DNA of 64,000 bases from Xanthomarina maritima (GTDB taxonomy: Bacteria > Bacteroidota > Bacteroidia > Flavobacteriales > Flavobacteriaceae). Where the stretch lies: the NCBI RefSeq assembly GCF_008084905.1, contig NZ_VSFC01000019.1, forward strand, positions 70,012-134,011, in the 5' to 3' direction. Positions 1 to 64,000 of the stretch are shown here, in pieces. Numbering within the stretch: the stretch's first letter is position 1; every line of letters starts with the position of its first letter. A program made the position numbers and the translations under genes. The notes under the pieces are model-generated. The model was not told where the DNA came from, ran no database searches, and saw only the letters and a list, made by a program, of their open reading frames with translations.

Positions 1-2871
1 TTTCCAGACTTGGTAACTACTATTCCAGTAAAACTAAAAGTGTTTTTAGGGTCTACTTCTGAAATAGCAACTAGCATGCAAGTAAATATTAATAGTGATA
101 ATATTATTACTTTACCTTTACCAGCAACTACAGACTCTAATCTTGCAACTGAAAACAGTTTTGATAATAATGTAATAGTTAATTCCTCTAATCTTACCGT
201 TAGTTTAACACATAACAATAATGGTAATCCTTCAGCTTTAGCCTATGTAGATTACATTTCTATAGAAGCTACTAGAGCACTAAATTTTGTTGGGAATCAA
301 TTTGCTTTCAAAAACAATGCAGTTACTCAGTTAACTGGAATAGGTCAATATAACATTACAAATACAGCACAAGTTTCAGAAATTTGGAATGTTACAGATA
401 TTTACAATGTTACCAATCTGGTAAATTCCAATAATGCTCCTAGCATTAGTTTTACTTCATCTCTTGGAGTCTTAAAAACTTATGTATTAGTTACACCTTT
501 AAATTATTTTGAGCCTCAAATAGGTAATATTAAAACGGTTACTAATCAAGATTTAAAAGGTACTATATTTCAAGATTCTCAAGGACAATTTAAAGATATT
601 GATTATTTAATTGTTACACCAAATGCTTTTAAAACACAAGCTGAAAGGTTAGCTCAAATTAACAGAAATGTTAATCAATTAAATGTAAAAGTTGTTTCTT
701 TAGATCAGATCTATTCTGAATTTAGTACAGGAAATCAAGATATTGGCGCTATTAGGAATTTTGTAAAATACATTTACGATAATGCTAGTACACCTAGTAA
801 AAGAATTAAATATGTTTGTTTATTTGGAGATGGCTCTTTTGATTATAAAGATAGAATTCCAAATAACACCAATTTTGTGCCTTCATGGCATGCTTACAGC
901 AGTTTTAATTTAACTAATTCGTTTATTTCAGACGATTTTTATGGAATGATGGACTCTAATGAAGGAGCAATGGATATATCTGATAAATTAGATATTGCTG
1001 TAGGTAGAATCTTAGCAGAGTCTTATCAAAGTGCTAAAGAGCTTGTAGATAAAGTAGAAAGGTACTATGTAGAAGCATCTTATGGTAGTTGGAGAAATAA
1101 CTTTGTTGTTATATCAGACGATGTAGATGAAACTTGGGAACAAGTACTTCAAGCAACTACAGATTCAATTGGTAATGCTGTTTCAGCTCAAAAACCTTTT
1201 ATTAATGTTACTAAAATACATTCTGATGCATTTCAACAAGAATCATCAGCAGGTGGAGATAGATATCCAACTGTTAATACAGCTATAAAAAACTCGTTAG
1301 AAACAGGTGCTTTGGTTGTTAATTACTTTGGTCATGGTGGAGAAGATGGGTTAGCACACGAACGTATTTTTGAAAAAACAGATGCACAAGAATTAAATAA
1401 TGTTTGTAAACTTAATTGTTTTGTAACAGTTACTTGTGAATTCACAAAATTTGATAACCCTTTGCGACCAACTGCAGGAGAATATACCTATTGGAATAAA
1501 GATGGTGGAGCCATAGGCTTAATTACAACTACCAGGCAGATATTCGTTAATGTAGGCGTTTCATTTAATACTATTTTAGAAGAATATTTGTTTTCTTATA
1601 GTGATAACGATAATTTCCCAGACAGCGAATACCCTAGTATGGCAGAAGCTTTAAGGCTAACTAAAATCGATCCTGCAATATCTAATGGAGGACAAAGAAG
1701 ATTGGTGTTTTTTATTGGTGATCCAGCTATGAAATTAGCATTTCCAAAACCCCATATTGTATTAACTAAAATAAACGATGCACCAATTTCAGGTGCTACA
1801 GATGTTCTACAGGCTTTAAGCCACGTAAAGCTTTCAGGTGAAGTAGTTGATTTATCAGGTAATGTTATAAGCGATTTTAATGGAGTACTTTCAACAACTA
1901 TTTATGATAAAAACATCCAGAGACAAACTTTAGGGAATGATGGTACAACAGATAGCGGTCAAGTAATTATTATGGATTTCGAGACTCTTGGCTCTATTAT
2001 TTTTAGAGGACAGTCTTCAGTTACAAATGGACAATTTGAAATTGAATTTGTTGTACCTAGGGATATTGGTATTCCAGTTGGTTATGGGAAAGTTAGTTTT
2101 TATGCAAAAAAAGACGGACAACTTTTAGATCATTCTGGAGCAAGTGTTAATCAAGTTCAAATAGGTGGATTAAATGAAAATGCCGAAGCAGATAATGTAG
2201 GACCAATAATAAACGCATACATGAACGACGAAAGTTTTGTTTCTGGAGGAATAACAAACAGTTCCCCAACTTTATTATTGAAATTACAAGACGATAATGG
2301 AATTAATACAGCTAGTGGTATTGGTCATGATATTGTAGGGATACTTGATGGTGACGAAGCGAATCCTTATGTTTTAAACGATTATTATCAGACTGAATTA
2401 GACAATTATCAAAGAGGTATAGTTAATTATCCATTAAGAGATTTAGAACCAGGATTGCATACATTATCTATAAAAGCGTGGGATGTTTACAACAATTCCT
2501 CTACTACAGAAATCCAATTTGTGGTTTTTGACGAGAATCAACAGTTGGTTATCGAAAATGTTTTAAATTATCCAAATCCCTTTGTTAATTACACAGAATT
2601 TTGGTTCAATCACAATAGTTCGGAGCCTTTAGACGTTTTAGTTCAAATATTTACTGTTACTGGAAAAATTGTTAGAACCTTAAGTGGTCAAACAAATACA
2701 GGTGAATGTTGTAATAATGGAGCCTCAAGTTTATCTAGAGAAATTATTTGGGATGGAAGAGACGATTTTGGAGACAAAATAGGAAAAGGCGTTTATATTT
2801 ATAAACTAACAGTCCGTTCGGCAACTTTAAATAAAACCGTAGAAAAAATAGAGAAACTTGTTATACTATAA
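1..2871 (+). CDS. porU: Type IX secretion system sortase PorU, C-terminal part (5' end outside the window)
   Basis: The reading frame is open from base 1, so the N-terminus lies upstream and at least 956 residues are visible. PorU is the cell-surface protease that removes the C-terminal signal of cargo secreted by the type IX system and attaches the cargo to the surface. The gingipain-like (C25) catalytic core is visible: YFGHGG with His near visible residue 445 and TVTCEF with Cys near residue 479. The C-terminal part is beta-rich and ends in a FlgD-like/T9SS-type domain (YPNPF, then WDGRDDFGDKIGKGVYIYKL). The next gene is porV, the usual neighbour. The identification rests on the catalytic motifs plus the porV context. 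Confidence 0.93.
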   Translation, partial: FPDLVTTIPVKLKVFLGSTSEIATSMQVNINSDNIITLPLPATTDSNLATENSFDNNVIVNSSNLTVSLTHNNNGNPSALAYVDYISIEATRALNFVGNQFAFKNNAVTQLTGIGQYNITNTAQVSEIWNVTDIYNVTNLVNSNNAPSISFTSSLGVLKTYVLVTPLNYFEPQIGNIKTVTNQDLKGTIFQDSQGQFKDIDYLIVTPNAFKTQAERLAQINRNVNQLNVKVVSLDQIYSEFSTGNQDIGAIRNFVKYIYDNASTPSKRIKYVCLFGDGSFDYKDRIPNNTNFVPSWHAYSSFNLTNSFISDDFYGMMDSNEGAMDISDKLDIAVGRILAESYQSAKELVDKVERYYVEASYGSWRNNFVVISDDVDETWEQVLQATTDSIGNAVSAQKPFINVTKIHSDAFQQESSAGGDRYPTVNTAIKNSLETGALVVNYFGHGGEDGLAHERIFEKTDAQELNNVCKLNCFVTVTCEFTKFDNPLRPTAGEYTYWNKDGGAIGLITTTRQIFVNVGVSFNTILEEYLFSYSDNDNFPDSEYPSMAEALRLTKIDPAISNGGQRRLVFFIGDPAMKLAFPKPHIVLTKINDAPISGATDVLQALSHVKLSGEVVDLSGNVISDFNGVLSTTIYDKNIQRQTLGNDGTTDSGQVIIMDFETLGSIIFRGQSSVTNGQFEIEFVVPRDIGIPVGYGKVSFYAKKDGQLLDHSGASVNQVQIGGLNENAEADNVGPIINAYMNDESFVSGGITNSSPTLLLKLQDDNGINTASGIGHDIVGILDGDEANPYVLNDYYQTELDNYQRGIVNYPLRDLEPGLHTLSIKAWDVYNNSSTTEIQFVVFDENQQLVIENVLNYPNPFVNYTEFWFNHNSSEPLDVLVQIFTVTGKIVRTLSGQTNTGECCNNGASSLSREIIWDGRDDFGDKIGKGVYIYKLTVRSATLNKTVEKIEKLVIL

Positions 2872-2887
2872 TAAAAATATATATTTG
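2857..2887 (+). promoter_or_regulatory. Candidate promoter for porV inside the 3' end of porU
   Basis: CTTG at 2857-2860 is followed after 19 bases by TATATTTG at 2880-2887. This fits the Bacteroidetes -33/-7 pattern (TTTG, about 19 bases, TAnnTTTG) with one mismatch in the -33 box. The -7 box ends 17 bases before the porV start codon. porV may therefore be transcribed both from upstream and from its own start. Confidence 0.5.
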
Positions 2888-2904
2888 TCAAATAATAAAA
2901 ATTT

Positions 2905-4131
2905 ATGAAGAAATCACTTTTAATGTTATCAGCATTCTTCTTTGCTGTCCAAATACAGGCCCAAACAGTTGTTATTCCCGATGAACCAGACTCACGAGTA
3001 ATAACTACAGGAGTTCCTTTTTTATTAATAGCATCAGATGCTCGTGGAGCTTCTATGGGAGATATGGGAGTTGCAACTTCTGTAGATGGGTATTCGCAAC
3101 AATGGAATGCCTCAAAATATGTGTTTTCAGAAACAAAACAAGGTGTTGCAGTTAGCTATACGCCATACTTAAGTAAGTTAGTAAACGATATCTTTTTAGG
3201 TAGTTTAACATATTTTAATAGATTAAACGAAAGAAGTTCTTTTTCAGCCAGTTTTAGATATTTTTCTCTAGGAGAAATAGAGTTTGTAGAATTTGAAGAT
3301 CAGACGCCTTTAATGAAAAGCCCTAACGAATTTACTTTTGGTGTATCATATGCCTTAAGACTTAGCGAACAATTTGGGATGGCAGTTAGTATGAATTATT
3401 TGAATTCCGATTTAAAAATTGATGATGGGACAGACACCTCAGCAGCAAGTACTTTTGGCGTGGATGTTTCTGGGTATTACCAAAGTGAAGAACAGGCATA
3501 TAATTCTTTTAATGGTAGAACCAGATTTGGATTTGCTATTCAAAATATAGGTCCAAAATTTAAGTACGACCAAGGAGGTCAAGAAAATTTCCAACCTACA
3601 ACCTTACGTTTAGGAGCTGGTTTCGACTTTATTTTAGACGATTTCAATAAAGTATCTGTAACAGGTGAAGTAACGAAACTTTTAGTACCAACGCCTCCAA
3701 TTACTGGTAAAGAATATGAATATGAGGACACTAACAGTAATGGGCAATATGATTCAGGGGAACCTAAAATATACTTAAATGATGTTATTATAGAAGGAAA
3801 AGATCCAGACGTAAGTTTTGTTAAAGGGATGTTTCAATCTTTTAGCGATGCACCAGGAGGGTTTAGCGAAGAAATGGAAGAATGGACTTGGGCATTAGGA
3901 GCAGAATATTCGTATCAAGATTCTTTTGCTTTTAGAGCAGGGTATTTTCATGAAAGTGAAGACAAAGGAGCCAGACAATTTTTTGCTATTGGCGCAGGAT
4001 TTACATATAATGTTGTAGGTATTGATTTATCTTATTTATTCTCAGCATCAAAAGTGCCAAGCCCATTAGAAAACACACTTCGTTTCTCTCTAACATTTAA
4101 TATAGACAGAGAAGCATATTCAGAATATTAA
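2905..4131 (+). CDS. porV: Type IX secretion system outer-membrane protein PorV (LptO)
   Basis: PorV is an outer-membrane beta-barrel that shuttles type IX cargo from the SprA translocon to the PorU sortase complex. The protein has 408 residues, a clear signal peptide (MKKSLLMLSAFFF, ending around AVQIQAQT) and many alternating hydrophobic/polar strands with aromatic-rich ends. It finishes in a typical barrel strand (LRFSLTFNID). The region after the signal, with TGVPFLLIASDARGASMGD, is characteristic of the PorV family. It lies 33 bases after porU and is followed by a strong terminator, so porU-porV form the end of a transcription unit. Confidence 0.93.
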   Translation: MKKSLLMLSAFFFAVQIQAQTVVIPDEPDSRVITTGVPFLLIASDARGASMGDMGVATSVDGYSQQWNASKYVFSETKQGVAVSYTPYLSKLVNDIFLGSLTYFNRLNERSSFSASFRYFSLGEIEFVEFEDQTPLMKSPNEFTFGVSYALRLSEQFGMAVSMNYLNSDLKIDDGTDTSAASTFGVDVSGYYQSEEQAYNSFNGRTRFGFAIQNIGPKFKYDQGGQENFQPTTLRLGAGFDFILDDFNKVSVTGEVTKLLVPTPPITGKEYEYEDTNSNGQYDSGEPKIYLNDVIIEGKDPDVSFVKGMFQSFSDAPGGFSEEMEEWTWALGAEYSYQDSFAFRAGYFHESEDKGARQFFAIGAGFTYNVVGIDLSYLFSASKVPSPLENTLRFSLTFNIDREAYSEY

Positions 4132-4154
4132 AATACAATCTAAAAACAAACATT

Positions 4155-4187
4155 AAAAACTATTGCCAATCGCAATAGTTTTTTTGT
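4155..4187 (+). terminator. Rho-independent terminator after porV
   Basis: A 12-bp perfect stem (4155-4166 with 4172-4183, containing ACTATTGC/GCAATAGT) has a 5-base loop and ends in a T run. It lies 23 bases past the porV stop and before cdd. Confidence 0.9.
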
Positions 4188-4226
4188 CTAAAATAGTATC
4201 AGTAACTTTAGGAATATTTAAAATAT

Positions 4227-4709
4227 ATGAAGGACATAAAAATTGAATCTATATTAACGGTTTACGATAATATTGAAGAACTACCAGAAGAAGTTTCGAA
4301 CTTAATGGATCATGCCATGTTAGCTAGAAAAAATTCGTATTCGCCATATTCCAAGTTTAGTGTTGGTGCAGCCATTTTATTAGATAATCATCAAATTGTT
4401 TTAGGAAGTAATCAAGAAAATGCCTCTTATCCATCTGGATTATGTGCAGAAAGAACAGCCATTTATTATGCAGGCTCGCAATTTCCTGAAGCAAAAATTT
4501 TAAAAATGGCCATCATTGCTGGATCAAGAATACATCAAACCATGACACCTATACCTCCTTGTGGCGCTTGTAGGCAAGCTATTGCAGAATATGAAGTAAA
4601 ACAAGATGCGCCTATTGAAATATATTTTATGGGAGAAACAGGAAAAGTAGTAAAATCTCATTCTTTAGCAAACTTATTGCCTTTAGTTTTTGATAAATCA
4701 GTTCTTTAA
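4227..4709 (+). CDS. cdd: Cytidine deaminase
   Basis: The enzyme deaminates cytidine and deoxycytidine to uridine and deoxyuridine in pyrimidine salvage; it is cytosolic. Its length of 160 residues fits the homotetrameric class with some N-terminal extension. The zinc and catalytic motifs are complete: CAERTA with Cys73 and Glu75, and PCGACRQ with Cys112 and Cys115. SPYSKFSVGAA near residues 38-48 is the conserved substrate-binding segment. The gene lies alone between the porV terminator and pdhA. Confidence 0.95.
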   Translation: MKDIKIESILTVYDNIEELPEEVSNLMDHAMLARKNSYSPYSKFSVGAAILLDNHQIVLGSNQENASYPSGLCAERTAIYYAGSQFPEAKILKMAIIAGSRIHQTMTPIPPCGACRQAIAEYEVKQDAPIEIYFMGETGKVVKSHSLANLLPLVFDKSVL

Positions 4710-4767
4710 CTAATTATTTGTAGCAAATTCATACTCTCTCATTAAATTTTACGAAATACAGTTTTTT

Positions 4768-4793
4768 CATTAGTAACTAATGTAGTATTTTTG
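4768..4793 (+). promoter_or_regulatory. Candidate pdhA promoter with a 15-bp palindrome
   Basis: TATTTTTG at 4786-4793 fits the TAnnTTTG -7 consensus and lies 28 bases before the pdhA start. Directly upstream, where RNA polymerase would span the spacer, is the perfect palindrome CATTAGTAACTAATG (4768-4782). This is a plausible operator; no regulator gene is adjacent. No clear -33 TTTG is seen. Confidence 0.4.
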
Positions 4794-4821
4794 TTATTCG
4801 TTTATTAAAGTAACGTAACCA

Positions 4822-5820
4822 ATGCAAAAAATAACAAAAGAAGTTTACCTTAAGTGGTATGAAGATATGTTATTCTGGAGAAAGTTTGAAGACAAACTAG
4901 CTGCCGTTTACATTCAACAAAAAGTTAGAGGATTTCTTCATTTATATAACGGTCAAGAAGCTATTCTAGCTGGAGCATTACATGCTATGGATTTGACTAA
5001 AGATAAAATGATAACAGCTTACCGTAATCATGTTCAACCAATAGGTATGGGAGTTGATCCTAAACGTGTTATGGCAGAATTATATGGAAAAGCTACAGGA
5101 ACCTCTCAAGGTTTAGGAGGTTCTATGCATATTTTTTCTAAAGAACACCGTTTTTATGGAGGTCATGGAATTGTTGGAGGACAAATACCTTTAGGTGCAG
5201 GAATTGCATTTGGAGACAAATATCATGGTAGTGATGCCGTTACTCTATGTTGTTTTGGAGATGGAGCTGCTAGACAAGGTTCTTTGCATGAAACTTTTAA
5301 CTTGGCCATGCTATGGAAACTTCCTGTTATCTTTGTATGTGAAAACAATGGCTATGCCATGGGAACATCAGTAGCAAGAACAGCCAATCATACAGATATT
5401 TGGAAACTTGGAAAAGGTTATGAAATGCCTTGTGGACCCGTAGATGGAATGAATCCGGTAAAAGTTGCTGAAGCCTTTGATGAAGCTATTCAACGAGCTA
5501 GAAGAGGAGAAGGACCAACATTTTTAGAATTAAAAACCTATAGATATCGAGGTCATTCTATGAGTGATGCTCAACATTACAGAACAAAAGAAGAAGTAGA
5601 AGAATACAAAAAAATTGATCCTATTATTCAAGTAAAAGATATTTTACTTGATAAGAAATATGCTACGGAAGCCGACATCAAAAAAATTGATAAACGTGTG
5701 AAAGATTTAGTAAACGAATGTGAAAAATTTGCTGAAGAGTCGCCTTATCCAGATAAAAATGTGATGTACGATGCTGTTTACGAGCAAAAAGATTATCCAT
5801 TTATTCAACATAAAATATAA
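4822..5820 (+). CDS. pdhA: Pyruvate dehydrogenase E1 component, alpha subunit
   Basis: This is the thiamine-diphosphate-binding alpha subunit of the E1 enzyme that decarboxylates pyruvate and passes the acetyl group to E2. The 332-residue length is normal. Visible motifs are YRNHVQPIGMG, GGSMHIF, GGHGIVGGQIPLGAG, the ThDP-binding GDGAARQG followed about 30 residues later by ENNGYAMGT, and the phosphorylation-loop-like RYRGHSMSDAQHYR. The E2 gene follows after 3 bases, so the two are one operon. The E1 beta gene is not in the window. Confidence 0.95.
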   Translation: MQKITKEVYLKWYEDMLFWRKFEDKLAAVYIQQKVRGFLHLYNGQEAILAGALHAMDLTKDKMITAYRNHVQPIGMGVDPKRVMAELYGKATGTSQGLGGSMHIFSKEHRFYGGHGIVGGQIPLGAGIAFGDKYHGSDAVTLCCFGDGAARQGSLHETFNLAMLWKLPVIFVCENNGYAMGTSVARTANHTDIWKLGKGYEMPCGPVDGMNPVKVAEAFDEAIQRARRGEGPTFLELKTYRYRGHSMSDAQHYRTKEEVEEYKKIDPIIQVKDILLDKKYATEADIKKIDKRVKDLVNECEKFAEESPYPDKNVMYDAVYEQKDYPFIQHKI

Positions 5821-5823
5821 GCT

Positions 5824-7443
5824 ATGGCAGAAATTATAAATATGCCTCGTTTAAGCGATACCATGGAAGAAGGTACTGTGGCTACTTGGTTGAAAAAAGT
5901 TGGAGATAAAGTTGAAGAAGGCGATATTCTTGCTGAAATTGAAACAGATAAAGCCACTATGGAGTTCGAATCTTTTCACCAAGGTGTTTTATTGCATATT
6001 GGTGTTCAAGAAGGAGAAACAACTAAAGTAGATGAGCTTCTTGCTATTATTGGAGAAAAAGGAGAAGATATATCTTCGTTGATTTTAAATTCTAAATCAA
6101 CAGAAAACAGTTCTGAAGATAAAGACACTTCTAGCAAAATTGAGACATCAAAAAAAGAAGACTCAAAGAATGAAGATAAAGCAGAACTACCTCAAGGAGT
6201 AACCATTGTAACCATGCCACGTTTAAGTGATACTATGGAAGAAGGTACGGTTGCCACTTGGCTTAAAAAAGTTGGAGATAATGTATCTGAAGGAGATATT
6301 CTTGCTGAAATAGAAACAGATAAAGCAACTATGGAATTTGAAAGTTTCCAATCAGGTACTTTATTGCATGTTGGATTGAAAGAAGGAGAGTCTGCAAAAG
6401 TAGATGCTCTTTTAGCTATTATTGGTCCTAAAGGAACAGATGTTTCAGATGTTACTAAAAATTTTAAAGCTGAAAATTCAACTGCTACAAGAGAAACTTC
6501 TTCACAAGAAAAGCCTTTAAAAGAAAAAGAGGAAATAAAAAAATCAGATGAAAAACAAGAAGTTTCAAGTTCAACTTCAAGTTCAGATTCTAGTAGAATA
6601 TTTATTTCTCCATTAGCTAAAAGAATGGCTGATGAAAAAGGAATTAATATTTCTCAAGTAAAAGGTACTGGAGAAAATGGTAGAATTATAAAACGTGATA
6701 TTGAAAACTTTACACCAGCAACTTCTTCTCAATCGGTTGGTAAATTTGTGCCAAGTGGGCAAGAAGATTTTGATGATGTAAAACACTCACAAATGCGTAA
6801 GGTAATTGCTAAACGTTTAGCAGAGTCTAAATTTACGGCACCACATTATTATTTAAATGTAGAGTTTGATATGGAGAATGCTATAGCGTTCCGTCAACAA
6901 TACAATACCTTACCAGACACCAAAATTTCTTATAACGATATAGTTGTAAAAGCCTGTGCTCTGGCATTAAAGCAGCATCCTCAAGTAAATTCTCAATGGT
7001 TTGACGACAGAATGCAGCTTAATAATCACGTGCATATTGGAGTAGCTGTAGCAGTTCCAGATGGTTTAGTGGTTCCTGTAGTAAAATTTGCAAACGAACA
7101 AAGTTTAACTCAAATTGGAGCTGCAGTAAAAGATTTTGCAGGTAAAGCTAGAAATAAAAAATTAACACCTCAAGAAATGGAAGGTAGTACCTTTACTATT
7201 TCTAATTTAGGGATGTTTGGAATTGAAAGTTTTACTTCAATTATCAACCAACCAAACTCAGCTATTTTATCTGTAGGAGCTATTGTGGAAAAACCGGTAG
7301 TTAAAAATGGACAGATAGTAGTAGGAAACACCATGAAATTAACCATGGCTTGCGACCATAGAACTGTTGATGGAGCAACTGGATCTGAATTTCTTTTAAC
7401 ATTAAAAGGATATATTGAAAACCCTGTGACGATGTTGGTTTAA
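5824..7443 (+). CDS. pdhC: Pyruvate dehydrogenase E2, dihydrolipoamide acetyltransferase with two lipoyl domains
   Basis: E2 forms the core of the complex and moves the acetyl group from lipoamide to CoA. The 539-residue protein has lipoyl domain 1 (about residues 1-80, lipoylated Lys43 in ETDKATMEFE) and lipoyl domain 2 (about 127-205, Lys167 in the same motif). A Ser/Glu/Lys-rich linker follows, then a peripheral-subunit-binding domain (about 258-297, ending GTGENGRIIKRDIENF) and the catalytic domain from about residue 310. The catalytic DHRTVDGATG motif has His512 and Asp516. The two lipoyl domains are strikingly alike, suggesting recent duplication or homogenisation. A terminator follows the gene. 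Confidence 0.95.
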   Translation: MAEIINMPRLSDTMEEGTVATWLKKVGDKVEEGDILAEIETDKATMEFESFHQGVLLHIGVQEGETTKVDELLAIIGEKGEDISSLILNSKSTENSSEDKDTSSKIETSKKEDSKNEDKAELPQGVTIVTMPRLSDTMEEGTVATWLKKVGDNVSEGDILAEIETDKATMEFESFQSGTLLHVGLKEGESAKVDALLAIIGPKGTDVSDVTKNFKAENSTATRETSSQEKPLKEKEEIKKSDEKQEVSSSTSSSDSSRIFISPLAKRMADEKGINISQVKGTGENGRIIKRDIENFTPATSSQSVGKFVPSGQEDFDDVKHSQMRKVIAKRLAESKFTAPHYYLNVEFDMENAIAFRQQYNTLPDTKISYNDIVVKACALALKQHPQVNSQWFDDRMQLNNHVHIGVAVAVPDGLVVPVVKFANEQSLTQIGAAVKDFAGKARNKKLTPQEMEGSTFTISNLGMFGIESFTSIINQPNSAILSVGAIVEKPVVKNGQIVVGNTMKLTMACDHRTVDGATGSEFLLTLKGYIENPVTMLV

Positions 7444-7484
7444 TGGAACTCATTTAGATATTAGCGAAGAATCTATTATATTAG

Positions 7485-7515
7485 AATCCTGCTTATACAG
7501 CAGGATTTTTTTTTA
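7485..7515 (+). terminator. Rho-independent terminator after the pdhA-pdhC operon
   Basis: The 9-bp stem AATCCTGCT/AGCAGGATT (7485-7493 with 7499-7507) has a 5-base loop and is followed by a run of T. Confidence 0.9.
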
Positions 7516-7539
7516 ACTTTAAAACTAATTTTTTTACCT

Positions 7540-8568
7540 ATGAATAAAATTTTATTTCTAATTTTTACAGGATTCATTCTATTAGGATGTAAATCATCAA
7601 CAGTTGTAATTAATAATGAAGATCCAAGTCAAAATATCATTCCAAAAGCATCTAAAAACGATGTTATAATCTCTTTATCAGATTCAAAAAAGAATCTATT
7701 AGCAACTTCTTTTGAGCTTAATGAAACCGTTTCATTTTTGGCTTCAGATGAATTACAAGGGAGAAATACAGGCACTGAAGGGATTGAGCAAGCAGCTGTT
7801 TTTATAGAGAATAAGTTTAAATCTTATCGACTACAACCATATTTTGAAACATATAGAGATTCATTTAAAATAGGAGAAAAGAATGCTTATAATCTGGTAA
7901 GTTTTCTAGAAGGTAAAGACCCGAATCTTAAAAATGAAATCATTATAATTGGGGCTCATTACGACCATATTGGTTATGGTAAAGTTGTTGAAAACGATTC
8001 TATTGCGAATGGAGCAAACGACAATGCTGCAGGAACAAGTTCAGTTTTGGCTATTGCAAAATATTTTTCTGAAGCAAAATCTAATGGAAGAAGCTTGATG
8101 TTTGTACTTTTTTCAGCAGAAGAAATGGGTTTATTAGGATCAAAACACTTAGCAGGTAAATTAAAAACAAAAGAGATTGATTTATACACCATGTTAAATT
8201 TTGAAATGATTGGAGTGCCTTTTACAGACAGAGATTATGTGGCATTTGTTACAGGCTATGACTTGTCTAATATGGCAGAAAAAATAAACGAATATGCTGG
8301 TAGTAATCTTGTTGGGTTTTCTGAAATTGCTAAACAATATCAACTGTTTAAAGCATCAGATAATCATCCTTTTTACGAAGCTTTTAATTTACCATGTCAA
8401 ACCATAGCATCCTGCGATTTATCTAATTATGACTACTATCATCATGTAGACGATGAAGCTGATAAATTAGATTATGCTCATATGGTGTCATTAATCAATA
8501 AAATGATCCCAGTTATTGAAATAATGAGTCATACTAAAACAAAAGAAATTGTTCTGTATGAAGAGTAA
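7540..8568 (+). CDS. M28-family zinc metallopeptidase, predicted lipoprotein
   Basis: This is a predicted aminopeptidase or carboxypeptidase anchored in the cell envelope. The N-terminus carries a short hydrophobic signal with a lipobox-like ILLGCKSS. The co-catalytic zinc site of the M28 family is visible: GAHYDHIG with His140, NGANDNAAGTSS with the bridging Asp161, AEEMGLLGS with Glu194/Glu195, and a final His in YYHHVDDEADKLD. The length of 342 residues is normal for a single-domain member. The following SDR gene overlaps its 3' end by 11 bases, so the two are probably co-transcribed. The natural substrate cannot be read from the sequence. Confidence 0.88.
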   Translation: MNKILFLIFTGFILLGCKSSTVVINNEDPSQNIIPKASKNDVIISLSDSKKNLLATSFELNETVSFLASDELQGRNTGTEGIEQAAVFIENKFKSYRLQPYFETYRDSFKIGEKNAYNLVSFLEGKDPNLKNEIIIIGAHYDHIGYGKVVENDSIANGANDNAAGTSSVLAIAKYFSEAKSNGRSLMFVLFSAEEMGLLGSKHLAGKLKTKEIDLYTMLNFEMIGVPFTDRDYVAFVTGYDLSNMAEKINEYAGSNLVGFSEIAKQYQLFKASDNHPFYEAFNLPCQTIASCDLSNYDYYHHVDDEADKLDYAHMVSLINKMIPVIEIMSHTKTKEIVLYEE

Positions 8569-9244
8569 AAACATAATTATAACAGGAACTAGTAGAGGAA
8601 TTGGATTTGAACTTGTAAAACTGTTTGCAAATCATGGGTATCAAGTGTTAGCACTTTCAAGAAATGATAATCCTGTAAAAAATCTTCAATTAAAAAATGT
8701 CACTTCTTTTTCTTTTGATTTAAGCGACAAATCCAGTTATAAAACAGTTGAAGAATTTATAAAAGAAGAGTGGCATCAAGTTGATATATTAATCAATAAT
8801 GCAGGAGCTTTATTAAATAAACCATTTGCCGAAACAACTTTTCTAGATTTTGAACAAGTTTATAAAACCAATGTTTTTGGTGTTTCAGAGATGATAAGAA
8901 CAGTCGTTCCTTTCATGAAAAAAGATAGTCATGTTGTAACAATAAGCTCCATGGGTGGTGTTCAAGGAAGTGTTAAATTTTCAGGATTGTCTGCTTATAG
9001 TTCAAGTAAAGCAGCTGTAATTACTCTTACCGAATTATTAGCTGAAGAATATAAAGAAATGGGTCCAAGCTTTAATGTTCTTGCTTTAGGTGCAGTGCAA
9101 ACTGAAATGTTAGAGGAAGCATTTCCTGGATATCAAGCTCCAATAACTGCACTTGAAATGGCAAATTATATTTTTGATTTCTCTTTAAATGGGCAAAAGT
9201 ATTTTAATGGTAAGTTGCTACAGGTTTCAAATTCTACACCTTAA
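8558..9244 (+). CDS. Short-chain dehydrogenase/reductase (SDR) family oxidoreductase
   Basis: This is an NAD(P)-dependent oxidoreductase with a Rossmann fold. Visible motifs are the cofactor-binding TGTSRGIG near the N-terminus, the structural NNAGALLN, the catalytic Ser in ISSMGG and the YSSSKAA motif with catalytic Tyr and Lys. The ATG at 8558 is chosen over an upstream TTG at 8549 because it places the Rossmann strand at the usual distance from the start; it gives 228 residues. It overlaps the M28 peptidase gene by 11 bases. The substrate is unknown. Confidence 0.88.
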   Translation: MKSKNIIITGTSRGIGFELVKLFANHGYQVLALSRNDNPVKNLQLKNVTSFSFDLSDKSSYKTVEEFIKEEWHQVDILINNAGALLNKPFAETTFLDFEQVYKTNVFGVSEMIRTVVPFMKKDSHVVTISSMGGVQGSVKFSGLSAYSSSKAAVITLTELLAEEYKEMGPSFNVLALGAVQTEMLEEAFPGYQAPITALEMANYIFDFSLNGQKYFNGKLLQVSNSTP

Positions 9245-9247
9245 TAA

Positions 9248-9264
9248 GAGTTACAATGTAACTC
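9248..9264. repeat. Perfect inverted repeat at the junction of two convergent genes
   Basis: GAGTTAC (9248-9254), a 3-base loop and GTAACTC (9258-9264) span the stop codon of the minus-strand DUF3124 gene and lie 4 bases past the SDR stop. It may stop transcription from both sides, but there is no T run. Confidence 0.45.
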
Positions 9265-9757
9265 CTTGTGTTGTAAACGAAATACCTTGTTGTCCAGAGG
9301 TTGAAATCATAACAGCTTCAAATAATGGTTCATGACCAGATTCATTTAAAGCCCAATCGAATATAAAATTGGCTCCAGATCCACCATGTGTATCTTTTTC
9401 ATCTATAATTATTTCAATTGTTTCTAAAGGGTTTAATAGAATAGGATCTTTAAAATATGTTCTAATCAAATCGCCTTTTGTATTATAATAAGATGCTTCT
9501 AATAGATAAACGGGTTCAGTTACGCTAACATTTCTTAAACTAACAGTTACTGTTAGTGCAATGGTTCTATGTTCTGTTATACTATATATTTCAGAATAAA
9601 CAGAAAGATAACTTGAGCCTTTTTTTAGACTGTCTGTTACTGGTAATTCAATACTTCTTTTTTTCCAATTAATTGGATCTATGTCATCAGTTTGCTCATT
9701 TTTTTGACATGAAACAAATAACATACAAGAAATAAAAAGTAGAAAAGCATATTTCAT
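9251..9757 (-). CDS. DUF3124 domain lipoprotein
   Basis: A 168-residue predicted lipoprotein. The N-terminus MKYAFLLFISCMLFVSC ends in a lipobox Cys. The rest matches the pattern of DUF3124: YSEIYS near the start of the domain, a strand with TVTVSLRN, DPILLNPLETIEIIIDEKD, then GGSGANFIFDW and the C-terminal SGQQGISF. The family is found in cyanobacteria and other Gram-negatives and has no known function. The gene is convergent with the SDR gene and divergent from ctlX. Confidence 0.8.
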   Translation of the reverse strand: MKYAFLLFISCMLFVSCQKNEQTDDIDPINWKKRSIELPVTDSLKKGSSYLSVYSEIYSITEHRTIALTVTVSLRNVSVTEPVYLLEASYYNTKGDLIRTYFKDPILLNPLETIEIIIDEKDTHGGSGANFIFDWALNESGHEPLFEAVMISTSGQQGISFTTQGVTL

Positions 9758-9844
9758 AATTTCAAGAATTTATTTTTCATTTTTTAGGTTGTCTAAATTT
9801 ACAATTTTTATTGCCATACACAATTACATTTCATTTTAATAAAG

Positions 9845-9852
9845 TAATTTTG
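9845..9852 (+). promoter_or_regulatory. Candidate -7 element of ctlX
   Basis: TAATTTTG matches TAnnTTTG and lies 18 bases before the chosen start of ctlX. It falls inside the longer possible reading frame beginning at 9811, which supports the shorter start. No clear -33 box is seen. Confidence 0.45.
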
Positions 9853-9870
9853 CATTTCAAATTCATACTC

Positions 9871-10806
9871 ATGCAACAAACAACAAATACTATTTTAATG
9901 ATTCGACCTATTAATTTTAGGATGAATGAGCAAACTGCTGTTAACAATTATTTTCAAGAAGATTTAGACTTGAAAAATGCAGAAATTAATGCAAAAGCTC
10001 AAGTAGAGTTTGATACGTTTGTTGATAAATTAAAAGAGGTTGGAGTGAATGTTATTGTTGAGAATGATGATATTTTAATGGATACACCAGATTCTATATT
10101 TCCTAATAATTGGGTAAGTTTTCATGAAAATGGTAACGTAGGATTGTATCCAATGTTTGCAGAAAACAGAAGAAAAGAGCGTCGTGATGAGGTATTTATT
10201 CGCTTAGAAAAGGAGGGTTTTATTATTAACAATATTATTGATTATACAAGTGCTGAAGACGAAGGTGTTTTTTTAGAAGGTACAGGAAGTTTGCTCCTAG
10301 ATAGATTTAATAGTAAGGCTTATTGTGCGTTGTCTCCAAGAGCAGATGAAGATTTATTTATAGAGTTTTGTGAAGATTTTGAATATACTCCAATAGTTTT
10401 TACAGCTTATCAAACAGTAGAAGGGAAAAGAAAAGCTATATATCATACCAATGTGATGATGTGTTTGGCAGAAACATTTGCTATTATTTGTTTAGATTGT
10501 ATAGATGATAAAAAAGAGCGCAGAAATGTTCTAAAACATTTAAAGGAAGACGGTAAAGAAGTGATTACAATTTCTGAGGATCAAGTCAATAATTTTGCAG
10601 GTAATATGCTCCAAGTTAGAGGGAAGAATGATAAGCGTTACTTAATTATGAGTCAAGCTGCTTATGATTCATTAACTGAAGCACAAATAGATACTATAGA
10701 AAAGCATTGTGAGATCCTTTCAAGCTCCTTAGAAACTATTGAAACTTGTGGAGGTGGATCTGCTCGTTGTATGATGGCAGAAGTCTTTCTTCCTAAAAAG
10801 AATTAA
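9871..10806 (+). CDS. ctlX: Arginine deiminase-related hydrolase, CtlX type
   Basis: A member of the guanidine-modifying (amidinotransferase/deiminase) fold, of the group linked to citrulline use in Bacteroidetes. The 311-residue length from the ATG at 9871 is typical. The frame is open from 9811, but those 20 residues are Phe-rich and overlap the promoter. Visible motifs are MIRPINFRMNEQTAVNN, FPNNWVSFH (the substrate-binding Asn/Trp region), EGTGSLLLDR, YHTNVMMCL with its His, and a C-terminal ETCGGGSARCMMAE that carries the catalytic Cys. Its 3' end overlaps that of the convergent histidine kinase gene by 4 bases. Function is inferred from the family. Confidence 0.82.
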   Translation: MQQTTNTILMIRPINFRMNEQTAVNNYFQEDLDLKNAEINAKAQVEFDTFVDKLKEVGVNVIVENDDILMDTPDSIFPNNWVSFHENGNVGLYPMFAENRRKERRDEVFIRLEKEGFIINNIIDYTSAEDEGVFLEGTGSLLLDRFNSKAYCALSPRADEDLFIEFCEDFEYTPIVFTAYQTVEGKRKAIYHTNVMMCLAETFAIICLDCIDDKKERRNVLKHLKEDGKEVITISEDQVNNFAGNMLQVRGKNDKRYLIMSQAAYDSLTEAQIDTIEKHCEILSSSLETIETCGGGSARCMMAEVFLPKKN

Positions 10807-12863
10807 TTCTGTGGATTAGATTTAGGTAATTCAACATAGAATGTTGTTCCAACATTTAAATCGCTTTCAACCCATATTTTTCCATGGTTTAATTCTACTA
10901 ATTCTTTACAAATGGTTAAACCTAAACCAGTTCCTTTTTCATTTTCAGTACCAATAGTAGTAAAAGATGTATTCTTAAATAATTTTTGTTGATTTTCTTT
11001 AGAAATACCTACTCCAGTATCAGAAATACTTATAACAGATCTGCCATTACTAATATGGTTGGCAATGGTAATGGTATCTCCTTCTTTACTAAATTTAATA
11101 GCATTAGTCAGTAAATTTTGTATAATTATTTCAACCATACTCTTATCTGCATATACAAAATCTCTTAAGGTTTTATCTCTTAATATAATGCCTTTCTTTT
11201 CTAGTTTTTGTTCTAGTAAATTAACTTTATCTTCAAAAACTTCTTGTAAATCAAATAAACTTGGACTAGGTTCTAAAGATTGCATTTGAGACTTAGACCA
11301 ATTCAATAAATTAAATAATAATAAAGAGGCATTATTAGCATTTTCACTTAATTCTGGAATTAGAGTTTTAAATTCATCTTGAGTTAAAGAACCATCTTTT
11401 AATAAATCTATAAATCCTTTTATGGAGGTTAAAGAATCTTTTAAGTCGTGAGATACTATAGAAAACAACTTGTCCTTTACCTTATTAATGTCTTCAAGAT
11501 GTTTTGTTTGTTCAAGAATTGCTTCGTTTTGAATTTCTATGCGTTTGTTTTTTTCTTCAAGTTCTCTGGTGTATTGCAAGCGACTATTTCTTTTTAAATA
11601 TATAAGAATTAAGAATGTAGAAAGTATCGCAATGGCACCTAATAAGGCATAAAAAATAATTCGTAATCTATCGAATTCTTTTTGACTGTTTGCAGGTTTT
11701 ATAATTTGCTCAGATTTTAATGAATTATCAATAACATCTTCTGTTATAACATTATCAATTAAATTAATTTCTTCTGGCTCAACATATGTTTTTTTGGAAG
11801 CATTATTTATTTGGTTTTGTAATTGATAATATTCTCTTTGCCAAATGTATGCTCTGTCAAATTTTCTGTTTGTTGAATCTAAGGCTTTCATTAAGCCATA
11901 ATTTTTTAATTGCTCTGTTTTATCATCAATTTCACTAGCAATATCTTTAGCTTCTAATAATTGAATTTCAGCATATTTTAAAAAGTTTCTTTGCAGATTA
12001 AGGTCTCCTAAATTATTTAAAGAAACTAAAACACCATGTTGGTTGTTTAAGTCTCTATTTAGTCTTAACCCTTCAATTAAATATTCTAAAGATTTATCAT
12101 AGTCTTTAAACTGTAAATATTCACCTCCTAGTTTTGGTAAAATTTCACCTCTAAGGGAATCGTTGTCAGTAGGAATGTTTCTTAAAACTCTTTCGTAATA
12201 ATCAATAGATTTTCTATGTTCTTTTTGAATAGAATAAAGTTCTGCTAATGTTTTTAGTGCTTCTATAGAACCCTCACTGTTATTTGTTTGTCTTTCAATT
12301 TCTAAAGTTTTCGAATAAAATTCAATAGCCTTATTGATATCATTTATGCTATAATAAGCTTTTGCTAGACATTCGTAAGCAGAACGCAACTCTTTTTGTA
12401 AATTTCTTTTTTCAAATTCTTTTAAGGCTAATAGAGAATATTGAAGACCTTTACTGTAATTTCCTCTTTTAATCTCATTTAAACCAATGCTATTATTAAC
12501 TTTTGCAATATTTAAAGTGTCATCTAGTCTAATAAAGAGCTCTTTGGCTTTTAAATAATTATCTCTAGCATTAATATAATCGTCTTTATAAGCATAAATT
12601 AATGCTTTATAATATGTAATTTCTGCTATACCATCTTGATAATTTAATTTATTCGATAATTTTTCTGTTTGAGAAATATATTTTAATGCCTTATCAAATT
12701 CTTTTTCATTGTAAAGAGATTTAACAAGCAATAAAGAAGTTTTAATTTTAGTAGTATCAGAATTTTGAAAAGCTAATTGTATAGTAAGACTATCTACTTC
12801 TTTGGTTTGGGAAAAACCATTGAGTACAAATAAAAAAACGATTAAAGAAAATAGCTTCTTCAT
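10803..12863 (-). CDS. TPR-containing sensor histidine kinase
   Basis: A 686-residue membrane sensor kinase. A signal peptide (MKKLFSLIVFLFVLNGFSQT) is followed by about 350 residues of TPR helices, predicted to be periplasmic. One membrane segment lies near residues 402-424 and a coiled-coil linker follows. The HisKA dimerisation domain carries the phospho-acceptor His in SIVSHDLKDS, and the ATPase domain has NLLTNAIKFS (N box), SDTGVGIS (G1) and GTGLGLTICKEL (G2). No receiver domain or response regulator is adjacent, so the partner is encoded elsewhere. TPR sensor kinases of this shape are common in Flavobacteriaceae; the signal sensed is unknown. Confidence 0.9.
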   Translation of the reverse strand: MKKLFSLIVFLFVLNGFSQTKEVDSLTIQLAFQNSDTTKIKTSLLLVKSLYNEKEFDKALKYISQTEKLSNKLNYQDGIAEITYYKALIYAYKDDYINARDNYLKAKELFIRLDDTLNIAKVNNSIGLNEIKRGNYSKGLQYSLLALKEFEKRNLQKELRSAYECLAKAYYSINDINKAIEFYSKTLEIERQTNNSEGSIEALKTLAELYSIQKEHRKSIDYYERVLRNIPTDNDSLRGEILPKLGGEYLQFKDYDKSLEYLIEGLRLNRDLNNQHGVLVSLNNLGDLNLQRNFLKYAEIQLLEAKDIASEIDDKTEQLKNYGLMKALDSTNRKFDRAYIWQREYYQLQNQINNASKKTYVEPEEINLIDNVITEDVIDNSLKSEQIIKPANSQKEFDRLRIIFYALLGAIAILSTFLILIYLKRNSRLQYTRELEEKNKRIEIQNEAILEQTKHLEDINKVKDKLFSIVSHDLKDSLTSIKGFIDLLKDGSLTQDEFKTLIPELSENANNASLLLFNLLNWSKSQMQSLEPSPSLFDLQEVFEDKVNLLEQKLEKKGIILRDKTLRDFVYADKSMVEIIIQNLLTNAIKFSKEGDTITIANHISNGRSVISISDTGVGISKENQQKLFKNTSFTTIGTENEKGTGLGLTICKELVELNHGKIWVESDLNVGTTFYVELPKSNPQN

Positions 12864-13092
12864 ACATTCTTATTGCAGTGAAATTAGTAATACATCATCA
12901 ATTAAGATTTGGTGTATTAATCTAAGGTATTGATCTGCAATATATTAGTTAGTTTAAGATAACCCATAGACTGGGACAATTAATAGCATTACCTAACAAA
13001 AGTTGCAAAAAGATACATGATAAGCTAATTTCTGCGTTTTAATACCAATAAATTAGTTGAAATGTTTGTTAAAAAACAGAGCAAAAATTTGC

Positions 13093-13147
13093 TTATCGAT
13101 GAATGGCAAAAAAGTAGGAAAAACTACACTTTTGTCGATGAAATGCA
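13093..13147. repeat. Pair of direct repeats around a short inverted repeat
   Basis: TTATCGATGAATGGCA (13093-13108) and TTGTCGATGAAATGCA (13132-13147) share 13 of 16 positions at a 39-base offset. Between them GTAG and CTAC form a small inverted repeat around 13114-13127. The block lies about 170 bases upstream of argS and 230 upstream of the kinase gene. It may be a regulator binding site for either gene. Confidence 0.4.
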
Positions 13148-13287
13148 TGTTTTATTATTAAGTTTAACAACCTATTTTTAATTGAGAAAGTACATTTATT
13201 ATGATGTACAAAATAATTGCAACTTTAAATTATATGTTGACTGAAATTTATAAAGTATTTAAGCCTGAATACCTTTAATAAAAGTTT

Positions 13288-13295
13288 TATCTTTG
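13288..13295 (+). promoter_or_regulatory. Candidate -7 element of argS
   Basis: TATCTTTG matches TAnnTTTG exactly and lies 21 bases before the argS start codon. The -33 region is weak. Confidence 0.5.
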
Positions 13296-13316
13296 CAATC
13301 TTAAAAATCTAAGATT

Positions 13317-15101
13317 ATGAGTCTTCAAGACATCTTATCAAAACAAGTAATTGCTGCTGTAAATACTATTTATAATCAGGAATTAGAAACCGTGGAATTT
13401 CAAGCAACCAGAAAAGAATTTGTTGGAGATATTACGGTAGTTATTTTTCCTATGCTTAGAGTTGTAAAGGGAAATCCAGTTCAAATAGGAGAATCTATAG
13501 GGCAATACCTTGTAGAGCATGTTGAAGAAGTTATTGGATTTAATGTGATTAAAGGGTTTCTAAATGTTGAAATAGGTAATGGTTATTATTTAAACTTTTT
13601 TAATAATGTTGTTTTAGATGATAAATATGGATTTAAAACTCCAAAGCCTGGAGATAAAGCCATAATGGTAGAATATTCATCACCAAACACCAATAAGCCA
13701 CTACATCTTGGGCATATCAGAAATAATTTATTAGGATTTTCGGTTGCTGAAATTTTAAAAGCCTCTGGGAAAAAAGTATATAAAACACAAATTATTAACG
13801 ATAGAGGAATTCATATTTGTAAAAGTATGATTGCTTGGAAGTTATTTGGAAATAACGAAACTCCGGAAACTTCAAGTTTGAAAGGAGATAAATTAGTTGG
13901 TAATTACTATGTAAAATTCGATCAAGAATATAAAAAAGAAATTCAAAATTTAATTTCTGAAGGGCAAACAGAAAATGAAGCAAAGCAGAATGCACCAATT
14001 TTAAAAGCAGCTCAAGATATGCTTATTAAATGGGAAGCTGGAGATGCAGAAACGGTTGCTCTTTGGGAAAAAATGAATCAATGGGTTTATGATGGATTTG
14101 ATACAACTTATAAAAATTTAGGTGTTGATTTTGATAAACTCTATTATGAAAGTGAAACTTATTTATTAGGAAAAGAATTTGTTTCTGAAGGTTTAAAAAC
14201 TGGAGTTTTCTTTAAAAAAGAAGATGGTTCAGTTTGGTGTGATTTAACAGAAGATGGTTTAGACGAAAAAATTGTGTTGCGTAGCGATGGTACAGCCGTT
14301 TATATGACTCAAGATATTGGAACAGCTATTCAACGTGTTAAAGATTATCCAGATGTTGGAGGCATGGTCTATACAGTTGGGAACGAGCAGGAATATCATT
14401 TTCAAGTTTTGTTTTTAATTATAAAAAAACTTGGTTTCGAATGGGCAAAAAACCTGTATCATTTAAGTTATGGTATGGTAGATTTACCTTCAGGTAAAAT
14501 GAAAAGTCGTGAAGGAACTGTTGTAGATGCAGACGATTTAATTGATGAAATGGCTTCAACTGCTGGAGAAATTTCGCAAGAATTAGGGAAGTTGGATGGC
14601 TATTCAGATGATGAAAAGCAAGAACTATATAAAACTATTGGACTAGGTGCCCTAAAATATTATATTTTAAAAGTAGACCCTAAAAAACGTATTTTATTTG
14701 ATCCAAAAGAATCTATAGATTTTCAGGGTAATACTGGCCCTTTTATTCAATATACTTATGCTAGAATTCAATCTATTTTAAGAAAAGCAGATATTGATAC
14801 AAATGTGACTCTTAGTATGGAAGAAGTGACTTTACACGAAAAAGAAAAAGAGCTTATTAAGCAAATTCAACTTTTTGAAGATGTAATTCAACATGCAGCA
14901 GATAACCATAGTCCTGCTTTAATAGCTAATTACACCTATGATCTGGTAAAAGAATTTAATTCCTTCTACCAGAATGTGTCTATACTAGGTGCAGATACAG
15001 AAAACGAAAAGAGATTTAGAGTACAATTGTCGCAAGTAGTTGCAAACATTATTAAAAATGCTTTTGGATTGTTAGGGATTCAAGTTCCAGAGCGTATGTA
15101 A
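13317..15101 (+). CDS. argS: Arginine--tRNA ligase
   Basis: A class I aminoacyl-tRNA synthetase that charges tRNA-Arg in the cytosol. The 594-residue length is typical. The N-terminal Add-1 domain covers about residues 1-95. The HIGH motif appears as HLGH (residues 130-133) after EYSSPNTNKPL. The active-site and DALR regions include GMVDLPSGKMKSREGT (KMSK-like) and, near the C-terminus, NTGPFIQYTYARIQSILRKA. It is a single-gene unit with its own promoter. Confidence 0.97.
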   Translation: MSLQDILSKQVIAAVNTIYNQELETVEFQATRKEFVGDITVVIFPMLRVVKGNPVQIGESIGQYLVEHVEEVIGFNVIKGFLNVEIGNGYYLNFFNNVVLDDKYGFKTPKPGDKAIMVEYSSPNTNKPLHLGHIRNNLLGFSVAEILKASGKKVYKTQIINDRGIHICKSMIAWKLFGNNETPETSSLKGDKLVGNYYVKFDQEYKKEIQNLISEGQTENEAKQNAPILKAAQDMLIKWEAGDAETVALWEKMNQWVYDGFDTTYKNLGVDFDKLYYESETYLLGKEFVSEGLKTGVFFKKEDGSVWCDLTEDGLDEKIVLRSDGTAVYMTQDIGTAIQRVKDYPDVGGMVYTVGNEQEYHFQVLFLIIKKLGFEWAKNLYHLSYGMVDLPSGKMKSREGTVVDADDLIDEMASTAGEISQELGKLDGYSDDEKQELYKTIGLGALKYYILKVDPKKRILFDPKESIDFQGNTGPFIQYTYARIQSILRKADIDTNVTLSMEEVTLHEKEKELIKQIQLFEDVIQHAADNHSPALIANYTYDLVKEFNSFYQNVSILGADTENEKRFRVQLSQVVANIIKNAFGLLGIQVPERM

Positions 15102-15194
15102 AAATGCCTTTTAAAAAAGGGTATCTCATTTAAATAGCTAGTGAATTAAGATAATTGTTTAATTCCTTTTATAGACAAAATATGAATTGATGTT

Positions 15195-15989
15195 TCACTC
15201 AATTTTATATTCATTCTTTAAATATTCAATTAAATCTTCACCAGACATTTTTATTTCTTGACAGGTATTAATTATGGCAGTTTTTGAACCATTTAAATAG
15301 ACTGAAAAAACAGCAAGTTGCTGTAATAAATCAGGATTTTGGTTTAGTAAATCAGGGTTTTTTGAAGTTTCAATTATTTCGCCATTTTCACCCTCCATAT
15401 TTATTAAAATAGCAGGATCTAATATTCTTGAAGCAGTAAATTTGAAATCATTAAATTCATCCTGACTTATTTTTTCAAGTAAGCTAATTAGAGAGTATTT
15501 TTTATAATACGTCATAATTTTATTTGAAGTATTAAGGTTTCGAATGAGCCTAAAATTCCCAGAGTTTTTTAATTGTTCAAAAGTTCTACTGTTATTAGTT
15601 AAAGGAGTTAGGCGTGGCCCAAGTCTTGCAAAATAATATAGTTGCCCTGAATTATTTGGTATTAATGAAGGCGTGTTTAAAATAGTTATTAAACTGTCCA
15701 TCATTTTAGACTTTGTCTCTATGTCTAAAATATGTTCAGTCAATAGTTTTTGATCCGTTTTTAAATCTGCAATTAGGGAATGTATGTATTCTTTTTCCTT
15801 CGAAATATCGCTTAAATGTTCTCGATAATTTTCAGCAAAAAAACCTAAAGTGATAGCAAGAAATAACATGAAAAATTCTAAAAAATATTGTTTCCATTTT
15901 TTATGAAACCTTATTTTTTTGATGTCTTCATTGGAACTCATTTGATTTAAAGAATCTTTTATTGCTTCATTTTTTTTCTTGCCAGACAT
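15195..15989 (-). CDS. Single-pass membrane protein with a DUF6090-like layout, function unknown
   Basis: A 264-residue protein from the ATG at 15989; an upstream TTG at 15995 adds two residues. About 30 charged cytoplasmic residues precede a membrane segment (FLEFFMLFLAITLGFFAENY) and a long, mostly helical extracytoplasmic part. The segment FEQLKNSGNFRLIRN and the spacing from the membrane helix resemble the SGN-x-x-LI motif of the six DUF6090 proteins at 30720-35259, so it may be a distant relative. It is not in an evident operon. No function can be assigned. Confidence 0.7.
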   Translation of the reverse strand: MSGKKKNEAIKDSLNQMSSNEDIKKIRFHKKWKQYFLEFFMLFLAITLGFFAENYREHLSDISKEKEYIHSLIADLKTDQKLLTEHILDIETKSKMMDSLITILNTPSLIPNNSGQLYYFARLGPRLTPLTNNSRTFEQLKNSGNFRLIRNLNTSNKIMTYYKKYSLISLLEKISQDEFNDFKFTASRILDPAILINMEGENGEIIETSKNPDLLNQNPDLLQQLAVFSVYLNGSKTAIINTCQEIKMSGEDLIEYLKNEYKIE

Positions 15990-16050
15990 ATACAAATATT
16001 TTAATGTGAAAACGAAGTTCGTTTATTTTTTTTAGAATGTCAATTTCAAT

Positions 16051-16503
16051 TTAAGATAGTTGCCTTAATCCTTCATAAACAACAATACTAACGGCATTTG
16101 CAAGATTCAGACTTCTAACATGGTTATTATATAAAGGGATTTTAAATAAGTTATCTAAATTATTATCAATCATAGATTTTGGCAAACCAATTGATTCTTT
16201 TCCAAAGACTAGAAACATTTCATTTTCAAATTTAATGTCCCAATGGTTTTTTGTGCCATGACTGGATAAGAAAACCATGTTGGCATCTTTATTCTTCTTA
16301 AAAAAGTCATCTATATTTTCATAATAATGAAGATTAAGATGTTGCCAATAATCTAAACCAGCACGTTTTAAGCGACTGTCTGAAATTTCGAACCCAAAAG
16401 GTTTTACCAAATGTAAATTTGATCCTGAAGCTAGAGCTAAACGACCAATGTTTCCTGTATTGTTTGGAATCTCGGGTTCTATTAATACTATATTTAACGG
16501 CAT
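16051..16503 (-). CDS. trmL: tRNA (cytidine(34)-2'-O)-methyltransferase TrmL
   Basis: A SPOUT-class methyltransferase that 2'-O-methylates the wobble base of certain tRNA-Leu. The 150-residue length is right for the minimal SPOUT fold. The start MPLNIVLIEPEIPNNTGNIG carries the conserved Asn in the RNA-binding strand. SDSRLKRAGLDYW, LVFGKESIGLP and the knot motif IPLYNNHVRSLNLANAVSI are all present. It is preceded by a hairpin terminator, so it forms its own unit. Confidence 0.95.
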   Translation of the reverse strand: MPLNIVLIEPEIPNNTGNIGRLALASGSNLHLVKPFGFEISDSRLKRAGLDYWQHLNLHYYENIDDFFKKNKDANMVFLSSHGTKNHWDIKFENEMFLVFGKESIGLPKSMIDNNLDNLFKIPLYNNHVRSLNLANAVSIVVYEGLRQLS

Positions 16504-16530
16504 TTATTTAAAATTTGAAATTTCATGTAA

Positions 16531-16570
16531 AAATAAAAAACCTATCTAATTAAAGATAGGTTTGCTTTTT
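16531..16570. terminator. Bidirectional-looking terminator upstream of trmL
   Basis: A 10-bp perfect stem AAACCTATCT/AGATAGGTTT (16538-16547 with 16554-16563) has a 6-base loop, an A-rich flank on the left and a T-rich flank on the right. On the minus strand it would end transcription of the 48-residue ORF before trmL. Confidence 0.75.
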
Positions 16571-16584
16571 TAATGCAAATATTT

Positions 16585-16731
16585 TTACTTTTTATTTTTT
16601 TGATTTTTTATGGTTTTCTCATCTATATCAAACTTGTTGGTATTTGTTTTTTTAGCAATACCTTCAGGGTTTGTTGGATGATCTTGCTCTGTTTTTCTTT
16701 TAAATTTTCTTTTATCTTGAATCGTTCCCAT
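16585..16731 (-). CDS. Small basic protein of 48 residues, unknown function
   Basis: ATG at 16729-16731 (minus) and TAA at 16585-16587. The protein begins MGTIQDKRKFKRKTEQD, continues with HPTNPEGIAKKTNTNKFDID and ends in a Lys/Asn-rich tail. It is very hydrophilic and basic, with no membrane segment or Cys. It is followed on its own strand by a terminator at the right distance, which supports a real transcript. The family was not recognised; a nucleic-acid-associated role is only a guess from its charge. Confidence 0.5.
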   Translation of the reverse strand: MGTIQDKRKFKRKTEQDHPTNPEGIAKKTNTNKFDIDEKTIKNQKNKK

Positions 16732-16822
16732 TTTTTATATTTTTAAGTTCATATATAATATAAAGAAAAAACTCGCAAAACAATACTAAAACTATCACAA
16801 AATAAGGTAGTTACATGTTAAA

Positions 16823-17596
16823 TCATGTTAATTGGTTTAAAATAGCATTTGGAAAATCGGCTGTATCTTTAACACCATTATTACTTAAGTGTTTAATAAA
16901 TGCACTTCCAATTATTGCTCCTTTGGCATACGTAGTAGCTTGAGTAAAGCTATTATGATCTGAAATTCCAAAGCCTATAATTTGAGGGTTTTTAAGATTC
17001 ATATTGGCAATTCGTTTAAAGTAGTTGATTTGCTCTTCACCAAAGCCTGAACTACTTCCTGTAACACTAGCGCTACTTACCATATAAATAAATCCATTTG
17101 AAATAGAATCGATAAAATGGATACGTTCAATAGATGTTTGAGGTGTAATTAAAAAGACATTTATTAAGTCATATTTCTCAAAAATTGGTTTGTATTGTTC
17201 GTTATAAACATTTACTGGTAAATCTGGAATAATGAGTCCATCGATACCTGTTTCAGAACATTTTTTACAGAATGCTTCTACACCATATTGTAATATTGGG
17301 TTAAAATATCCCATGATAATTAGAGGAATATTGACCGTTTTTCTAATATCTTTTAATTGCTTAAAAAGTGCTTCGGTAGTCATGCCATTTATAAGTGCTT
17401 GTGTAGAACTAGCTTGAATGGTTGGTCCATCTGCAAGAGGATCGCTAAAAGGCAATCCTATTTCTATCATATCAACACCACTTTTTTCTAAATTTTGAAT
17501 GATTGAAACTGTGTCATCAAGATTTGGATAACCTGCAGTAAAGTATATAGATAGTAACTTTTTGTTTTCGTTTAGTTTTTTATTGATTCTATTCAC
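16823..17596 (-). CDS. trpA: Tryptophan synthase alpha chain
   Basis: Cleaves indole-3-glycerol phosphate to indole, which is channelled to TrpB. The 257-residue TIM barrel has the catalytic Glu in MIEIGLPFSDPLADGPTIQ, the catalytic Asp in GLIIPDLPV, and the phosphate-binding GFGISDHNS and GAIIGSAF segments. The start is GTG at 17596, 3 bases after the trpB stop; no ATG lies early enough, so the non-ATG start is needed. It is the last gene of the trp operon. Confidence 0.96.
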   Translation of the reverse strand: MNRINKKLNENKKLLSIYFTAGYPNLDDTVSIIQNLEKSGVDMIEIGLPFSDPLADGPTIQASSTQALINGMTTEALFKQLKDIRKTVNIPLIIMGYFNPILQYGVEAFCKKCSETGIDGLIIPDLPVNVYNEQYKPIFEKYDLINVFLITPQTSIERIHFIDSISNGFIYMVSSASVTGSSSGFGEEQINYFKRIANMNLKNPQIIGFGISDHNSFTQATTYAKGAIIGSAFIKHLSNNGVKDTADFPNAILNQLT

Positions 17597-17599
17597 AAT

Positions 17600-18781
17600 T
17601 CATAATTTGTAATAGTTAATGTATGTATTCAAATCCTTGTCACCACGACCAGATAAACTTAATACCACAACATCTTCAGGCTTAAATTTTTTCTGTTCAA
17701 AAATGGCTAAAGCATGCGAGCTCTCTATTGCAGGAATTATACCTTCCAGTTTACAAAGTTCTAATCCAGCAGTCATGGCTTGATCATCAGTAATTGACAT
17801 AAATTCAGCTCTACCTGATTTATATAAATGTGCATGCATTGGACCAACTCCTGGATAATCTAAGCCAGCAGAGATGGAGTATGGTTCTGTAATCTGTCCA
17901 TCATTCGTTTGCATTAATAGGGTTTTGCTTCCATGAATAATACCCTCCTTTCCTAAAACCGAAGTGGCTGCACTTTCACCAGAATCAACGCCATGACCAG
18001 CAGCTTCAACAGCAATTAGCTTGACTTCTGTATCTTCAAGAAAATGATAAAAAGCTCCAGCAGCATTACTTCCTCCACCAACACAAGCCACAACATAATC
18101 TGGTTTTGTTTTATCTTCGTGTTCTTTTAATTGCCATTGTATTTCTTTTGAAACTACAGACTGAAAACGTGCTACCATATCTGGATAAGGATGAGGTCCA
18201 ACTACAGATCCTATAATATAATGTGTGTCTACAGGATTGTTTATCCAATCGCGAATGGCTTCGTTAGTTGCATCTTTAAGGGTTTTACTACCTGATTTAG
18301 CAGAAATAACTGTTGCGCCTAGCATTTTCATTCTGGCTACATTTGGTGCTTGACGAGCAATGTCAATTTCTCCCATATATACAATACATTCTAAACCCAT
18401 TAAAGCACAAACAGTAGCTGTAGCAACACCATGCTGTCCAGCCCCAGTTTCGGCAATAATGCGTTTTTTGCCTAAACGTTGTGCCATTAGAATCTGACCA
18501 ATGGTATTGTTTATTTTATGAGCTCCTGTATGGTTGAGGTCTTCTCGTTTAAGATAAATTTTAGTGTTGTATTTTTCTGATAATCGTTTGGCGAAATAGA
18601 GTGGAGAAGGTCTACCAACATAATCTTTTAAAAGCAAATTGAACTCCTTTTGAAATGAAGGTTCTTTCATGACTTTTAAATAGTTTTGACGTAACTCTTC
18701 TACATTTGGATAGAGCATTTCTGGAATGTAAGCACCTCCAAATTCTCCGTAATATCCTTTTTCGTTTATGTTGTAAGTCAT
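17600..18781 (-). CDS. trpB: Tryptophan synthase beta chain
   Basis: A PLP enzyme that condenses indole and serine to tryptophan. The pyridoxal Lys is in [10 protein letters not shown], and the phosphate loop [10 protein letters not shown] and DLNHTGAHK region are intact. The ATG at 18781 gives 393 residues beginning [20 protein letters not shown], which matches the family. An in-frame ATG at 18799 lies in the dispersed repeat and would add MIKQNK, so it is less likely. The gap to trpF holds that repeat. Confidence 0.97.
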
Positions 18782-18794
18782 TTTATTTTGCTTT

Positions 18795-18854
18795 ATCATT
18801 CAGAACGAAGTGAAGAATCTCATAAGAGATGCTTCGACAAGCTCAGCATGACAG
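18795..18854. repeat. Dispersed palindrome-ended repeat, copy 1, between trpF and trpB
   Basis: The unit runs from ATCATTCAGAACGAAGTGAA to GCTTCGACAAGCTCAGCATG plus ACAGGT. It matches copy 2 at 21301-21361 over most of its length; only the middle differs clearly. ATTC/ATGAC-like ends give it inverted-repeat character. On the minus strand its first bases encode the last three residues (LSC) and the TGA stop of trpF. Confidence 0.8.
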
Positions 18855-19463
18855 GTTATTTTTAAACTCTTTTAACAATTCTATATTTTTTAATCCAGCT
18901 TCTAATTCAAATTTGCTGTTTACATCAATAGCGTAACAATATTTTGAAGCATCACTCTTAAAAAATGATTTTAAATTTTCTGTTTCTTCGATTCCAATTC
19001 CTCCACTTAAAAAATAAGGTTTGGTTGAAGGATATTTTTTTAGAACATCCCAATTAAATGTATAACCATTACCTCCTGAAAGTTTTCCTTTGGTGTCGAA
19101 TAAAAAGAAATCACAAACTTCTTCATATGGGTTTAAAACAGAAAAGTCAAACACATCTTTTATTGAAAATACTTTAATAATTTTAACTTCTGACAATTTT
19201 AATATTCTACATAATTCAGGAGATTCATGACCATGTAATTGAATAACTGACAACTTGTGTTTTTCTATTTGTCGTGAAATAAACTCCACTTTTTCATCTA
19301 CAAAAACACCAATTTTTTCTATGGTATCTGAAATTTCAGGTATTGTTTCTTCAAAATATCTTGCAGATGGTTCATGAAAAATAAAACCAAGAAAATCTGG
19401 TTGCAGTTGTGCAACTTCAGAGATATTATCTTGGTATTTCATCCCACAGATTTTTAATTTCAT
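18843..19463 (-). CDS. trpF: Phosphoribosylanthranilate isomerase
   Basis: Converts phosphoribosylanthranilate to the carboxyphenylamino-deoxyribulose phosphate. The 206-residue TIM barrel starts MKLKICGMKYQDNISEV with the catalytic Cys in KICGM. The catalytic Asp is in FFLFDTKGKLSGGNGYTFNW and the phosphate site is YFLSGGIG. The start overlaps the trpC stop by 4 bases (ATGA). The last residues and the stop are provided by the dispersed repeat, so the C-terminus was probably altered by repeat insertion. Confidence 0.95.
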   Translation of the reverse strand: MKLKICGMKYQDNISEVAQLQPDFLGFIFHEPSARYFEETIPEISDTIEKIGVFVDEKVEFISRQIEKHKLSVIQLHGHESPELCRILKLSEVKIIKVFSIKDVFDFSVLNPYEEVCDFFLFDTKGKLSGGNGYTFNWDVLKKYPSTKPYFLSGGIGIEETENLKSFFKSDASKYCYAIDVNSKFELEAGLKNIELLKEFKNNLSC

Positions 19464-20245
19464 TTTTCTAAAGCTTTAATAAATTCTTCTGCATTTTTTC
19501 CTGCATCATCAGTTTTCATAAAATTTTCTCCAATTAAAAAGCCTTTGTAACCATAAGGTTGTAATTCTTTTATGGCTTCAATAGAGCTAATACCACTTTC
19601 AGAGACTTTTACAAAATGGTTTGGAATTAGTTCACTTAATGTTTTACTGTTTTCCAGACTCACATCAAATGTTTTTAAGTTTCTATTATTAATACCCAAC
19701 ATATCTAAACTTGGCATGATGGATTTATGTAATTCTTCTTCATTATGAACTTCTAAAAGCACTTCTAAATTAAAACTCTTAGCTAATTGAGAGAATCTCT
19801 TGATTTCATCCCTAGTTAGAATGGCTGCAATTAATAAGATTACATCGGCTCCATAAGCTTTAGCTTCCATTATTTGATATTCATCAATAATAAATTCTTT
19901 TCGAAGTAATGGTAAGTTACAACTTGCACGAGCTGTTAATAAATCGTCCAGAGAACCTCCAAAATATTTAGCATCTGTAAGAACAGATATGCCACAAACT
20001 CCAGCTTTTTGATATCCTTTGGCAACATCAAACACATTTAAGTTTTGATTGATAACCAATTTAGATGGTGAACGACGTTTATGTTCTGCTATAATTCCAG
20101 TCGTACTATTTTTAAGTTTGTTTGATAATGAATAAGTTTCTCTGTTAAATAATACAGATTGTTCTAATTGAGTTATTGGAATAAGTTGTTTTCGAAGGTT
20201 AACTTCAATGCGTTTATCGGCTACTATTTGATCTAGAATATTCAT
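19460..20245 (-). CDS. trpC: Indole-3-glycerol phosphate synthase
   Basis: Closes the indole ring from the TrpF product. The 261-residue TIM barrel has the conserved N-terminal helix (ILDQIVADKRIEV), AEHKRRSPSK with catalytic Glu and Lys, LLRKEFIIDEYQIMEAKAYG with catalytic Lys, LLEVHNEEEL, GINNRNLKTF, and the phosphate-binding SESGISS and GFLIGENFM. The start overlaps the trpD stop by 1 base and the stop overlaps trpF by 4 bases, which indicates translational coupling. Confidence 0.97.
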   Translation of the reverse strand: MNILDQIVADKRIEVNLRKQLIPITQLEQSVLFNRETYSLSNKLKNSTTGIIAEHKRRSPSKLVINQNLNVFDVAKGYQKAGVCGISVLTDAKYFGGSLDDLLTARASCNLPLLRKEFIIDEYQIMEAKAYGADVILLIAAILTRDEIKRFSQLAKSFNLEVLLEVHNEEELHKSIMPSLDMLGINNRNLKTFDVSLENSKTLSELIPNHFVKVSESGISSIEAIKELQPYGYKGFLIGENFMKTDDAGKNAEEFIKALEK

Positions 20246-21240
20246 TAGTTACTGCTTAGTTTTACTAGTGTTTTAAAACTGTTTAGAGCTTTACCTCTTA
20301 ATAGTGATTCTTTTGCGAGTTCAAAACTATTTTCGATAGGTATATCTGTAACTGTAGTAATTGCCATAGCTGCATTGGCACAAACCACATTGTTTTGGGC
20401 TTCAGTACCTTGTCCTTTTAAAATATGTGTAAATATTTTGGCAGATGTAGCAACAGAATTACCTCCATGTATGTTGTCTTGGTTTAAAGTTTCAACACCA
20501 AAATCTTCAGGACTAATCATATATTCTGAAGTGTTTCTAATAATTTTTGTTGGTCCAGTTAGCGAAATTTCATCATAACCATCAAGCGCATGAAGAATGG
20601 TGTAATTTTTATCTGTTTTTTGATATAAGTAACCATACATGCGTAATAATTCTAAATTAAACACACCAACCATTTGATGTTTAGGAAACGAAGGGTTTAC
20701 CATTGGACCTAACATATTAAAAAATGTTTTAACACCTAATTCTCTACGTATTGGAGCTACATTTTTCATGGCTGGATGAAATAAAGGAGCATGTAATACA
20801 CAGATGCCTGCTTTATCTAAACTTCGCTTTAAAAAATCTGTATCCGAAGTGAATTTAATTCCTAAATGTTCCAAAACATTAGATGAGCCACAAGTAGAAG
20901 ATACTCCGTAATTTCCATGTTTTGCAACCTTTACTCCAGCTCCAGCAGTAACAAAAGATGCAAGCGTAGAAATATTAAATGTGTCTTTTCCATCACCTCC
21001 TGTTCCACATAAATCTATGGCATTATAATCCTTTAAATCAATAGGAATGCATAGTTCTAATAGTGCATCTCTAAATCCGAAAAGTTCTTCTATGGTTATG
21101 CTTCGCATCATAAAAACAGTTAGAAAAGACGCTATTTGGTTTTGGTTGTAATCACCATTAGAGATATTTACAAGAACCTGTTTAGCTTCTTCACTTGAAA
21201 TGTTTTCTTGATTTATTAATCTATTTAGTATGTTTTTCAT
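20245..21240 (-). CDS. trpD: Anthranilate phosphoribosyltransferase
   Basis: Transfers phosphoribosyl from PRPP to anthranilate. The 331 residues show the PRPP-binding motif LCGTGGDGKDTFNIST, VAKHGNYGVSSTCGSSNVLE, and the anthranilate/metal region around MKNVAPIRRELGVKTFFNMLGP. DEISLTGPT near residue 220 carries the second metal site. It is separated from trpG by 123 bases that contain two kinds of dispersed repeat. Confidence 0.97.
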   Translation of the reverse strand: MKNILNRLINQENISSEEAKQVLVNISNGDYNQNQIASFLTVFMMRSITIEELFGFRDALLELCIPIDLKDYNAIDLCGTGGDGKDTFNISTLASFVTAGAGVKVAKHGNYGVSSTCGSSNVLEHLGIKFTSDTDFLKRSLDKAGICVLHAPLFHPAMKNVAPIRRELGVKTFFNMLGPMVNPSFPKHQMVGVFNLELLRMYGYLYQKTDKNYTILHALDGYDEISLTGPTKIIRNTSEYMISPEDFGVETLNQDNIHGGNSVATSAKIFTHILKGQGTEAQNNVVCANAAMAITTVTDIPIENSFELAKESLLRGKALNSFKTLVKLSSN

Positions 21241-21247
21241 ATTTATT

Positions 21248-21265
21248 TCTCACGAAAGTGGGAAT
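21248..21265. repeat. Short hairpin repeat upstream of trpD
   Basis: TCTCACGAAAGTGGGAAT contains CAC-GAAA-GTG and resembles a short element I recall as common between genes in Flavobacteriaceae. It lies just upstream of trpD and next to repeat copy 2. The family assignment is from memory. Confidence 0.35.
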
Positions 21266-21300
21266 CTTATTAATTTAACTCTATAATTTGTCGGGTTTTT

Positions 21301-21361
21301 GTCATTCAGAATAGTGTGAAGAATCTTGCAAAAAGATGCTTCGACAAGCTCAGCATGACAA
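21301..21361. repeat. Dispersed palindrome-ended repeat, copy 2, between trpG and trpD
   Basis: The unit starts GTCATTCAGAATAGTGTGAA and ends GCTTCGACAAGCTCAGCATG plus ACA. It has the same orientation as copy 1 and ends 2 bases before the trpG stop codon. The complementary GTCAT and ATGAC ends make it a potential stem-loop in the trp mRNA. Confidence 0.8.
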
Positions 21362-21363
21362 GT

Positions 21364-21930
21364 TTAATTTTCAACCCAATTCTTTAGTATTTGTTTTCCA
21401 TTTGGTGTTAACACAGATTCTGGATGAAACTGAACACCTCTTACATCAAATACTCTATGGCGTAAAGACATAATTTGTCCGTTATCATCAAATGATGTAG
21501 GTTCTAATGCATCTGGTAAATTGGTGTCTACAACCCAAGAATGGTAACGTCCAACTTCAAAAGTCTTATCTAATCCTTTAAATAAGTTTTCATCATCTAC
21601 ACAAGTAGTGACTTTTGTAGCTACACCATGAAAAACAGTATCTAAATTAATTATAGTGCCACCGAAAACTTCACCAATGGCTTGTTGCCCTAAGCAAACA
21701 CCTAAAATGCTTTTTGTTGGTGCATACTTTGCTATTATTGGTTTAAGCAAACCAGCCTCATCAGGTATTCCTGGTCCTGGTGATAATACTATTTTATCAA
21801 ATACTTCAACATCATCTATATGCAATTGATCGTTTCTTTTAACTGTAACTTTACAACCTAAATCTTCTAGGTAATGAACCAGATTGTAAGTAAAACTGTC
21901 GTAATTATCAATAACTAATACGTTTTTCAT
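21364..21930 (-). CDS. trpG: Anthranilate synthase component II (glutamine amidotransferase)
   Basis: A class I glutamine amidotransferase that supplies ammonia to TrpE. The 188 residues show NYDSFTYNLVHYLEDLG, SPGPGIPDEAG, the nucleophile elbow GVCLGQQAIGE with catalytic Cys, and the catalytic His/Glu pair in VQFHPESVLTPNGKQIL. The trpE stop lies 2 bases upstream, so both subunits are made together. The same subunit can also serve aminodeoxychorismate synthase in some bacteria. Confidence 0.95.
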   Translation of the reverse strand: MKNVLVIDNYDSFTYNLVHYLEDLGCKVTVKRNDQLHIDDVEVFDKIVLSPGPGIPDEAGLLKPIIAKYAPTKSILGVCLGQQAIGEVFGGTIINLDTVFHGVATKVTTCVDDENLFKGLDKTFEVGRYHSWVVDTNLPDALEPTSFDDNGQIMSLRHRVFDVRGVQFHPESVLTPNGKQILKNWVEN

Positions 21931-21932
21931 AA

Positions 21933-23336
21933 TTATATATTTTCTGCTAATTCTAAAGCTTTTGTTAATGCACCAAGTTTATTGTAAACTTCTTGTAACT
22001 CATGTTCTGGATTTGATTTAGATACTATTCCAGCTCCAGCTTGCCAGTGTAATTGATGGTTCTTGCTTAAAAAAGTTCTTATCATAATAGCATGATTGAA
22101 GTTGCCTTCAAAATCCATAAAACCTATAGCACCACCATAAAAATCACGACTCGTTTTTTCATATTTCTCAATTAATTGCATGGCTTTATGTTTTGGTGCT
22201 CCACTTAATGTTCCTGCAGGAAAAGTATCTGCGACTACTTGCATGGTAGTTGTTTCTTTATGTTTGTTGCCTGTTACTTTACTAACTAAATGAATGACAT
22301 GAGAAAAGAATTGTACCTCTCTGTATTTTTCTACAACTACATGGCTTCCATGTCTGCTTAAATCGTTTCTTGCTAAATCTACTAGCATTACATGTTCTGC
22401 GTTTTCCTTGTCGTCTATGGCTAATTGTTTAGCAAGTTCAGCATCTTTTTCATCATTTCCAGTACGTTTAAAAGTTCCTGCAATTGGGTGAATTTCAGCC
22501 TTTCCTTTGTTTATAACTAATTGTGCTTCTGGTGAGCTTCCAAAAATTTTAAAGTCGCCATAATCGAAATAGAATAGGTAAGGAGATGGGTTGATACTGC
22601 GTAAGGCTCTATACACATTAAACTCATCGCCTTTAAATTGTTGAGAGAATTTTTTAGAAAGAACTAGTTGAAATACATCACCACGAGCACAATGTTTTTT
22701 AGCTAAATCTACTTGAGTTTTATATTCCTCATCAGAAAGATTTGAAGTTGTTTTTCCTTTCGTTGAATAATTAAAAGCTGAATAGTTTTTTGATTTAATA
22801 AGCTGAAGAATGTCATCTATATTATTTTCAGCATCAAAGCAATGTGCAAAAATATAAGCTTCATTTTTAAAGTGATTAATTGCAATGATGTTTTGATAAA
22901 CAGCATAATAAATATCTGGGATGTTTAAATGATCTTCTTTTTTAGAAATCTCAATGTCTTCAAAATAACGTACAGCATCGTAAGCTATATAACCAAAAAC
23001 ACCATTATTTATAAATTTAAAACTGTCATCTGATTGTACTTTAAAACGTTTTGTGAACTTATGAATCACATCTGTAACACTTGTATTTTTCTTTATTTTG
23101 TTTTTAAATATGGTACCATCTGGAAAAGTTTGAGTTATCACTTCATTTTTAACTTTTATTGAAGCAATTGGGTTACAGCAGATATAAGAAAAACTATTGT
23201 CATTTGCATGATAATCACTACTTTCAAGTAAAATGCTATTTGGAAATTTATCGCGTACTTTTAGATAAATACTTACTGGTGTGATAGTATCGGCTAGAAT
23301 TTTTTTATGGTGAGTGTATAAACTGAATATTTTCAT
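21933..23336 (-). CDS. trpE: Anthranilate synthase component I
   Basis: Converts chorismate and ammonia to anthranilate, the first committed step of tryptophan synthesis. The 467 residues contain LLESSDYHANDNSFSYI (the LLES feedback-inhibition segment), IHPIAGTFKRTG, the chorismate-binding HVMLVDLARNDLSRHG, VADTFPAGTLSGAPK and YGGAIGFMDFEGN. The LLES segment suggests inhibition by tryptophan. It is the first structural gene after the attenuator. Confidence 0.96.
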   Translation of the reverse strand: MKIFSLYTHHKKILADTITPVSIYLKVRDKFPNSILLESSDYHANDNSFSYICCNPIASIKVKNEVITQTFPDGTIFKNKIKKNTSVTDVIHKFTKRFKVQSDDSFKFINNGVFGYIAYDAVRYFEDIEISKKEDHLNIPDIYYAVYQNIIAINHFKNEAYIFAHCFDAENNIDDILQLIKSKNYSAFNYSTKGKTTSNLSDEEYKTQVDLAKKHCARGDVFQLVLSKKFSQQFKGDEFNVYRALRSINPSPYLFYFDYGDFKIFGSSPEAQLVINKGKAEIHPIAGTFKRTGNDEKDAELAKQLAIDDKENAEHVMLVDLARNDLSRHGSHVVVEKYREVQFFSHVIHLVSKVTGNKHKETTTMQVVADTFPAGTLSGAPKHKAMQLIEKYEKTSRDFYGGAIGFMDFEGNFNHAIMIRTFLSKNHQLHWQAGAGIVSKSNPEHELQEVYNKLGALTKALELAENI

Positions 23337-23344
23337 AAATTAAT

Positions 23345-23379
23345 TAATAAAAAAAGGCTTGTCGTGAATGACAAGCCTT
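23345..23379 (-). terminator. trp attenuator: intrinsic terminator in the trpE leader
   Basis: On the minus strand AAGGCTTGTC, a 6-base loop and GACAAGCCTT (stem arms 23370-23379 and 23354-23363) form a perfect 10-bp stem directly followed by a U-rich run. It lies between the leader peptide and the trpE start at 23336, so it would end transcription before the operon. Confidence 0.92.
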
Positions 23380-23419
23380 GATATTTTAGTTTTAAATATA
23401 CTATAGCGATTGTTCACGA
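23362..23419 (-). promoter_or_regulatory. Predicted trp antiterminator pairing
   Basis: In the minus-strand RNA the segment UCGUGAACAA (23410-23419, overlapping the leader stop codon) can pair with UUGUCAUUCACGA (23362-23374): seven continuous pairs, a 3-base bulge and three more. The second arm covers the terminator's 5' arm end, its loop and the first bases of its 3' arm, so the two structures exclude each other. A ribosome stalled at the Trp codons leaves the first arm free; a ribosome at the stop codon covers it. Confidence 0.75.
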
Positions 23420-23470
23420 ATTAGAGTTTCGAGAATTCCACCACCAAGTATGATTTAAAATTGAGTTCAT
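23414..23470 (-). CDS. trpL: trp operon leader peptide with three consecutive Trp codons
   Basis: ATG at 23468-23470 and TGA at 23414-23416 encode the 18-residue peptide MNSILNHTWWWNSRNSNS. Three TGG codons in a row at positions 9-11, in a 19-codon ORF placed between a perfect promoter and a terminator hairpin upstream of trpE, are the signature of a tryptophan-sensing leader peptide. The ORF is too short for ordinary gene callers. Its stop codon lies in the arm of the predicted antiterminator. Confidence 0.92.
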   Translation of the reverse strand: MNSILNHTWWWNSRNSNS

Positions 23471-23483
23471 TTTTTTTATTTTT

Positions 23484-23514
23484 CAAATATATAATGATTT
23501 GTTTATTAAGCAAA
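23484..23514 (-). promoter_or_regulatory. trp operon promoter (-33 TTTG, 19-base spacer, -7 TATATTTG)
   Basis: On the minus strand TTTG (23511-23514) is followed after exactly 19 bases by TATATTTG (23484-23491), matching the Bacteroidetes consensus in both boxes. The predicted start of transcription, about 6-7 bases downstream, leaves only a very short untranslated region before the trpL ATG at 23470. Confidence 0.8.
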
Positions 23515-23526
23515 ATAATTATTAAA

Positions 23527-23555
23527 AAAAACTACCATATTTAATGGTAGTTTTT
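23527..23555. terminator. Orphan hairpin with terminator shape between the trp promoter and the TlpA-like gene
   Basis: ACTACCAT (23531-23538), a 5-base loop and ATGGTAGT (23544-23551) are flanked by A and T runs, so the hairpin could terminate in both directions. No annotated gene ends here on either strand. The 185 bases between it and the gene at 23741 are AT-rich without an evident ORF. Confidence 0.6.
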
Positions 23556-23740
23556 AAGATTACTAAAAGTAAAATAAAATTAGTTAGCTATTAATCGAAT
23601 CTTTTTTAGTAACCTAAATATTGTATAACAAAAAAAGACTTGTATGTAAAAGTATTTAAAATATATAAAATATGACCTATATATGTAATTATTTGTTAAA
23701 GATTATATAAAAATAATTAGTATTAATTAAATTTATTGAC

Positions 23741-24274
23741 ATGAAATATAGGTTTTGTATTTGCTTAAGCTTGATTTTGCTTTTTAATTGTAATCAAACA
23801 GTTAAAAATGATAGGAGTTTGACATTAATTGAAAAGAATGATACTCAAGAAAAAATAGAATTAAATATTGTTGATTTTAATTCATTTGAACCTTATCTTA
23901 AGAGACAAGATAATCAAGTTTATATCATTAACTTTTGGGCAACTTGGTGTGCACCATGTGTTAAAGAATTACCAGCTTTTGAAAAAATAAATAGCGAGTT
24001 TAGTAATAAGAATATTAAAGTAATTTTAGTGAGTTTAGATTTTCCGAAACAATACGAGAGCAAATTAATACCCTTTATAAAAGAAAATAAATTACAATCT
24101 GAAATTATTGTTTTAAATGATACTGACTCTAATACATGGATTCCTAAAGTTAGTGAAGAATGGTCTGGAGCTATTCCTTCAACATTAATTTATTCTAATA
24201 CTGAAAGGAAGTTTTATGAAAAATCATTTAATTACAACGAATTAAAAATAGAAGTTCAACAATTTTTAAAATAA
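23741..24274 (+). CDS. TlpA-like thiol-disulfide oxidoreductase, lipoprotein
   Basis: A 177-residue envelope thioredoxin-fold protein. The N-terminus has a hydrophobic signal with a lipobox-like LLFNCNQ. The redox motif is WCAPC in NFWATWCAPCVKELPAFEKI, and the cis-Pro loop is SGAIPSTLIY. It probably reduces or isomerises disulfides in exported proteins or in cytochrome c maturation. The next thioredoxin-fold gene starts 5 bases downstream, so they form one operon. Confidence 0.9.
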   Translation: MKYRFCICLSLILLFNCNQTVKNDRSLTLIEKNDTQEKIELNIVDFNSFEPYLKRQDNQVYIINFWATWCAPCVKELPAFEKINSEFSNKNIKVILVSLDFPKQYESKLIPFIKENKLQSEIIVLNDTDSNTWIPKVSEEWSGAIPSTLIYSNTERKFYEKSFNYNELKIEVQQFLK

Positions 24275-24279
24275 ATATT

Positions 24280-24888
24280 ATGAAATTATTAAAAGTAGGA
24301 ATTGTGCTGTTAGCTATTTTAGCTTTTTCAGCATTTACAAGTTTAGATAATTCTGGTTATAAAGTAGGAGATATAGCTTCAGATTTTAATTTAGAGAATG
24401 TAAATGGAGAGATGGTGTCTTTAACAAATTATTCAGAAGCAAAGGGCTTTATTGTTATTTTTACATGTAATACCTGTCCTTACGCTATAGCTTATGAAGA
24501 TAGAATTATTGCATTAAATAACAAGTATGAGTCTAAAGGATTTCCTGTAATAGCCATTATGCCTAATAGTACAACTGCAAGTCCAGGAGATAATATGGAG
24601 GCCATGAAAGCAAGAGCCAAAGCAAAAGGGTTTAATTTTCCATACCTAATAGATAAAGATCAAAAAGTATATCCTGAATATGGAGCTTCAAGAACTCCAC
24701 ATGTATATGTATTACAGAAAACTAAAAAAGGAAATCAAGTAAAGTATATTGGAGCTATAGATGATAATTATCAACATCCAGAATCAGTAAATCAAAAATA
24801 TGTTGAAAATGCTGTAGATGCTCTGTTGGAAGGAAAACCTATTAAAGAAGAACATACTAGAGCTATTGGTTGTACTATAAAAGTTTAA
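24280..24888 (+). CDS. Exported thioredoxin-fold protein of the peroxiredoxin-like (AhpC/TSA) group
   Basis: A 202-residue protein with an N-terminal signal (KLLKVGIVLLAILAFSAFTS). It follows the Redoxin layout: GDIASDFNLENVNGEMVSL, then IVIFTCNTCPYAIAYEDRI with a CxxC pair (CNTC), AIMPNSTTASPGDNMEAM, and the cis-Pro segment GASRTPHVYVLQ. The CNTCPYA motif is typical of small redoxin proteins in Bacteroidetes whose partner is unknown. It is co-transcribed with the TlpA-like gene and followed by a terminator. Confidence 0.85.
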   Translation: MKLLKVGIVLLAILAFSAFTSLDNSGYKVGDIASDFNLENVNGEMVSLTNYSEAKGFIVIFTCNTCPYAIAYEDRIIALNNKYESKGFPVIAIMPNSTTASPGDNMEAMKARAKAKGFNFPYLIDKDQKVYPEYGASRTPHVYVLQKTKKGNQVKYIGAIDDNYQHPESVNQKYVENAVDALLEGKPIKEEHTRAIGCTIKV

Positions 24889-24898
24889 TAACTAAAAT

Positions 24899-24925
24899 AA
24901 CCGTAGTTAAGGCTTCGGTTTTTTT
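24899..24925 (+). terminator. Rho-independent terminator after the thioredoxin pair
   Basis: AACCG-T-AG pairs with CT-T-CGGTT (24899-24906 with 24913-24920) around a 6-base loop with one mismatch; a T run follows. Confidence 0.7.
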
Positions 24926-24927
24926 AT

Positions 24928-24935
24928 TAATTTTG
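24928..24935 (+). promoter_or_regulatory. Candidate -7 element of the rhodanese pair
   Basis: TAATTTTG matches TAnnTTTG and lies directly after the terminator and 25 bases before the start of the first rhodanese gene. Confidence 0.45.
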
Positions 24936-24960
24936 CAAGAATAATTATAATAAGAAATTA

Positions 24961-25275
24961 ATGGCAGATTTAACTCAAGAGCAATGGCAAGAACAATTAT
25001 CTAACGATGGGCATGCTTGTATATTAGATGTAAGAACTGAAGACGAGTTAGAAGAAGGGTTTATACCAAATTCGAAACATATTGATATATATCTAGGTCA
25101 AGAATTTATTAATCAAGTAGAAGCTTTAGATAAAAGTAAGAATTATTATGTGTATTGTCGTTCAGGAGGAAGAAGTGCACAGGCTTGTGCTATAATGAAT
25201 CAGCTAGGGTATTCTAATACATACAATTTATTAGGTGGTTTTAGCGAATGGCAAGGTGAGGTGTCTAACAATTAA
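24961..25275 (+). CDS. Single-domain rhodanese-like protein, cytoplasmic
   Basis: A 104-residue rhodanese fold without a signal peptide. ILDVRTEDELEEGFIPNSKH is the conserved start of the domain, and the active-site loop is YCRSGGRSAQA with catalytic Cys. It probably handles sulfane sulfur or persulfide transfer. A second rhodanese gene starts 11 bases downstream. Confidence 0.92.
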   Translation: MADLTQEQWQEQLSNDGHACILDVRTEDELEEGFIPNSKHIDIYLGQEFINQVEALDKSKNYYVYCRSGGRSAQACAIMNQLGYSNTYNLLGGFSEWQGEVSNN

Positions 25276-25286
25276 GATAAAAAATT

Positions 25287-25685
25287 ATGAAACGTATTTT
25301 ATCAGTATTAGGTTTACTTTTTTTAATAATGATTATGAATTGTAAAAATTCTGAAAACACTAATATGCAATTAGTAACTCCAGAGGAAATGGAATCTATA
25401 ATAGAAATGGAAGGTGTTCAATTAATTGATGTTAGAACTCCTGAAGAATTTGCTGAAGGTTTTATTAAAGGAGCTCAAAATATTGATTTTTATTCTGATA
25501 CTTTTGACCAAGATATTCTAAAACTTGATAAAACAAAACCTGTAGTTTTATATTGTAAATCTGGTGGAAGAAGTGCTAATTGTGCAGAAAAACTTATAGA
25601 AGCTGGATTTGTTAAAGTATACGATTTAGATGGAGGTATTACCCAATGGCAACATAGTGGGTTTAAATTAATTTCATTAGAATAA
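25287..25685 (+). CDS. Rhodanese-like lipoprotein
   Basis: A 132-residue protein. The signal MKRILSVLGLLFLIMIMNC ends in a lipobox Cys, so it is predicted to be anchored in the envelope. The rhodanese domain shows LIDVRTPEEFAEGFIKGAQN and the active-site loop YCKSGGRSANCAEKL with catalytic Cys. It is the envelope counterpart of the cytoplasmic rhodanese before it, and the pair probably arose by duplication plus gain of a signal. Confidence 0.92.
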   Translation: MKRILSVLGLLFLIMIMNCKNSENTNMQLVTPEEMESIIEMEGVQLIDVRTPEEFAEGFIKGAQNIDFYSDTFDQDILKLDKTKPVVLYCKSGGRSANCAEKLIEAGFVKVYDLDGGITQWQHSGFKLISLE

Positions 25686-25690
25686 AATAT

Positions 25691-26557
25691 TTATTTTTCT
25701 AAAAAATACTTAAAATTTCCTTCATATAATCTTGGAGGAGCTATACTTTTAATTTCTTTCTGTAGCTCTTTGTCTTCCCAAATAATATTTAATCCAAGAG
25801 CCTTGTTTATATCATAAGTATCATTTCTTGAAGTATATGCAGCATACGTATATTTTCTTTTAAATTTTTTCAAAAACTCGAGAATACTTGCAGCTATATA
25901 TAAAAAATTTTCATTACAATCACTATTAATATCGTACGCATAAAACACAGGACTTTTGGATTTTTTATAATCTATTAAATCCTCTATTGTTATATCTTCT
26001 TCTTTAATTTGTCTTTTTTTTATTTTATTATAAAACCTTTTAGTTAATGGAAAAAACACACAATGACCTGAATAGTATCCAGATGTGTCGAAAATAATTA
26101 AATTTAATTCAGATAATATTTCAGAAGCTTTTATAATTAATTCTTTAGAAATAGGCTTAGGAATATGTGGTTGTAATTGAGTACATCTTAAGATGTCATT
26201 TAAATCAGAATCATATTTTATTGTTCGAATTCTATTCGTTTTACTATGAATGTTTTTAATCCAATTTGGATCAGGTAAATCTTTTGAAAGCGAACTTAAT
26301 GAATACTTCCTAATGTTAAAATCATAGAAAACAGGAATGGATACAGGAGCGTTTAAATTTCTAATAACTTGATAAGGAATAAAAGTTATATCTACCATTT
26401 CCTCTTCCTTATCAGGCTTTAATAATGTTTCGTTTTTTTCCCATCTAATAATTGTTCTAATATCTACATCAAATTTTGCAGCTAATTCTGCTTGAGACAT
26501 AATAGTATATTTTCTAAAATCAATTAATAATGCACCTATAGAAGTGTATTTTTTCAT
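25691..26557 (-). CDS. HTH DNA-binding protein with a possible GNAT-like C-terminal domain
   Basis: The ATG at 26557 gives 288 residues; the frame extends 39 codons upstream, but that part is Phe/Tyr/Cys-rich and unlike a protein start. An N-terminal Cro/C1-type HTH is visible (MSQAELAAKFDVDIRTIIRWEKNE, about residues 20-43). The C-terminal half has a pattern reminiscent of small acetyltransferases: YSGHCVFFPLTKRFYNKI, then IKEEDITIEDLIDY, then FLYIAASILEFLKKF. This second assignment is inference only. It lies convergent to the rhodanese pair and divergent from a group of small unknown genes, which it may control. Confidence 0.7.
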   Translation of the reverse strand: MKKYTSIGALLIDFRKYTIMSQAELAAKFDVDIRTIIRWEKNETLLKPDKEEEMVDITFIPYQVIRNLNAPVSIPVFYDFNIRKYSLSSLSKDLPDPNWIKNIHSKTNRIRTIKYDSDLNDILRCTQLQPHIPKPISKELIIKASEILSELNLIIFDTSGYYSGHCVFFPLTKRFYNKIKKRQIKEEDITIEDLIDYKKSKSPVFYAYDINSDCNENFLYIAASILEFLKKFKRKYTYAAYTSRNDTYDINKALGLNIIWEDKELQKEIKSIAPPRLYEGNFKYFLEK

Positions 26558-26644
26558 GTTGAGGAAAAAGGTTGGTTGATAGTAAAAGTAGCATTTTTTA
26601 TTTACATGACATTTAACGTCATACGAAGCTTTAATTCCAGAATC

Positions 26645-26652
26645 TACTTTTG
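26645..26652 (+). promoter_or_regulatory. Candidate -7 element for the small genes at 26657-27657
   Basis: TACTTTTG matches TAnnTTTG. It lies 88 bases upstream of the divergent HTH gene start, at the head of a run of small plus-strand ORFs. Confidence 0.35.
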
Positions 26653-26656
26653 CCAG

Positions 26657-26863
26657 GTGAAAAAAAAAGGTCAAGTAGAACTAAGTTGTCAATCTAAATT
26701 AAATCAAAAGCAAGTAGCTAATGAATTGTTAGATAAAACAGTAGAAGACTGTAACAAGCACTTAGCATCTAAAGTTGCCGTTTTAGAATGTATGTTAGAA
26801 TTGGACAATTTATTGATTAAAAATTCTCTTTGTAAGAAAAAGCACTTATACAATAACCCTTAA
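26657..26863 (+). CDS. Small Cys-containing ORF, start uncertain, unknown function
   Basis: The frame is open from 26576, but only a TTG and a GTG (26657) are possible starts, and the predicted -7 element overlaps the region. The visible protein is VKKKGQVELSCQSKLNQKQ and onward, about 68 residues, hydrophilic with four Cys. It is not recognised. It may be a real small gene with a non-ATG start or a chance ORF. Confidence 0.3.
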   Translation: MKKKGQVELSCQSKLNQKQVANELLDKTVEDCNKHLASKVAVLECMLELDNLLIKNSLCKKKHLYNNP

Positions 26864-26882
26864 AATTATAGGCTTTTATATC

Positions 26883-27122
26883 ATGATTCGAGCTAAAATT
26901 CTATTTATCGAACAAGCAATTGTTAGTAATTCTGCTGAAAATACAGAATTATTAGATGCTATTAAAAATGTTAGAAACTTACTAGATCAAATAGATTTTA
27001 ATTCAGAAATAGTACCCTTAGAAAGTGCAAAAAGTTTATGCAAATTATTAGAGTCATTAAAAAATGAACCTCTCTCAAGTCAAGAAATGTTATTGGCTAA
27101 AAAATTGGTTAAATTCAAATAA
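26883..27122 (+). CDS. Small helical protein of 79 residues, unknown function
   Basis: ATG at 26883. The protein starts MIRAKILFIEQAIVSNSAEN and is predicted to be entirely helical, rich in Leu, Glu and Ser, with no Cys, signal or membrane segment. The next lipoprotein gene starts 7 bases downstream, which favours co-transcription. It is not recognised. Confidence 0.55.
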   Translation: MIRAKILFIEQAIVSNSAENTELLDAIKNVRNLLDQIDFNSEIVPLESAKSLCKLLESLKNEPLSSQEMLLAKKLVKFK

Positions 27123-27129
27123 GATTATT

Positions 27130-27657
27130 ATGAATAAAAGAAGTTTGGTTTTTGTAAATTTTGTGCTATTTATAATAGTTTGTTTGCTTGTAGTTAACTG
27201 TAAATCTAATTGGAAGACACATCATACTAGTGGATATGTAAATGAAGTAGATACTCTTTATGAAGAAAGATCAAATAAAATCTTATCTATAGATAGAACT
27301 TTCTACAGAAAATTACCAACAGTTCATAATGGGGTAATAGAGTTTAAACAAACAAAAGGTGAAACTTATGTTATTGTTGTTATAAACGATGTTAAAGCTG
27401 AAGGTTTTGCTATGTTTGTTATAGAAGATTTTAAAGAATTCATAAAAAATGCAAATCATATTATGAGTAATATGGATCTAGATATAACTGTTAATGTAGA
27501 TGATTTGAAATCTACATCTATGAGAAAAAGTATATCTTTTAAAAAGGGTGTCTTTTTAAGTAAAGAGGCTAATAATACAAAATCCACTATTTTCGATTTA
27601 TCAGAAGAGACTATAAATCAAATACAAGAAGCCTATTTTAAGTACTTGAATGAGTAA
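27130..27657 (+). CDS. Predicted lipoprotein of 175 residues, unknown function
   Basis: The ATG at 27130 is chosen because it starts a clean lipoprotein signal (MNKRSLVFVNFVLF, then IIVCLLVVNC with a lipobox Cys). The open frame from 27064 overlaps the previous gene. The mature part is a mixed alpha/beta domain (for example TKGETYVIVVINDVKAEGFA and DLDITVNVDDL) with no motif I recognise. It is the last gene of the small cluster divergent from the HTH gene. Confidence 0.65.
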   Translation: MNKRSLVFVNFVLFIIVCLLVVNCKSNWKTHHTSGYVNEVDTLYEERSNKILSIDRTFYRKLPTVHNGVIEFKQTKGETYVIVVINDVKAEGFAMFVIEDFKEFIKNANHIMSNMDLDITVNVDDLKSTSMRKSISFKKGVFLSKEANNTKSTIFDLSEETINQIQEAYFKYLNE

Positions 27658-27740
27658 ATTTTAATTAGAATTTAAGAATTCTAGGCGTTTAACTAATTTA
27701 TTGTCTCTTAATCTAAACTTTTATACATATTTATTTCAAT

Positions 27741-27758
27741 TTACTTAAATTTAAGTAA
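27741..27758. repeat. Perfect 18-bp palindrome
   Basis: TTACTTAAATTTAAGTAA reads the same on both strands. It is about 84 bases upstream of the 88-residue membrane protein gene and may be an operator or a chance event in AT-rich DNA. A second, weaker inverted repeat (TAGAATT, 4 bases, AATTCTA) is at 27666-27683. Confidence 0.4.
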
Positions 27759-27841
27759 TTGCGTATTTAAGGAATCTTACCCCAAATCTTAAATTCATTA
27801 GGCGTGAGATGTATTTTTTATTAACTAAAAATATAATTATT

Positions 27842-28108
27842 ATGATGAACGGATTTATTATTATTTCAATTTTAGCAGCCATGTTTTTATTTTTTTATTG
27901 GTACTCTTATTCTACAGTTGCTGCAGAAGATAAAAAGCGTGAAGCCATTTGGAAAAAGAGACATGAACTTGAAGAGGCTTTTAATAAAAAAATGAGAGAA
28001 AGAGCTGAATTAAGACGTCAAAAATTTGAAAAATTTATGCGTCGTAGTAAAGAAATTCAACAAGAGCTTATAAGATTAAACAAGATGAAACAAATACAAC
28101 AGCATTAA
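27842..28108 (+). CDS. Small single-pass membrane protein with a charged helical tail
   Basis: From MMNGF at 27842 the protein has 88 residues: one membrane helix (FIIISILAAMFLFFYWYS) followed by a highly charged, Arg/Lys/Glu-rich helix (about residues 30-85) likely to form a coiled coil. The frame extends 11 codons upstream, but those residues are less likely to be translated. It is followed by a terminator shared with ssrA. Function is unknown. Confidence 0.6.
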   Translation: MMNGFIIISILAAMFLFFYWYSYSTVAAEDKKREAIWKKRHELEEAFNKKMRERAELRRQKFEKFMRRSKEIQQELIRLNKMKQIQQH

Positions 28109-28127
28109 TCTGCCATTTGTTTATATA

Positions 28128-28165
28128 AAAAACTCCTAAAACAAGCATGTTCTAGGAGTTTTTTT
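28128..28165. terminator. Bidirectional terminator between the small membrane protein and ssrA
   Basis: An 11-bp stem (28128-28138 with 28153-28163, AAAAACTCCTA/TAGGAGTTTTT) can be extended by four pairs in the loop. It has T runs on both strands. It ends the plus-strand gene and, on the minus strand, follows the 3' end of tmRNA directly. Confidence 0.88.
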
Positions 28166-28166
28166 G

Positions 28167-28558
28167 TGGAGTCGCCGAGATTCGAACTCGGGTCCAAACA
28201 AGCCACCAAAGAGCTTTCTACACGTTTATTCTTTTCTTGGGTTTTCGACTGTAAGCTGGTTAAAGACAACCTACTTACAACTTATCTTCTTTAGTTTCAA
28301 AAATAAATCGAAGCGCTTTACTTTCTATATTAACTTTTACGATGCCTCTATTCGAACGCCGTTAATAAAGGCTTTCAGGAGACATTTAGCTTGTACACCT
28401 TGTGTACCTAGGCAAATCCTACTATAATTCGGATTATGCAGCTAAAGCGTAGTTATTCTCGCCGTTTAAATGTTTGACCTAGCCTTTTACGTGTTTCAAA
28501 GTCATTACACGACGTGCTTACCATTTAATTGATCTCGCTGTCAAAACCAGTCGACCCC
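28167..28558 (-). ncRNA. ssrA: Transfer-messenger RNA (tmRNA)
   Basis: The 5' end GGGGTCGACTGGTTTTGACA (28558 downward) and the 3' T-arm and acceptor end GAGTTCGAATCTCGGCGACT plus CCA-like end are those of a standard one-piece tmRNA. The acceptor stem GGGGTCG pairs with CGACTCC. The tag reading frame GENNYALAA plus stop lies at 28434-28463. The encoded end is followed by ACAAAA rather than ACCA, so the CCA tail is probably added after transcription. tmRNA rescues ribosomes stalled on broken mRNA together with SmpB and tags the product for proteolysis. Confidence 0.96.
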
Positions 28559-28709
28559 AAATAAATAATATCCTTTTTTTAAAAGGAAAGCGAAGTTACT
28601 AAAAAATAGTTGTGCAACTTCATAAATCCATGTATTTTCGTGCAAAATCTATACCAAATGTAAATGTGTCATAAAACACTATTTACTATAACTAATAATG
28701 AGTTTTTAA

Positions 28710-29918
28710 ATGAGTATCAAATTCGCCATCATAAAAGAACGTAAAAATCCACCAGATAGACGTGTGGTTTTTTCGCCTGAAAAATTAGCAGAAGCCAGAG
28801 CACAATTTCCTGAGGCTACTTTTAAAGTAGAATCTAGTGATATTCGAGTGTTTCCAGATTCAGCATATAAAGCCTTAGGATTTGAAGTTACCAATGATGT
28901 AAGCAATTGCGATGTGATGATAGGTGTAAAAGAAGTGCCTATTGAGGATTTAATTCCAAACAAAAAATACTTTTATTTTTCGCATACTATTAAAAAACAG
29001 CCTTATAATAGAAAACTGCTTCAAGCTATGCTTGGAAAAAATATTGAAATGTTTGACCACGAAACAATAGTTAAGAAAAGTGGAGCAAGACTTATTGGTT
29101 TTGGACGTTATGCTGGTTTGGTTGGTGCTTATAATGGGTTTCGAGCATTAGGTTTAAGAGATGGATTGTTCAATTTACCAAAAGTTGAAACTTTGGCAGA
29201 TTTAGATGAAGTAAAGGCTGAATTAAATAAAATAACAATACCGAATATTAAAATATTACTTACTGGAACCGGAAAAGTAGCTCTAGGTGCGAAAGAAATT
29301 TTAGATCATTTAAAAATTAAACAAGTAAGTGATGCTTTATACTTAACGTCTAAGTTTACAGAGCCAGTCTATGTTATGGCAGATGTCATGGAATATGCTA
29401 AACGTAAAGATGGTAAAGTAGGAGAGAAGTGGGAGTTTTATAAAGATCCAACAGGCTATGAAAGTAATTTTATGCCTTATGCTAAAGAAACAGATTACTT
29501 TATTGCTGGCCATTTTTACGGAAATAATGCTCCCTTTCTTTTTACGAGAGAAGATGCTAAGCGTTCAGATTTTAAAATAAATTTAATTGCAGATATTAGT
29601 TGCGATGTCGATGGACCTGTTGCTTCAACCTTAAGGGCTTCGACCATAGCAGATCCATTTTATGGATATGATGCGAAAACTGAAAGTGAAGTTGCATTTA
29701 ATGCTAAAGGAGCTATAACAGTTATGGCTGTTGATAATTTACCTTGCGAATTACCAAAAGATGCTAGCGAAGGTTTTGGAGAGATGTTTTTAGAAAATGT
29801 TATTCCAGCATTTTTTAATAAAGATGAAAGAGGTATTTTAAAACGTGCTAAGATTACTGAAAACGGAAAATTAACCGAAAGATTCTCTTACCTACAAGAC
29901 TATGTAGAAGGTAGATAA
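28710..29918 (+). CDS. NAD(P)-dependent oxidoreductase of the alanine dehydrogenase/lysine-ketoglutarate reductase type
   Basis: A 402-residue two-domain enzyme. The N-terminal domain has the AlaDh/PNT start (IKERKNPPDRRVVFSPEKLA) and FSHTIKKQPYNRKLLQAML, with GARLIGFGRYAGLVGAYNGF close to the LKR half of bifunctional aminoadipate-semialdehyde synthases. The C-terminal Rossmann domain has ILLTGTGKVALGAKEIL and DISCDVDGPVASTLRASTI. A saccharopine-forming or related amino-acid dehydrogenase activity is likely, but the true substrate is unknown. An SDR gene follows after 16 bases. Confidence 0.78.
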   Translation: MSIKFAIIKERKNPPDRRVVFSPEKLAEARAQFPEATFKVESSDIRVFPDSAYKALGFEVTNDVSNCDVMIGVKEVPIEDLIPNKKYFYFSHTIKKQPYNRKLLQAMLGKNIEMFDHETIVKKSGARLIGFGRYAGLVGAYNGFRALGLRDGLFNLPKVETLADLDEVKAELNKITIPNIKILLTGTGKVALGAKEILDHLKIKQVSDALYLTSKFTEPVYVMADVMEYAKRKDGKVGEKWEFYKDPTGYESNFMPYAKETDYFIAGHFYGNNAPFLFTREDAKRSDFKINLIADISCDVDGPVASTLRASTIADPFYGYDAKTESEVAFNAKGAITVMAVDNLPCELPKDASEGFGEMFLENVIPAFFNKDERGILKRAKITENGKLTERFSYLQDYVEGR

Positions 29919-29934
29919 ATATTAAAACTATAAA

Positions 29935-30717
29935 ATGAATAAAACAGCTTTAGTAACAGGAAGCGCTTCTGGATTAGGATTTGAGTTGGCACTTTTGTTG
30001 GCTAAAGATGGACATAATTTAGTGTTGATTGATATTGATGTTGAAAAACTTAAGGAAGCTAAGCAAACTATTGAATCTAATTTTTCGGTAAAAGTTCAAG
30101 TTTTTGCTAAGGATTTAAGCAAGATTAATATTTCTGAAGAGATTATAGCAGACTTACATGGAACTCCAATAGATGTGTTAGTTAATAATGCAGGTTTTGG
30201 ATTATTTGGTTCTTTCTGGGAAACAGATTGGAAACGCGAAGAACAGATGCTTAATTTACATGTTCTAACTACAACACATTTAACTAAATTGGTTTTAAAA
30301 GACATGGTTAAAAGAGGTTCTGGTAAAATTTTAAATTTATCCTCTCTAGCAGCTTTTCAACCTGGTCCACTTATGTCTTTATATTATGCTACAAAAGGTT
30401 ATATTCTGTCTTTTTCTGAAGCTATTGCCTGTGAATTAAAAGGAACAGGAGTAACGGTAACTGCTTTATGTCCTGGACCTACAAAGACATCGTTTCAAAA
30501 AGTGGTAGCAAACGATTCATCTGAAAATAAGATAACCTTTAATATGGCTTCTGCAAAAGAAGTTGCAGCTTATGGTTATAAAGCTATGATGAAAGGAAAA
30601 GTATATGCCATTCCGGGTAAGTTTAATAAGCTGTTGGCAACATTGCCTCGTTTTATGCCAAGAAATTTAGCAGCGAATATTGTTAGAAAAATTCAAGAGA
30701 AGAATAGAGAAGAGTAA
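29935..30717 (+). CDS. Short-chain dehydrogenase/reductase (SDR) family protein
   Basis: A 260-residue classical SDR. Visible motifs are TGSASGLGFELA (cofactor loop), DIDVEKLKEAK, NNAGFGLFG, LNLSSLAAFQPGPL with catalytic Ser, and YYATKGYILSFSEA with catalytic Tyr/Lys. The C-terminus (VRKIQEKNREE) is longer than in minimal SDRs and resembles the DltE/acyl-lipid type. It is probably in an operon with the LKR-like enzyme; substrate unknown. Confidence 0.88.
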   Translation: MNKTALVTGSASGLGFELALLLAKDGHNLVLIDIDVEKLKEAKQTIESNFSVKVQVFAKDLSKINISEEIIADLHGTPIDVLVNNAGFGLFGSFWETDWKREEQMLNLHVLTTTHLTKLVLKDMVKRGSGKILNLSSLAAFQPGPLMSLYYATKGYILSFSEAIACELKGTGVTVTALCPGPTKTSFQKVVANDSSENKITFNMASAKEVAAYGYKAMMKGKVYAIPGKFNKLLATLPRFMPRNLAANIVRKIQEKNREE

Positions 30718-30719
30718 TT

Positions 30720-31493
30720 TTATTTTAATTCTTTAATGTTGGCTTCTATTAATTCTATTGTTTCTTCTAAAAACTGCATGATAGTATTCTCATTTATTGT
30801 AACATAAGATTGGTTCATGTAGTAATCGAATAACATACTATCTACCTCTAAACTAGATAAAAATGTTACATAATTGTCCTTTGGAATTTCTATGGGTTCA
30901 ATAGTGATATTGCGTTTATAATCAGACCTATTCATAGAAGCATCAATATTTCGTAACGGAATATGTTTGTATAATATTTGAGGCATATTGTTTACCCAAT
31001 ATTCTCTTCTAATAATAATATCTTCTCTATAGTCATCCAGTTCTCCTGTCCATTGGTTTAGAGCATACTTTAATTTTTCGTCTTGAATTAGCTCTAAATT
31101 TCCTGAAGATATTATGTCATTCATAACTCCTAATCTAGCATCGAAGGTGGCATAATTGTACATTTTTCCCAATAAGCTATCAATGGTTTGTGTTCTAAAA
31201 TTTTTGGTAGGGTCAAAATTCAAAAGCGCAACAATTGCATTTAAGCAACCTTCATTAAGACTGTGATCAAATTTGAGTTCTTCAATATTCTGCCTGAATT
31301 CTTCTCTCAAGCTCAATAGTATTTGTTGTTCCTTGTCCAGATCTTTTTGCTTTTCATTCCAGTTATTAATTTGAAGCGCTATTAGAATACCAATAACCAC
31401 AAGGATTATTTCGCCAATGGCGTATTTAAAGTATTTGGATGTTTTGTTTTCCATTAGTAAAGATTTTCTAATATGTCTGAAGAATTTTATCAT
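30720..31493 (-). CDS. DUF6090 membrane protein, array copy 6 (most downstream)
   Basis: 257 residues: a conserved N-terminus (MIKFFRHIRKSLLMENKT, then KYFKYAIGEIILVVIGILIA with the membrane segment and LQINNWNE) and a long helical extracytoplasmic part. The motif ISSGNLELIQDEKLKYALNQW lies near the middle. Its ATG overlaps the stop of copy 5 (ATGA). It differs from the others at the 5' end (HIRKS). Function of the family is unknown. Confidence 0.85.
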   Translation of the reverse strand: MIKFFRHIRKSLLMENKTSKYFKYAIGEIILVVIGILIALQINNWNEKQKDLDKEQQILLSLREEFRQNIEELKFDHSLNEGCLNAIVALLNFDPTKNFRTQTIDSLLGKMYNYATFDARLGVMNDIISSGNLELIQDEKLKYALNQWTGELDDYREDIIIRREYWVNNMPQILYKHIPLRNIDASMNRSDYKRNITIEPIEIPKDNYVTFLSSLEVDSMLFDYYMNQSYVTINENTIMQFLEETIELIEANIKELK

Positions 31494-32266
31494 TTTGCAA
31501 GATTTTGATTGATCTGTGTTAATATGAGTTCGATAAAATTATGTAATTCAATATCGTTCATGATTACAAAATCTTGATCTAATAAATACTTATAAAGATG
31601 GCCTTCAAATTCGCGACTTTCTAAGGCTTCAATATTATATCCGAAATTTGAATCCTCCATTTTTTTAGCTTCATACTTATCTGACCAACTAGCAAACGAC
31701 ATGTATTTATTACCGTTTTTTATTGGTGCATGTTTTGAATAAAAAGGCTGTAATTGAAAATTCATTTGATCTCTTCTTATAATGATATCTTCTACCATAT
31801 TATCTATTTTACCAGGCCATTGTGTCAGGTTTTTTCTTAATGAGTCATCTTTAATAATTCTTAATTTTCCTGAATTAATTACCTCATTTAAAACTCCTGA
31901 TGTAGTATTAAAGGAACCGTAAGAAAAAACAACCATAAAAAGACTGTCTAGTTTATTTGTGTTTTCTTCCATGTTTTTTTGTTGAATCAAATCAAGTAAT
32001 CCTGCAACTGCTTTTTGGTTCTCTTGATTTATTAACATGTTGTTTTTTAAGTTTTCTAAGTTTATTTTAAATTCAGAATTTAAGTCTTTTAAAAGAGATT
32101 GTTCTTCATTATTTAATTTACGTTGTTCATTCCAATTGTTAATTTGTAAAGCAATGAGAATACCAATAACCACAAGAATTATTTCGCCAATAGCGTATTT
32201 AAAATATCTGCCTGTTTTGTTTTCCATAAGGAGGTTTTGACGGATTTTGCGAAAGAATTTTATCAT
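31490..32266 (-). CDS. DUF6090 membrane protein, array copy 5
   Basis: 258 residues with the shared start MIKFFRKIRQNLLMENKT, GRYFKYAIGEIILVVIGILI and NNWNEQRK. The extracytoplasmic part has the motif INSGKLRIIKDDSLRKNLTQW and an EDIIIRRDQ segment also seen in copy 6, so these two are the closest pair. It lies 6 bases after copy 4 and overlaps copy 6 by 4 bases. Confidence 0.85.
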   Translation of the reverse strand: MIKFFRKIRQNLLMENKTGRYFKYAIGEIILVVIGILIALQINNWNEQRKLNNEEQSLLKDLNSEFKINLENLKNNMLINQENQKAVAGLLDLIQQKNMEENTNKLDSLFMVVFSYGSFNTTSGVLNEVINSGKLRIIKDDSLRKNLTQWPGKIDNMVEDIIIRRDQMNFQLQPFYSKHAPIKNGNKYMSFASWSDKYEAKKMEDSNFGYNIEALESREFEGHLYKYLLDQDFVIMNDIELHNFIELILTQINQNLAK

Positions 32267-32272
32267 AAAATT

Positions 32273-33004
32273 TTAGTTGCTTTTTGGTTTAGTGAGTTCA
32301 ATAATATTATCAAGAACTTCTTGTACTTGTTGTAATTCGCCACTACTGTTTAAAATTTGGTTCAGAAAATCGTATCTGCTTTTTACTAAATATTCAAATT
32401 CTAAGGTTTGTAATACTTCAAAATTATTTCGCTCATCTTTAAAGTTAAGGTTAAAATCAAAATGTTTAGAAAAATAGGGATCATATTGATCCCAAATATG
32501 ATCTCTAGAACGCAGTTCTTCTTCTTGATAATCTATAACCAAATCGTTCCAAGATATCAATAAATCGCGTAAGGTTTCATTTTTTATAATATCAAAAGAA
32601 GAGGTGCTAGCAAGGGCATTGATGCTGGTTTGAGAGGGATTAAACGTATGTCCTCCATAAGATTCCCATAAATAAACAGATAATGAATCTAAAACTGCTG
32701 GTTCTGGTTTTGAAAGTATTGGGAAAAGATTTATAATTTTGCTACAATTACTATGAACTTTTTTATGCAAACCAACGACTGAGTCTAACTGTTTCTTGTT
32801 CTGTTTAAACTCCTTATGAATGTTTGCTAATATGGCAGTTTCTTTGTTAGATTTTAAACGATTTTCATTCCAGTTATTTATTTGTAATGCAATAAGAATA
32901 CCAATAACTACAAGCACAATTTCGCCTATAGCATATTTAAAGTATTTGGATGTTTTGTTTTCCATGATGAGGTTTTGACGGATTTTTCGAAAGAATTTAA
33001 TCAT
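32273..33004 (-). CDS. DUF6090 membrane protein, array copy 4
   Basis: 243 residues with the shared N-terminus (MIKFFRKIRQNLIMENKT and the same membrane helix). Downstream it has STSSFDIIKNETLRDLLISW in place of the SGN-x-x-LI motif. The rest is helical with many charged residues and little similarity to its neighbours. Its ATG overlaps the stop of copy 3 by 4 bases. Confidence 0.85.
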   Translation of the reverse strand: MIKFFRKIRQNLIMENKTSKYFKYAIGEIVLVVIGILIALQINNWNENRLKSNKETAILANIHKEFKQNKKQLDSVVGLHKKVHSNCSKIINLFPILSKPEPAVLDSLSVYLWESYGGHTFNPSQTSINALASTSSFDIIKNETLRDLLISWNDLVIDYQEEELRSRDHIWDQYDPYFSKHFDFNLNFKDERNNFEVLQTLEFEYLVKSRYDFLNQILNSSGELQQVQEVLDNIIELTKPKSN

Positions 33005-33744
33005 AATAACTTATTTACAAGTTCTATTAACTCATTCGTTAGTGTTTTTAATTCAGTTAATAGTTTTATATGTCCAACAGCTAAAATCTGTCGGAAAGTG
33101 GTCATATTTACAAGTAATAATTCGTTTTCTTCGTTTTTGAGAATTCGTTTTGAAATTTCTATCAATCGGTTCGAGTTGGGTAGGCTACCATCATTATAAT
33201 AGATTAAACCCATTATATTAGTAATAAAAAGTTGGTCTGTAAGTTGTGAATTATTATTTTGAATAATCTTTTCAATGCGTTCTAAATTTTGATAATACAC
33301 AATTAATTTGTCTTTGAAGATTTGATCTTGTATTAAATCAATATTACCAGAAGATGTTAAATCTGTATATGTTGGGTCAGTACTTACAAATGTTTTTCTT
33401 TGTGTTAATAACGATAAATTATTCATTAGAGAAGAATCTATAACAAGCTCGTCGTTTTCGAAATAGGTATCTAAAAATGGTTTTGCATTTTCAATATAAA
33501 TAGTTTCATAGCTTAAATGAATGTCAATAGAATCAAGCTGATGTTGTAAATCACGTTTTATATTAGTTAAATAGGTATGCTCTTTTTTCTGCTCTATTCG
33601 TTCTTTGTTCCAAGTATTAATTTGTAAGGCAATAAGAATTCCAATAACCACAAGCACAATTTCGCCAATAGCATATTTAAAATACTTGGTAGTTCTGTTT
33701 TCCATAATGAGGTTTTGACGGATTTTTCGAAAGAATTTAATCAT
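33001..33744 (-). CDS. DUF6090 membrane protein, array copy 3
   Basis: 247 residues with the shared start MIKFFRKIRQNLIMENRT and the same membrane helix. It carries TSSGNIDLIQDQIFKDKLIVY, which fits the family motif, followed by a helical C-terminal part. It starts 5 bases after copy 2 and overlaps copy 4 by 4 bases. Confidence 0.85.
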   Translation of the reverse strand: MIKFFRKIRQNLIMENRTTKYFKYAIGEIVLVVIGILIALQINTWNKERIEQKKEHTYLTNIKRDLQHQLDSIDIHLSYETIYIENAKPFLDTYFENDELVIDSSLMNNLSLLTQRKTFVSTDPTYTDLTSSGNIDLIQDQIFKDKLIVYYQNLERIEKIIQNNNSQLTDQLFITNIMGLIYYNDGSLPNSNRLIEISKRILKNEENELLLVNMTTFRQILAVGHIKLLTELKTLTNELIELVNKLL

Positions 33745-33749
33745 ATTGA

Positions 33750-34490
33750 CTAAGGTTTGGACGCATCAATTATGTCATCAATTAGTATTTCGGTTTCTTG
33801 AATTCGTTCGCGTAAATTTTGCATTAACCAAAGATAATTGTCATAATAGTTCTCAAATTCCACAGTTTGAAAAAGCACATAATAATCTGGTTTTACTTTA
33901 GATTTACCAGCCCAAACATAATCACTTTGCATATCCATTTCTTTAAATGAAATTTTATCTAATAAAAATGGAAGTATCTGTTCATTTGCCCAACTATCTA
34001 ATTTATGGTTGCGATTTTTTCTAATTTCTGACAGCGAATTCCATTTGTAAAGTAATTCTGAAATAGTATCGTCTTTAAAGAGATTTAAATTTGCATTTTG
34101 TACAATGCTTTTTACTGTATTATCTGCAAAAGCAATTTCACTGGCTCCCAATGATACATATAGTAAACTGTCTATATTATGATTTGATAGGGTTTCTTGA
34201 GATGCTCCAACCAATTTCATAAGTGCGATGCTTGCCATCATTTCTTTATCTGAGCTAATTTTATAGTCATTTACTATTTTTTTATTCTCAATAAAATCAG
34301 AATGTAATTTTAAAAGAATGTCTTCTTTCTCCTTTTGCACAAGTCGATTTTGATTCCAGTTATTCACTTGTAGTGCAATGAGAATCCCAATAACCACAAG
34401 AATGATTTCGCCAATAGCGTATTTAAAATATTTTCCTGTTTTATTTTCCATAAGGAGGTTTTGACGAATTTGACGAAAGAATTTAATCAT
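33750..34490 (-). CDS. DUF6090 membrane protein, array copy 2
   Basis: 246 residues. The start MIKFFRQIRQNLLMENKT and membrane helix are shared with the other copies, with LQVNNWNQ after the helix. The central motif reads VQNANLNLFKDDTISELLYKW, so the SG pair is lost. Its first 8 bases overlap the end of copy 1. Confidence 0.85.
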   Translation of the reverse strand: MIKFFRQIRQNLLMENKTGKYFKYAIGEIILVVIGILIALQVNNWNQNRLVQKEKEDILLKLHSDFIENKKIVNDYKISSDKEMMASIALMKLVGASQETLSNHNIDSLLYVSLGASEIAFADNTVKSIVQNANLNLFKDDTISELLYKWNSLSEIRKNRNHKLDSWANEQILPFLLDKISFKEMDMQSDYVWAGKSKVKPDYYVLFQTVEFENYYDNYLWLMQNLRERIQETEILIDDIIDASKP

Positions 34491-35259
34491 TTTGTATAGA
34501 CTTTAGTTCCACATCAATTATTGCTGATATATCAGTAATTCTATTCATTAAATCCTTTTGAATGGAATAACGTAAATCTTCTAATTGCGTTTTATTATAC
34601 AAATGACCAAAAAAGGCCTCTTGTTTAAACAAGAATTTTATGGCTTCAGCTTCTTTATCAGCATCTGAATTTTGACGCAATCCAATACGATTCCTTAACT
34701 GTGAAACAGATAATGTCAGTAATATAGGTTCGGCAATTATTTGTAACCTATGTAGGAGAAACATACTTGTTTCTTGATCTTCAAAACCTGCATTTAGTAT
34801 GGAGAAATATTCTGCTAACAATCTATTAAGATGGCCATTTTTAATTAAATCAGAATCTCCAGTATTTATTAAAGCGTCATAAGCACCAGTAACTAATTCG
34901 GCTCTGTACCAGGAAAAAGCACCATATTCAACAAACATTTTTATAGAATCGTTAATTGGCATGGGTATTTTGTCTTCAAATATTGAAATTAAAGAAATGC
35001 TTCTTGACAACGCATTTTTCTGCATCATTAAGGTATGTTGTAGTCGTTTTTCGGATTCTTTAAAATCGGATTTTAAGGATTGTAAAATAACAATCTCTTG
35101 ATTTGACCTTTTGCGTTCTTCATTCCAATTATTTATTTGTAAAGCAATGAGAATTCCAATAACCACAAGAATAATCTCGCCAATGGCATATTTAAAGTAT
35201 TTGGATGTTTTATTCTGTAAAAGAAGATTTTGTCTAATGCGACGAAAGAATTTCAGCAT
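34483..35259 (-). CDS. DUF6090 membrane protein, array copy 1 (first in the operon)
   Basis: 258 residues. It starts MLKFFRRIRQNLLLQNKT, slightly different from the others, followed by the common KYFKYAIGEIILVVIGILIA helix. The central motif is INTGDSDLIKNGHLNRLLAEY. As the first gene of the packed six-gene run it should follow the promoter, which I could not pin down in 35260-35393. Confidence 0.85.
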   Translation of the reverse strand: MLKFFRRIRQNLLLQNKTSKYFKYAIGEIILVVIGILIALQINNWNEERKRSNQEIVILQSLKSDFKESEKRLQHTLMMQKNALSRSISLISIFEDKIPMPINDSIKMFVEYGAFSWYRAELVTGAYDALINTGDSDLIKNGHLNRLLAEYFSILNAGFEDQETSMFLLHRLQIIAEPILLTLSVSQLRNRIGLRQNSDADKEAEAIKFLFKQEAFFGHLYNKTQLEDLRYSIQKDLMNRITDISAIIDVELKSIQND

Positions 35260-35393
35260 AAATAATGGTTGGTTTATTATTTAGGTTGTTAATAGTGATT
35301 TAGGGCTGATACTTCTTAGAGATGAGTAATTTACTAATTAAATTTAAATTTGAAGTATTATAAATTGTAAATATGGAGTCTGTTCCTTTTTAG

Positions 35394-35768
35394 TTAGAAT
35401 CGTTTCAGATTGTATTCTATAGCTAGAATAAAAATAATTCCTAAAGTATAGGCTATTAAATCTGAAACTTGAAATGTGCTACCTAAAACAAGTTTGGCTA
35501 ATGTATGGTTTTGAAGATTTAGGGTTTTAAGAATGTTGAAGAATTGAAGAAACTCAATAAAGAAAGCAAATATTAATACACAAATGCCTAATCGAGTTGG
35601 TTTTATTGAGAGAAAACTTTTAATAAAAGCATAAATAAGTATCACAACCAGAAAATCTCCAAAAGTATGTCTTATAAAGCCTGTTTTTATATATGTTGTA
35701 ATGAAAATTTCAGCAATGAAAATTACTATAAAAATAAGGTAGTAAGTTTTATTAAATTTTAATTTCAT
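35394..35768 (-). CDS. DUF2809 family membrane protein
   Basis: A 124-residue protein with about four membrane helices. The pattern FIRHTFGDFLVVILIYAFIK near residues 32-51, the Glu/Gln pair in FFIEFLQFFNIL and the C-terminal GSTFQVSDLIAYTLGI are typical of DUF2809. The family has no established function. It lies between the DUF6090 array and creD and is separated from creD by a hairpin. Confidence 0.8.
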   Translation of the reverse strand: MKLKFNKTYYLIFIVIFIAEIFITTYIKTGFIRHTFGDFLVVILIYAFIKSFLSIKPTRLGICVLIFAFFIEFLQFFNILKTLNLQNHTLAKLVLGSTFQVSDLIAYTLGIIFILAIEYNLKRF

Positions 35769-35783
35769 TTAACTTTATTAGAT

Positions 35784-35833
35784 TTTAAATAAAACCTCAT
35801 CCTTTTATGTAATAACTCCAAAGAATGAGGTTT
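35784..35833 (-). terminator. Probable terminator after creD
   Basis: AAACCTCAT (minus; 35825-35833) pairs with ATGAGGTTT (35792-35800) over 9 bp with a 24-base loop; a TTTTATTT run follows on the minus strand. Confidence 0.55.
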
Positions 35834-35844
35834 AAGGTTTGTAA

Positions 35845-37221
35845 TTAATTATTGTTCCAGTCAATTTTTCTAGATACAAACATAACTATGGCTAATATTA
35901 AGAAGAGTCCAATACTACCAACTAAAAGGGCGTAATTTTCTAATTGAATTATAACATATATAAAGGTATATAAAGCCGTCAATGATAGTCCAATAAACAC
36001 TGGGAATTTTAAAGTTTTTAAAATGGATTTAGCATATAAGGTAATTAATGTTATAACAGATATTCCTGATACTAAATAGGCTTTTAAAAAATTACTATGT
36101 TCTGAAATGGAAACTAATAAAGTATAGAACATAGTTAGTGCTAATCCAATCATTAAATATTGAAATGGATGAATATTAATGTTACTCATAGTTTGAATTA
36201 GAAAAAAGACTAAAAATGTAAGACCAATAACAAGAAAACCATATTTTGCTGAGCGTTCACTTTTTTGATATTCATCTACCATGACCATAAATTTTGTCCC
36301 AAAAGCAAATTCATTTAAGTTAGGAATTTTATTTATATATTGTTGAGAAAATGCTCTGTTTATATGTAATATTTTCCAATCTGCATGAAAACCATCTTTT
36401 GTTATTTCTTTGGTTTCGTTGTTAGGTAAAAAGTTGCCTATAAAACTTGGGTCAGCCCAATTTGAAGTCATTGTCATAGTAGTAGCTTTACCAATAGGAA
36501 TTATTTGAATGCTTTTACTTCCATTAAAAATAATATCAAAATTGAAATTTGCTTTATCAGATTTTGTGAAGTCTAAATCTTCTAAATGACTTGATTCTAA
36601 TTCCTCTAAATAACCTAGACCATCATTAGAGTTTTTGTTAAATGTAGTTTCAAAGGGATAACTAGAGTTTTTAACTTGGATAGTCATTTCATTTTTAATA
36701 CCTTTTAAATTAGACGTTTTTATTAAAATTTTTAGTCTATCCCAAACAATATCTTCATCTTTAATACCTTTTAATTCTAAGTTAGGTTTTTTAAAATATC
36801 CTAAAAAATTCATAGAAGTAGTAAATACAGCAGACTCGAAATTACCTCTTTTTAAGGTTTTTGAATTGGCTTCCACTTCAGAATCCAAATTTTCAGGAAA
36901 AATATATGCGTAATTAATATGTGTTTTAGTTTCTGTAAAGTAGGTTTTAGTAGATTCGTTAAACGTTTTAGTTTCGGTATACGTTTTATATGGGAGTTTT
37001 AATATTGGTCCATAAACTAATACATGATTTCCCCATTTATCATTTATTTCATTTACAACATCTTGTTGCCTAATAGATCGTTCGGTAATTAAACTGTTTA
37101 TATATTGGAGTGGAATAAGTAATATAATTACCAAAAAGCCTACCATAAGCATTCTTGCAGTTATTGATGTTCTAATCCATTGTCCAAATCTGTTTTGTTG
37201 TGGTTTTTGTATTTGTTCCAT
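35845..37221 (-). CDS. creD: Inner-membrane protein CreD
   Basis: A 458-residue inner-membrane protein of the CreD family, linked in other bacteria to envelope integrity and colicin or beta-lactam response. It has an N-terminal membrane helix (MLMVGFLVIILLIPLQYINSL) with the usual RSIRQQDVVNEINDKWG after it, a large extracytoplasmic part, and five or six helices from about residue 320 on. It has its own operator-like palindrome upstream at 37233-37256. The gene next to it encodes a small winged-helix regulator, an association usual in Bacteroidetes. Confidence 0.92.
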   Translation of the reverse strand: MEQIQKPQQNRFGQWIRTSITARMLMVGFLVIILLIPLQYINSLITERSIRQQDVVNEINDKWGNHVLVYGPILKLPYKTYTETKTFNESTKTYFTETKTHINYAYIFPENLDSEVEANSKTLKRGNFESAVFTTSMNFLGYFKKPNLELKGIKDEDIVWDRLKILIKTSNLKGIKNEMTIQVKNSSYPFETTFNKNSNDGLGYLEELESSHLEDLDFTKSDKANFNFDIIFNGSKSIQIIPIGKATTMTMTSNWADPSFIGNFLPNNETKEITKDGFHADWKILHINRAFSQQYINKIPNLNEFAFGTKFMVMVDEYQKSERSAKYGFLVIGLTFLVFFLIQTMSNINIHPFQYLMIGLALTMFYTLLVSISEHSNFLKAYLVSGISVITLITLYAKSILKTLKFPVFIGLSLTALYTFIYVIIQLENYALLVGSIGLFLILAIVMFVSRKIDWNNN

Positions 37222-37232
37222 AATTATTATTC

Positions 37233-37256
37233 TAAAGTACTTTGAAAAACAAAGTG
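37233..37256. promoter_or_regulatory. Operator-like palindrome upstream of creD
   Basis: TACTTTG (37238-37244), 5 bases, CAAAGTG (37250-37256). The surrounding 23 bases, TAAAGTACTTTGAAAA-A-CAAAGT, are identical but for one base to the site at 38527-38549. It is 12 bases upstream of the creD start, where a repressor could block transcription or initiation. Confidence 0.7.
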
Positions 37257-37275
37257 TATTGACAAAAAAATATAT

Positions 37276-37569
37276 TTATTGATTATTAATTAATTTTTCG
37301 AGAGCATCAATATGTTTGTTAAACTCAATTCTTCCTAATTTGGTTGTAGTATACCGAGTATTTGGTTTTCGTCCTATAAATTGTTTTTCTACAGTAATGT
37401 ATTCTGCCTTTTCAAGAGCTTTTGTGTGGCTTGCTAAATTACCATCTGTAGCTCCAAGAAGTTCTTTTAGTGTATTAAAATCGGCATACTCATTTACCAT
37501 TAAAATAGACATAATGCCTAATCTAATTCGATGGTCAAATACTTTATTAATGTTGTTTATGATGCTCAT
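37276..37569 (-). CDS. Small winged-helix transcriptional regulator
   Basis: A 97-residue DNA-binding protein of the MarR/ArsR-like winged-helix type found next to creD in Bacteroidetes. The recognition region includes FNTLKELLGATDGNLASHTKALEKAEY, which is longer than a classical HTH because of the wing, and FIGRKPNTRYTTTKLGR is the wing. It has no sensor domain. It is the likely binder of the palindromes at 37233 and 38527. It lies 36 bases after the upstream small membrane protein gene. Confidence 0.9.
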   Translation of the reverse strand: MSIINNINKVFDHRIRLGIMSILMVNEYADFNTLKELLGATDGNLASHTKALEKAEYITVEKQFIGRKPNTRYTTTKLGRIEFNKHIDALEKLINNQ

Positions 37570-37605
37570 AATAGTTTCTAGAAAAACAGAAATTTTATTA
37601 AGACT

Positions 37606-37896
37606 CTAACTTCCTGCTATTGGTGTTCCAAAAATGCCAACTGCTAGTTCTATCCAGGTTATTAGAAGTAAAATTATAATAGTTATGGTTAATAGAACCC
37701 TATTTTTCTTAGTTTTTACTTTCCTTAAAACTAACTCCATTACTAATCCAGTTCCAAATAACAATATCCCAGCTATTATAAAGTCAAAAATAGACCAATT
37801 AACTTCAGCTGAAAAATGCATAGCAATTAACGGTATTAAGAGAATGAATGATGAAAAAATCAATATGCTTGCCAATCTTTTGTCTTGTGTTTTCAT
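37606..37896 (-). CDS. Small membrane protein with three helices
   Basis: The ATG at 37896 gives 96 residues beginning MKTQDKRLASILIFSSFILL; the frame extends further upstream, but into the end of the previous gene. It has three hydrophobic segments separated by a Lys/Arg-rich loop (RKVKTKKNR). It lies between the larger membrane protein and the winged-helix gene, so the three are probably one operon. Function is unknown. Confidence 0.75.
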   Translation of the reverse strand: MKTQDKRLASILIFSSFILLIPLIAMHFSAEVNWSIFDFIIAGILLFGTGLVMELVLRKVKTKKNRVLLTITIIILLLITWIELAVGIFGTPIAGS

Positions 37897-37915
37897 GTGT
37901 TTAAAATTTATTATG

Positions 37916-38524
37916 TTAATTATTATCATATTTAAAGTGCATCCAAGTACCATAAATTATGTGCATAATTCCAAAACCTAAAACCCAAAGCCAGAAGCCA
38001 TAACCAGGAAACAAAGCACATATTAAGCCTAATATAATTTCAATAATACCTAAATAACGAATATTACCAATACTATATTTTGACGCATTTATTAAAGCTA
38101 GCCCATAAAATATAAGCATTAAGGCTCCTGTTTGTCCATATTTTTGTTGGTTTAAAATGATTAAAATATAGAATCCTCCAGCTAAAAGAGGAATTAAAAA
38201 ATTAATAACTAACCGTTTTGAGGTATTGTCCCAAATTTTCTCTCCGTGTTTTTTAGCTTTTCTGGTTGTTAATATTACAGCTGTAATAATACTTAAAACA
38301 GCAATTAAGATAAGATCTAATAAAACTAATCTAAAAATTTTACTGTCAAGAATAAGTGTTCCATTACTATAACTTATAACCAACCAATAAGCAACAGCAG
38401 CTCCAATAATAGCATAGAATCCTGCTAGAATTCCAGATAAACCACTTAAAGAAATAAAACGAGACGATTTATTCATGAGTTGCTTTATCTCACCTAAATC
38501 TTTTAAATAATCTTTTGATTCCAT
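37916..38524 (-). CDS. Membrane protein with about six helices, unknown function
   Basis: A 202-residue protein. A short cytoplasmic start (MESKDYLKDLGEIKQLMNKS) precedes about six hydrophobic helices, ending FGIMHIIYGTWMHFKYD. It is the first gene of the operon that also encodes the small membrane protein and the winged-helix regulator, and it carries the shared palindrome at its promoter. This suggests a membrane-state response unit together with creD. Confidence 0.8.
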   Translation of the reverse strand: MESKDYLKDLGEIKQLMNKSSRFISLSGLSGILAGFYAIIGAAVAYWLVISYSNGTLILDSKIFRLVLLDLILIAVLSIITAVILTTRKAKKHGEKIWDNTSKRLVINFLIPLLAGGFYILIILNQQKYGQTGALMLIFYGLALINASKYSIGNIRYLGIIEIILGLICALFPGYGFWLWVLGFGIMHIIYGTWMHFKYDNN

Positions 38525-38526
38525 AT

Positions 38527-38550
38527 TAAAGTACTTTGAAAAGCAAAGTA
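38527..38550. promoter_or_regulatory. Operator-like palindrome upstream of the membrane protein/regulator operon
   Basis: TACTTTG (38532-38538), 5 bases, CAAAGTA (38544-38550): a perfect 7+7 inverted repeat. It shares TAAAGTACTTTGAAAA-G-CAAAGT with the creD site. It lies between the minus-strand operon (start 38524) and the plus-strand gene at 38617. It is nearer to the minus-strand start. Confidence 0.75.
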
Positions 38551-38560
38551 AATAAATTAT

Positions 38561-38595
38561 TTTGATTTTAGCATCATATTATTTTGTTAAATTTG
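38561..38595 (+). promoter_or_regulatory. Candidate promoter of the DUF1801 gene
   Basis: TTTG (38561-38564) and TAAATTTG (38588-38595) are 23 bases apart; the -7 box is exact but the spacing is at the long end. It lies 21 bases before the TTG start. Confidence 0.4.
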
Positions 38596-38616
38596 AAAAT
38601 ATAAATTTATAGCCTT

Positions 38617-38979
38617 TTGAAACCAGCCGAAGCATACATACTTAAACAATTGGAACCTTTCCGATCCATAATGATGTATTTGCAACTGGTTATAGAAAAA
38701 ACGTTGCCTGAATTTGAATTAAAATATAAATGGAAATTGCCTTGTTATTATATAGGAAAAAGACCTATTTGTTACATCAACCAAAGTAAAGATTATGTGG
38801 ATGTTGGCTTTTGGCATTCTGCTCATCTTTCAAAAAAGTTTGATACCTATTTAGTAAGTGAAAATAGAAAAATAGTTAAATCGCTTCGCTATAAAACTTT
38901 AGAAGATATACAAGATGATGTCTTGGTTTCCATTCTTAAAGAAGTGAAATTGCATAAAGATAAATCGTTTTGGAAATAG
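38617..38979 (+). CDS. DUF1801 domain protein
   Basis: A 120-residue cytoplasmic protein of the DUF1801/YdhG-like fold: LPEFELKYKWKLPCYYIGKRPICYI and DVGFWHSAHLSKKF are typical. The start is TTG at 38617. It is chosen because an in-frame stop lies at 38602, no ATG lies between, and the resulting start MKPAEAYILKQLEPF matches the family start. Function is unknown; the family is related to frataxin-like folds. Confidence 0.82.
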   Translation: MKPAEAYILKQLEPFRSIMMYLQLVIEKTLPEFELKYKWKLPCYYIGKRPICYINQSKDYVDVGFWHSAHLSKKFDTYLVSENRKIVKSLRYKTLEDIQDDVLVSILKEVKLHKDKSFWK

Positions 38980-38984
38980 GTAGG

Positions 38985-39803
38985 TTACAAAGAATTTACC
39001 ACTTTTCTAATGGCAACTAAATTCGTCAGTAATTTTTCTAAATTATCTAAGTGTAGCATATTAGCTCCATCGCTTTTAGCATTTGCAGGATCGAAGTGAG
39101 TTTCAATAAATAAACCATCTACATTATTAACTACTCCAGCTCTTGCTATGGTTTCAATCATATCTGGTCTGCCTCCTGTTACTCCAATACTCTGGTTAGG
39201 TTGCTGTAAAGAATGTGTCACATCTAAAATAGTTGGTGCATATTGACGCATGGTTGGAATTCCTCTAAAGTCGACTATCATATCTTGATAGCCAAACATG
39301 GTACCTCTATCTGTAATCCATGCCTTGTTATTGCCAGCATCTTTTACTTTTTGAACCGCATGTTTCATAGCTTCAGGACTCATAAATTGGCCTTTTTTAA
39401 GATTCACAACTTTGCCTGTTTGTGCAGCAGCAACCACTAAATCTGTTTGTCTAACTAAAAAAGCTGGAATTTGTAACACATCTACGTATTGAGCAGCCAT
39501 TTCAGCATCAGATATTTCGTGGATATCTGTTACTGTTGGTACATCAAACGCATTCGAAACCTTTTCTAAAATTTTAAGTGCTTTTTCATCTCCAATTCCT
39601 GTAAAACTATCAATTCTGCTTCTATTAGCCTTTTTAAAGCTTCCTTTAAAGATGTAAGGAATTTCTAGTTTATCTGTAATAGCAATCACTTTTTCAGCTA
39701 TACGCATAGCCATTTCTTCACCTTCAATAGCACAAGGTCCAGCTAATAGAAAAAAGTTGTTAGAATTGGTGTGTTTTATTTTTGGGATCTCGTTAAGATT
39801 CAT
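38985..39803 (-). CDS. kdsA: 3-deoxy-8-phosphooctulonate (KDO-8-P) synthase
   Basis: Condenses arabinose-5-phosphate with phosphoenolpyruvate in the synthesis of Kdo for lipopolysaccharide. The 272-residue TIM barrel shows LLAGPCAIEGEEMAMRIAE, FKGSFKKANRSRIDSFTGIG, the active-site VLQIPAFLVRQTDLVVAAAQ, DVTHSLQQPN and FIETHFDPANAKSDGANML. It lies 34 bases after a small membrane protein gene on the same strand. Confidence 0.96.
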   Translation of the reverse strand: MNLNEIPKIKHTNSNNFFLLAGPCAIEGEEMAMRIAEKVIAITDKLEIPYIFKGSFKKANRSRIDSFTGIGDEKALKILEKVSNAFDVPTVTDIHEISDAEMAAQYVDVLQIPAFLVRQTDLVVAAAQTGKVVNLKKGQFMSPEAMKHAVQKVKDAGNNKAWITDRGTMFGYQDMIVDFRGIPTMRQYAPTILDVTHSLQQPNQSIGVTGGRPDMIETIARAGVVNNVDGLFIETHFDPANAKSDGANMLHLDNLEKLLTNLVAIRKVVNSL

Positions 39804-39837
39804 TTGCTTAAAAATTTAAGCCACAAAGATAATCAAT

Positions 39838-40197
39838 TTAAAACGCTTTTTTCATACTATTTCTAATCATCCAAAGAGACATGGTAAAGTTTGTAAATAC
39901 AAATAAACCACCTAAAACAATAAAGCTTTTTATTGTATTTGAAATAGATACAATATTAAAAATATCAGATAGGTATGCTAGAATAAGGTATGAAGAAACA
40001 CAAACAAATGTAATTCCTAAAGAAAAATTTAATTTTTTATTTGGTTTAATTAATTGCCATAAAAATGGTATTCCAAATAATAAAATTGGGTAAGCAGTTA
40101 AACCTTCGCTTTTATTTACACTTGTAAATAAGTAAGCAATTACTGCAATAAAATAAAGGTAGGGTACAAATTTTGAATATTTACTAATCAGTTTCAT
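39838..40197 (-). CDS. Small membrane protein with four helices, unknown function
   Basis: 119 residues, about four hydrophobic helices (SKFVPYLYFIAVIAYLF, FGIPFLWQLIKP, ITFVCVSSYLILAY, FIVLGGLFVFTNFTMSLW). No family recognised. It is directly upstream of kdsA on the same strand and probably shares its transcript. Confidence 0.7.
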   Translation of the reverse strand: MKLISKYSKFVPYLYFIAVIAYLFTSVNKSEGLTAYPILLFGIPFLWQLIKPNKKLNFSLGITFVCVSSYLILAYLSDIFNIVSISNTIKSFIVLGGLFVFTNFTMSLWMIRNSMKKAF

Positions 40198-40540
40198 CTT
40201 TTAAAAATTTAGGGTTAATACCTGTTTTTATTAAGATGTAAATTGCCTATGTGGTTAATTACTGGTTAGTATGGCTATTTACTATTAATCTTTTATTTAA
40301 ACGAAAGATAATAACTGATATTATGATATTTTATAATAATAACAAATTATTAACTATTGGAGATTAGTTGCATACGCCAATATATAATTATAAGACACTA
40401 ATATATAAGTGTTTAAATATTAGGCTAACAACAATTAGTAAAGTTTATATTTATTAATCTATATAGAAATAATTATTTATTTAAAATCTTTTTGCAAAGG
40501 AATTTAACGTACCTTTGCACGCTTAAAATAAGGCACTATT
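40198..40540. other. 343-base AT-rich intergenic region upstream of typA
   Basis: Divergent promoters should lie here. I see the typA -7 element at 40510-40517 and a weak inverted repeat ACACT/AGTGT around 40395-40412. No ORF or RNA gene is supported. Confidence 0.5.
40510..40517 (+). promoter_or_regulatory. Candidate -7 element of typA
   Basis: TACCTTTG matches TAnnTTTG and lies 23 bases before the typA ATG. A TTTG is present upstream at 40491-40494, with only 15 bases between, shorter than usual. Confidence 0.45.
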
Positions 40541-42340
40541 ATGGCTAATATTAAAAACATTGCAATTATTGCACATGTCGATCATGGTAAAACTACTTTG
40601 GTCGATAAAATCATGTACCATTGTCAACTATTTAGAGAAAACCAAAATACTGGTGATTTAATTCTAGATAACAACGATTTAGAACGTGAAAGAGGAATTA
40701 CAATTACGTCTAAAAACGTATCTGTAGTTTATAAAGACACAAAAATTAATATTATTGACACTCCAGGTCACGCCGATTTTGGTGGAGAAGTAGAACGTGT
40801 ACTTAATATGGCTGATGGTGTGTTGCTATTAGTTGATGCTTTTGAAGGTCCCATGCCTCAAACGCGTTTTGTATTACAAAAAGCAATTGATTTAGGTTTA
40901 AAACCTTGTGTGGTTATCAATAAAGTGGATAAAGAAAACTGTACTCCTGATGAAGTACATGAAAAAGTTTTCGATCTTATGTTTGAATTAGGTGCTGAAG
41001 AATGGCAACTAGATTTTCCAACAGTTTATGGTTCTGCTAAGAACAACTGGATGAGTGACGATTGGAAAAACGAAACTGAAAATATTGAACCATTATTAGA
41101 TATGGTTATCGAACATATTCCTGCTCCAAAAATTCCAGAAGGAAATACGCAAATGTTAATTACGTCTTTAGACTTCTCATCTTTTACAGGCCGTATAGCT
41201 ATTGGACGTTTAACTCGTGGTCAATTAAAAATTGGACAAAACATTTCTTTAGTAAAAAGAGATGGTAAAATTGTAAAGAATAAAATTAAAGAACTACATG
41301 TTTTTGAAGGATTAGGTCGTTTAAAAGTAGATGAGGTTCAAACAGGAGATATTTGTGCTATTGTTGGACTTGAAGGATTTGAAATTGGCGATACTGTAGC
41401 CGATTTCGAAACTCCTGAAGGATTAAAAACAATTGCTATTGATGAGCCAACAATGAGTATGTTGTTTACCATTAACGATTCGCCTTTCTTTGGAAAAGAT
41501 GGAAAGTTTGTAACATCAAGGCATATCAAAGACCGTTTAACTAAAGAATTAGAAAAAAACTTAGCATTAAGAGTTGAAGAGACTGATAGTGCAGATAAGT
41601 TTATTGTTTTTGGACGTGGTGTTTTACACCTATCGGTTTTAATTGAAACCATGCGTCGTGAAGGTTACGAGCTTCAAATAGGTCAACCACAAGTAATCAT
41701 TAAAGAAATTGATGGTGTAAAATGTGAGCCAGTGGAAGAAATGACAATTGATTTACCTGAAACGGTTTCTGGTAAAGCCATCGAAATGGTAACAATGCGT
41801 AAAGGTGAAATGTTAAGCATGGAAGCTAAAGGAGATAGAATGGTGTGTCAATTTATGGTGCCTTCTAGAGGGATTATAGGTTTACGTAACCAGTTATTAA
41901 CAGCTACTGCAGGTGAGGCTATTATGGCTCATAGGTTTAAAGAATACCAACCTTTAAAAGGTGGTATCCCAGAGCGTCAAAATGGTTCTTTGGTATCTAT
42001 GGAAAAAGGGCAAGCAATTCCTTATTCTATTGATAAATTACAAGATAGAGGTAAGTTTTTTGTTGATCCAGGTGAAGATATTTACGAAGGTCAAGTCATT
42101 GGTGAAAACTCTCGTGGAGACGATATGGCTGTTAACGTAACTAAAACTAAAAAATTAAGTAACGTTCGTAGTTCTGGAGCAGATGATAAAGCGAAGATTG
42201 TTCCTGCTATTAAATTCTCTTTAGAAGAAGCTTTAGAATATATTCAAAAAGATGAATATGTTGAAGTAACACCAAATCACTTACGTTTACGTAAAATTTA
42301 CTTGACAGAAGTAGAGCGTAAGAGAAATAAGAGTATCTAA
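40541..42340 (+). CDS. typA: Translational GTPase TypA/BipA
   Basis: A ribosome-associated GTPase of the elongation-factor family, important for stress and low-temperature growth. The 599 residues show AHVDHGKTT (G1, residues 11-19), LERERGITI (G2), DTPGHADFGGEVERV (G3) and NKVDKEN (G4). The EF-G-like domains 3 and 5 follow. The C-terminal segment GIIGLRNQLLTATAGEAIMA is diagnostic for TypA. A terminator follows. Confidence 0.97.
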   Translation: MANIKNIAIIAHVDHGKTTLVDKIMYHCQLFRENQNTGDLILDNNDLERERGITITSKNVSVVYKDTKINIIDTPGHADFGGEVERVLNMADGVLLLVDAFEGPMPQTRFVLQKAIDLGLKPCVVINKVDKENCTPDEVHEKVFDLMFELGAEEWQLDFPTVYGSAKNNWMSDDWKNETENIEPLLDMVIEHIPAPKIPEGNTQMLITSLDFSSFTGRIAIGRLTRGQLKIGQNISLVKRDGKIVKNKIKELHVFEGLGRLKVDEVQTGDICAIVGLEGFEIGDTVADFETPEGLKTIAIDEPTMSMLFTINDSPFFGKDGKFVTSRHIKDRLTKELEKNLALRVEETDSADKFIVFGRGVLHLSVLIETMRREGYELQIGQPQVIIKEIDGVKCEPVEEMTIDLPETVSGKAIEMVTMRKGEMLSMEAKGDRMVCQFMVPSRGIIGLRNQLLTATAGEAIMAHRFKEYQPLKGGIPERQNGSLVSMEKGQAIPYSIDKLQDRGKFFVDPGEDIYEGQVIGENSRGDDMAVNVTKTKKLSNVRSSGADDKAKIVPAIKFSLEEALEYIQKDEYVEVTPNHLRLRKIYLTEVERKRNKSI

Positions 42341-42367
42341 TTATTATACATAAATTAGTAATATATA

Positions 42368-42402
42368 AAAGAGGAATCCTATTTTTGGTTCCTCTTTTTT
42401 TT
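42368..42402 (+). terminator. Rho-independent terminator after typA
   Basis: A 9-bp stem AAAGAGGAA/TTCCTCTTT (42368-42376 with 42389-42397), with loop pairs possible between CC and GG, is followed by a T run. Confidence 0.88.
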
Positions 42403-42427
42403 AGCTTAAAAAAACTTTTAATATAGT

Positions 42428-42661
42428 ATGGACTTTTTAGGAATAGAATTTACAGAATGGGTTGGTTATGCAGCAATGGCAACAGTACTTATTTCTTTTT
42501 TAATGAAAGATGTAAGAAAGTTACGGCTTGTTAATTCGTTTGGATGTTTACTTTTTGTTGCTTATGGATTTATGTTAGATCCTTTGTCTTGGCCAATTAT
42601 TTTAACAAATACGGCCATTTTCTGTATTAACATGTATTATACACTATTGAAAAAAGCTTAA
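42428..42661 (+). CDS. Small YgjV-like membrane protein
   Basis: 77 residues with three membrane helices: WVGYAAMATVLISFLM, RLVNSFGCLLFVAYGFML and WPIILTNTAIFCINMYYTL. The layout fits YgjV/SemiSWEET-like small transport proteins. In public annotations such proteins have sometimes been mislabelled as uroporphyrinogen decarboxylase; nothing in the sequence supports that enzyme. It lies between typA and the polysaccharide region. Confidence 0.7.
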   Translation: MDFLGIEFTEWVGYAAMATVLISFLMKDVRKLRLVNSFGCLLFVAYGFMLDPLSWPIILTNTAIFCINMYYTLLKKA

Positions 42662-42675
42662 GTTTACTATATTTG
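42647..42675 (+). promoter_or_regulatory. Candidate promoter of the first polysaccharide gene
   Basis: TTG (42647-42649), 18 bases, TATATTTG (42668-42675). The block TTAAGTTTACTATATTT also occurs at 45000-45016, before the small membrane protein at 45031. Confidence 0.5.
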
Positions 42676-42765
42676 ATAAACATTTTATTTTAAGCTAAGA
42701 ACTATAATTGTAGATACTAGCTTTCAGTTTAAAAATTAAAACCTATAATTTACCCAATAAGCTTC

Positions 42766-43485
42766 ATGGTAATAAAAAAACTATCTATCATAATACCAGT
42801 TTATAATGAAGCAGAAACAATTCATTTAATCTTAAATAAGATTAAGAATGTCATTCTTTTAGATAATATTTTAAAAGAAATAATAATTGTAGATGATTGT
42901 AGTGAGGATAATACTTATGAAAAAATAAAGTCCTATTTAGAGCTAAATTCAGATGCAGATATTTATTATTTTAAACATGAAAAGAATAAAGGCAAAGGGG
43001 CAGCATTACATACAGGCATATCAAAGGCAAAAGGAGACTATTTAATTATTCAAGATGCCGATTTAGAGTATGATCCAGCAGAATATAATAGACTTTTAAA
43101 ACCAGTAATTGATGGTTTTGCTGATGTAGTTTATGGTTCTCGTTTTATGGGTAGTCAACCACATAGAGTACTCTTTTTCTGGCACACAATTGGAAATAAA
43201 TTCTTAACATTCCTTACGAATGTATTTTCCAATTTAAATCTTACTGATATGGAAACCTGCTATAAACTATTTAAGACAAGTTTAATTCAGGGAATTAAGT
43301 TAAAAGAGCAACGTTTTGGGTTTGAGCCTGAAGTAACATTAAAAATCTCTAGAATTCCAAGAATTCGAATTTATGAAGTAGGTATTTCTTATTACGGAAG
43401 AACTTATGAAGAAGGAAAGAAAATAAGTTGGAAAGATGGATTTAGAGCTATTTACTGTATTTTAAAATATGGAGTTTTTAAGTAA
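42766..43485 (+). CDS. GT2 glycosyltransferase of the dolichol-phosphate mannosyltransferase type
   Basis: A 239-residue GT-A fold enzyme without membrane helices. It starts [15 protein letters not shown], carries [13 protein letters not shown] (nucleotide-sugar binding), [16 protein letters not shown] and DADLEYDP with the metal-binding D-x-D-like motif. [12 protein letters not shown] and [13 protein letters not shown] are typical of polyprenyl-phosphate sugar synthases. It begins the surface-polysaccharide region and probably makes a lipid-linked sugar donor for GT-C enzymes. Confidence 0.88.
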
Positions 43486-43515
43486 TTTAATAACAATTTG
43501 TTCAAACTTTAAGTT

Positions 43516-44799
43516 CTATATATTCTTTTGTCTTTTCTCTATAAAAATTTTATAAATAATAATAATCATTATAAATAATAATGCGTAATTATAGAAATAA
43601 AAACGCATAATAGAATAACTTGCAGTAGCTACTATCATTGAGTTAGATAATGTTAAGCTAGACACCATAAATAAAATGGCATAGTTTTTTTTGTAAGAAA
43701 TGAGAACCTTTATCAAACTGAAAAGAAAAACTCCAAGAACAAAAAGCAATATATATATTGATTTAAATCCATGGATTATACTTGCAAAATAAACGTTAAC
43801 CCATTTATTAAAATTATTTTTTATAAGTATAGGAGTTATTGATTTTGCTGCTTCTTCAATGGCTAGTCTAGATTCAACAATAGACATGTTTTTGTTGAGA
43901 AAATATTCAGTGCCTTTATCATGTAAAGTAAAATTACAGATATACACTAAATATTTGTGAAAGTGTTTATAATAATCTTGATAAGATACTCTTTTTTTGC
44001 TGGACATAATCCATTTATTACTTGAAATAAAATTATGGCTTTCTATAAAAATGGTTTTGTGTTCTTCATTTTTAATATAACTACTATCAGATATTTTACT
44101 TACATAGAAAGCTAACGAAGCTGTGTTCACATAAGTAAAAGGTGTAGATGCAAATGCATTATCTTTAAGTTTGTGATAGCTTTTGTCTAATAGTATCGTT
44201 GTAATAGGAATAAGGACTAGAATGAGTAACTTCATCAAATTATTCCGTTTTGAAATTTCTTTTCTGTTTTTCAAAATAAATAGAAAAGCAATAATAAATG
44301 GAACTAATATAAATTGACCTCTTGTTAAGATTAATAATATAGAGGAAATACAAATATAAATTAGTGCTATATTATTGTTTTTAAATAAAAAATCAATTGA
44401 AAACACTATGAAAAATAAGTAAAGTGGATAGCTTAAGCCTTCAGAGCAAATATTATTCGCCACGTATAATGGGCCGAAAAATGGAAATAGCAAGATGGCT
44501 ACCAATATGAATTTTGAAAGATAATTTAGTTGAAGTACTTCAGTGAATTTTTTAGCAACAAAATGGACTGCTATAAATCCAAATAGTAATTGAATTCCAA
44601 CCGTAACCAAATCAAAATAATCTTGAAAGATAAATTTCAAGAAATTTGTAAAAATAGCATATCCAGGATATCTGTAAATAGCAGCATTTAAATAACTAGC
44701 TGTGTCTGGAGTGTAGATAGCATCTTGAAAAATTAAAAAAATGAAACTAAAGAAATACATTCCATAGATAACAATGTCCTTAAGCTTAATGTTTTTCAA
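43516..44799 (-). CDS. Polytopic membrane protein, possible GT-C glycosyltransferase or polymerase
   Basis: 427 residues with about 10-12 hydrophobic helices. The first loop carries IYTPDTASYLNAAIYRYPGY, with an Asp in a place like the catalytic loop Asp of GT-C enzymes. Larger soluble loops follow between helices. It might use the lipid-linked sugar made by the divergent GT2 at 42766. The assignment is inference from layout and context. Confidence 0.6.
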   Translation of the reverse strand: MKNIKLKDIVIYGMYFFSFIFLIFQDAIYTPDTASYLNAAIYRYPGYAIFTNFLKFIFQDYFDLVTVGIQLLFGFIAVHFVAKKFTEVLQLNYLSKFILVAILLFPFFGPLYVANNICSEGLSYPLYLFFIVFSIDFLFKNNNIALIYICISSILLILTRGQFILVPFIIAFLFILKNRKEISKRNNLMKLLILVLIPITTILLDKSYHKLKDNAFASTPFTYVNTASLAFYVSKISDSSYIKNEEHKTIFIESHNFISSNKWIMSSKKRVSYQDYYKHFHKYLVYICNFTLHDKGTEYFLNKNMSIVESRLAIEEAAKSITPILIKNNFNKWVNVYFASIIHGFKSIYILLFVLGVFLFSLIKVLISYKKNYAILFMVSSLTLSNSMIVATASYSIMRFYFYNYALLFIMIIIIYKIFIEKRQKNI

Positions 44800-44999
44800 T
44801 TTTGATTTTTATTTAATTTTTTACAAAGTAAAAGAATAATTAGAAATAAAGAGTATTTAATAAAATTACTTAATATCTAAAGAGTTCAATTTCATTTTAA
44901 AATAATAGATAAGAGAACTACTAAGTTCTTAACTTTAAATAATATTTTTAATTTCAACATAGCTTAATGAAACCTAATAGTTTTACTTATTTATAGAGT

Positions 45000-45016
45000 T
45001 TAAGTTTACTATATTT
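45000..45016 (+). repeat. Second copy of the TTAAGTTTACTATATTT block
   Basis: The 17 bases are identical to 42658-42674. Here the -7-like box reads TATATTTA, one base off the consensus, 14 bases before the gene at 45031. The block probably is the promoter of the 45031 operon. Confidence 0.5.
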
Positions 45017-45030
45017 ACAAAAATTTCAAT

Positions 45031-45240
45031 ATGATATTTCTTTATTTTGATCCAGCCATTGGAGCCATGATTGTTCAAGCTATAGTAGCTGCCATAGCAG
45101 GTGTTTTGTTGTTTTCTAAAAACTTGCTTTTAAAAGTAAAAGTGTTTTTAGGAATTGTAAAACCTAAAGACGAGGAATTATTTGACGATATAGATATTGA
45201 AAGGTCTGAAATAGAAAAGAAAGATTCTAGTGACTCATAA
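45031..45240 (+). CDS. Small single-pass membrane protein before the kinase-like/methyltransferase gene
   Basis: 69 residues: a start YFDPAIGAMIVQAIVAAIAG with one or two membrane helices and an acidic C-terminal tail (DEELFDDIDIERSEIEKKDS). The YFDP-x-x-G start is common to a family of small proteins next to polysaccharide methyltransferases. Its last 11 bases overlap the next gene. Function unknown; perhaps a membrane anchor for its neighbour. Confidence 0.7.
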   Translation: MIFLYFDPAIGAMIVQAIVAAIAGVLLFSKNLLLKVKVFLGIVKPKDEELFDDIDIERSEIEKKDSSDS

Positions 45241-46615
45241 AAAAGCACATCCAGCTTCGTTTAGAGATCCTTCTGGTTTTATGTTTGTTGAAGAAGGGAT
45301 AGTTAAACGACAAATAAACCCTATTTATTTTAAACAGTATTTTGCTCTTAAAGATTCTAGATTTTTCGAAAAACTTTTTAATAGTCAGGTGCTTATACCA
45401 CATGAAGAATTATCTCATTCTTCAGAACAAATTATAATTCAGCCAGAACATATTCCGTTTATTACTTATCCATACGAGTGGTGTTTTAATCAATATAAAG
45501 AAGCGGCTCTGCTAACCCTTAAACTGCAAAAGTTTAGTTTGGAACACGGTTTTTCTTTAAAAGATGCCTCAGCTTTTAATGTGACATTTCATAAAGGAAA
45601 AGCTATTTTTATAGATACACTGTCTTTCGATTTTTATATAGAAAATTCGCCTTGGAGAGCCTATAAACAGTTTGTGTCTCATTTTTTAGGACCATTGCTT
45701 ATGGCTCATTATCATGGTGCACAATCTTTAAAGTTAATGAGTAATTATATAGATGGAATTCCGTTAAACATGATTGCATCCATGTTGCCATTTAAATCTA
45801 AATTGAATCCTTTTTTATATTCAAACATTCATCTGTTAGCAAAGTTTGAAGATAAGTATCATGAAGATTATAATGGCGAATCGAAAGTCAAGTCTTTATC
45901 TAAAAAAGCACAATTAAATATCATCCAAAGTCTGTATGATTTTATTAAAAAACTATCCTTAAAGGAACATTCTGAATGGGGAAATTATTATAATAAAATA
46001 AATTATACAGATGCTGCTTTTAATTTAAAATCTGATATCATTAACAATTGGATCTCTAAATTAAATGTCAAAACAGTTATTGACGTTGGTGGTAACGATG
46101 GTACTTTTGTTAGAAGAATAACGTCTAATATAGAACAAGCGTTGGTTTGCGATATTGATAATAACGCAGTCGATTATAATTTTAAAACTATTAAGGAAAA
46201 TAAGGAGCGTTTTATGTTGCCTTTTGTTTTAGATGTTTTAAATCCTTCGGCAGCTATTGGTTTTAATAATAAAGAAAGAGACTCTTTCATAAAGCGCATT
46301 AAAAAGTTTCAGCCAGATATCACTTTAGCTTTGGCAGTCATTCATCACATGTCCTTATCTGGAAATGTTACCTTTGAGATGTCTGCACAATTTTTTGCTA
46401 AATTTTCTAAACATCTTATTATTGAGTTTCCTAAAAGAGAGGATTCTTGGGTACAAAGACTGTTAAATAATAAAGCTGATTTTAAAGATTATTTCGGGTT
46501 TTATAATATAGAAAATTTTGAAAAAGCCTATACAAATTACTTCGAAATTATTGAAAAACAACCTATTGAAAACTCAGAAAGAGTCATGTATTTATTAAAA
46601 ACGAAACATGATTAA
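45230..46615 (+). CDS. Protein with kinase-like N-terminal part and SAM-dependent methyltransferase C-terminal domain
   Basis: 461 residues from the GTG at 45230, which overlaps the previous gene by 11 bases. The N-terminal half has SLKDASAFNVTF (Asp112 and Asn117, the D-x4-N of kinase catalytic loops) and IFIDTLSF with Asp129 in the place of the metal-binding Asp. The C-terminal half has a class I SAM motif (VIDVGGNDGTFVRRI, residues 283-297), DIDNNAVDYN and LALAVIHHMSLSG. This is a plausible kinase-like/methyltransferase fusion, possibly capping a glycan chain. The kinase-like reading is inference. Confidence 0.8.
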   Translation: MTHKKAHPASFRDPSGFMFVEEGIVKRQINPIYFKQYFALKDSRFFEKLFNSQVLIPHEELSHSSEQIIIQPEHIPFITYPYEWCFNQYKEAALLTLKLQKFSLEHGFSLKDASAFNVTFHKGKAIFIDTLSFDFYIENSPWRAYKQFVSHFLGPLLMAHYHGAQSLKLMSNYIDGIPLNMIASMLPFKSKLNPFLYSNIHLLAKFEDKYHEDYNGESKVKSLSKKAQLNIIQSLYDFIKKLSLKEHSEWGNYYNKINYTDAAFNLKSDIINNWISKLNVKTVIDVGGNDGTFVRRITSNIEQALVCDIDNNAVDYNFKTIKENKERFMLPFVLDVLNPSAAIGFNNKERDSFIKRIKKFQPDITLALAVIHHMSLSGNVTFEMSAQFFAKFSKHLIIEFPKREDSWVQRLLNNKADFKDYFGFYNIENFEKAYTNYFEIIEKQPIENSERVMYLLKTKHD

Positions 46616-48104
46616 AGCTATTTACAAGATTCGATCTCAAATTCTTTCATTTGTAAAAAATGACAAAGACTACCCTATATTAGCAGCTTTTTCAGCAGGG
46701 ATTTATCCACTTTTATATTATTACAATTCTAATTTCACTTTAGTTAATTCTTGGAGTCAATTTCTATATTTTGTAGTTACTTATTTGTTGATTCCAATGT
46801 GTACTTTTTTGTTGGTATTTACATTTTTTAAACGCCTTCCAATACTGCAAAAATTCAGTAAATATGTCATTCCAGTTTTAAATATAACGAGTTTTGTTTT
46901 TTTAGTTATTATAAGTACTTCTGGATTTAAATGGAAGATTATAACTATTGCATTAGTAATTGCTTTAATCTTTGCTATTTTACTACAAAAACACATTAAA
47001 AAAGTAATAGTCTTTCAGTTGTTAATGACACTAATTGTAGTTTCAAAACTTATTCCAGATTTCTATAGGCATATTACTTATTCATCAGCATGGATGGATT
47101 TACAAGATGGAATTGAACACGTTAAATTTAAAATGAAACCCAATGTTTATGTAATTCAACCAGATGGTTATACAAGTTTTTCAGAATTAAAAAAGGAAAC
47201 ATATAATTTTGATAATTCTAATTTTGAACAATTTTTAGATAACAATAACTTTAAGCTATATATAGATTTTAGAAGTAATTATACCACGACTTTAAGTTCA
47301 AATAGTTCCATGTTTGCAATGAAACATCACTATTATAATAATTACAAAAACAAGCCGAATGAATTATATAATACTCGAAAAATAATAACTGGAAATAATC
47401 CAGTTGTTTCTATTTTTAGAGAGAATAATTACAAAACTTTTTTATTACTTGATATTTCTTACTTGTTGGTTAATAGACCAAAAATGTTATACGATTATTG
47501 CAATATAGATTATAGTGAAGTGCCTTATTTAGACAGAGGTTTTAGTATAAATAAAGACCCACTATTAGATTTAAAACAAATTATAGAGTCTCATCCAGAT
47601 TCTAATAATTTTGTTTTTATTGAACGCATGCTTCCCATGCATATTACAAATGATACTAGTGATTCTGAAGGTATTCAAGGTGAAAGAAAAAAATATCTTG
47701 AACAATTAGAAGAGGCTAATATTTGGTTAACAAGTGTGGTTCAATTAATATCTGAAAAAGATCCAAATAGTATGATAATTATAGCAGCAGATCATGGAGG
47801 ATTTGTTGGTATGGAGTCAACCCAGGAAAGTGGATTAAAACAAACAGATGAGGCTTTAGTAACATCAATTTTTTCAACTGTTTTGGCTATTAAATGGCCA
47901 GATAATAAGGTGCCAAATTTTGATAATAAATTAAAAACTAATGTCAATTTGTTTAGAGTTTTGTTTTCTTATTTAAGTCATGACACAAGTTATCTAGAGA
48001 ACTTAGAAGATGATAAAAGTTATTCTGTAATTAAAGAAGGAGTTCCAGTTGGCGTTTACGAAGTTATAAATGAAAATGGAGAAGTTGTTTTTAAAAAGCA
48101 TTAA
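46608..48104 (+). CDS. Membrane protein with sulfatase/alkaline-phosphatase-fold catalytic domain
   Basis: 498 residues. Four or five N-terminal membrane helices (about residues 20-150) are followed by an extracytoplasmic domain with PNVYVIQPDGYTSF (metal Asp), NYTTTLSSNSSMF (a Thr/Ser nucleophile region) and IIIAADHGGFVGM (metal Asp/His). This is the layout of the sulfatase-fold phosphotransferases such as LPS or teichoic-acid modifying enzymes. No formylglycine motif C-x-P-x-R is seen, so a phosphatase or phosphotransferase is more likely than a sulfatase. It overlaps the preceding gene by 8 bases. Confidence 0.8.
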   Translation: MIKAIYKIRSQILSFVKNDKDYPILAAFSAGIYPLLYYYNSNFTLVNSWSQFLYFVVTYLLIPMCTFLLVFTFFKRLPILQKFSKYVIPVLNITSFVFLVIISTSGFKWKIITIALVIALIFAILLQKHIKKVIVFQLLMTLIVVSKLIPDFYRHITYSSAWMDLQDGIEHVKFKMKPNVYVIQPDGYTSFSELKKETYNFDNSNFEQFLDNNNFKLYIDFRSNYTTTLSSNSSMFAMKHHYYNNYKNKPNELYNTRKIITGNNPVVSIFRENNYKTFLLLDISYLLVNRPKMLYDYCNIDYSEVPYLDRGFSINKDPLLDLKQIIESHPDSNNFVFIERMLPMHITNDTSDSEGIQGERKKYLEQLEEANIWLTSVVQLISEKDPNSMIIIAADHGGFVGMESTQESGLKQTDEALVTSIFSTVLAIKWPDNKVPNFDNKLKTNVNLFRVLFSYLSHDTSYLENLEDDKSYSVIKEGVPVGVYEVINENGEVVFKKH

Positions 48105-48134
48105 ATTAGTATTTTTCAGCAATATTTAAGTACA

Positions 48135-49115
48135 ATGAAGTTTTTCTTAGTAAAAAGATACCATCCTGAATATAAATCGCTTTGGAATGATTTTGTAAAA
48201 CATTCTAAAAATGGCACTTTTTTATGTCAAAGAGATTTTATGGAGTATCATCAAGATAGGTTTGAAGATGCCTCATTTTTAATTTTTAAAGACGAAAAAT
48301 TGGTTGCTGTTTTTCCTGCTAATAGAAAAAATGAGCTGATATATTCGCATCAAGGACTTACGTATGGAGGATTAATAATAAATAAAGACACGTCTTTTAA
48401 AACTGTTTTAATAGCATTTAAAAGCTTGCTTGAAACATGTCAATCTTCTGGAATTCATGAGATGATACTAAAACCAACACCAAGAATTTATCATTCGCAT
48501 CCTAGCGATGAAATAGATTATTTGTTGTTTAAATTACAAGCTGAATTAATAAGAAGAGATTTAACTTTAGCTATAGATTCAAGACAACCCATAGAAATAA
48601 GCTCTTCCAATAGGAAGAGAGGTTTGAAAAAATCCCAAAAAAATGAATTGCTTGTTAAGGAAGAAGTAGATTTTGAATCATTCTGGAATACTATTTTAAT
48701 TCCAAATTTAAAAGAGCAACATGGAGTAGAACCAGTTCATACTTTAGAAGAAATAGCTTTTTTAAAATCAATATTTCCAAATAATATCAGGCAGTTTAAT
48801 GTTTATAAAGACGATGTAATTGTTGCAGGAACAACTATTTTTGAAACTAATCAAGTTGCACATGCACAGTATATTTCATCAAATAATGATAAACAAGAAT
48901 TAGGAAGTTTAGATATGTTATTTCATCATTTAATTCATAAAGTTTATAAAAATAAAGCCTATTTCGATTTTGGTATTTGTAACGAAAATCAAGGCAAACA
49001 AATAAATTCTGGACTACAAGAATGGAAAGAATCGTTTGGAGCAAGAAATATTTCACATGATTTTTATAGCATTTTCACTAAAAATCATAGCTATTTAAAC
49101 GATGTCCTAATATGA
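48135..49115 (+). CDS. FemAB/GNAT-like acyltransferase
   Basis: 326 residues, two GNAT-like halves. The first is FLVKRYHPEYKSLWNDFV, with FLCQRDFMEYHQDRFED. The second has GLKKSQKNELLVKEE and VYKDDVIVAGTTIFETNQVA with HAQYISSN, typical of the Acetyltransf_6 group used for sugar or peptide N-acylation. The next gene, an aminotransferase, overlaps it by 4 bases, so a role in acylating the amino sugar is possible. Confidence 0.75.
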   Translation: MKFFLVKRYHPEYKSLWNDFVKHSKNGTFLCQRDFMEYHQDRFEDASFLIFKDEKLVAVFPANRKNELIYSHQGLTYGGLIINKDTSFKTVLIAFKSLLETCQSSGIHEMILKPTPRIYHSHPSDEIDYLLFKLQAELIRRDLTLAIDSRQPIEISSSNRKRGLKKSQKNELLVKEEVDFESFWNTILIPNLKEQHGVEPVHTLEEIAFLKSIFPNNIRQFNVYKDDVIVAGTTIFETNQVAHAQYISSNNDKQELGSLDMLFHHLIHKVYKNKAYFDFGICNENQGKQINSGLQEWKESFGARNISHDFYSIFTKNHSYLNDVLI

Positions 49116-50212
49116 TAAAATTTCTAGACTTACATAAAATTAATAAAAGATTTGAATCAGAATTTCAAATAAAAATTCAGCAGTTTTTAGACTCAGGACA
49201 TTATATCTTAGGTCAAGAAGTTGAAAACTTTGAAAGAAACTTTGCAGCCTATTGTGATACAAAATATTGTGTAGGAACTAGTAATGGTTTAGATGCTTTA
49301 ACTCTTATTTTTAAAGCTTTTATTCATTTAGGAAAATTAAAAGAAGGCGACGAAGTTATAATACCTGCAAACACCTTTTTTGCAAGTGTATTATCTGTAA
49401 TAAATGCAGGTTTAATTCCAGTTTTTGTAGAACCAGATAAAAAGACATTTAGCATTTCAGTTAAAGAAATTGAAAAGGTATGTACTTCGAAAGTGAAAGC
49501 TATTATGGCAGTACATTTATATGGTCAATTAGCCAATATGGAAGCTATAAATACCTTTGCGAAAGCGCATCATTTAGTGGTTGTAGAAGATGCTGCACAA
49601 GCTCATGGAGCAGAAAATAGTGAAAGTAAAAAAGCTGGAAATTTGAGTGATGCTGCTGCTTTTAGCTTTTACCCAAGTAAAAATTTAGGCGCTTTGGGAG
49701 ATGGAGGAGCAGTAACTACAAATAATTTAGTTTTAGCAGAAACCATTAAGAAACTACATAATTATGGTTCAGAAAAAAAATATGAATACAGTTTGGTTGG
49801 ATGTAATAATAGATTGGACGAAATTCAAGCCATATTTTTAAATATCAAACTAAAACATTTAGATACAGATAATTTAAAAAGGCAAGAAATAGCTAAAAGA
49901 TATCTTTCAGAAATTAAAAATGAAAAAGTAGAATTACCATTTTATAATAATTCCCAAAACCATGTGTTTCACCTGTTTGTAGTTAGAGTAAAACACAGAG
50001 AAGATTTTATAAGTTATTTAAAAAAGCAAAAAATTGAAACACTTATTCATTATCCAACGCCACCACATAAACAAAAAGCCTTAAGTAATTTTAATTCCTT
50101 AAGTTTGCCAATTACGGAAGAGATACATCATACAGTTGTTAGCATACCTATAAGTCCAGTAATGACCAACGAAGAAATAACCCAAATAATAAATTCAATA
50201 AACACCTACTAG
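49112..50212 (+). CDS. DegT/DnrJ/EryC1/StrS sugar aminotransferase, FdtB/QdtB-like
   Basis: 366 residues; a PLP-dependent enzyme that aminates nucleotide-linked keto-sugars. It shows GQEVENFERNFAAYC, VGTSNGLDALTLIF, GDEVIIPANTFFASVLSV, VEDAAQAHGA and the pyridoxal Lys190 in SFYPSKNLGALGDGGAV. Together with the FdtA-like ketoisomerase at 53532 it would make a dTDP-3-amino-3,6-dideoxyhexose (Fuc3N or Qui3N type). It overlaps the FemAB-like gene and touches the flippase gene. Confidence 0.9.
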   Translation: MIKFLDLHKINKRFESEFQIKIQQFLDSGHYILGQEVENFERNFAAYCDTKYCVGTSNGLDALTLIFKAFIHLGKLKEGDEVIIPANTFFASVLSVINAGLIPVFVEPDKKTFSISVKEIEKVCTSKVKAIMAVHLYGQLANMEAINTFAKAHHLVVVEDAAQAHGAENSESKKAGNLSDAAAFSFYPSKNLGALGDGGAVTTNNLVLAETIKKLHNYGSEKKYEYSLVGCNNRLDEIQAIFLNIKLKHLDTDNLKRQEIAKRYLSEIKNEKVELPFYNNSQNHVFHLFVVRVKHREDFISYLKKQKIETLIHYPTPPHKQKALSNFNSLSLPITEEIHHTVVSIPISPVMTNEEITQIINSINTY

Positions 50213-51529
50213 TTGAAAAGATTAATAAAATATATTAACAACAATGTATTAATAAAAGTAGCTTCATTAAATTCTGCATCTTTAGTAACTAGAATTGTTG
50301 GTGGACTTTTAACATCAAACGCTATTGCTCATTTTATTGGAGCAGAAGGGATGGCACTTGTTGGGAATTTAAGAAATTTTGTTAGTTCTATTCAATCGTT
50401 AGCAACCTTAGGTTTATATAATGGAGTTGTTAAATATATAGCTGAATTTAAAAATAATACGTTAGAGTTAAGTAAAACTATTTCAACTACTTTTTATCTT
50501 GGTTTTATTTCTACAGTTATAGTGTCTTTTGGTTGCTATTTTAATGCAGATACCATAAATGATATTATTTTCCCAAAATATAATGACTATGCATATGTAA
50601 TAGAAGTCCTAGCAATTGCTCTGCCTTTTTACACATTAAACTTATTTACATTTTCAATATTAAATGGTTTTTCTAAGTTTAAAATCTTAATTATAATTAA
50701 CATTATTGGTCAGATTTTAGGAGTAGCAGTTACTTTAATTTTAATTTATAAAAACAGAATTGATGGAGCATTGATTTCTGTTGTCATTTCTGAGTCCTTA
50801 ATATTTTTAATAACCTTAGTTGGAATAGTCAATCAAAAAACATTAATGCCTTTAATAAAGGTAAGAAGCATCAGTTTTGAAAAGGTTAAGAAACTTAGTT
50901 CTTTTTCTATTATGGCTTTATTTTCAGCTATGGTTTTGCCATTAGTGGCTATTGCAATTAGATCTTATATTATAGATCATGTTGGCTTTAAAGAAGCTGG
51001 CTTTTGGGAAGCAATGAACCGAATTTCTAAATATTACTTAATGTTTGTAAGTTCTTTGTTAACACTATATATCTTACCAAGGTTATCTGAAATTGATAGC
51101 GCTAAAGATTTTAGAAACGAAGTTTTTAATTTTTATAAAACCATTATTCCAATATTTGGAGCAGGATTGATTGTTATTTATTTTTTAAGAACATATATTA
51201 TTACAATTGTTTTTTCTAGTGAATTTAAACCAGTTGAAGACTTGTTCTTTTGGCAACTTTTAGGCGACTTTGTAAAAGTACTTTCCATAGTTATAGCTTA
51301 TCAATTCTTAGCAAAGAAAATGTTTTGGCATTATATTATTACCGAAGCTTTTTCTGTAATAATAATGTATGCAACAAGTGTTTATTTTATTGATTTATAT
51401 GGTGTAAAAGGTGCAACTATAGCACATTTTGTATCTTATGTTATGTACTATGGAGTTATATTATTAATTTTTAGCTCCTCGCTTTTTGGAGTTATTCCAG
51501 AAAAAAATGACTTAAATTCTAATCCTTAG
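50213..51529 (+). CDS. O-antigen/polysaccharide flippase, Wzx type
   Basis: 438 residues with about 12 membrane helices of the MATE-like polysaccharide transporter (MOP) superfamily. The N-terminal segment ASLVTRIVGGLLTSNAIAHF and EGMALVGNLRNF are typical of Wzx. The start is TTG at 50213, directly after the stop of the aminotransferase; the first ATG is far inside the protein. It exports the lipid-linked repeat unit. Its 3' end overlaps the convergent glycosyltransferase by 11 bases. Confidence 0.88.
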   Translation: MKRLIKYINNNVLIKVASLNSASLVTRIVGGLLTSNAIAHFIGAEGMALVGNLRNFVSSIQSLATLGLYNGVVKYIAEFKNNTLELSKTISTTFYLGFISTVIVSFGCYFNADTINDIIFPKYNDYAYVIEVLAIALPFYTLNLFTFSILNGFSKFKILIIINIIGQILGVAVTLILIYKNRIDGALISVVISESLIFLITLVGIVNQKTLMPLIKVRSISFEKVKKLSSFSIMALFSAMVLPLVAIAIRSYIIDHVGFKEAGFWEAMNRISKYYLMFVSSLLTLYILPRLSEIDSAKDFRNEVFNFYKTIIPIFGAGLIVIYFLRTYIITIVFSSEFKPVEDLFFWQLLGDFVKVLSIVIAYQFLAKKMFWHYIITEAFSVIIMYATSVYFIDLYGVKGATIAHFVSYVMYYGVILLIFSSSLFGVIPEKNDLNSNP

Positions 51530-52670
51530 AATTTTCTTCCCATACTTGAAGATATTTTTTTGCAATTGTAATATAGTTGTGTTCTTTCTCTATAAATGCT
51601 CTAGCATTGTTTGATATTTCAACTAATTTATTAGGATTTTCAATAAGCCATTCTAAATTTTTAATAACTTGAGATGCCTTTGGCAAGGCATTAATAGCAA
51701 TTGTGTTTTCTTTTAAATTATAGAAATCTAGCCATTCTTTTTCTGCTCCTGTAAAAACTACTTTTCCTTTTGCCATAGCTTCCAATGCGTTATAACCTTG
51801 ATCGAAACTATATACTTGGTCTAATACAATATGTGCTTGGTTATAAACATCTATATATTGTTTATAAGGTAAATTATGAGTGGTATGAATAGCTACTTTA
51901 TTTGGATGTTTTTTCTGAATAATTTCTAAAGATTCTTCGAAAAAAACACTCCCCTTTTTAACTTGAGACAAGGTATTAATGCCGTGAAAAATATGAATCT
52001 TGTTTTCAATTTCTAAAGGATGAAATACAATTTTATCTGTGTTTATTGGGTTTGGAATCAAGCCTAAATACGCTTTGTTGTTCTTTAAAGGAATGTGGTA
52101 ATCTATATCTGATGCAATTACACCACAACTATGTTTATATATAAAGTCATGAAGTTTTTTATAAGTAGGTGAGACGTATTTCAAACAATAATAAAATTGC
52201 TTTTTTAAAGCTGTATTATTTAGATAAGGAGTTAAAATAGAATAAGTTTCTTTTTCTTTTAGATAATAACTAATGTTAGAATAATCATCTCCACAAGACA
52301 TTAAAAAAAGATTTTTATTCTGCGTAATAAGCTTCCTTAGTAAAAGAATTTGTAATTTAGGATGAATGGAAAGCGCATCTTCGTTTATCAACTGAACAAC
52401 ATCAAAATTATGTAGCTGTTTTAAAGCCTTTTTAAATTTGTAAGCTACTTCAAAATCAGCAATATCAAATTTCGTCAGCTTATGAATGCCTTTTCTAAAA
52501 AACAATAAAATAGGATTATTGAAAACTTTTACAGAAAGATTTATATCCACTGGAAATTTTTTAAAAAGGTCACCATTCCCAACCAATACAACTTCATGAC
52601 CTAATTGCTGTAAGCCTTCCTTTAAAGAATTATGTAATCGGCTAAATTCTCCAATTAAAAGTATTTTCAT
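51519..52670 (-). CDS. GT-B fold glycosyltransferase, GT4-like
   Basis: 383 residues from the ATG at 52670 (MKILLIGEFSRLHNSLKEGL); a longer frame to 52712 covers the promoter of the divergent gene. The N-terminal strand and loop fit GT-B enzymes, and near the C-terminus QGYNALEAMAKGKVVFTGAE has the Glu of the donor-binding motif. It runs opposite to its neighbours, so it was inserted or inverted within the cluster. Confidence 0.8.
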   Translation of the reverse strand: MKILLIGEFSRLHNSLKEGLQQLGHEVVLVGNGDLFKKFPVDINLSVKVFNNPILLFFRKGIHKLTKFDIADFEVAYKFKKALKQLHNFDVVQLINEDALSIHPKLQILLLRKLITQNKNLFLMSCGDDYSNISYYLKEKETYSILTPYLNNTALKKQFYYCLKYVSPTYKKLHDFIYKHSCGVIASDIDYHIPLKNNKAYLGLIPNPINTDKIVFHPLEIENKIHIFHGINTLSQVKKGSVFFEESLEIIQKKHPNKVAIHTTHNLPYKQYIDVYNQAHIVLDQVYSFDQGYNALEAMAKGKVVFTGAEKEWLDFYNLKENTIAINALPKASQVIKNLEWLIENPNKLVEISNNARAFIEKEHNYITIAKKYLQVWEENSKD

Positions 52671-52681
52671 GCTTATTTTGA

Positions 52682-52689
52682 TACCTTTG
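52682..52689 (+). promoter_or_regulatory. Candidate -7 element of the GT2 gene at 52712
   Basis: TACCTTTG matches TAnnTTTG and lies 22 bases before the start codon, in the gap between two divergent genes. Confidence 0.45.
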
Positions 52690-52711
52690 CTTTTCAAATA
52701 TAATCGTTTCA

Positions 52712-53542
52712 ATGAACATTTTAGAGAAAAGTAAAATTCCTTTAGAGATTCTTGTGGCTACAACCAATAGAACGAATTTGGATTTTATTTATAACATGTT
52801 TAAAAACAATGTTCTGGAAGATTATTATATTTTAATAATTAATCAAACAACTAAAGAAGAGGTTTTAATTTCTGAATTACCAAATGTTCGAGTTATTAAT
52901 TCATTTGAAAGAGGTTTGAGTAAAAGTAGGAATCTAGCGATTCGAGAAGCTATTGGTGAAATTTGCTTATTAGCTGATGATGATGTTGTTTACCAAAGAC
53001 ATTTTGAAAAACCTATTTTAGAGAGCTTTAAAAATATGCCAGAAGCAGGAATAATTTCTTTTAAAACTATAACTACAGATGGCAAACGTTATAGTAACTA
53101 TCCAAATCAAAAAATTAATTTGCAGAAATTCTATAAAAAAGTACTTTCTATAGAAATTTCATTTAAACGGGATGCCATAATAAAAAACAAACTGTTTTTT
53201 AATGAAAATTTTGGCTTAGGAAGTGTGTTTCAAGATGGAGAAAACAGATTGTTTTTTGAAGATGTTTTTAAAACAAATCAGATAAAAGCGTATTTTTCGC
53301 CAGAATTTATAGTCATTCATGAGCCATTAAGTTCAAGTGATGATGTGGCATCAGACCGATTTATTTTTGCTAGAAGTGCTTTAAATTATAAATTACATGG
53401 TAATTTTGCTTGGTTGTATGTTATTAGATTAATAGTTTCGTTAGTCAGAAAAAAGTTAATTTCATTTAGTGAAATTTCATCAAAATTTAGAGTGGCAAAT
53501 CAAGGAATAAAAACCTACAAAAGTATGTTGCATGGAAAGTAA
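52712..53542 (+). CDS. GT2 family glycosyltransferase
   Basis: 276 residues, a GT-A fold with ILVATTNRTNLDF at the start, RGLSKSRNLAIREA and LLADDDVVYQ (D-x-D metal site). GQDGENRLFFEDVFKT-like GSVFQDGENRLFFED near residue 170 is typical of rhamnosyl- or galactosyl-type GT2 enzymes. It overlaps the ketoisomerase gene by 11 bases. Confidence 0.85.
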   Translation: MNILEKSKIPLEILVATTNRTNLDFIYNMFKNNVLEDYYILIINQTTKEEVLISELPNVRVINSFERGLSKSRNLAIREAIGEICLLADDDVVYQRHFEKPILESFKNMPEAGIISFKTITTDGKRYSNYPNQKINLQKFYKKVLSIEISFKRDAIIKNKLFFNENFGLGSVFQDGENRLFFEDVFKTNQIKAYFSPEFIVIHEPLSSSDDVASDRFIFARSALNYKLHGNFAWLYVIRLIVSLVRKKLISFSEISSKFRVANQGIKTYKSMLHGK

Positions 53543-53954
53543 AAAAACAACTTTAGAAAGTATAAAAATAATAGAAATTCCTAAAATAGAAGATAAAAAA
53601 GGAAGAGGGAATTTATCTGTTATTGAGAAAGATTCTATTCCTTTTGCTGTAAAACGAGTTTATTATTTGTACGATGTACCTAGTAATGCCTATAGAGGTG
53701 GACATGCTCATAAAAATTTATTTCAGTTTTTAATAGCTTTGAGTGGAAGTTTTGATGTGGTTTTAGACGATGGAATTAAAAAGACAACTATCACACTTAA
53801 TAAACCCAATAAAGGCTTGTTAATTCCAAAAGGGATTTGGCGTGAATTGGAAAATTTTTCATCAGGTTCAGTATGTCTAGTTTTAGCATCTGAAGAATAT
53901 GATGAAGAAGATTACATTAGAAAATACAAACAGTTTTTAAAGTATAAAGGCTAA
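53532..53954 (+). CDS. fdtA: Sugar 3,4-ketoisomerase, FdtA/QdtA-like (WxcM cupin)
   Basis: 140 residues, a small cupin enzyme that converts dTDP-4-keto-6-deoxyglucose to its 3-keto isomer. The active-site motif YRGGHAHKN has His58 and His60, preceded by RVYYLYDVPSNA and followed by FLIALSGSFDVVLDDG. It would work before the aminotransferase at 49112. The start overlaps the GT2 gene by 11 bases. FdtA and QdtA differ in stereochemistry and cannot be told apart by eye here. Confidence 0.88.
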   Translation: MESKKTTLESIKIIEIPKIEDKKGRGNLSVIEKDSIPFAVKRVYYLYDVPSNAYRGGHAHKNLFQFLIALSGSFDVVLDDGIKKTTITLNKPNKGLLIPKGIWRELENFSSGSVCLVLASEEYDEEDYIRKYKQFLKYKG

Positions 53955-54871
53955 AAATAATTCTTTTTATAGGTGAATTTATTGTAGATACTCACAACTA
54001 TTTTAGTTATACTTAAAGGCATATTAAGTAAGGCTTTTTGCTTAAAGTTTAGTTTACTAAAATCGATTTTTTCTGTAAGTTTTTTAGATGATTCATAATC
54101 ACCTAATAGCTTATATTTTAAAGCTGAAGAAAACCTATTTTTATTAATATACTCATGAAAATAATCAGATGCATTCAAGGAATTATATTTAGAATAATCA
54201 ATGGATTTAAATCTCTTTCTGTTAGATTTTGTTAATCCGTTATTGACAACTTGATGTGTTGCTAAAGGAATATTTAAAAACACAACAGAATAATTTAAAC
54301 CTGCTCTAATCCAATAATCTGTATCTTCACTTGTGCTAAGAGTTTCATTAAAAGCACCTATTTTCATTACTGCTTCTTTATTAAAGATAGAACTAGCGCA
54401 ATGTAAAATAGAATGGTCTAAACTATATTGAAAATAATTTAATACACCTTCTTGATTTGTTTTTAAATCAAGTTTGCTATATGTGGCAAAATAAATTCCT
54501 TTTTTAGTTTTAATTTTTAAAGCACTTGCAAATATTTGTTCTTGAGGATATTTAGTAATAAGTTTATAGATGTGTTCTAAAAATGTTGCTTCCCAAAAAT
54601 CGTCTGCATCTAAAAATGCTAAATATTTTCCTGAAGCTTTTTGAATTCCAAAATTCCTAGCAGCAGAAACTCCAGAATTCTCAATGGAAAAAATCAGAAT
54701 TCTAGAATCAGAAATAGATTCTACTATGTTTAAGCTATTATCTGTAGAACCATCATTTACAACAATAATTTCAAAATCATTAAAAGTCTGATTCAACACA
54801 CTTAATAAGGTGTTTTTTATATAGTCTTCCTTGTTAAATAAAGGGATTATTATTGAAAACAATGGTATCAT
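53951..54871 (-). CDS. GT2 family glycosyltransferase
   Basis: 306 residues with a typical GT-A start (FSIIIPLFNKEDYIKNTLLS), VNDGSTDNSL, GVSAARNFGIQKASGKYLAF and FLDADDFWE. The C-terminal part after about residue 210 is helical. It is followed on the same strand (upstream) by another GT2 gene 2 bases away, so the two form a minus-strand pair. The 3' end overlaps the ketoisomerase gene by 4 bases. Confidence 0.9.
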   Translation of the reverse strand: MIPLFSIIIPLFNKEDYIKNTLLSVLNQTFNDFEIIVVNDGSTDNSLNIVESISDSRILIFSIENSGVSAARNFGIQKASGKYLAFLDADDFWEATFLEHIYKLITKYPQEQIFASALKIKTKKGIYFATYSKLDLKTNQEGVLNYFQYSLDHSILHCASSIFNKEAVMKIGAFNETLSTSEDTDYWIRAGLNYSVVFLNIPLATHQVVNNGLTKSNRKRFKSIDYSKYNSLNASDYFHEYINKNRFSSALKYKLLGDYESSKKLTEKIDFSKLNFKQKALLNMPLSITKIVVSIYNKFTYKKNYF

Positions 54872-54873
54872 AT

Positions 54874-55758
54874 TTATTTAGGTATTCTACAAAAATAGCC
54901 TAATCTATATAAATCGAATAAAAATAAATTCGGATTTTCATGAGTTAGGTTCTTCTTTATTTTTGAATCAAAGAATGCCATAAATTTCCCAAATAGATGC
55001 TGTAAAAAGAGAAATTCTAGAAACCTATACGCTTTTAATAAACTTATATCATTACTGGTTATTTGCTTAGAAACATACAAATTATTGAGAGTTTGCATAG
55101 CATGTTCGGTTTTTTTTAAAAAATTCAGATTTTCATCTAAACCAAAATGATACACTTCATTATTAATATGTAATATTTGAAATTGGTGTTTTTTTAACAA
55201 AGCTCCTAACAGATAATCCATTCCGTAACTATTATCTGTGTTGTTTTTTATAAGTTCTAAATATATTGCTTTTTTTATTAGAAAATTAGCAGAAATAATT
55301 ACTTTATAAGGTGTTTGATTTCTAATGTTTGCATCAACTTCCTCACGTTGTTTTCCAAATGTATAACGCAAAGATTTGTTTTTATAATATGATGTTTCTT
55401 GATAAGCAAAACCACCAAAAACAGCTTGGAAATTGTATTGAATCTTTTCAAGATATTTGGATAAAAAATCATGATATTTTGGCAGCACATCTGCGTCTAT
55501 AAATAACAACCAATTATATTGCGCTTGTTTCGCTAAAAATAGTCTGCTTGCAGTTCTTCCAACATTTTTTTTTGCTTCAATAAACTTACAATTTGTAAGG
55601 TTGTTAATTTTCTGATTTTCTATATTTAAATGAGAAAAAGATCCATCGTCCACACAAATAAGCTCAAAAATAATATTAGCTTCCAAGGCTTGTTTTTCAA
55701 GTGCTTGGGCTAAAGGATAGGCGTTATAATGATATGTTGGAATTAGTATAGATAACAT
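54874..55758 (-). CDS. GT2 family glycosyltransferase
   Basis: 294 residues. It starts MLSILIPTYHYNAYPLAQ, with ICVDDGSFSHLN and WLLFIDADVLPKYHDF; the D-x-D site is present. It has a galactosyltransferase-like second half (GMDYLLGALLKKHQFQ and HFGLDENLNF). First gene of the minus-strand GT pair. Confidence 0.88.
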   Translation of the reverse strand: MLSILIPTYHYNAYPLAQALEKQALEANIIFELICVDDGSFSHLNIENQKINNLTNCKFIEAKKNVGRTASRLFLAKQAQYNWLLFIDADVLPKYHDFLSKYLEKIQYNFQAVFGGFAYQETSYYKNKSLRYTFGKQREEVDANIRNQTPYKVIISANFLIKKAIYLELIKNNTDNSYGMDYLLGALLKKHQFQILHINNEVYHFGLDENLNFLKKTEHAMQTLNNLYVSKQITSNDISLLKAYRFLEFLFLQHLFGKFMAFFDSKIKKNLTHENPNLFLFDLYRLGYFCRIPK

Positions 55759-55985
55759 GAATATGCGTTCATTTGTTCAAATCTAAACAATATTGATACA
55801 AATTTCGCGAAATAAAACAATTTCATTTAAGTTCACTTATTAGATATTAAAAATAAGATGTAAAGACTTTTAAATTGAATTCATCAACCATGAATCGAAA
55901 ATCATATATTTACAATCAATTCCTTATTAGTTTTTATAAATAAAAAGGGATTATTAGTTTTACAAACAACTTCTAACCAAAACCA

Positions 55986-57416
55986 ATGCTATTTAATACT
56001 ATAGATTTTGCCATTTTTATGCCAATTGTCTTCTTGTTGTATTGGTTTGTTTTCAAAAAAAAAATAAAGACCCAAAATTTATTCTTATTAGCTGTAAGTT
56101 ATTTCTTTTATGCTTGTTGGGATTGGCATTTTTTAGGGCTCATTTTTTTAAGTTCTGTAGTTGATTATTTAGTAGGACATTCCTTAGCTAAAACCGAACA
56201 AAGAATAAAGCGTAAAATGCTATTGTTGCTTAGTCTGATAGTTAATTTAGGAATTCTTGGTTTTTTTAAATACTACCATTTTTTCATAGAATCATTTCAG
56301 GAAGTTTTTACCCTTTTTGGAAGAAATTTAGAATCTAGCACATTAAATATATTGCTTCCTGTAGGTATTAGTTTCTACACCTTTCAAACCTTGAGCTATA
56401 CCATAGATGTTTATAGAAAAAAAATAGAACCTACACATGATGTTGTTTCATTTTTTGCTTTTGTAAGTTTCTTTCCTCAGTTAGTTGCTGGTCCTATTGA
56501 GAGAGCATCCAATTTATTACCACAATTTGAAAGAAAAAGATTCTTTGATTATGCCAAGAGTGTCGATGGATTAAGATTAATTATACTCGGTCTTTTTAAA
56601 AAAATGGTCATTGCTGATAATTGTGCCTTAGCAGTCAATGAAATTTTCACCTATTATCCAGATTATAGTGGAAGTACGCTATTTTTTGGGGCTTTCTTTT
56701 TTGCTTTTCAAATTTATGGCGATTTTTCGGGCTATTCAGATATTGCTATTGGATCTGCCAGATTATTGGGATTCGATTTAATGCAGAACTTTAATTCACC
56801 TTACTTATCTAGAAATTTAGGTGAATTCTGGAGACGTTGGCATATTTCGCTTAGTACTTGGTTTCGCGATTATGTTTATATTCCATTAGGAGGTAATAAA
56901 GGTTCCAAAGGAAAATGGATAAGAAACATTTTTATTGTTTTTTTAGTAAGTGGCTTGTGGCATGGAGCTAATTGGACTTTTATTATTTGGGGATTTATTC
57001 ATGCCTTATTTTTTCTGCCACTAATTTTAAGTAACAAAAACTCTAAGTTTAAAGATATTGCAGAAAATAGTAAACGTCTGCCTTCTATTAAAACAGTTTT
57101 TCAAATAAGTTTTACTTTTTTAATTGTAACTTTAGCTTGGGTGTTTTTTAGATCAGAAAACGTCACTCAAGCATTCTTGTATTTTGAGGGTATGTTTTCA
57201 GTGTCGTTTTTTTCTTTCCCTACTGTTTCAAGAGGGTTGGTGTTATTTCTAATTATTTATATGATTTTTGAATGGCTTCAAAGAGATAAAAAGCATTTGT
57301 TAGAAATAGATTTTATTAGATCAAAACCATTGCGAATTGCTATTTATTATATGATTGTATTTGCCATATTTTATTTTGCAGGAGATACACAACCATTTAT
57401 CTATTTTCAGTTTTAA
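55986..57416 (+). CDS. MBOAT family membrane O-acyltransferase (AlgI/PatA-like)
   Basis: 476 residues with about 10-12 helices. The family signatures are LLPVGISFYTFQTLSYTIDVYR, FVSFFPQLVAGPIERA, and NLGEFWRRWHISLSTWFRDYVYIPLGG. The catalytic His is His326 in SGLWHGANWTFIIWG. It moves acyl (usually acetyl) groups across the membrane for transfer to a glycan. The start of the next gene is reached with a one-base overlap, so it works with the SGNH-like protein. Confidence 0.95.
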   Translation: MLFNTIDFAIFMPIVFLLYWFVFKKKIKTQNLFLLAVSYFFYACWDWHFLGLIFLSSVVDYLVGHSLAKTEQRIKRKMLLLLSLIVNLGILGFFKYYHFFIESFQEVFTLFGRNLESSTLNILLPVGISFYTFQTLSYTIDVYRKKIEPTHDVVSFFAFVSFFPQLVAGPIERASNLLPQFERKRFFDYAKSVDGLRLIILGLFKKMVIADNCALAVNEIFTYYPDYSGSTLFFGAFFFAFQIYGDFSGYSDIAIGSARLLGFDLMQNFNSPYLSRNLGEFWRRWHISLSTWFRDYVYIPLGGNKGSKGKWIRNIFIVFLVSGLWHGANWTFIIWGFIHALFFLPLILSNKNSKFKDIAENSKRLPSIKTVFQISFTFLIVTLAWVFFRSENVTQAFLYFEGMFSVSFFSFPTVSRGLVLFLIIYMIFEWLQRDKKHLLEIDFIRSKPLRIAIYYMIVFAIFYFAGDTQPFIYFQF

Positions 57417-58339
57417 TGAGAAAATTGTTAACATATATCAGTTTGTTTTTATTACCAATACTCTTAGTTTGGATGTTAGCTGAAGTGTTTTACAGAACAG
57501 TTCCTAATAATTATACTTATAAGCATGAGCAAATCTCCAAAATGGAAGGTTTAGAAGTGCTAGTTTTAGGAGATTCTCATACATTTTATGGTGTTAATCC
57601 AGAATGGCTATCGCTTAAAGCTTATAATTTATCTAATGTTAGTCAGACTATTTATTTTGATAAGTTATTGTTAGAAAAACACATCAATCAATTACCTAGA
57701 TTAAAATATCTAATTGTAGCAGTTGATTATACTACCCTAAGTCAGGCAGATAATACCCAAGAAGATATTTGGCGAAAGTATTTTTACAAAGCTCAAATGG
57801 ATTTAGATGTGCCTTTAATTTACTGGTATGATCCTAAATCATACAGCTTAGCAATAACTAGAAAATTTGATAAAACCTGGAATACATTTAAAGAATATAG
57901 AAATAATAAAACTTTAATAAGTTGTGATTCAAATGGATGGGGAAACACATATCTCTCTACAGTGGATGCTGTTGAAATGTCTCGATTAGCAAAAGTTGTC
58001 GCTAAAAAACATGAAGATGAATCTATGGATTTTAGTTTGAATTCAAATAGGGTTCAGCAAATGATTGATTTATGTAATGAAAAAGGAATAGAGGTTCTTA
58101 TTGTTAACATGCCTTCAGTTGCAGAATATGTGTCTTTGTTAAATTCAAACAAATGGCAGAAAATAGATTCTGTTTGTAACCAAATAGAAATTAATAACAA
58201 AAATGTAACTAGAATAAATTTATTAAATAATAAACAGTTTGAATTAAATGATTTTCAAGATGCAGATCATTTAAATGCTGAAGGAGCGAAAAAATGCTCA
58301 CTCATTATCGATCAAATTTTAAAGAATAAAAATGATTAA
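57416..58339 (+). CDS. Membrane-anchored SGNH-like O-acetyltransferase partner of the MBOAT protein
   Basis: 307 residues: one N-terminal membrane helix (LLTYISLFLLPILLVWMLAEV) and an extracytoplasmic SGNH-like domain. Visible are VLVLGDSHTFYGVNPEWL with Asp53-Ser54 and the C-terminal FQDADHLNAEGA with Asp282 and His285 as the catalytic D-x-x-H. This fits the AlgJ/AlgX/PatB-type second component that puts the acyl group on the polysaccharide. It overlaps the MBOAT stop by one base. Confidence 0.85.
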   Translation: MRKLLTYISLFLLPILLVWMLAEVFYRTVPNNYTYKHEQISKMEGLEVLVLGDSHTFYGVNPEWLSLKAYNLSNVSQTIYFDKLLLEKHINQLPRLKYLIVAVDYTTLSQADNTQEDIWRKYFYKAQMDLDVPLIYWYDPKSYSLAITRKFDKTWNTFKEYRNNKTLISCDSNGWGNTYLSTVDAVEMSRLAKVVAKKHEDESMDFSLNSNRVQQMIDLCNEKGIEVLIVNMPSVAEYVSLLNSNKWQKIDSVCNQIEINNKNVTRINLLNNKQFELNDFQDADHLNAEGAKKCSLIIDQILKNKND

Positions 58340-58354
58340 TATTGTTTCAATTAA

Positions 58355-58822
58355 ATGAAATTTTATAAAAACTTTGTCGTGTTTTGGGCTATATTCTATT
58401 TTGCTATTGCAATTTTAGGACGTGTCTTTACATATAAAAAAGAAATATATCCTTTTTTCAGGTGGTCATTATACTCTAAAACTCCAAATAAGCTAGTATA
58501 TCCTTACATATTAGTAAAGAAAGTTGGCGATTCCATATTGCCAAAACCAACTAATATTTTAGACTTATATTCAGTACATGATTTAGCTTTAACAGATTTA
58601 AATTTAATGGTAAATAATTTTTATCAGGATACAAAACCTGTTTTAGAAAGTGAATTAAATTATCAAGGTATTTTCATGAAAGTTTTACCAGAAAATAGCG
58701 AATTTACTTTATACATTAAGGAATTAGATTTAAGTGTTAAAGATTATAAAAACACTGAGAAACATAGCCAAGTTTTAAGCGTTAAAAACAATAAAATTAT
58801 TCCTTTTGAAAGAAATAACTAA
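58355..58822 (+). CDS. Small membrane-anchored protein of 155 residues, unknown function
   Basis: One N-terminal membrane helix (FYKNFVVFWAIFYFAIAILG) is followed by an extracytoplasmic part of about 125 residues beginning YKKEIYPFFRWSLYSKTPN. It is not recognised. It lies in the MBOAT operon, 15 bases after the SGNH gene, and overlaps the next gene by 17 bases, so it may be an accessory of O-acylation or of the following membrane protein. Confidence 0.7.
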   Translation: MKFYKNFVVFWAIFYFAIAILGRVFTYKKEIYPFFRWSLYSKTPNKLVYPYILVKKVGDSILPKPTNILDLYSVHDLALTDLNLMVNNFYQDTKPVLESELNYQGIFMKVLPENSEFTLYIKELDLSVKDYKNTEKHSQVLSVKNNKIIPFERNN

Positions 58823-59762
58823 ATCTCATTTTTTTTGGAAATATTCCAACAGTGCAATTCCTTTATTTGGCAGGTCTAAAAAGGAGTTATATAATGAGAT
58901 TATCACTATAGAAAAGTTTTCATATTTGTTCTTCTTATTCGCCTTGTTTGTATATCTTTTTGCAGATAATCATGATGATAGCATAGCAATGATTGATCCA
59001 TTATGGCCAATGATACCCTTCATAAATATATCAACAGGGTTTTTAATAATATTTTTTCAAATTAACTTATTCCTTTCATTTATTTTGTTGTGTTTTAAGC
59101 CAAATCAAAAATTTTTAAAGGTTTATGTATTTATAATTTATTTCTTATATATAGCTTTTAATAATTCTTTTGGTAAAATAAATCATGGCTCGTATTTGGC
59201 TTTAATGATGTTGTTTTCTTTTGTGTTTATTCCTACGGAAGCAAAGAAAAATTATAAAGAAAAAACAATTTTAATTTTCGCAACAGCTCAATTCTTTTTA
59301 TTAATGGCTTATAGCCTAACAGGAGCCTGGAAGTTATTTTGGGGAATTGTTGAGTTTTTTACAAAAGATGTTAGTTTATTTTCCCCATTATCTTTTAGGA
59401 ATATTATTATTACACAATATCAATTTGTAGAACCTACTATTTTAGGTAAATGGTTCTTAGAACATTATATTTTTGGTTGGTTTATGTATTTAGCTGTAGT
59501 TTATATTGAGATAAGTTCTGTATTTATTTTTTTTAGACCTAACCTACATAAAATATGGGGAGCTTTATTACTTAGTCTTCATCTGGGAATACATTTTGTA
59601 TTAAGAGTAGATATGTTTAGTGCGCCTTTATACATTGGGTTACTATTATTAATGTCTCCATTTTATTACAAAACAGAAGATTTTAAAACAACTTTATTAA
59701 GCTTACCAATAATTTCTGAATGCAGAAAACTTTTTCAAAAAATAAAAAGTAAATCAAATTAA
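58806..59762 (+). CDS. Polytopic membrane protein, possibly HTTM/VKGC-like
   Basis: 318 residues from the TTG at 58806; no ATG lies early enough. About six membrane helices are visible (for example YLFFLFALFVYLFA, FLIIFFQINLFLSFILLCF, FVFIPTEAKK after a helix, and LLSLHLGIHFVLRVDMF). The layout resembles the HTTM/vitamin-K-carboxylase-like membrane family. It overlaps the previous gene by 17 bases. Assignment is tentative. Confidence 0.6.
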   Translation: MKEITKSHFFWKYSNSAIPLFGRSKKELYNEIITIEKFSYLFFLFALFVYLFADNHDDSIAMIDPLWPMIPFINISTGFLIIFFQINLFLSFILLCFKPNQKFLKVYVFIIYFLYIAFNNSFGKINHGSYLALMMLFSFVFIPTEAKKNYKEKTILIFATAQFFLLMAYSLTGAWKLFWGIVEFFTKDVSLFSPLSFRNIIITQYQFVEPTILGKWFLEHYIFGWFMYLAVVYIEISSVFIFFRPNLHKIWGALLLSLHLGIHFVLRVDMFSAPLYIGLLLLMSPFYYKTEDFKTTLLSLPIISECRKLFQKIKSKSN

Positions 59763-59765
59763 ATT

Positions 59766-60446
59766 TTAGTTTTTACGCTGTACTACTTCATAAACCTGAT
59801 TGTCATCACACTTAAGCGTTTTGCTTGGATATTTTAAAAGTAAAGCATAATCATGAGTAGCCATTAAAATAGTGTTTCCGTTTTTGTTTATCTCTTGCAG
59901 CACTTCCATAACTTCGATACTAGTTTGAGGATCTAAGTTACCTGTTGGCTCATCGGCAAGAATTAATTCAGGATTATTTAATAAAGCTCTTGCAATAGCT
60001 ACACGTTGTTGTTCGCCACCAGAAAGTTCATGAGGAAATTTAAAACCTTTGGTCTTCATTCCAACTTTGTTTAAAACTTCTTCTATACGCGTATTCATTT
60101 CGTTTTTGTCTTTCCAGCCAGTAGCTTTCAAAACAAAAAATAAGTTATCGTTTATAGTTCTATCAGTAAGAAGTTTGAAATCTTGGAATACAACGCCAAG
60201 TTTTCGTCTTAAAAATGGGATGTCTTTTTCTTTTAAAGTTCTTAAATCAAAATCTACAATGCTGCCTTCACCTTTAGTTAGAGGTAAATCGGCATAAAGT
60301 GTTTTCATAAAACTACTTTTTCCAGTTCCCGTTTTTCCAATTAAATACACAAATTCTCCTTTGTTAATTTCAACATTTACATCTGAAAGTACTAAGCTTT
60401 CACCTTGATAAATAGAAGCATCTTTAAGATAAAGTACGTTTTGCAT
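59766..60446 (-). CDS. ftsE: Cell division ATP-binding protein FtsE
   Basis: 226-residue ABC ATPase. Walker A is GKTGTGKSS (residues 37-45), followed by [17 protein letters not shown] (Q loop typical of FtsE), [15 protein letters not shown] (signature), [13 protein letters not shown] (Walker B) and [10 protein letters not shown] (switch His). FtsE with FtsX links the divisome to peptidoglycan hydrolases; ftsX is not adjacent. Another small export ABC ATPase cannot be excluded, but the Q-loop region fits FtsE. Confidence 0.88.
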
Positions 60447-60480
60447 AGTTGTTTTTTAAGAATTGTAAATGTATTACTAA

Positions 60481-60514
60481 AAAGTTTAAAGTTCAAAATT
60501 CAAAGTTTAAAGTT
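60481..60514. repeat. Short direct repeat AAAGTTTAAAGTT in the ftsE/TPR intergenic gap
   Basis: Two copies, 60481-60493 and 60502-60514, with 8 bases between. The element is of the kind scattered between genes in Flavobacteriaceae; this is from memory. Confidence 0.4.
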
Positions 60515-60625
60515 TTCATAATGTGATTATCAAAGGAATGCTACTATTTAAATACCAAAAAAGACTTTTAACAAGTCTGTTTATAATTATAACATAATTC
60601 TAACGTTATGAAATGGAGATTAAAT

Positions 60626-60633
60626 TATCTTTG
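60626..60633 (+). promoter_or_regulatory. Candidate -7 element of the TPR gene
   Basis: TATCTTTG matches TAnnTTTG and lies 23 bases before the start codon of the 1007-residue TPR gene. No clear -33 box. Confidence 0.45.
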
Positions 60634-60656
60634 ATTTTAATTGAAAAAACGCCTCT

Positions 60657-63600
60657 ATGAGTTTCCATAAATTATGTATTTTCTTTATTGCATTATGTTT
60701 TAATTTAAACATTTTTAGTCAGGAATCTGCTATATATACCAATCATTTGGCAGATTATCAAAAAGCATTAACACTGTATGATAATCAGCAATATGCTGCA
60801 GCTCAATCCTTGTTTACACAAATTTCGAAAACTGCCGAAACAGACTTGTTAGAATCTGATTGTGTCTTCTATATTGCCAATTGTGCTGTGCGTTTAAATC
60901 AGCAAAATGCCGACCAGTTAATGGAAGACTTTGTATACAATTATCCTACAAGTACTAAAAGAAATACGGCTTATGTAGATGTGGCTGAATATTATTTTAA
61001 CAACGGAAAATTTGCTTATGCAAAAAAATGGTACGATAAAGTAGATGAAAATTCTTTGGCTAGAAACGAACGTGAAAAATTTAATTTCAACAACGGTTAT
61101 GTAGCTTTTACAACCAAAGATTATAAAGGTGCCAGAAAATACTTAACACGAGTAGAAAATTCTCAAAAATACGGTTCTCAAGCCAAATACTATATAGGGT
61201 TTATGGCTTATGAAAGTGACGATTATAATCAAGCCAATCAATATTTCGATCAAGTTAGCGATAACGAAAAATACAAGGAAAAACTGTCTTATTATCAAGC
61301 AGATTTAAATTTTAAATTAGGAAAGTTTGAAGAAGCCATCAAATTAGCCAAAGAGCAATTGCCAAATAGCGATAGAAACGAAGTATCCGAACTCAATAAA
61401 ATAATTGGCGAAAGTTATTTTAACCTTGAAAAATATGCCGAAGCCATTCCATATTTAACAGAATATAAGGGTAAACAAGGTAAATGGAACAATACAGATT
61501 ACTACCAATTAGGTTATGCATATTATAAGCAAGCAAATTATGAAAGTGCCATCTCAGAATTTAATAAAATTGTAGATGGAAAAAATGCCGTAGCACAAAA
61601 TGCGTATTATCATTTAGGTGAAAGTTATGTACATTTAAACAAAAAGCAAGAAGCTCTAAATGCGTTTAGGAATGCCTCTCAAATGGATTTCAATTTAAAA
61701 ATTCAGGAAGATGCTTGGTTAAACTATGCCAAAATAAGTTATGAGATAGGAAACCCATACCAATCGGTTCCACAAGTATTAACCAGTTATTTGGATACTT
61801 ATCCAAATACAGCTTATAAAGAAGAAATAGAAACTCTTTTAATAGACTCTTATATTACTTCTAAAAATTATCAAGAAGCTTTAAAATTGCTGAAAGGAAA
61901 GAATAGTTTTGAGAATAAAGTAGCTTATCAAAAAGTGGCTTTCTATAGAGGAATAGAGCTTTATAATGAAGGAAAATATCAGGAAGCCTTAGAGATGTTT
62001 TCCAATTCTTTAAAAGAACCTAGAGATGTTAAATTTACATCTAGAGCTACGTTTTGGAAAGCCGAAACCAACTATAATCTGGCTAATTATGAAGATGCTT
62101 TAATAGGTTTCAAACAATTTCAGCAACAAGCCAATGCATCTGAAACGTCAGAATTTAAAAACCTAAACTATAACTTGGCTTATACATATTTTAAGCAGAA
62201 AAATTATTCGCAAGCCATTCAAAATTTCAATCAGTTTATTGACAATAAACAAGATGATGCCATTCGTTTGAATGATGCCTATTTACGACTTGGAGATGCC
62301 TATTTTGTTTCCAGTCAATATGGAGATGCTATACAAGCCTATGATGAAGCCATTAAAATTAATAAAATAGATTCTGATTATGCGTTTTTTCAGCAAGCCA
62401 TAAGTTATGGTTACGAAGGAAAAGCTTCAAAAAAAATATCAGAATTGGAGGCGTTTCTTCAAAAATATACAAAATCTACTTTACGTGATGATGCCATGTT
62501 CGAGTTGGGAAATTCTTATGTAAAAACCAATGAAGATGTAAAAGCATTAAAGATGTATAATAAACTTCAAGCAGATTACAGCATGAGCACTTTTGTGCCA
62601 AGAGCTATGTTGCGTCAAGGATTAATTCATTATAACAAAAGTGATAATGAACAAGCTTTAAATACGTTTAAGGCTGTGGCCAAAGATTATCCTGGAACTC
62701 CAGAAGCCAATCAGGCAGTTTCAACAGCACGTTTAATTTATATTGATTTAGGTCGTGTAAATGATTATGCAACTTGGGTTAGAACTTTAGATTATGTAGA
62801 AGTGACTGATGCCGATTTGGATAACACCACGTACGAGTCTGCAGAAAAGAAATATTTAGATGGAAAAACAGATGATGCTATCAAGCAATTCAACAGTTAT
62901 TTAAATCAGTTTCCAAAAGGTTTACATGCCTTACAAGCACATTTTTATCTAGCCCAATTATACGATAAAAAAGACTTAAAAAATAATGCTGCTCCACATT
63001 ATCAATTTGTAGCAGATGCCTCTCCAAGTGAGTTTACTGAAGAATCGCTCTTTAAGGTCTCACAAATTTATTTGGAAAACAAACAATGGTTAGAAGCTAT
63101 TCCAATATTAAAACGTTTAGAAGCAGAAGCCAGTTTTCCTCAAAACGTCGTTTTTGCACAATCTAATTTAATGAAAGCCTACTACCAGTTAGAGAAATAT
63201 ACTGAAGCTGTTTCTTATGCTGAAAAAGTATTGAATCAAGGCGTGATCGATTCAAAAATTAAAAGCGATGCACATTTAATTATTGCACGTTCTGCAATAA
63301 AAACAAACAATGAAGAGCGAGCGAAAACAGCTTATGCAGAAGTAGAAAAAACAGCCACAGGAGAAGCAACAGCTGAAGCTTTATATTATCAAGCTTATTT
63401 TAAAAACATGGCTGGAAATTATGAAGCCTCGAATGAAAGTGTTCAGCGTTTAGCTAAAGATTATTCTAGTTACAAATTTTATAGTGCCAAAGGCTTGGTG
63501 CTTATGGCTAATAATTATTACCAACTAGAAGATGCCTTTCAGGCAACATATATTCTGGAGAGTGTGATTGAAAACTTTACTGAATTTCAAGATGTTGTAA

Positions 63601-63680
63601 CTGAAGCTCAAGAAGAGTTAACAAAAATAAAAACTGAAGAAGCAAAAACTAACTCATCTGTTTTACCAGAAGAAGACTAA
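60657..63680 (+). CDS. Large exported TPR protein
   Basis: 1007 residues, with a signal peptide (LCIFFIALCFNLNIFSQ) and then more than 20 TPR-like helix pairs to the C-terminus (recurring A-x-x-Y-x-x-A and LG-x-x-Y patterns such as YYQLGYAYYKQANYESAISE, RLGDAYFVSSQYGDAIQAYD). No enzyme domain. It is predicted to be periplasmic or outer-membrane associated and to act as a protein-interaction scaffold. An outer-membrane receptor-like gene follows after 49 bases, probably in one operon. Confidence 0.9.
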   Translation: MSFHKLCIFFIALCFNLNIFSQESAIYTNHLADYQKALTLYDNQQYAAAQSLFTQISKTAETDLLESDCVFYIANCAVRLNQQNADQLMEDFVYNYPTSTKRNTAYVDVAEYYFNNGKFAYAKKWYDKVDENSLARNEREKFNFNNGYVAFTTKDYKGARKYLTRVENSQKYGSQAKYYIGFMAYESDDYNQANQYFDQVSDNEKYKEKLSYYQADLNFKLGKFEEAIKLAKEQLPNSDRNEVSELNKIIGESYFNLEKYAEAIPYLTEYKGKQGKWNNTDYYQLGYAYYKQANYESAISEFNKIVDGKNAVAQNAYYHLGESYVHLNKKQEALNAFRNASQMDFNLKIQEDAWLNYAKISYEIGNPYQSVPQVLTSYLDTYPNTAYKEEIETLLIDSYITSKNYQEALKLLKGKNSFENKVAYQKVAFYRGIELYNEGKYQEALEMFSNSLKEPRDVKFTSRATFWKAETNYNLANYEDALIGFKQFQQQANASETSEFKNLNYNLAYTYFKQKNYSQAIQNFNQFIDNKQDDAIRLNDAYLRLGDAYFVSSQYGDAIQAYDEAIKINKIDSDYAFFQQAISYGYEGKASKKISELEAFLQKYTKSTLRDDAMFELGNSYVKTNEDVKALKMYNKLQADYSMSTFVPRAMLRQGLIHYNKSDNEQALNTFKAVAKDYPGTPEANQAVSTARLIYIDLGRVNDYATWVRTLDYVEVTDADLDNTTYESAEKKYLDGKTDDAIKQFNSYLNQFPKGLHALQAHFYLAQLYDKKDLKNNAAPHYQFVADASPSEFTEESLFKVSQIYLENKQWLEAIPILKRLEAEASFPQNVVFAQSNLMKAYYQLEKYTEAVSYAEKVLNQGVIDSKIKSDAHLIIARSAIKTNNEERAKTAYAEVEKTATGEATAEALYYQAYFKNMAGNYEASNESVQRLAKDYSSYKFYSAKGLVLMANNYYQLEDAFQATYILESVIENFTEFQDVVTEAQEELTKIKTEEAKTNSSVLPEED

Positions 63681-63729
63681 ACTATATTCATCAACCGTAA
63701 ATCAATAATTATCAATTAAAATAAAATTT

Positions 63730-64000
63730 ATGCGCAAGCACATTCATAATATAAACCTCTTTTTTATTCTTTTAAGTGTTTCCATTACTTGGGCTCAGGA
63801 GAGAGATAACGATACCATAAAAACAGATGTTATTCAAGTAGTGAAACCGTATACGCCAACTATTTCTGATGCCTTTAAAGTAAAAGAAACACCTAATATA
63901 GATGATGATGAAACCACAACTAAAAAAGAGATTCAATACAATATTTTTTCATTTCCTGTAGCTTCAACCTTTACACCTGCAAAAGGAAAAGCAGCTGTTT
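63730..64000 (+). CDS. Start of an outer-membrane, TonB-receptor-like protein (3' end outside the window)
   Basis: ATG at 63730; 90 codons are visible. A signal peptide (NLFFILLSVSITWAQ) is followed by DNDTIKTDVIQVVKPYTPTI and SDAFKVKETPNID, which I recognise as the start of a group of flavobacterial outer-membrane proteins annotated as TonB-dependent receptors. No barrel is visible yet. It lies 49 bases after the TPR gene. Confidence 0.6.
   Translation, partial: MRKHIHNINLFFILLSVSITWAQERDNDTIKTDVIQVVKPYTPTISDAFKVKETPNIDDDETTTKKEIQYNIFSFPVASTFTPAKGKAAV

Follow-up and report, generated by a model that had tools for sequence, protein, structure and literature searches.

Anatomy and covariation of the Bacteroid-trp leader RNA ahead of the trp operon of Xanthomarina maritima

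The trp attenuator of Escherichia coli combines a leader peptide containing Trp codons with RNA segments that pair as 1:2, 2:3 and 3:4, and a ribosome at the leader stop codon covers segment 2. In the Bacteroidetes, an RNA family named 'Bacteroidete tryptophan peptide leader RNA' (Bacteroid-trp, Rfam RF01692) is listed by Weinberg et al. 2010 (PMC2864571). Passages of a 2019 paper (PMC6414381) place a Bacteroid-trp element upstream of the Flavobacterium psychrophilum trp operon, liken it to attenuation in E. coli and link it to amino-acid starvation, and part of a transcriptome study of the same species (PMC9723704) reports that the regions ahead of amino-acid operons hold strong clues to attenuation by leader peptides. 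From Sinorhizobium meliloti, an excerpt of PMC7298713 describes a trp leader RNA (trpL/rnTrpL) that starts with its ATG.

The element described here lies in a 64,000-nucleotide stretch of the Xanthomarina maritima genome (the window). By its anatomy it is a real attenuator, and it is a member of an RNA family that has already been catalogued. A preliminary description of this DNA had read a trp attenuator in a Bacteroidetes genome; such an element is no first for the phylum, RF01692 dating from 2010. What the analysis adds is the assignment of segments, the covariation, the under-counting of the leader by the Rfam scan, and signs of a like logic at hisG and pheA. The anatomy is thereby worked out, and backed by covariation, for a family of which the mechanism was found in print only as inference.

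The trp locus and the occurrence of its leader

The trp operon (trpE-trpG-trpD-trpC-trpF-trpB-trpA, 16823..23336, minus strand), assigned from ORFs and Pfam matches, is the proposed regulated operon. Its first gene, trpE, starts at 23336, and the nearest TrpE among the 80 named loci kept is that of Bizionia arctica (89%). The order on the minus strand is promoter, leader ORF, antiterminator arm over the leader stop codon, terminator and then trpEGDCFBA. The RF01692 model matches 23370..23490 (minus strand) over its full length (positions 1-131 of 131) with 52.5 bits against a gathering score of 49; this is the one copy in the genome, and it lies upstream of Pfam-supported trp genes in a member of the Bacteroidetes. 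A tmRNA gene is also found in the window (28164-28558, minus strand, 144 bits).

At E <= 0.001, RF01692 matches were detected in 109 of 149 genomes of the window's own family (95 above the cut-off), in 24 of 148 genomes sampled across the order and in 30 of 296 sampled across the phylum, the latter two samples including genomes of the family set. The 40 family genomes without a match comprise 25 with a TrpE-like protein of at least 49% identity, three with TrpE fragments only, six with matches of 28-34% and six with none. The leader examination covered the first 25: L145 lacks upstream DNA, and 23 of the other 24 have a leader, consisting of a WW or WWW ORF followed by a hairpin and a T-rich tail. 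The sole examined case in which no Trp leader was found is L162, which has a TrpE-like protein of 50% identity and readable upstream DNA. The RF01692 scan (E <= 0.001, strict filters) under-counts the leader, since 23 of the 40 unmatched genomes carry one; a recognisable leader is present in 132 of the 149. Among the 80 named relatives, a strict scan detected the leader in 61, and inspection by eye in 17 of the remaining 19, with L188 lying at a contig edge and L228 having a masked terminator.

The 148 leaders compared below comprise 125 from Rfam matches (110 records in the first extraction) and 23 from Rfam-negative genomes; they are related, and counts among them are not independent events. 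Allowing wobble or one mismatch in the terminator gained L026 and seven of eight unextracted records. L031, whose contig stops within the terminator, was left out, as were second loci of the same genomes (L001, L120, L121, L125 and L130), and L131-L139 are outside the 148. The ORFs of the 23 added leaders were picked by eye, and L164 had two candidates. The next gene after the leader is trpE in 146 of the 148 (137 by motif; L002, L082, L089 and L124 by eye; L126, L127 and L129; L163 and L164 found by TrpE), where L127 was taken as L126, its leader being identical. L123, whose genome of 1.8 Mb belongs to a different family in the order, has its leader ahead of trpB, with trpE following, and in L055 another ORF follows the leader.

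Promoter, leader peptide and terminator

A promoter of the form TTG-N19-TATATTTG is predicted from the letters at 23484..23513 (minus strand). Part of PMC9723704 gives a -7 box TAnnTTTG at -12 to -5; the predicted start site here is near 23479, which leaves a 5' UTR of 9 nt. The box is found within 80 nt upstream of 144 of the 148 leader starts, against 11.6 expected from shuffles, and a TTG lies at a spacing of 17-22 nt from it in 121. Placing the box at -12 to -5 gives a predicted 5' UTR of 0-18 nt in 139 of the 148 leaders and of 0-3 nt in 41. SD-like 4-mers are present 4-20 nt upstream of the start in just four.

Directly upstream of the trp promoter is a further hairpin with a T run (AAAAACTACCATTAAATATGGTAGTTTTTTTT, 23524-23555, minus strand; the T run on the plus strand is shorter). 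The ORF list contains no ORF of at least 100 aa that ends at this hairpin, which may act as an insulator for the divergent thioredoxin-like gene (23741) or mark the end of an unannotated small RNA.

The leader ORF (23414..23470, minus strand) encodes MNSILNHTWWWNSRNSNS in 18 codons followed by UGA, and similar ORFs are found in relatives. Its three consecutive Trp codons, TGGTGGTGG at 23446-23438 on the minus strand, are the proposed sensing site, and a short ORF of this kind is a hallmark of classical attenuators. By itself TGGTGGTGG is not rare, with 109 occurrences on both strands of the genome; the rarity belongs to the combination of elements. Entry into the collection required at least two Trp codons in a row, and under that condition three are found in 132 of the 148 leaders and two in 16. 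The first Trp codon lies 24 nt past the chosen start in 112 of 125 leaders.

Ahead of trpE, the first structural gene, an intrinsic terminator is predicted from sequence and fold (23349..23379, minus strand; segments 3:4). Its arms (23379-23370 and 23363-23354) form a perfect 10-bp stem around the loop AUUCAC, and seven T follow at 23355-23349. The gap between the T run and trpE is just 12 nt, too short to hold a separate trpE promoter. The folding z-score is -6.3 for 23330-23480 and -6.2 for the predicted transcript, with none of 200 shuffles as stable in either case. The preliminary description had already read an 18-residue peptide with three Trp codons, a start that lacks a Shine-Dalgarno sequence, a stop codon overlapping the antiterminator arm (UGA at 23416-23414, inside segment 2) and a perfect 10-bp terminator with a U run before trpE, and all of these readings stand at the positions given here.

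Two other sites in the genome have a similar arrangement. Upstream of pheA (G000:C24, L171, minus strand; roughly 66.45-66.65 kb, assuming a locus flank of 1500 nt), an ORF encoding MKATLNFAYYNWHYFFFNKRNETLYM is followed by a perfect terminator with GUCUCG/CGAGAC, and a CGAGAC at the end of the ORF can pair with the 5' arm of the terminator (-9.5 kcal/mol). This element is likely a second attenuator, to judge by its letters; ahead of pheA, part of PMC9723704 notes an element that is structured, conserved and without an Rfam match. Upstream of hisG (G000:C18, L170:1172-1350), an ORF encoding MTFIQLHHHHFHSGT precedes a AACCCGUU/AACGGGUU terminator. Inspection by eye shows that CUUAAGCG, which overlies the stop codon, is able to pair with the terminator's CGUUUGAG, and a third attenuator is likely here. 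A branched-chain attenuator was sought by way of ilvD, for which the genome gave no PF00920 match.

Competing pairings and their conservation

Three segments of the leader have rival partners. Segment 1 (UUCUCGAA, 23428..23435, minus strand) lies just past the Trp codons and, on the basis of folds and of comparison between leaders, pairs with segment 2. Segment 2 (UUCGUGAACAAUCGCU, 23405..23420, minus strand) is the antiterminator arm and includes the leader stop codon. Its other partner, segment 3 (GGCUUGUCAUUCACGA, 23362..23377, minus strand), consists of the terminator 5' arm and loop; both assignments are based on duplex folding, masked folding and comparison.

The best fold contains a 1:2 hairpin (23435-23428, UUCUCGAA, with 23420-23413, UUCGUGAA) within an outer helix on the minus strand, of which the 5' side (23440..23460) takes in the Trp codons and the 3' side is 23390..23410. 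The RF01692 consensus has a paired region that corresponds to this arrangement and takes in the 5' side of the outer helix, with 16 letters of the window marked as non-standard pairs. The preliminary description had seen two rival structures and no separate pause hairpin; that part of it is not supported, and with a 1:2 hairpin present the layout is classical and not simpler than that of a proteobacterial attenuator. In the window's fold this hairpin sequesters the antiterminator arm. Among 110 leaders, segment 1 pairs with its own segment 2 at -6.94 kcal/mol, compared with -5.84 for swapped partners (-6.18 at the lowest among 20 swaps) and -3.53 for a shuffled segment 1; the swap test is confounded by lineage, and relatedness can account for part of this pattern.

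For the antiterminator, a pairing of UCGUGAA with UUCACGA and its extension by CAA/UUG had been proposed, and both are present in the window. Duplex folding widens the 2:3 helix to 13 pairs (UCGUGAACAA..GCU with GGCUUGU...UCACGA), and the UCGUGA core is kept among relatives. The wider helix gives -13.81 kcal/mol across 118 leaders; when the 14 nt that follow the core are shuffled, the value is -13.21, and the best among 50 shuffles reaches -13.72. The extension is weakly supported by this difference, as is the suggestion that an extended antiterminator explains the conserved terminator stem. The CGUGA core is exact in 111 of 125 leaders, and in all but one of those 111 (110) its distance from the first Trp codon is 27-29 nt. 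Among the 110 leaders that combine an exact core with WWW, the stop codon is 15 to 39 nt away and the core occurs in all three frames (81/26/3). The stop codon thus shifts by up to 24 nt while the distance from the Trp codons to the core holds, which points to selection on the RNA and on the distance from the stall site, not on the end of the peptide.

Covariation was examined in 21 leaders without CACGA in segment 3, 20 of them distinct. Across these 20, the own 2:3 pairing has a mean of -13.12 kcal/mol, compared with -9.95 (sd 0.60) for permuted partners, and none of 20,000 permutations was as good. Clear cases are L081 (GUCGCAA with UUGCGAC) and L159 (GGAUUCAG with CUGAAUCC). The own partner is the best on both sides in four of the 20 (L074, L081, L159 and L163), and in seven (L070, L128, L153, L156, L158, L161 and L164) at least 10 of the 19 foreign partners are better on one side. 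The 2:3 covariation is strong overall and uneven leader by leader. For the 2:3 duplex, 28 of 125 leaders fail to beat 95% of shuffles. In a set of 16 non-canonical leaders, pairing of segment 2 with its own segment 3 is better than with the average canonical segment 3 in eight, worse in seven and equal in one. Segment 3 was represented in this narrower test by just the final 8 nt of the terminator's 5' arm, so that the L126 pairing, for example, was missed. In 10 of the 16, the average canonical segment 2 pairs better with the segment 3 foreign to it than that segment's own partner does.

A MAFFT alignment of 121 leaders, folded with RNAalifold both whole and cut, gave the terminator as its sole consensus structure; 1:2 and 2:3 were both missing, and segment 1 seemed to be misaligned. 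Anchored per-leader tests were used after the consensus alignment, beside the duplex test. Conservation in relatives of the Trp codons and of the pairings, which the preliminary description had named as its check, was found, more weakly for the extension.

Masked folding was applied to 122 leaders (three of the 125, with a poor core, were left out), each cut four bases into segment 4, with the RNA covered by the ribosome hidden and the ribosome edge assumed to lie 15 nt from the start of the P-site codon. Before segment 4, the mean probability of 2:3 is 0.90-0.93 with the ribosome on Trp codons 1-3 (0.93 on codon 2, above 0.5 in 118 of 122) and 0.01 with the ribosome at the stop codon (above 0.5 in one of 122). 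With no ribosome the mean is 0.30 and the median 0.04, with 36 of 122 relatives above 0.5. The window's own leader gives 0.96-0.97 on the Trp codons (0.97 on codon 2), 0.00 at the stop codon and 0.00 with no ribosome. The mutual exclusion of terminator and antiterminator, a feature of classical attenuators that had been read from the letters beforehand, appears here as the expected switch, as long as segment 4 is not yet made. Once the RNA is complete, the equilibrium favours the terminator whatever the ribosome's position (mean P(3:4) 0.94-0.96), and P(2:3) exceeds 0.5 in only two of 122, with the ribosome on codon 3. The switch would therefore rest on transcription timing and kinetic order.

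Proposed mechanism, alternative readings and known systems

The initial reading of a ribosome-dependent Trp attenuator is borne out by the anatomy, and we hold with high confidence that the element is a classical ribosome-dependent transcription attenuator of the trp operon and belongs to the Bacteroid-trp family. We infer that it responds to tryptophan and terminates transcription in the cell as follows. Transcription would start about 9 nt ahead of the leader AUG. With ample Trp-tRNA, the ribosome would get to UGA and cover segment 2, the 3:4 terminator would form, and the RNA would end near 23350. With scarce Trp-tRNA, the ribosome would wait on the WWW codons and cover segment 1, leaving segment 2 free to pair with segment 3 before segment 4 exists, and the polymerase would read into trpE. 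With no ribosome loaded, 1:2 would pair and the terminator would again form.

If the attenuator works as read, ribosomes must trail RNA polymerase closely, given the short predicted 5' UTRs (0-18 nt in 139 of the 148 leaders, 0-3 nt in 41), in a phylum that initiates without Shine-Dalgarno sequences. Transcription-translation coupling in the Bacteroidetes would thereby become testable with a simple reporter.

One alternative grants the cis role and adds that the conserved stem and loop of the terminated leader act in trans as a small RNA across the Flavobacteriaceae, as rnTrpL does in S. meliloti according to part of PMC7298713. It would explain why the terminator stem is kept, and the positions of the terminator arms carry about 1.1-1.9 bits in 148 leaders, compared with 0.3-0.9 in the preceding 20 nt; however, the counting ran from the hairpin edges and allowed for no gaps, which depresses the upstream figures, and part of the conservation follows from the pairing of segment 3 with both 2 and 4. 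Since, in addition, all seven trp genes form one run here as opposed to three trp operons in S. meliloti, we consider a role in trans unlikely.

Less likely still, and improbable in our view, is a terminator that is constitutive or answers another signal, behind a short ORF that is translated without regulatory effect. The dominance of the terminator in every state of the complete RNAs at equilibrium fits such a reading, but Trp-codon ORFs lie before trp genes throughout the family (109 of 149 genomes by the model and 23 of 24 other examined trpE genes), segment 2 keeps its distance from the Trp codons though the frame of the stop codon varies, and segments 2 and 3 covary overall. An attenuator that does not use the ribosome, such as a T-box or a protein-binding leader, has a negligible probability: nothing in support of it was found, tmRNA and RF01692 alone, and no T-box, reach Rfam cut-offs in the 64-kb window, the other matches listed for this region fall far below theirs (the best leader, Phe_leader, has 21.4 of 55 bits), and the conserved Trp-codon ORF would be left unexplained.

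As a classical attenuator, the X. maritima leader is comparable with four described systems. It shares with RF01692 a full-model match, a Trp-codon leader ORF before trp genes, a paired region around the Trp codons and the terminator 5' arm AAGGCUUGUC, at which the Rfam model ends, without an antiterminator. The Bacteroid-trp of F. psychrophilum, as portrayed in parts of PMC6414381 and PMC9723704 that give neither segment assignments nor covariation, is the same element and likewise upstream of the trp operon. In S. meliloti, from an excerpt of PMC7298713, the ORF is at the 5' end of the RNA, and here it is predicted to start 9 nt from that end (0-3 nt for 41 of the 148 leaders); that system differs in belonging to another phylum, in its three trp operons and in the action of rnTrpL in trans. 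With the E. coli trp attenuator, the leader shares a Trp-codon leader peptide and the 1:2, 2:3 and 3:4 segments, and it differs in its run of three Trp codons, in a start that lacks a Shine-Dalgarno sequence, in its promoter, which is of the Bacteroidetes kind, and in a predicted 5' UTR that is very short.
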